A DNA stretch of 10,955 nt from Neptuniibacter sp. (GTDB lineage: Bacteria; Pseudomonadota; Gammaproteobacteria; Pseudomonadales; Balneatricaceae), in contig JASBRM010000192.1 of assembly GCA_030149405.1 (NCBI GenBank), positions 1 through 10,955 of the forward strand, written 5' to 3'. The first letter of the stretch is position 1; every line of letters begins with the position of its first letter. Both the position numbers and the translations under genes were made by a program. This document shows positions 1 through 10,955 of the stretch, one piece after another. The notes below the pieces were generated by a model. That model was not told the DNA's origin. It was given only the letters and a program-made list of their open reading frames with translations, and searched no databases.

Positions 1-44
1 AACTGGCGGTGGATCAGCCAGAAGCCAGTGATGCACAAGCATAG
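1..44 (+). CDS. 3' end of an upstream gene, probably cheW (partial)
   Basis: Frame 3 is open from the left edge to a TAG at 42-44 and encodes a short acidic, alanine-rich tail ([13 protein letters not shown]). The stop lies 17 bases before the next start, so this gene probably belongs to the same operon. In P. aeruginosa Che2-type clusters the gene directly before the receptor is cheW, so CheW is the best guess. The 13 visible residues carry no diagnostic motif, and the C-terminus of CheA or another adaptor is equally compatible with the sequence alone. Confidence 0.45.
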
Positions 45-49
45 GGTGC

Positions 50-55
50 GGAGGA
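50..55 (+). promoter_or_regulatory. Shine-Dalgarno site of the receptor gene
   Basis: GGAGGA lies 6 bases before the ATG at 62. It is the strongest ribosome-binding site in the operon part of the window and supports that start. It suggests the receptor is translated efficiently and independently of the upstream gene. Confidence 0.7.
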
Positions 56-61
56 AAAATA

Positions 62-2431
62 ATGAAAATCAATGAGCCGGTTACAGATCGTGAGGTCAAG
101 CTCAGAGATGGTCAGGAACTTGTTACAAAAACAGATCTAAAAGGCACCATCACCTATGTGAACCCTGCATTTGTTGAAGTAAGTGGATTTAGTCGTGAAG
201 AGTTGGTAGGTCAGAACCACAATGTCGTTCGTCACCCGGATATGCCTCCTGCGGCTTTTAAAGACCTTTGGGAAACATTGAAGCTTGGTCGCCCTTGGTC
301 AAAATTGGTCAAAAATCGCTGTAAAAATGGTGACTACTACTGGGTTAAAGCGAATGTCACTCCAATCTTCTCCGGCGGACAGATCGTAGAATACATGTCT
401 GTTCGGACCCGACCTACAGAACAAGAAGTACGTGAATCAACAGAGCTTTATGCAAAACTCCGCCATGGTGATGCTTCTTTACCATCACCCAACGCAGTGC
501 AAAAGAAAAACCTATCTGCTCAATTAACTAAATTTGCAATCATTGCTGCAGTTCTCGCTGTGGTTGTAGATGCTGGTCTGTTTTTAACAGGTGCTCCGGA
601 CGCAACTCTTCTAATAGGTCCGTTATTGGCGTTCTTGATCATGGCATTTGGAGCGTTTAATTGTCTGAATAACCAAGTGATCAAACAAGTTGATCAGGTT
701 AAGAGACAGATGCGTTCCATTAGTGAGGGCGATTACCAATCGGAGATCAAACTTGATCAGCCCGGGGAGATGGGCAGTTTAAATCGCGCAGTTAAAATGT
801 TAGCGGTGAAACTGGGTTATGAAGTTAATGAAGCTAACACTCAGGCAGCTGCTTCGCAACGGATTAAGGTTGCATTGGATAGCGTAACTTCTAATGTGAT
901 GATGGCCGATAATAACGGCGAAATTATCTACTGTAACGACTCAGTGCTCGAAATGATGCGCATTGCTCAGGATGATATTCGTGAGCAACTGCCTGACTTT
1001 GATGCCGAAAGTATTGTTGGGTCCAATTTTGATATCTTCCATAAAAATCCTGCACATCAGCGCAATATGCTGGAGAAACTGAAAGACACATACAAAGGTC
1101 AAATCAAAGTAGGTGTTCGTAGTTTCAATTTAACTGCAAACCCGGTTGTTGATGATTCTGGTACTCGTCTGGGAACAGTAGTCGAATGGGTTGATATCAC
1201 TGATCAACTGACGGCTCAGGAGCAGATCCAAGAACTGATTGAGAACGCAACGCATGGTGAATTGGATCAGCGTCTGGATGTAGAACTCTATACTGGATTT
1301 ATGCGCGATGTTGCAACGGGTGTAAACCAGATGTTGGATGCTGTCGTTGATCCTCTGCGTGAAGTCAAACGTGTCTTGGGTGCTCTGGCAGAGGGTGACT
1401 TAACTCAGAGTATGTCGGGTGATTTCCATGGTGAATTTGCTCAACTGAATAATTCCCTGAACAGTTCAATGCAAACACTGAACTCAATGGTTGGGGAGAT
1501 CAGCTCAGCAGGACACAGTATCACAACAGGTGCGACTGAAATTTCCAGTGGTAACAATACCCTGAGCTCACGTACTGAGTCTCAGGCGGCGAGCCTACAG
1601 GAAACTGCTGCAAGTATGGAGCAGATGACCAGTACCGTTAAGCAAAATGCAGAAAATGCTTCACAGGCGAGTAAACAAGCAAGCGATGCTCAGGAACTCG
1701 CGTCTCGCGGCGGAGAGATTTCCAACAAAGTAGTTACTTCCATGGCGGCGATTCGCCAGAGCTCGACCAAGATTGCAGAGATCATCGGTGTGATCGATGA
1801 AATTGCCTTCCAGACAAACCTGTTGGCGCTGAACGCAGCAGTTGAGGCGGCTCGAGCTGGTGAGCAGGGCCGTGGTTTCGCTGTAGTCGCTGCAGAAGTC
1901 CGTAATCTTGCTCAACGTAGTGCCAGCGCTGCTAAAGAGATCAAAGAACTGATCAACGACAGTGTTGAGAAAGTGGAAGAAGGTGGTTTATTTGTTGATG
2001 AGTCAGGCAAAGCCCTTATCGAGATCATGGAAGCGATTAACAGCGTTTCTAGTATCATCGGTGAGTTTGCTTCAGCCAGCCGTGAACAGGCGATTGGTAT
2101 TGAGCAGGTGAACATTGCTATTGGTCAGATGGATGAGGGTACTCAGCAAAATGCGGCTCTCGTAGAGGAAGTGGCGGCAGCGTCGGCTTCGATGGAAGAC
2201 CAGGCCCGTCAGCTGCAACAGTTAACGAACAAGTTCACTGTTGATGGTTATCAGTCAGTCAGTGCAGAACCGTCTACCGGGATTAGCAGTTTGAGAACTA
2301 TGGCAGCATCTATTGAGCCATCTACCCCTGCTGCACCAGCAGCGCCGGTTACTCATAGACCGAAGCCAAGCCTGCCACCACAACCTATCGTGTCTTTGAA
2401 TGAAAGTGATGACGAATGGGAAGAATTTTAA
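62..2431 (+). CDS. Methyl-accepting chemoreceptor, Aer-type PAS plus Aer2-like PAS/HAMP core, CheR-tethering tail
   Basis: A 789-residue inner-membrane energy or oxygen receptor. Residues 15-120 form an Aer-type PAS with N34, R57, H58, D60 and W79 at the same numbers as the FAD-pocket residues of E. coli Aer. Two membrane helices (about 156-175 and 182-201) are joined by a very short turn, so there is no periplasmic sensor. A HAMP follows (203-255), then a second PAS (265-385), two further HAMP-like segments (about 386-475) and the signalling hairpin (480-725). The hairpin aligns without gaps to Tsr as I recall it, with the tip near 575-620, so it should be the 36-heptad class. A flexible proline-rich linker (735-780) leads to the C-terminal pentapeptide EWEEF, the xWxxF site for CheR. 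The start is set by GGAGGA at 50-55. Its downstream neighbours are the adaptation genes cheR, cheD and cheB. FAD and heme binding are inferred. Confidence 0.95.
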
Positions 2432-2489
2432 GGTTTTCCTAAAGATCCGGTAATAAGAAGTGTTGTATGGAAGCCTAAGAGGTTAGTGG

Positions 2490-3332
2490 ATGATAGATAA
2501 TCCTGCTAGAGATCGCGAGTTTACATTTACTAAAGCGCACTTTGATAAAGTGCGCGGTGAATTGTATGACTACGCGGGTATTGTCCTGGCAGATTCGAAA
2601 ATGGACATGGCCTATAACCGTTTAGTTAGGCGCATCCGTGACTTAAGAATCAGTAGCTTTGATGAATACTTCCAGCACCTTGAGCGTGAGCCGCTTGAGT
2701 TCACACAGTTTGTAAATGCATTAACGACCAATCTCACAGCTTTCTACCGTGAGCGTCATCATTTCGATTTTGTTGAAAAGGAAATAATCCGAGACCTAAA
2801 AGCACGTAATATACATAAATTACGTGCTTGGTCTGCTGGCTGCTCGCTTGGCGAAGAGCCCTATAGTCTGGCGATGACTATCCGTGATGCAGGTGTTGAC
2901 CTAGCAAGTTGGGATGTAAAAATTCTGGCAACGGATATCGATTCAAAAGTACTCGCCAGTGCCCAATCCGGTGTTTATGCCATGGATCGAGTCAAAGCTC
3001 TGGAAACAGGACTGATTCATCGTTGGTTTTTAAAAGGTAAGGGGCGAAATGAAGGGATGGTCAAGGTAAGACCAGAACTTCAGGAAATGATTAAATTTGG
3101 CCACCTTAATCTCATGAGTGACTGGCCAATCGATGGCCCTTTGGATTTTATCTTTTGCCGTAACGTAATGATCTATTTTGATCAGCCTACCCAGTTGAAA
3201 CTGCTGAATAAAATGGCTGACCTTCTGAAACCAGACGGTTATCTGTTTGTCGGTCATTCAGAGGCATTAGCCAGACATGCCAGCCGTTTTGAACTGGTAG
3301 GGAAAACCATCTATCGCAAGGTCGGTGGATGA
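2490..3332 (+). CDS. cheR: CheR, chemoreceptor glutamate methyltransferase
   Basis: CheR transfers methyl groups from S-adenosylmethionine to glutamates on the receptor signalling helices and so tunes adaptation. The 280 residues show the helical CheR N-domain (about 1-80) and the SAM-binding domain: GCSLGEEPYS, then the acidic ATDID strand end, FCRNVMIYFD and the late GYLFVGHSEAL segment. The beta-subdomain (about 160-195) has the short KGKGRNEGMVKV loop. It matches the pentapeptide-dependent enterobacterial CheR without a gap, which fits the EWEEF tail of the receptor just upstream. AAGAGG at 2477-2482 lies 7 bases before the ATG. The gene's TGA overlaps the cheD start (ATGA), which suggests translational coupling. 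Length is normal for the family. Confidence 0.97.
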   Translation: MIDNPARDREFTFTKAHFDKVRGELYDYAGIVLADSKMDMAYNRLVRRIRDLRISSFDEYFQHLEREPLEFTQFVNALTTNLTAFYRERHHFDFVEKEIIRDLKARNIHKLRAWSAGCSLGEEPYSLAMTIRDAGVDLASWDVKILATDIDSKVLASAQSGVYAMDRVKALETGLIHRWFLKGKGRNEGMVKVRPELQEMIKFGHLNLMSDWPIDGPLDFIFCRNVMIYFDQPTQLKLLNKMADLLKPDGYLFVGHSEALARHASRFELVGKTIYRKVGG

Positions 3333-3949
3333 ACATGAGCGAAGCTTTACCTCCAGTTGCTTTAAGAGGCTTTGAGCAGTTTCGGGCTTTTTGGGAACCG
3401 CGTTGGAATAAGTATGCAGTTAAGGTTGCACCGGGGCAGTTCTATGTATCGAACAGTGATATGGTGATCACCACGGTACTCGGTTCATGTATCTCAGCTT
3501 GTATACACGATCCTGTGACAAAGTTTGGTGGCCTGAACCACTTTATGTTACCAAGCAGTGGTGGTAGTGAGGACATGAATCGTTCCATGCGATATGGTTT
3601 TTTTGCAATGGAGCAATTGATCAACGAACTGATGAAATTTGGCTGCAATCGTGATCGCCTGGAGATTAAATTAACCGGGGGTGGCGATATGATGGGTTCT
3701 GGTTTTAATCAGATCGGCCAGCAGAATATTGATTTTATCTTGCAGTACCTGAAGGATGAGGGGCTTAAGCTCCTTTCTTCAGACTTGGGTGGTGATAGAG
3801 CCCGTAAGGTTGCTTATTTCCCTCTGGAGGGAAGAATGCTAGTTAACAAACTTGATCATCGTGAAGATCAACGTCTTATCGAGGAAGAGCGTAGCTTCCG
3901 GGTGGATGTGGATTCCCATCTGGATGACTCTGACGTAGAGCTGTTCTAA
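3329..3949 (+). CDS. cheD: CheD, chemoreceptor glutamine deamidase
   Basis: CheD converts particular glutamines of chemoreceptors to glutamates, exposing them to methylation. The 206 residues include the catalytic set: Cys54 in LGSCISACIHDP, His71 in GGLNHFMLP and Thr48 six residues before the Cys, the same spacing as in Thermotoga CheD. The KLTGGGDMM region (about 114-122) is also typical. The first 35 residues precede the core and look like the extension seen in other proteobacterial CheD proteins. The start ATG overlaps the cheR stop; an ATG two codons later (3335) is an alternative. No CheC, the usual CheD partner in Bacillus and Thermotoga, is encoded in the window. The acidic C-terminus ends in DVELF, nearly the same as the end of the receptor-like protein at 5044-6240. 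Confidence 0.96.
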   Translation: MNMSEALPPVALRGFEQFRAFWEPRWNKYAVKVAPGQFYVSNSDMVITTVLGSCISACIHDPVTKFGGLNHFMLPSSGGSEDMNRSMRYGFFAMEQLINELMKFGCNRDRLEIKLTGGGDMMGSGFNQIGQQNIDFILQYLKDEGLKLLSSDLGGDRARKVAYFPLEGRMLVNKLDHREDQRLIEEERSFRVDVDSHLDDSDVELF

Positions 3950-3966
3950 AAGGATATAACCGAGAA

Positions 3967-5025
3967 ATGGAAAAACATAAGGTATTGATTGTTGATGATT
4001 CCGCAGTAGTCAGGAAAGTCCTGTTCGAACTTCTGTCTTCCGATCCGGAAATTGAAGTAGTGGATACCGCTGTGGACCCTTACGATGCGAGGGATAAAAT
4101 TAAGGAGCATCGACCTGATGTTCTAACACTGGATATCGAAATGCCTAAAATGGATGGCATTACTTTTCTGCGCAACCTCATGAAGCTGAATCCGATGCCA
4201 GTTGTAATGCTGTCTACCCTGACGCATAAAGGTGCTGACGCTACCTTGCAGGCTCTGGAGCTGGGTGCAGTGGATTTTATGCCGAAACCTACAATGTCAC
4301 AATCGGACTCGGCTCTGAACATGTTTCAGGATGAGTTAAGACAGAAAGTGAAAATGGCTTCGGCTTCGGCCAAAAAGATTAAGTTCATGCGCCCTGCTGG
4401 AGAACATGTAGCTAAACCGACTCTAACGGCTCCAGTTGCTGTTAACGGCAGTGGGGTAGAAGTCATTGCAATAGGCGCTTCTACAGGGGGTACTGAGGCA
4501 CTCAGAGATGTGCTTGAAGTATTGCCAGCAAATCTTCCACCCATTGTTGTGACCCAACATATTCCTGCCAGTTTCAGTGAACGGTTTGCAAATAGATTGA
4601 ATACTCAGTGTGCTTTGACCGTGAAACAAGCTGAAGAGGGTGATATTTTGAAACCGGGACATGTGTATATCGCGCCGGGCTCTCATCACCTAAGGGTTAA
4701 AAAACAAGCCAATATACTTAGCGCTGTTCTGGATGACAGAGAACCCGTGAATCGACATAAACCTTCCGTTGAGGTTATGTTCGACTCATTGACAGATGCA
4801 GGCATTGTGAAAGCTGTTAGCATTATGCTTACAGGTATGGGCGATGATGGTGCGGTTGCAATGAAGCGTTTGAATGATCATGGCTATCACACAATTGCCC
4901 AGGATGAGCAAACCAGTCTGGTTTGGGGGATGCCCGGAATGGCTGTTAAGCATGGTGGCGTACAAGAAGTCCTGGCTTTAAATAAAATATCTGAAAGATT
5001 GGTCCAACTACTGTCGGGCAAATAA
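3967..5025 (+). CDS. cheB: CheB, receptor methylesterase/deamidase response regulator
   Basis: CheB removes methyl groups from receptor glutamates when phosphorylated by CheA, closing the adaptation loop opened by CheR. The 352 residues hold a receiver domain (1-125) with D10/D11, phospho-acceptor D56, S83 and K107, a linker of about 30 residues, and the esterase domain (about 160-350). The catalytic triad is S172 in GASTGG, H198 in TQHIP and D294 in MGDDGA. The 26- and 122-residue spacings from the serine are those of E. coli CheB (S164, H190, D286). The gene starts 17 bases after cheD with a weak ribosome-binding site (AGGA at 3951-3954 is rather distant), so coupling to upstream translation is likely. 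There is no C-terminal xWxxF-type tail and no sign of damage. Confidence 0.97.
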   Translation: MEKHKVLIVDDSAVVRKVLFELLSSDPEIEVVDTAVDPYDARDKIKEHRPDVLTLDIEMPKMDGITFLRNLMKLNPMPVVMLSTLTHKGADATLQALELGAVDFMPKPTMSQSDSALNMFQDELRQKVKMASASAKKIKFMRPAGEHVAKPTLTAPVAVNGSGVEVIAIGASTGGTEALRDVLEVLPANLPPIVVTQHIPASFSERFANRLNTQCALTVKQAEEGDILKPGHVYIAPGSHHLRVKKQANILSAVLDDREPVNRHKPSVEVMFDSLTDAGIVKAVSIMLTGMGDDGAVAMKRLNDHGYHTIAQDEQTSLVWGMPGMAVKHGGVQEVLALNKISERLVQLLSGK

Positions 5026-5043
5026 TTTGTAAGGGTTGTAAAT

Positions 5044-6240
5044 ATGGTCCAGAAAAATGGAATCTTAGCCGTTGCTATAGTCGCAACAGTGGTACTTACG
5101 GTTGCACAGTTTGTTGAAATAAACCAGCTCGTGTCATTTGTCTGTTTAGCTTTACTGTTTGTGTCTTTAGGTAGCTTATTTATTGTCAAAGAATCAGCGG
5201 CTCCCAAAAAGGTTATCGAATCAACCCAATCAGGTACACAGGTTCCAGAATTAAAAGCGGCGCTTAATCAGGTTTCAGAAACACTGGTGCATGATGCAGT
5301 CGTTGTAAATCAGGAAATATCTCGGGTGGACGGCTTGATAAAGGAAGCTGTGGCACTAATGAGCACCAGTTTTCATGATATGCATGACCTGGCAAACCGA
5401 CAAATTCAACTGACCTCTGACATTATCTCTCAGACTCATGACGGCGATGACCCTGTTGATTCTGATTCTCCATCATTCAATGTTCAAAGCTTTATCCGCG
5501 AGACCGGTAATACTCTGGATCAGTTTATCTCCATCATGGTGGACGTGAGTAAGAACAGTTTGGAAACGGTTCATCATATCGATGATATGGTGGAGAAGCT
5601 GGACGGCATCTTTGGGCTGATTGAGAATGTTGAAGGTTTGGCGAGCCAGACTAACTTGCTTGCATTAAATGCCAGTATTGAGGCTGCTCGTGCTGGTGAG
5701 GCCGGTCGAGGTTTCGCAGTAGTAGCAGATGAAGTTAGAACTCTGTCGATTAACTCAGCAGCATTGAATAATCAGATTCGTGAAGAGATTGGTCTGGCAA
5801 AAGAAACCATCGAAATACTGCGTAAAACCGTTGGCAGCATGGCTTCTACAGATATGAGTGACACTATCGGTACTAAAGAGAAAATGGGTACCATGCTGGA
5901 GCACATGTCTTCAATGAATAACTTCCTGAATGAGAAAGTTGTAGAGATCTCTCATGTGGGTGATCAGCTGAATGGGGTTGTGGACACAGCGGTAAGATCT
6001 CTGCAATTCGAAGATATCTCATCTCAGGCTTTGGGTTCTATGGAGCACAACGTTAACTCACTGAACGAGATTTCCAGCCTGCTCTCCGGCGTTGTTGATA
6101 GCCAAAACCAGATTGATGTTCAAGCTGCTGACAAGTGTACCGAGAGGTGTAAGACCTTGAAGGCTGAAGCTCAGACCCGAAATGAAACTCGAACAGTATC
6201 GCAAAACGACATGGATGAAGGTGAAGTCGAGCTGTTTTGA
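5044..6240 (+). CDS. Small membrane receptor-like protein with MCP hairpin tip and CheZ-like motif
   Basis: A 398-residue protein with two N-terminal membrane helices (about 7-24 and 28-47) and no sensor or HAMP domain. A cytoplasmic helical region follows, with an acidic linker at about 130-146. Residues 190-235 carry a clear chemoreceptor hairpin tip ([19 protein letters not shown], then [12 protein letters not shown]), the surface that binds CheA and CheW. The arms are unequal: about 60 residues before the tip and over 100 after it. The distal arm contains [11 protein letters not shown], where D324 and Q328 match the D-x3-Q phosphatase signature of CheZ (D143/Q147). The acidic C-terminus ends in GEVELF, echoing CheD. 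AGGG at 5031-5034 lies 9 bases before the ATG. Automatic annotation would call this a methyl-accepting protein. I infer an array component that may also act on a response regulator; neither role is proven. Confidence 0.85.
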
Positions 6241-6280
6241 TAGCGGCAAATACTAGTTTAAACCTACTAAGAGTATAAAT

Positions 6281-6589
6281 ATGACAGTTTCCACAGTAGT
6301 TGCTGATGATGGTAAAACCGTAAATGTTGTTGTTACCAGTCAGTTTGATTATTCACTTCATCAGTCTTTTCGTGACGCCTATCGCAATGTTGATAAAGCA
6401 GGAGTCACCTTCCGGGTAGACCTTTCTAAGTCTACTTACATGGACAGTTCAGCATTGGGTATGATTCTTCTGTTGAAAGAGCATGCAGATAAACTGGGCG
6501 GCCGTGTGATTATTTCCAGACCTAATGAGTCCGTATTGAAAATTCTCACAATCGCAAATTTTGATAAGTTCGTGACCATTGAGAAGTAA
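6281..6589 (+). CDS. STAS-domain anti-sigma-factor antagonist (CrsA/HsbA-like)
   Basis: A 102-residue single STAS domain of the RsbV/SpoIIAA fold. The phosphorylation loop is YMDSSALG. By alignment to SpoIIAA (S58) and RsbV (S56), the phosphorylatable residue should be S56, the first serine after D55. Members switch partners: the unphosphorylated form binds the anti-sigma kinase or another target, while kinase phosphorylation releases it and a PP2C phosphatase restores it. The next gene, 3 bases downstream, encodes both phosphatase and kinase domains, which strongly supports this role. The pair resembles CrsA-CrsR of Shewanella and HsbA-HsbR of Pseudomonas. A 40-base gap separates it from the previous gene, with AAGAG at 6269-6273 as the likely ribosome-binding site. 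Confidence 0.93.
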   Translation: MTVSTVVADDGKTVNVVVTSQFDYSLHQSFRDAYRNVDKAGVTFRVDLSKSTYMDSSALGMILLLKEHADKLGGRVIISRPNESVLKILTIANFDKFVTIEK

Positions 6590-6592
6590 ATC

Positions 6593-8308
6593 ATGACTGT
6601 TTTGCATGATTCGGGTTATTCCGAAAAACTTGTCTTGATCGTCGATGATATGCGCCTGAATCGTGAAATTTTAGGGCAAATGGTTCAGGAACTGGGGATT
6701 AAGGTTGCGTTTGCAAATGATGGTCTGGAAGCTGTAGAGCAGTATAAAAACCTCAAACCTGATCTGGTCCTCATGGATATTAATATGCCAGGTCAAGACG
6801 GTGTCGAAGCCACCCGGCAAATTAAAGAATTGGCCGGTGATGGTTTTATTCCGGTCATTTTCGTTTCTGGTGCTGAAGGACAGGATGTCATACGCAAAGC
6901 GATCGATGCCGGTGGCGATGATTACATTCAGCGCCCCTTTCCGTTTGAGTTACTTGAAGGCAAGATTGTCGCTCTGTTGCGTATCTCAAACTTATACGGC
7001 CAGGTTGCTCATCTGAACCGCTTGAGAGCTCGTGAAGAGGAAGTGGCTGAGCAGCTGTTCAGTGGTGCTGTTTTATCCGGCAATGTTGCACAAGATCAAA
7101 TACGTATTCATAAGCAGGCCGCAGAAACATTCAGCGGTGACGTTCAGTTAAGTGCGTTTCGCCCTAATGGCGATCTGAACGTATTGCTCGGAGACTTTAC
7201 GGGTCATGGTTTAACCTCAACGGTTGGTGCTTTGCCTCTTTCCGAAACGTTCAGGGCGATGACTGCAAAAGGTTATGACGCCGAAGAGATCATTGTTCAA
7301 ATTAACCGCAAATTGCACTCTTTATTGCCAACTGGCATGTTCCTGGCGACTGGTATAGTCACACTGGGTTTGGATGGTAGTGCCAAAATCTGGAACGGCG
7401 GTTTGCCGGATATCATGATTGTATCCGAAGGCCAGGTGCGTTCTCGTGTTATCTCAAATCATCCACCGTTAGGTATTCTTCGAAACCTGTCGGCCCTAAA
7501 TTTTGAACACCATAAGCTTGATCCGGAAGATCATATCCTATTGCTTAGTGATGGTGTGCTTGAAGCTGAAAGTGCAACCGGCGATATGTTCGGCGAACAG
7601 CGTTTGCTGAATACGATTGGTGAGCAGGTTTATGAAAAGGATACTAATCTGGTGGATCTGATTCTTTCAGGTCTGAGTATCTTTGTCGGCGATCACCCTC
7701 AGAAAGATGATATCTCTCTAATAGATATTCCGGGCGAGATTTTTGTTGAACAGCAAGAGAAGGCGCCAGCGACCGCGGGTCAGGAACCTGTTGTGCTGGA
7801 ACCTACCGAGCTGGATATCTGGAACTGGAGTATCGAGTTACAGGGTAAAAGTCTTGGACGTATTAACCCGGTGGCGCAGGCTTTAAGTCGTTTGCAGGAA
7901 TCCGAGGGCAATGGTGATCATTGGCACAATGTGTTCAGTGTGCTCACTGAGTTGTTTGTGAATGCTTTAGATCACGGTGTACTTAAACTGGAGTCCAGCC
8001 TTAAGTCGACACCTGAAGGTTTTGCCGAGTATTTTAGCGAACGTGAAAAACGCTTGGAAAATCTGACTTCAGGTGCCGTTTCATTGTATATGCAACATAC
8101 GCGTATGCAGAATGGAGGCCGCCTAAAGGTTCAGATTGAAGACAGTGGTGAAGGCTTTGACTACGAAAGCTGGTGTAATTCGAACAAATCCCAGGAAACG
8201 AATATGTTTTCCGGGCGTGGAATTGCTCTGGTAAAAGAGCTTTGCGAAAGTGTTCGTTATGACAACGGTGGCTCAAAAGTAGAAATCGTCTATTCTTATG
8301 CATCCTGA
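6593..8308 (+). CDS. Three-domain response regulator: receiver, PP2C phosphatase, RsbW-like kinase (CrsR/HsbR-like)
   Basis: A 571-residue cytoplasmic switch. The receiver (about 12-135) has D18/D19, phospho-acceptor D62 and S92, but the invariant lysine is replaced by R114 (IQRPF). A short coiled linker leads to a SpoIIE/RsbU-type PP2C phosphatase (about 155-382) with metal-binding aspartates in FSGD (183), GDFTGHG (201), LLSDG (320) and QKDD (372/373). The C-terminal GHKL ATPase of RsbW type (about 405-571) keeps its N-box ELFVNALDHG (E453, N457), G1 box IEDSGEGFD (D517) and G2 box SGRGIAL, so both opposing activities look intact. In Shewanella CrsR the kinase-like domain binds sigma-S and CrsA relieves it; in Pseudomonas HsbR acts on HsbA. 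The likely substrate is the STAS protein 3 bases upstream. The input could be CheA or an Hpt protein. The 3' end overlaps tlyA by 13 bases. Confidence 0.93.
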   Translation: MTVLHDSGYSEKLVLIVDDMRLNREILGQMVQELGIKVAFANDGLEAVEQYKNLKPDLVLMDINMPGQDGVEATRQIKELAGDGFIPVIFVSGAEGQDVIRKAIDAGGDDYIQRPFPFELLEGKIVALLRISNLYGQVAHLNRLRAREEEVAEQLFSGAVLSGNVAQDQIRIHKQAAETFSGDVQLSAFRPNGDLNVLLGDFTGHGLTSTVGALPLSETFRAMTAKGYDAEEIIVQINRKLHSLLPTGMFLATGIVTLGLDGSAKIWNGGLPDIMIVSEGQVRSRVISNHPPLGILRNLSALNFEHHKLDPEDHILLLSDGVLEAESATGDMFGEQRLLNTIGEQVYEKDTNLVDLILSGLSIFVGDHPQKDDISLIDIPGEIFVEQQEKAPATAGQEPVVLEPTELDIWNWSIELQGKSLGRINPVAQALSRLQESEGNGDHWHNVFSVLTELFVNALDHGVLKLESSLKSTPEGFAEYFSEREKRLENLTSGAVSLYMQHTRMQNGGRLKVQIEDSGEGFDYESWCNSNKSQETNMFSGRGIALVKELCESVRYDNGGSKVEIVYSYAS

Positions 8309-9069
8309 GGTGATTTTTTTTGGGCAATAAGGAGGAATTCCCTATTGCCGTCACCCCCTTTGATGGGACTTTCCAGATAGTCGATAGTCGCTAATGCTAG
8401 AGACTTGCAACACTCTATAACCTGTTCTTTAACCTGAGGATAGAGGCTTTCGTCTCGGACTATGCCTCCGCGACCTATTCCAGATTTGCCCACTTCAAAC
8501 TGTGGCTTAACCAAAGAAATTAGGTAGCCGTTTTCACGAATCAGTGGGCTTAAGGAAGGCAATATTTTGGTCTGCGAGATAAAAGAAACATCCATTACTG
8601 CCAGATCAAATCCAGAGTCATCAGTATGAGTGAGAAGAGTATCTGATGGCAGATCTCGGGCATTCATGCCCTCATAGCAAACTACCCTTGAATCTGCCCT
8701 GAGTGAGTGAGCCAACTGGTCATGGCCTACTTCAATGCCGACCACTTTGGCTGCACCGTTTTGCAATAAACAATCAGTAAAACCACCAGTGGATTGGCCT
8801 ACATCTATTGCTGTATGACCAGTTATGTCTAATTTCAAATGTTCCAAAGCACCCAAGAGTTTTAGTGCACCTCGCGACACAAACTGATCGGTAGGGTCTT
8901 TATCGATTTTGATCTCTGTATCGGATTCAACTTTAACCCCTGGCTTAGTTGCCAGCTGCCAGCGGCCTTTATCGTTAATCTCTACTTTTTGGTTCTTAAT
9001 CAGATTTTGAGCCTGAGTTCGGGATCGGACCAAGCCTTTTTCAACCATTAACAGATCAAGACGTTGCAT
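8296..9069 (-). CDS. tlyA: TlyA family rRNA 2'-O-methyltransferase
   Basis: TlyA methylates the 2'-OH of cytidines in rRNA (23S C1920, and in some members also 16S C1409). The 257 residues comprise an N-terminal S4 RNA-binding domain (about 1-60, MQRLDLLMVEKGLVRSRTQA) and an FtsJ/RrmJ-like SAM-dependent methyltransferase (about 63-250). The SAM loop reads DVGQSTGGFTD, where DVGASTGGFTD is more usual. A K-D-K-E tetrad is present at K70 (RGALKL), D160 (MDVSF), K188 (VKPQFE) and E244 (GNREFL), corresponding to K69/D154/K182/E238 of the Mycobacterium tuberculosis enzyme. GAAGGT lies 7 bases before the ATG. The gene is convergent with the chemosensory operon and divergent from ridA. TlyA versus hemolysin naming is historical; whether it modifies one or both rRNAs cannot be read here. 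Confidence 0.95.
   Translation of the reverse strand: MQRLDLLMVEKGLVRSRTQAQNLIKNQKVEINDKGRWQLATKPGVKVESDTEIKIDKDPTDQFVSRGALKLLGALEHLKLDITGHTAIDVGQSTGGFTDCLLQNGAAKVVGIEVGHDQLAHSLRADSRVVCYEGMNARDLPSDTLLTHTDDSGFDLAVMDVSFISQTKILPSLSPLIRENGYLISLVKPQFEVGKSGIGRGGIVRDESLYPQVKEQVIECCKSLALATIDYLESPIKGGDGNREFLLIAQKKSPQDA
8323..8349. repeat. Inverted repeat just past the convergent gene ends
   Basis: GGCAATAAGG (8323-8332) and CCCTATTGCC (8340-8349) can pair at 9 of 10 positions around a 7-base loop. The repeat starts 14 bases after the stop of the response-regulator gene and lies within the last codons of tlyA. A run of eight T (8314-8321) sits on its 5' side on the + strand, the wrong side for a rho-independent terminator in either direction. 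It may block 3' exonuclease on the operon mRNA. Coding constraint alone could also explain part of it. Confidence 0.45.
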
Positions 9070-9095
9070 AAAAATACCTTCACAGTGAGGAGAGA

Positions 9096-9101
9096 ATTAT
9101 A
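9096..9101 (-). promoter_or_regulatory. Candidate -10 box for tlyA
   Basis: The minus strand reads TATAAT, a perfect sigma-70 -10 hexamer, 26 bases upstream of the tlyA ATG, with a TG two bases before it resembling an extended -10. The hexamer 17 bases further up (TACACC) is a poor -35 match. The divergent tlyA-ridA gap (9070-9177) must also hold a ridA promoter; I see only weak candidates for it, such as TACACT at 9123-9128 or TTATCT at 9151-9156. Confidence 0.45.
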
Positions 9102-9167
9102 CGCAATCGCTTGTCAGCGGTGTACACTAACTGCAAACGAACTGATCTGTTTATCTCTTACGGTTTT

Positions 9168-9172
9168 AAGGA
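9168..9172 (+). promoter_or_regulatory. Shine-Dalgarno site that sets the ridA start
   Basis: AAGGA lies 5 bases before the ATG at 9178. It favours that start over the longer frame opening at 9064, which has no comparable site and would add 38 residues unlike the RidA family. Confidence 0.7.
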
Positions 9173-9177
9173 AAAAC

Positions 9178-9564
9178 ATGAATAAAAGCATTATCTCAAC
9201 AGAAAACGCTCCTTCTGCAATCGGAACATACTCCCAGGCTGTTCGTGTGGGCAGCACTGTATATATGTCCGGTCAGATCCCGCTGGTTCCTGAAACTATG
9301 GAGCTGATTACTGAATCGTTTGAAGCGCAGGCAGAGCAGGTATTCAAAAACCTGCAGGCAGTGGCGGAAGCGGCTGGTGGTACTTTGGCTGATGTGGTCA
9401 AGGTGACTATTCTGTTGTCCGACATGGATTATTTCGTACAGGTGAACGAGGTGATGGCACGTTACTTCTCCGAGCCATATCCAGCCAGAGCGGCCTTTGC
9501 TGTAAAGCAGATTCCAAAAGGTGCAGATATCGAAGTGGAAGCTATTATGGTGACCAGCGAGTAA
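9178..9564 (+). CDS. ridA: RidA, reactive enamine/imine deaminase
   Basis: RidA (YjgF/YER057c/UK114 family) hydrolyses reactive 2-aminoacrylate and related enamine/imine intermediates released by PLP enzymes such as threonine dehydratase, protecting other PLP enzymes. It acts as a cytosolic homotrimer. The 128-residue product has the usual length and begins MNKSIISTENAPSAIGTYSQ. Y18, R104 (YPARAAFAV) and E121 (IEVEAIMV) match the E. coli active-site residues Y17, R105 and E120 within one position. The GQIPLVPET segment after the first strands is also typical. The 9178 start is supported by AAGGA at 9168-9172 and by family length. It stands alone between divergent tlyA and a terminator, so it is probably monocistronic. 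Confidence 0.96.
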   Translation: MNKSIISTENAPSAIGTYSQAVRVGSTVYMSGQIPLVPETMELITESFEAQAEQVFKNLQAVAEAAGGTLADVVKVTILLSDMDYFVQVNEVMARYFSEPYPARAAFAVKQIPKGADIEVEAIMVTSE

Positions 9565-9590
9565 ATTTTGCCCTAACTAAGGCACAAACA

Positions 9591-9620
9591 AAAAAGGACA
9601 AGCGATTGCTTGTCCTTTTT
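9591..9620. terminator. Bidirectional rho-independent terminator between ridA and deaD
   Basis: A perfect 13-bp stem (9591-9603 with 9608-9620; core GGACAAGC/GCTTGTCC) encloses the loop GATT. The T5 arm on the + strand and the A5 arm, read as T5 on the minus strand and extended by T-rich sequence, let it serve both convergent genes. It begins 27 bases after the ridA stop and ends 20 bases before the deaD stop codon. Confidence 0.92.
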
Positions 9621-9640
9621 ACTATATGCTTGCTCAGATC

Positions 9641-10955
9641 TTAACTTTCTTTGTTCTTTGGCTTTCGTGGTGATTTTTTACGGTTGCTGGAAGGTTTTCT
9701 TCTACCTTTCTTCGGACCTTTATCACCTTTACCTGCTTCATCACCGCTGAGCTTTCGAATGTTCAGGCGCTGACCACACACCACTGCTTTACTCAGTTGC
9801 TGCATTACCGATTTTGGCATGCCTTCTGGAAGATCAACGGTTGTACAGTCATCAAATATATCAATGGTACCAATGAAGTTAGCATCAAGGCCTGCTTCGT
9901 TAGCGATGGCACCCACGATGTTTTTCGGTGCTACACCATGCTCATAACCAACTCTTATCATATAGCGTGCCATATCCACTTCAGGGTTATCTTTAAGTGG
10001 TTTAGGTTTAGATGACATGCCTCTTGGTGGGCGGCGGTCATTACGATCAGAGTTTCTTTCGCGGCGTGGTTGTCTTGGCTCTTCTTTCATCAGCAGAGGT
10101 GTTTCACCCTGTAACAGTTGCGCAAGTGCTGCTGCAACCATTAACGGTTCGGCATCATGTTCCTGCTGATACTCAGTAAGAAGGTTTTTATAAAAATCCA
10201 GATCCTGGCTATCGATCGTCTGCGTGATACGGTCCACAAAACGCTGCACACGTTTTTCGTTAATATCATCGGTTGATGGCAACTGCATCGCATCGATTTT
10301 CTGACGTGTAGCACGTTCAATGGCTTTCAGCATGCGCTGTTCACGTGGTGATACAAACAGAATCGCTTCACCTTCACGACCGGCACGACCCGTACGACCA
10401 ATACGGTGGATGTAGGACTCAGTGTCGTAAGGAATATCGTAATTCACAACGTGGCTGATACGTTCAACATCCAGACCACGGGCAACAACATCGGTAGCGA
10501 TCAGAATATCAATTTTGCCGCCTTTCAGCTTATCAATGGTGCGCTCACGCAGTTGCTGGGAGATATCGCCATTAAGTGCTTCACAGGCATATCCACGCGC
10601 TGACAGTTTTTCAGCAAGTTCAACCGTTGCAGATTTAGTCCGTACAAAGATCAGCATGGCATCAAAGGCTTGCATCTCTAGAATACGGGTTAAACCGTCC
10701 AGCTTCTGATTGCCTGATAAACGCAGGTATTTCTGAGTAATGGTTGTTGCTGTCGCTGTTTTAGCTTTGATGCGTACTTCAGCAGGATCAGTCAGGTGTT
10801 CTGCTGCAACTGTTTTGATCTGAGCCGGCATAGTGGCTGAGAACAGTGCAATTTGACGATCAGATGGGGAGTTTTCCAGTACCCATTTAACATCGTCGAT
10901 GAAGCCCATACGTAGCATTTCATCGGCTTCATCCAGCACCAGAGCTTGCAGGTTA
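9641..10955 (-). CDS. deaD: DeaD/CsdA cold-shock DEAD-box RNA helicase (N-terminus beyond the window)
   Basis: An ATP-dependent RNA helicase that unwinds structured RNA in ribosome assembly and mRNA decay, notably in the cold. The reading frame is open to the right edge, so the start and motifs Q, I, Ia and Ib lie outside. Within the roughly 437 visible residues, motif II (VLDEADEM) is near the edge, followed by SAT (motif III), the ATDVVARGLD and HRIGRTGRAG motifs of the second RecA domain, and a helical region. A DbpA/CsdA-type RNA-binding domain follows (about 80 residues, with VGAIANEAGLDANFIG and LPEGMP). The protein ends in a lysine/arginine-rich tail with many glycines and serines. The RNA-binding domain plus basic tail point to DeaD/CsdA rather than RhlE, SrmB or DbpA. 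It shares a terminator with ridA. Confidence 0.94.
   Translation of the reverse strand, partial: NLQALVLDEADEMLRMGFIDDVKWVLENSPSDRQIALFSATMPAQIKTVAAEHLTDPAEVRIKAKTATATTITQKYLRLSGNQKLDGLTRILEMQAFDAMLIFVRTKSATVELAEKLSARGYACEALNGDISQQLRERTIDKLKGGKIDILIATDVVARGLDVERISHVVNYDIPYDTESYIHRIGRTGRAGREGEAILFVSPREQRMLKAIERATRQKIDAMQLPSTDDINEKRVQRFVDRITQTIDSQDLDFYKNLLTEYQQEHDAEPLMVAAALAQLLQGETPLLMKEEPRQPRRERNSDRNDRRPPRGMSSKPKPLKDNPEVDMARYMIRVGYEHGVAPKNIVGAIANEAGLDANFIGTIDIFDDCTTVDLPEGMPKSVMQQLSKAVVCGQRLNIRKLSGDEAGKGDKGPKKGRRKPSSNRKKSPRKPKNKES

Follow-up and report, generated by a model that had tools for sequence, protein, structure and literature searches.

The window, the whole stretch of DNA analysed here (10,955 nucleotides; Neptuniibacter sp., contig JASBRM010000192.1), carried in this order an Aer2-like receptor, CheR, CheD, CheB, a McpA-like open reading frame (ORF), a STAS protein and a receiver-SpoIIE-HATPase protein. 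In the available text of PMC7184735, the gene order of the stage-1 F7 cluster matches that of the window, and the slot of the ORF is that of the mcpA-like receptor. Both here and in related loci this gene lay after cheB and before the genes for the STAS protein and the serine phosphatase. Within this stage-1 F7 chemosensory cluster, the ORF at 5044-6240 is the McpA-like receptor. The features were as follows.

62..2431, + strand: Aer2-like receptor (PAS-HAMP-MCP), ending EWEEF (CheR-type pentapeptide by pattern)
2490..3332, + strand: CheR (family profile)
3329..3949, + strand: CheD, ending DSDVELF, a tail of the same kind as in the McpA-like protein (family profile; tail pattern)
3967..5025, + strand: CheB (family profile)
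5044..6240, + strand: McpA-like receptor ORF, 398 aa (homologues; place in the stage-1 F7 gene order)
5047..5184, + strand: hydrophobic hairpin at the N-terminus (residues 2-47), probably a membrane anchor (sequence; predicted helices)
5563..5970, + strand: MCP signalling hairpin with tip, residues 174-309 (PF00015, E 4.8e-26; invariant tip block)
5869..6087, + strand: C-terminal arm spanning residues 276-348, matched to the catalytic helix of CheZ (hhalign; arm-only comparisons)
5995..6033, + strand: CheZ-like motif with D324 and Q328 (translation, conservation, helical wheel)
6196..6237, + strand: C-terminal tail, residues 385-398, possible docking peptide (conservation; putative function)
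6281..6589, + strand: STAS protein of the anti-sigma-factor-antagonist type (family profile)
6593..8308, + strand: receiver-SpoIIE/PP2C-HATPase protein, alternative target (family profile)

The McpA-like protein starts with a hydrophobic hairpin and an MCP domain; these are followed by the long C-terminal arm, which a linker joins to an acidic tail. PF00015 (MCPsignal) was the sole Pfam family to exceed its cut-off (92.1 bits against 34.6). The N-terminal hairpin would probably be inserted in the membrane as an anchor. Helices were predicted at residues 2-23, 28-47, 67-132, 147-216, 222-348 and 359-388, with a low-confidence end, in a model of modest quality (13 sequences, mean pLDDT 73.3, pTM 0.41); mean pLDDT was 83 at residues 321-330 and below 50 at 391-398. 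When the model was used in fold searches, the listed matches were chemoreceptors and unrelated long helices, a listing that does not tell long helices apart; CheZ was absent among those listed, which speaks neither for nor against kinship.

The C-terminus, EVELF, had no aromatic residue at pentapeptide position 2, as in McpA-like F7 receptors; the EWEEF of the Aer2-like receptor is, unlike it, a CheR-type pentapeptide. By their description in the accessible part of PMC7184735, P. aeruginosa PA0180/CttP, V. cholerae VCA1088 and S. oneidensis SO_2117 share the cluster position, the receptor tip and the conserved C-terminus with Val at position 2. That text calls the C-terminus strikingly conserved, with Val replacing the aromatic residue of CheR-binding pentapeptides, and its role unclear. 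The role of McpA-like receptors in F7 is likewise described there as unclear, and the portion available makes no mention of a CheZ-type site in the named receptors.

According to the same source, as far as available, the F7 cluster of a stage 1-2 system includes cheY, but organisms of this kind carry cheZ solely in F6 systems. The preliminary description had reported no CheZ, CheC or CheX gene in the window. This held for the seven ORFs scanned, but the genome itself has a true CheZ on another contig (C294; 174 bits), beside genes reading as cheY and cheA. Ending of the F6 signal therefore need not depend on the McpA-like protein. For CheC and CheX, no Pfam match was found in this genome (about 96% complete), nor in the ORF at E ≤ 1. 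Contig C20 of the same genome has STAS, cheY and the beginning of a cheA at its end, in keeping with the missing front of the F7 cluster.

Conservation and orientation of the D-x3-Q motif

The 13-residue CheZ-like motif occupied residues 318-330 of the ORF (window 5995-6033, + strand, by translation, as the preliminary description had placed it), with the D324 codon at 6013-6015 and the Q328 codon at 6025-6027. Its statement that the two residues keep the CheZ spacing in a predicted helix agreed with the continuous helix predicted at 222-348, and the E. coli CheZ string that it quoted matched the 30 CheZ genes examined, most of which have AQDFQDLTGQ. A bare D-x3-Q occurred three times in the protein, no more than expected by chance, and this pattern alone was rejected as evidence.

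By contrast with the bare pattern, the conservation of QF-x-D-x3-Q exceeds chance. Q321, F322, D324 and Q328 were identical in 42 of 42 sequences (the window and 41 relatives, down to 31% identity) and E323 in 41, and the arm was otherwise variable; the refuting case named in the preliminary description, loss of D324/Q328 in orthologues, did not arise. The relatives came from 12 loci of named genomes and from a class search with matches at E ≤ 1e-30 in 57 of 274 genomes; 30 loci were kept from that search, one being the window's own gene and the others 31-46% identical. Other positions conserved in at least 97% were in or near the tip region 203-238, or were M1, F110, S172, I245, A267 and D270. 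Among 17 other receptor-like matches in the same genome, QF-x-D-x3-Q was absent from the frames read, and a looser pattern matched three of these proteins elsewhere in their length.

Facing was computed from alignment-averaged hydrophobicity with a period of 3.5. Measured from the hydrophobic face, the Asp stood at 107-123 degrees and the Gln at 159-174 degrees in the four groups; the CheZ values were 143 and 195 degrees. Both residues point off that face, as in CheZ, and not toward the bundle core. The window protein thus has a conserved, outward-facing D-x3-Q on a predicted helix, as CheZ has. In CheZ the motif AXXFQ directly precedes D-x3-Q (PMC7750401, available portion). The window protein reads SLQFE at this place and McpA-like L162-L164 read ALQFQ; in a sister family of receptors, described below, A, S or another residue stands before LQFQ or FQFQ.

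The tail was also conserved, with G393 and F398 in 42 of 42 and L397 in 40; position 395 was V or I in 41. Compared with the CheZ tail peptide, a conserved tail is present, but its sequence differs (GEVELF against DDLLSSLGF) and is common to CheD and a GGDEF protein, which counts against a CheZ-like role. At the DNA level, the pattern [DE]-[VI]-[DE]-L-F-stop was found at three places in this genome: window 3932-3949 (CheD), window 6223-6240 (McpA-like) and C59:1708-1725 of genome G000 (L063, GGDEF/diguanylate cyclase). The backward control gave two, so the counts alone prove nothing. The tail that these three proteins have in common may dock all of them on one partner.

Comparison of the arm with CheZ

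CheZ (PF04344; E. coli structure 1KMI) is built as an antiparallel hairpin and likewise carries D-x3-Q, in the late part of the second helix. It has a similar hydrophobic pattern, followed by a linker and a C-terminal peptide (domain layout and D-x3-Q phosphatase motif in the accessible text of PMC7750401); it differs in having no receptor tip or membrane anchor. Direct comparison gave low scores. PF04344 had no match in the window protein at E ≤ 1. The full McpA-like alignment against 30 CheZ sequences reached 5.9% in hhalign (single-pair E 0.0063), with Asp on Asp (D324 on D172 of CheZ L064). The arm alone reached 50%, above 60 of 60 heptad shuffles. In a scan of 60-column windows against CheZ, the McpA-like motif windows came first (26.2, 35%), and the best Aer2-like window scored 21.1.

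Arm-CheZ scores, with the highest block-shuffle score and the reversed control in parentheses, were 29.0 for McpA-like arms (24.6; 23.7), 28.1 for five further McpA-like arms (27.5; 17.6), 25.1 for short tipless relatives (24.8; 13.6), 40.5 for sister arms (33.6; 12.9) and 31.9 for an F7 pool (27.0; 27.4). In every group the real score was above all 60 heptad-block shuffles and all 60 full shuffles, and the offset was the same throughout, with the Asp column 49 on CheZ 172. The thin shuffle margins of the tipless (25.1 v. 24.8) and five further McpA-like arms (28.1 v. 27.5) count against kinship with CheZ, as does the reversed alignment of the F7 pool, 27.4 against 31.9 forward. Run against the sequences of the PDB, arm profile A2 found E. 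coli CheZ (1kmi_Z) at E 6.9 only; in the matched range, profile D49 would fall on chain residue 143 if the alignment is ungapped.

The sister family linked the two more firmly. The Pfam CheZ profile had matches in 106 of 248 genomes. Fourteen matches below the cut-off were listed and 11 of these regions fetched; seven, all receptor-like ORFs (L094-L099 and L101), had the motif, and four did not. The motif-free matches (L100, L102-L104; E 1.5e-4 to 7.6e-4) count against kinship. The sister family (L094-L099 and later finds) is receptor-like, reads LQFQDRxSQIL or nearly so, and has a tail mostly ending FF. One member, encoded on Pseudomonas sp. HR96 plasmid NZ_CP139142.1 and annotated as a methyl-accepting chemotaxis protein, has the same arm and motif position; its gene lies 10 bp before a response regulator, followed by STAS and CheA. 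The family differs from the McpA-like receptors in its clearer CheZ similarity and its cluster type. By topology it is possibly the VC1394 kind of receptor of the F9 system (PMC7534058, as far as available).

The full-length McpA-like and sister profiles matched at E 2.7e-46. This score was largely carried by the common MCP tip, so the comparison was repeated with arms only. The McpA-like arms (71 rows, here and in the arm-CheZ scores above, in which three genes count twice: L113=L045, L114=L032 and L118=L052) matched 16 sister arms at 95.5% (E 1.3e-8, 79 columns, Asp on Asp). Five further McpA-like arms reached 97.4% and ten tipless arms 97.2%, and none of 60 heptad shuffles attained any of these scores. 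All 31 rows spanning McpA-like and sister-type arms, which were 12-16% identical to the window's arm, had the Q, F, D and Q of the motif as well as the F at the end. On the other side, the sister family matched the 30 CheZ sequences at 94.5% (single-pair E 7.4e-8, 64 columns, D329 on CheZ D172). PF04344 matched 11 of 16 sister arms at E ≤ 1 (best E 5.6e-6); the next most frequent family among the best 25 of 47 matched six (best E 0.0028).

Profile A3, built from the 16 sister arms, gave 104 matches in 69 of 229 genomes, 40 of which overlapped CheZ genes over the PF04344 cut-off (98 CheZ places compared). Other matches were 35 ORFs of 380-470 aa (14 at known McpA-like places), 28 of 150-300 aa and one above 500 aa (L205, 683 aa, with the motif). 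In the window's own genome A3 matched nothing at E ≤ 1e-3, neither the McpA-like ORF nor CheZ, so both the window's arm and this CheZ are below its reach; this counts against the reading as a CheZ-type phosphatase. The mixed profile A2, which includes McpA-like rows, had one match recognised as CheZ (E 9.7e-5) in 348 genomes. The profile check against CheZ asked for in the preliminary description thus came out weak when direct and well supported through the sister family, and at the sequence level supports a relationship between the McpA-like arm and CheZ.

The motif could also be a structural or assembly feature of the receptor class, its likeness to CheZ stemming from coiled-coil similarity. 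The spurious long-helix scores (the reversed control of 27.4 and the PF04344 matches to motif-free receptors) and the receptors and unrelated long helices listed by the fold search speak for this. However, ordinary receptors are abundant, yet only one of 104 sister-profile matches exceeded 500 aa, and that one has the motif. The outward Asp and Gln, and the retention of motif and tail in tipless proteins that have no receptor hairpin, also argue against this explanation, which we consider very improbable.

Short relatives and gene order beside cheY

Profiles A2 and A3 also retrieved short ORFs with the motif, too small for a receptor tip, and 44 such proteins were fetched in two rounds (16 and 28). 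All 40 regions of the second round, these 28 among them, had QF-x-D-x3-Q, having been picked by a profile that contains the motif. Nearly all short proteins ended LF or FF (exceptions: L179, L198, L206 and L207). Eight of them searched against Pfam and NCBIfam gave nothing over cut-off, and a plasmid search with a short protein gave no match.

In one tipless class (L142-L151; 148-194 aa, LQF or MQF, then mostly DM), cheY lay 43-140 bp downstream of all ten genes, followed in several by cheA, cheW or cheR. For L154, L160 and L179, cheY was 200, 39 and 55 bp away. In total, cheY lay within 200 bp in 13 of 44 short motif proteins; the remaining 31 were without it, which counts against a phosphatase reading. 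A class of 24 with QF[YF]D-x3-Q had no cheY within 1.5 kb downstream, and some of its members were in che clusters.

Some proteins were recorded in their own right. L156-L158, L181-L199, L201 and L202 (137-228 aa, QF[YF]D-x3-Q, mostly IELF-type tails) were solitary or in che clusters, with no adjacent cheY; three of them compared with family profiles gave nothing over cut-off. L152 and L153 were about 580 aa, with a changed motif (LQIGDITRQ and LQAGDSTRQ) and LF ends, and lay near cheW or cheB. L206 (G221:C14) is a 263-aa frame with LQFSDRVSQQL whose end, QEDVDKLLDSL, is close to the CheZ tail; it is possibly an intermediate between CheZ and the motif proteins.

Sister genes had cheY at most 65 bp downstream in 26 of 28 read: L095-L099, L161, L165, L167, L168, L169 twice, L170-L173, the HR96 plasmid gene (where the neighbour is annotated as response regulator), L208-L212 and L214-L218. 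In L213 it was 305 bp away, and L094 had none. This is a count of genes fetched, some of them close kin, and no census; L101 and L175, a further receptor type with no cheY beside either, were left out, and with both the count is 26 of 30. Some McpA-like genes also had a downstream cheY, at 20 bp in L058 and, among the five further ones, at 139-172 bp in L162-L164 and 870 bp in L174; in L166 it followed the STAS and receiver-PP2C genes. L162-L164 and L166 are taken to be from Pseudomonadaceae.

In each of four named relatives, the best match of the CheY beside L142 stood just before the F7 cheA. Identity was 58-62%, with E between 1e-37 and 1e-42, and the second-best match over all four had E 3.5e-20. 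In the window's genome its best match, again the cheY of the F7 cluster, was on contig C20 (62%, E 1.5e-44; next 7e-18).

In the stage-1 order, mcpA adjoins STAS and receiver-PP2C, not cheY, which counts against CheY as the target. The CheZ-like site could instead have the neighbouring CrsR-type protein, receiver-PP2C-HATPase, as its partner and act on the receiver there, resetting a partner-switching branch rather than CheY. McpA-like, STAS and receiver-PP2C genes adjoin in the window and in most of 12 annotated loci, and L029 retains the trio with no recognised CheA, CheB, CheR or CheD beside it. Against such a target, a stand-alone cheY adjoins the sister genes, one tipless class and McpA-like L058 and L162-L164, and L028 and L031 keep STAS with no receiver-PP2C seen next to it. 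We judge this alternative distinctly unlikely.

Proposed role of the McpA-like protein

The motif, its conservation, the outward-facing D324 and Q328, the alignment register and the gene order, all observed here, are best explained if the ORF is a McpA-like F7 receptor whose arm carries a CheZ-type active site. It would then be a phosphatase of CheY-P, probably of the F7 CheY; we hold this reading to be likely, and from these features we infer catalysis, target, tail role and array membership in this organism. In CheZ, the active-site Asp engages CheY and the Gln positions the attacking water. By this precedent D324 and Q328 would take these same two roles towards a CheY-type response regulator, so that the D-x3-Q helix would complete the receiver's active site for hydrolysis. 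The acidic tail ending LF may help capture the phosphorylated receiver, as the end of CheZ does.

A single chain would thus unite two functions, a receptor hairpin able to sit in the CheA/CheW array and a phosphatase for ending the signal. The tip could place the activity within the array, McpA being found in the F6 array in other species: in S. oneidensis it co-clusters with CheA3, the F6 kinase (PMC9855816, portion available). By the same source, McpA loss there leaves swimming unchanged and McpA overproduction increases swimming, like that of other receptors, which counts against the phosphatase reading. The signal ended would most likely be the one carried by the F7 CheY, which has no CheZ in its cluster and is favoured as substrate because of the gene order in relatives. 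The suggestion that a membrane-anchored array member and a phosphatase are joined in one chain is partly supported: conservation, facing and the sister-linked CheZ profile speak for it, and the direct similarity is weak.

The arm might also be a non-catalytic receiver-binding surface, with Asp and Gln serving to bind, that sequesters CheY (or CheB) or recruits it to the array. Conservation and gene order indicate a receiver partnership and not catalysis, and a Glu precedes the Asp where CheZ has Gln. By contrast, both residues of the CheZ catalytic pair are invariant, not one alone, and Gln does precede the Asp in L162-L164. Pure binding is in our view unlikely, with some chance of being right.

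A wider proposal extends the phosphatase reading. McpA-like receptors would be the missing F7 CheY-P phosphatases, placed by their tip in the F6 flagellar array, where they would drain the signal of the F7 CheY and so couple both systems. CheZ, both receptor families and the tipless proteins would form one superfamily, in which either CheZ may stem from a receptor arm or the arm from CheZ. Many chemosensory systems that have no CheZ would then carry an unrecognised phosphatase beside cheY. We offer it tentatively, as possible but on balance doubtful.

CheC and CheX phosphatases, with the same proposed function, belong to different families. In the accessible part of the open-licence PMC literature, we found no description of a CheZ-type site within a receptor. 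The window protein is not filed as CheZ because it has no Pfam match and no exact AXXFQ, and it may still work like one. A CheZ-type site with a docking tail would offer one hypothesis for the missing F7 cheZ, the role of McpA-like receptors and their conserved C-terminus. It predicts that short unannotated proteins beside cheY would be phosphatases, and suggests a common ancestry of a receptor and a phosphatase.
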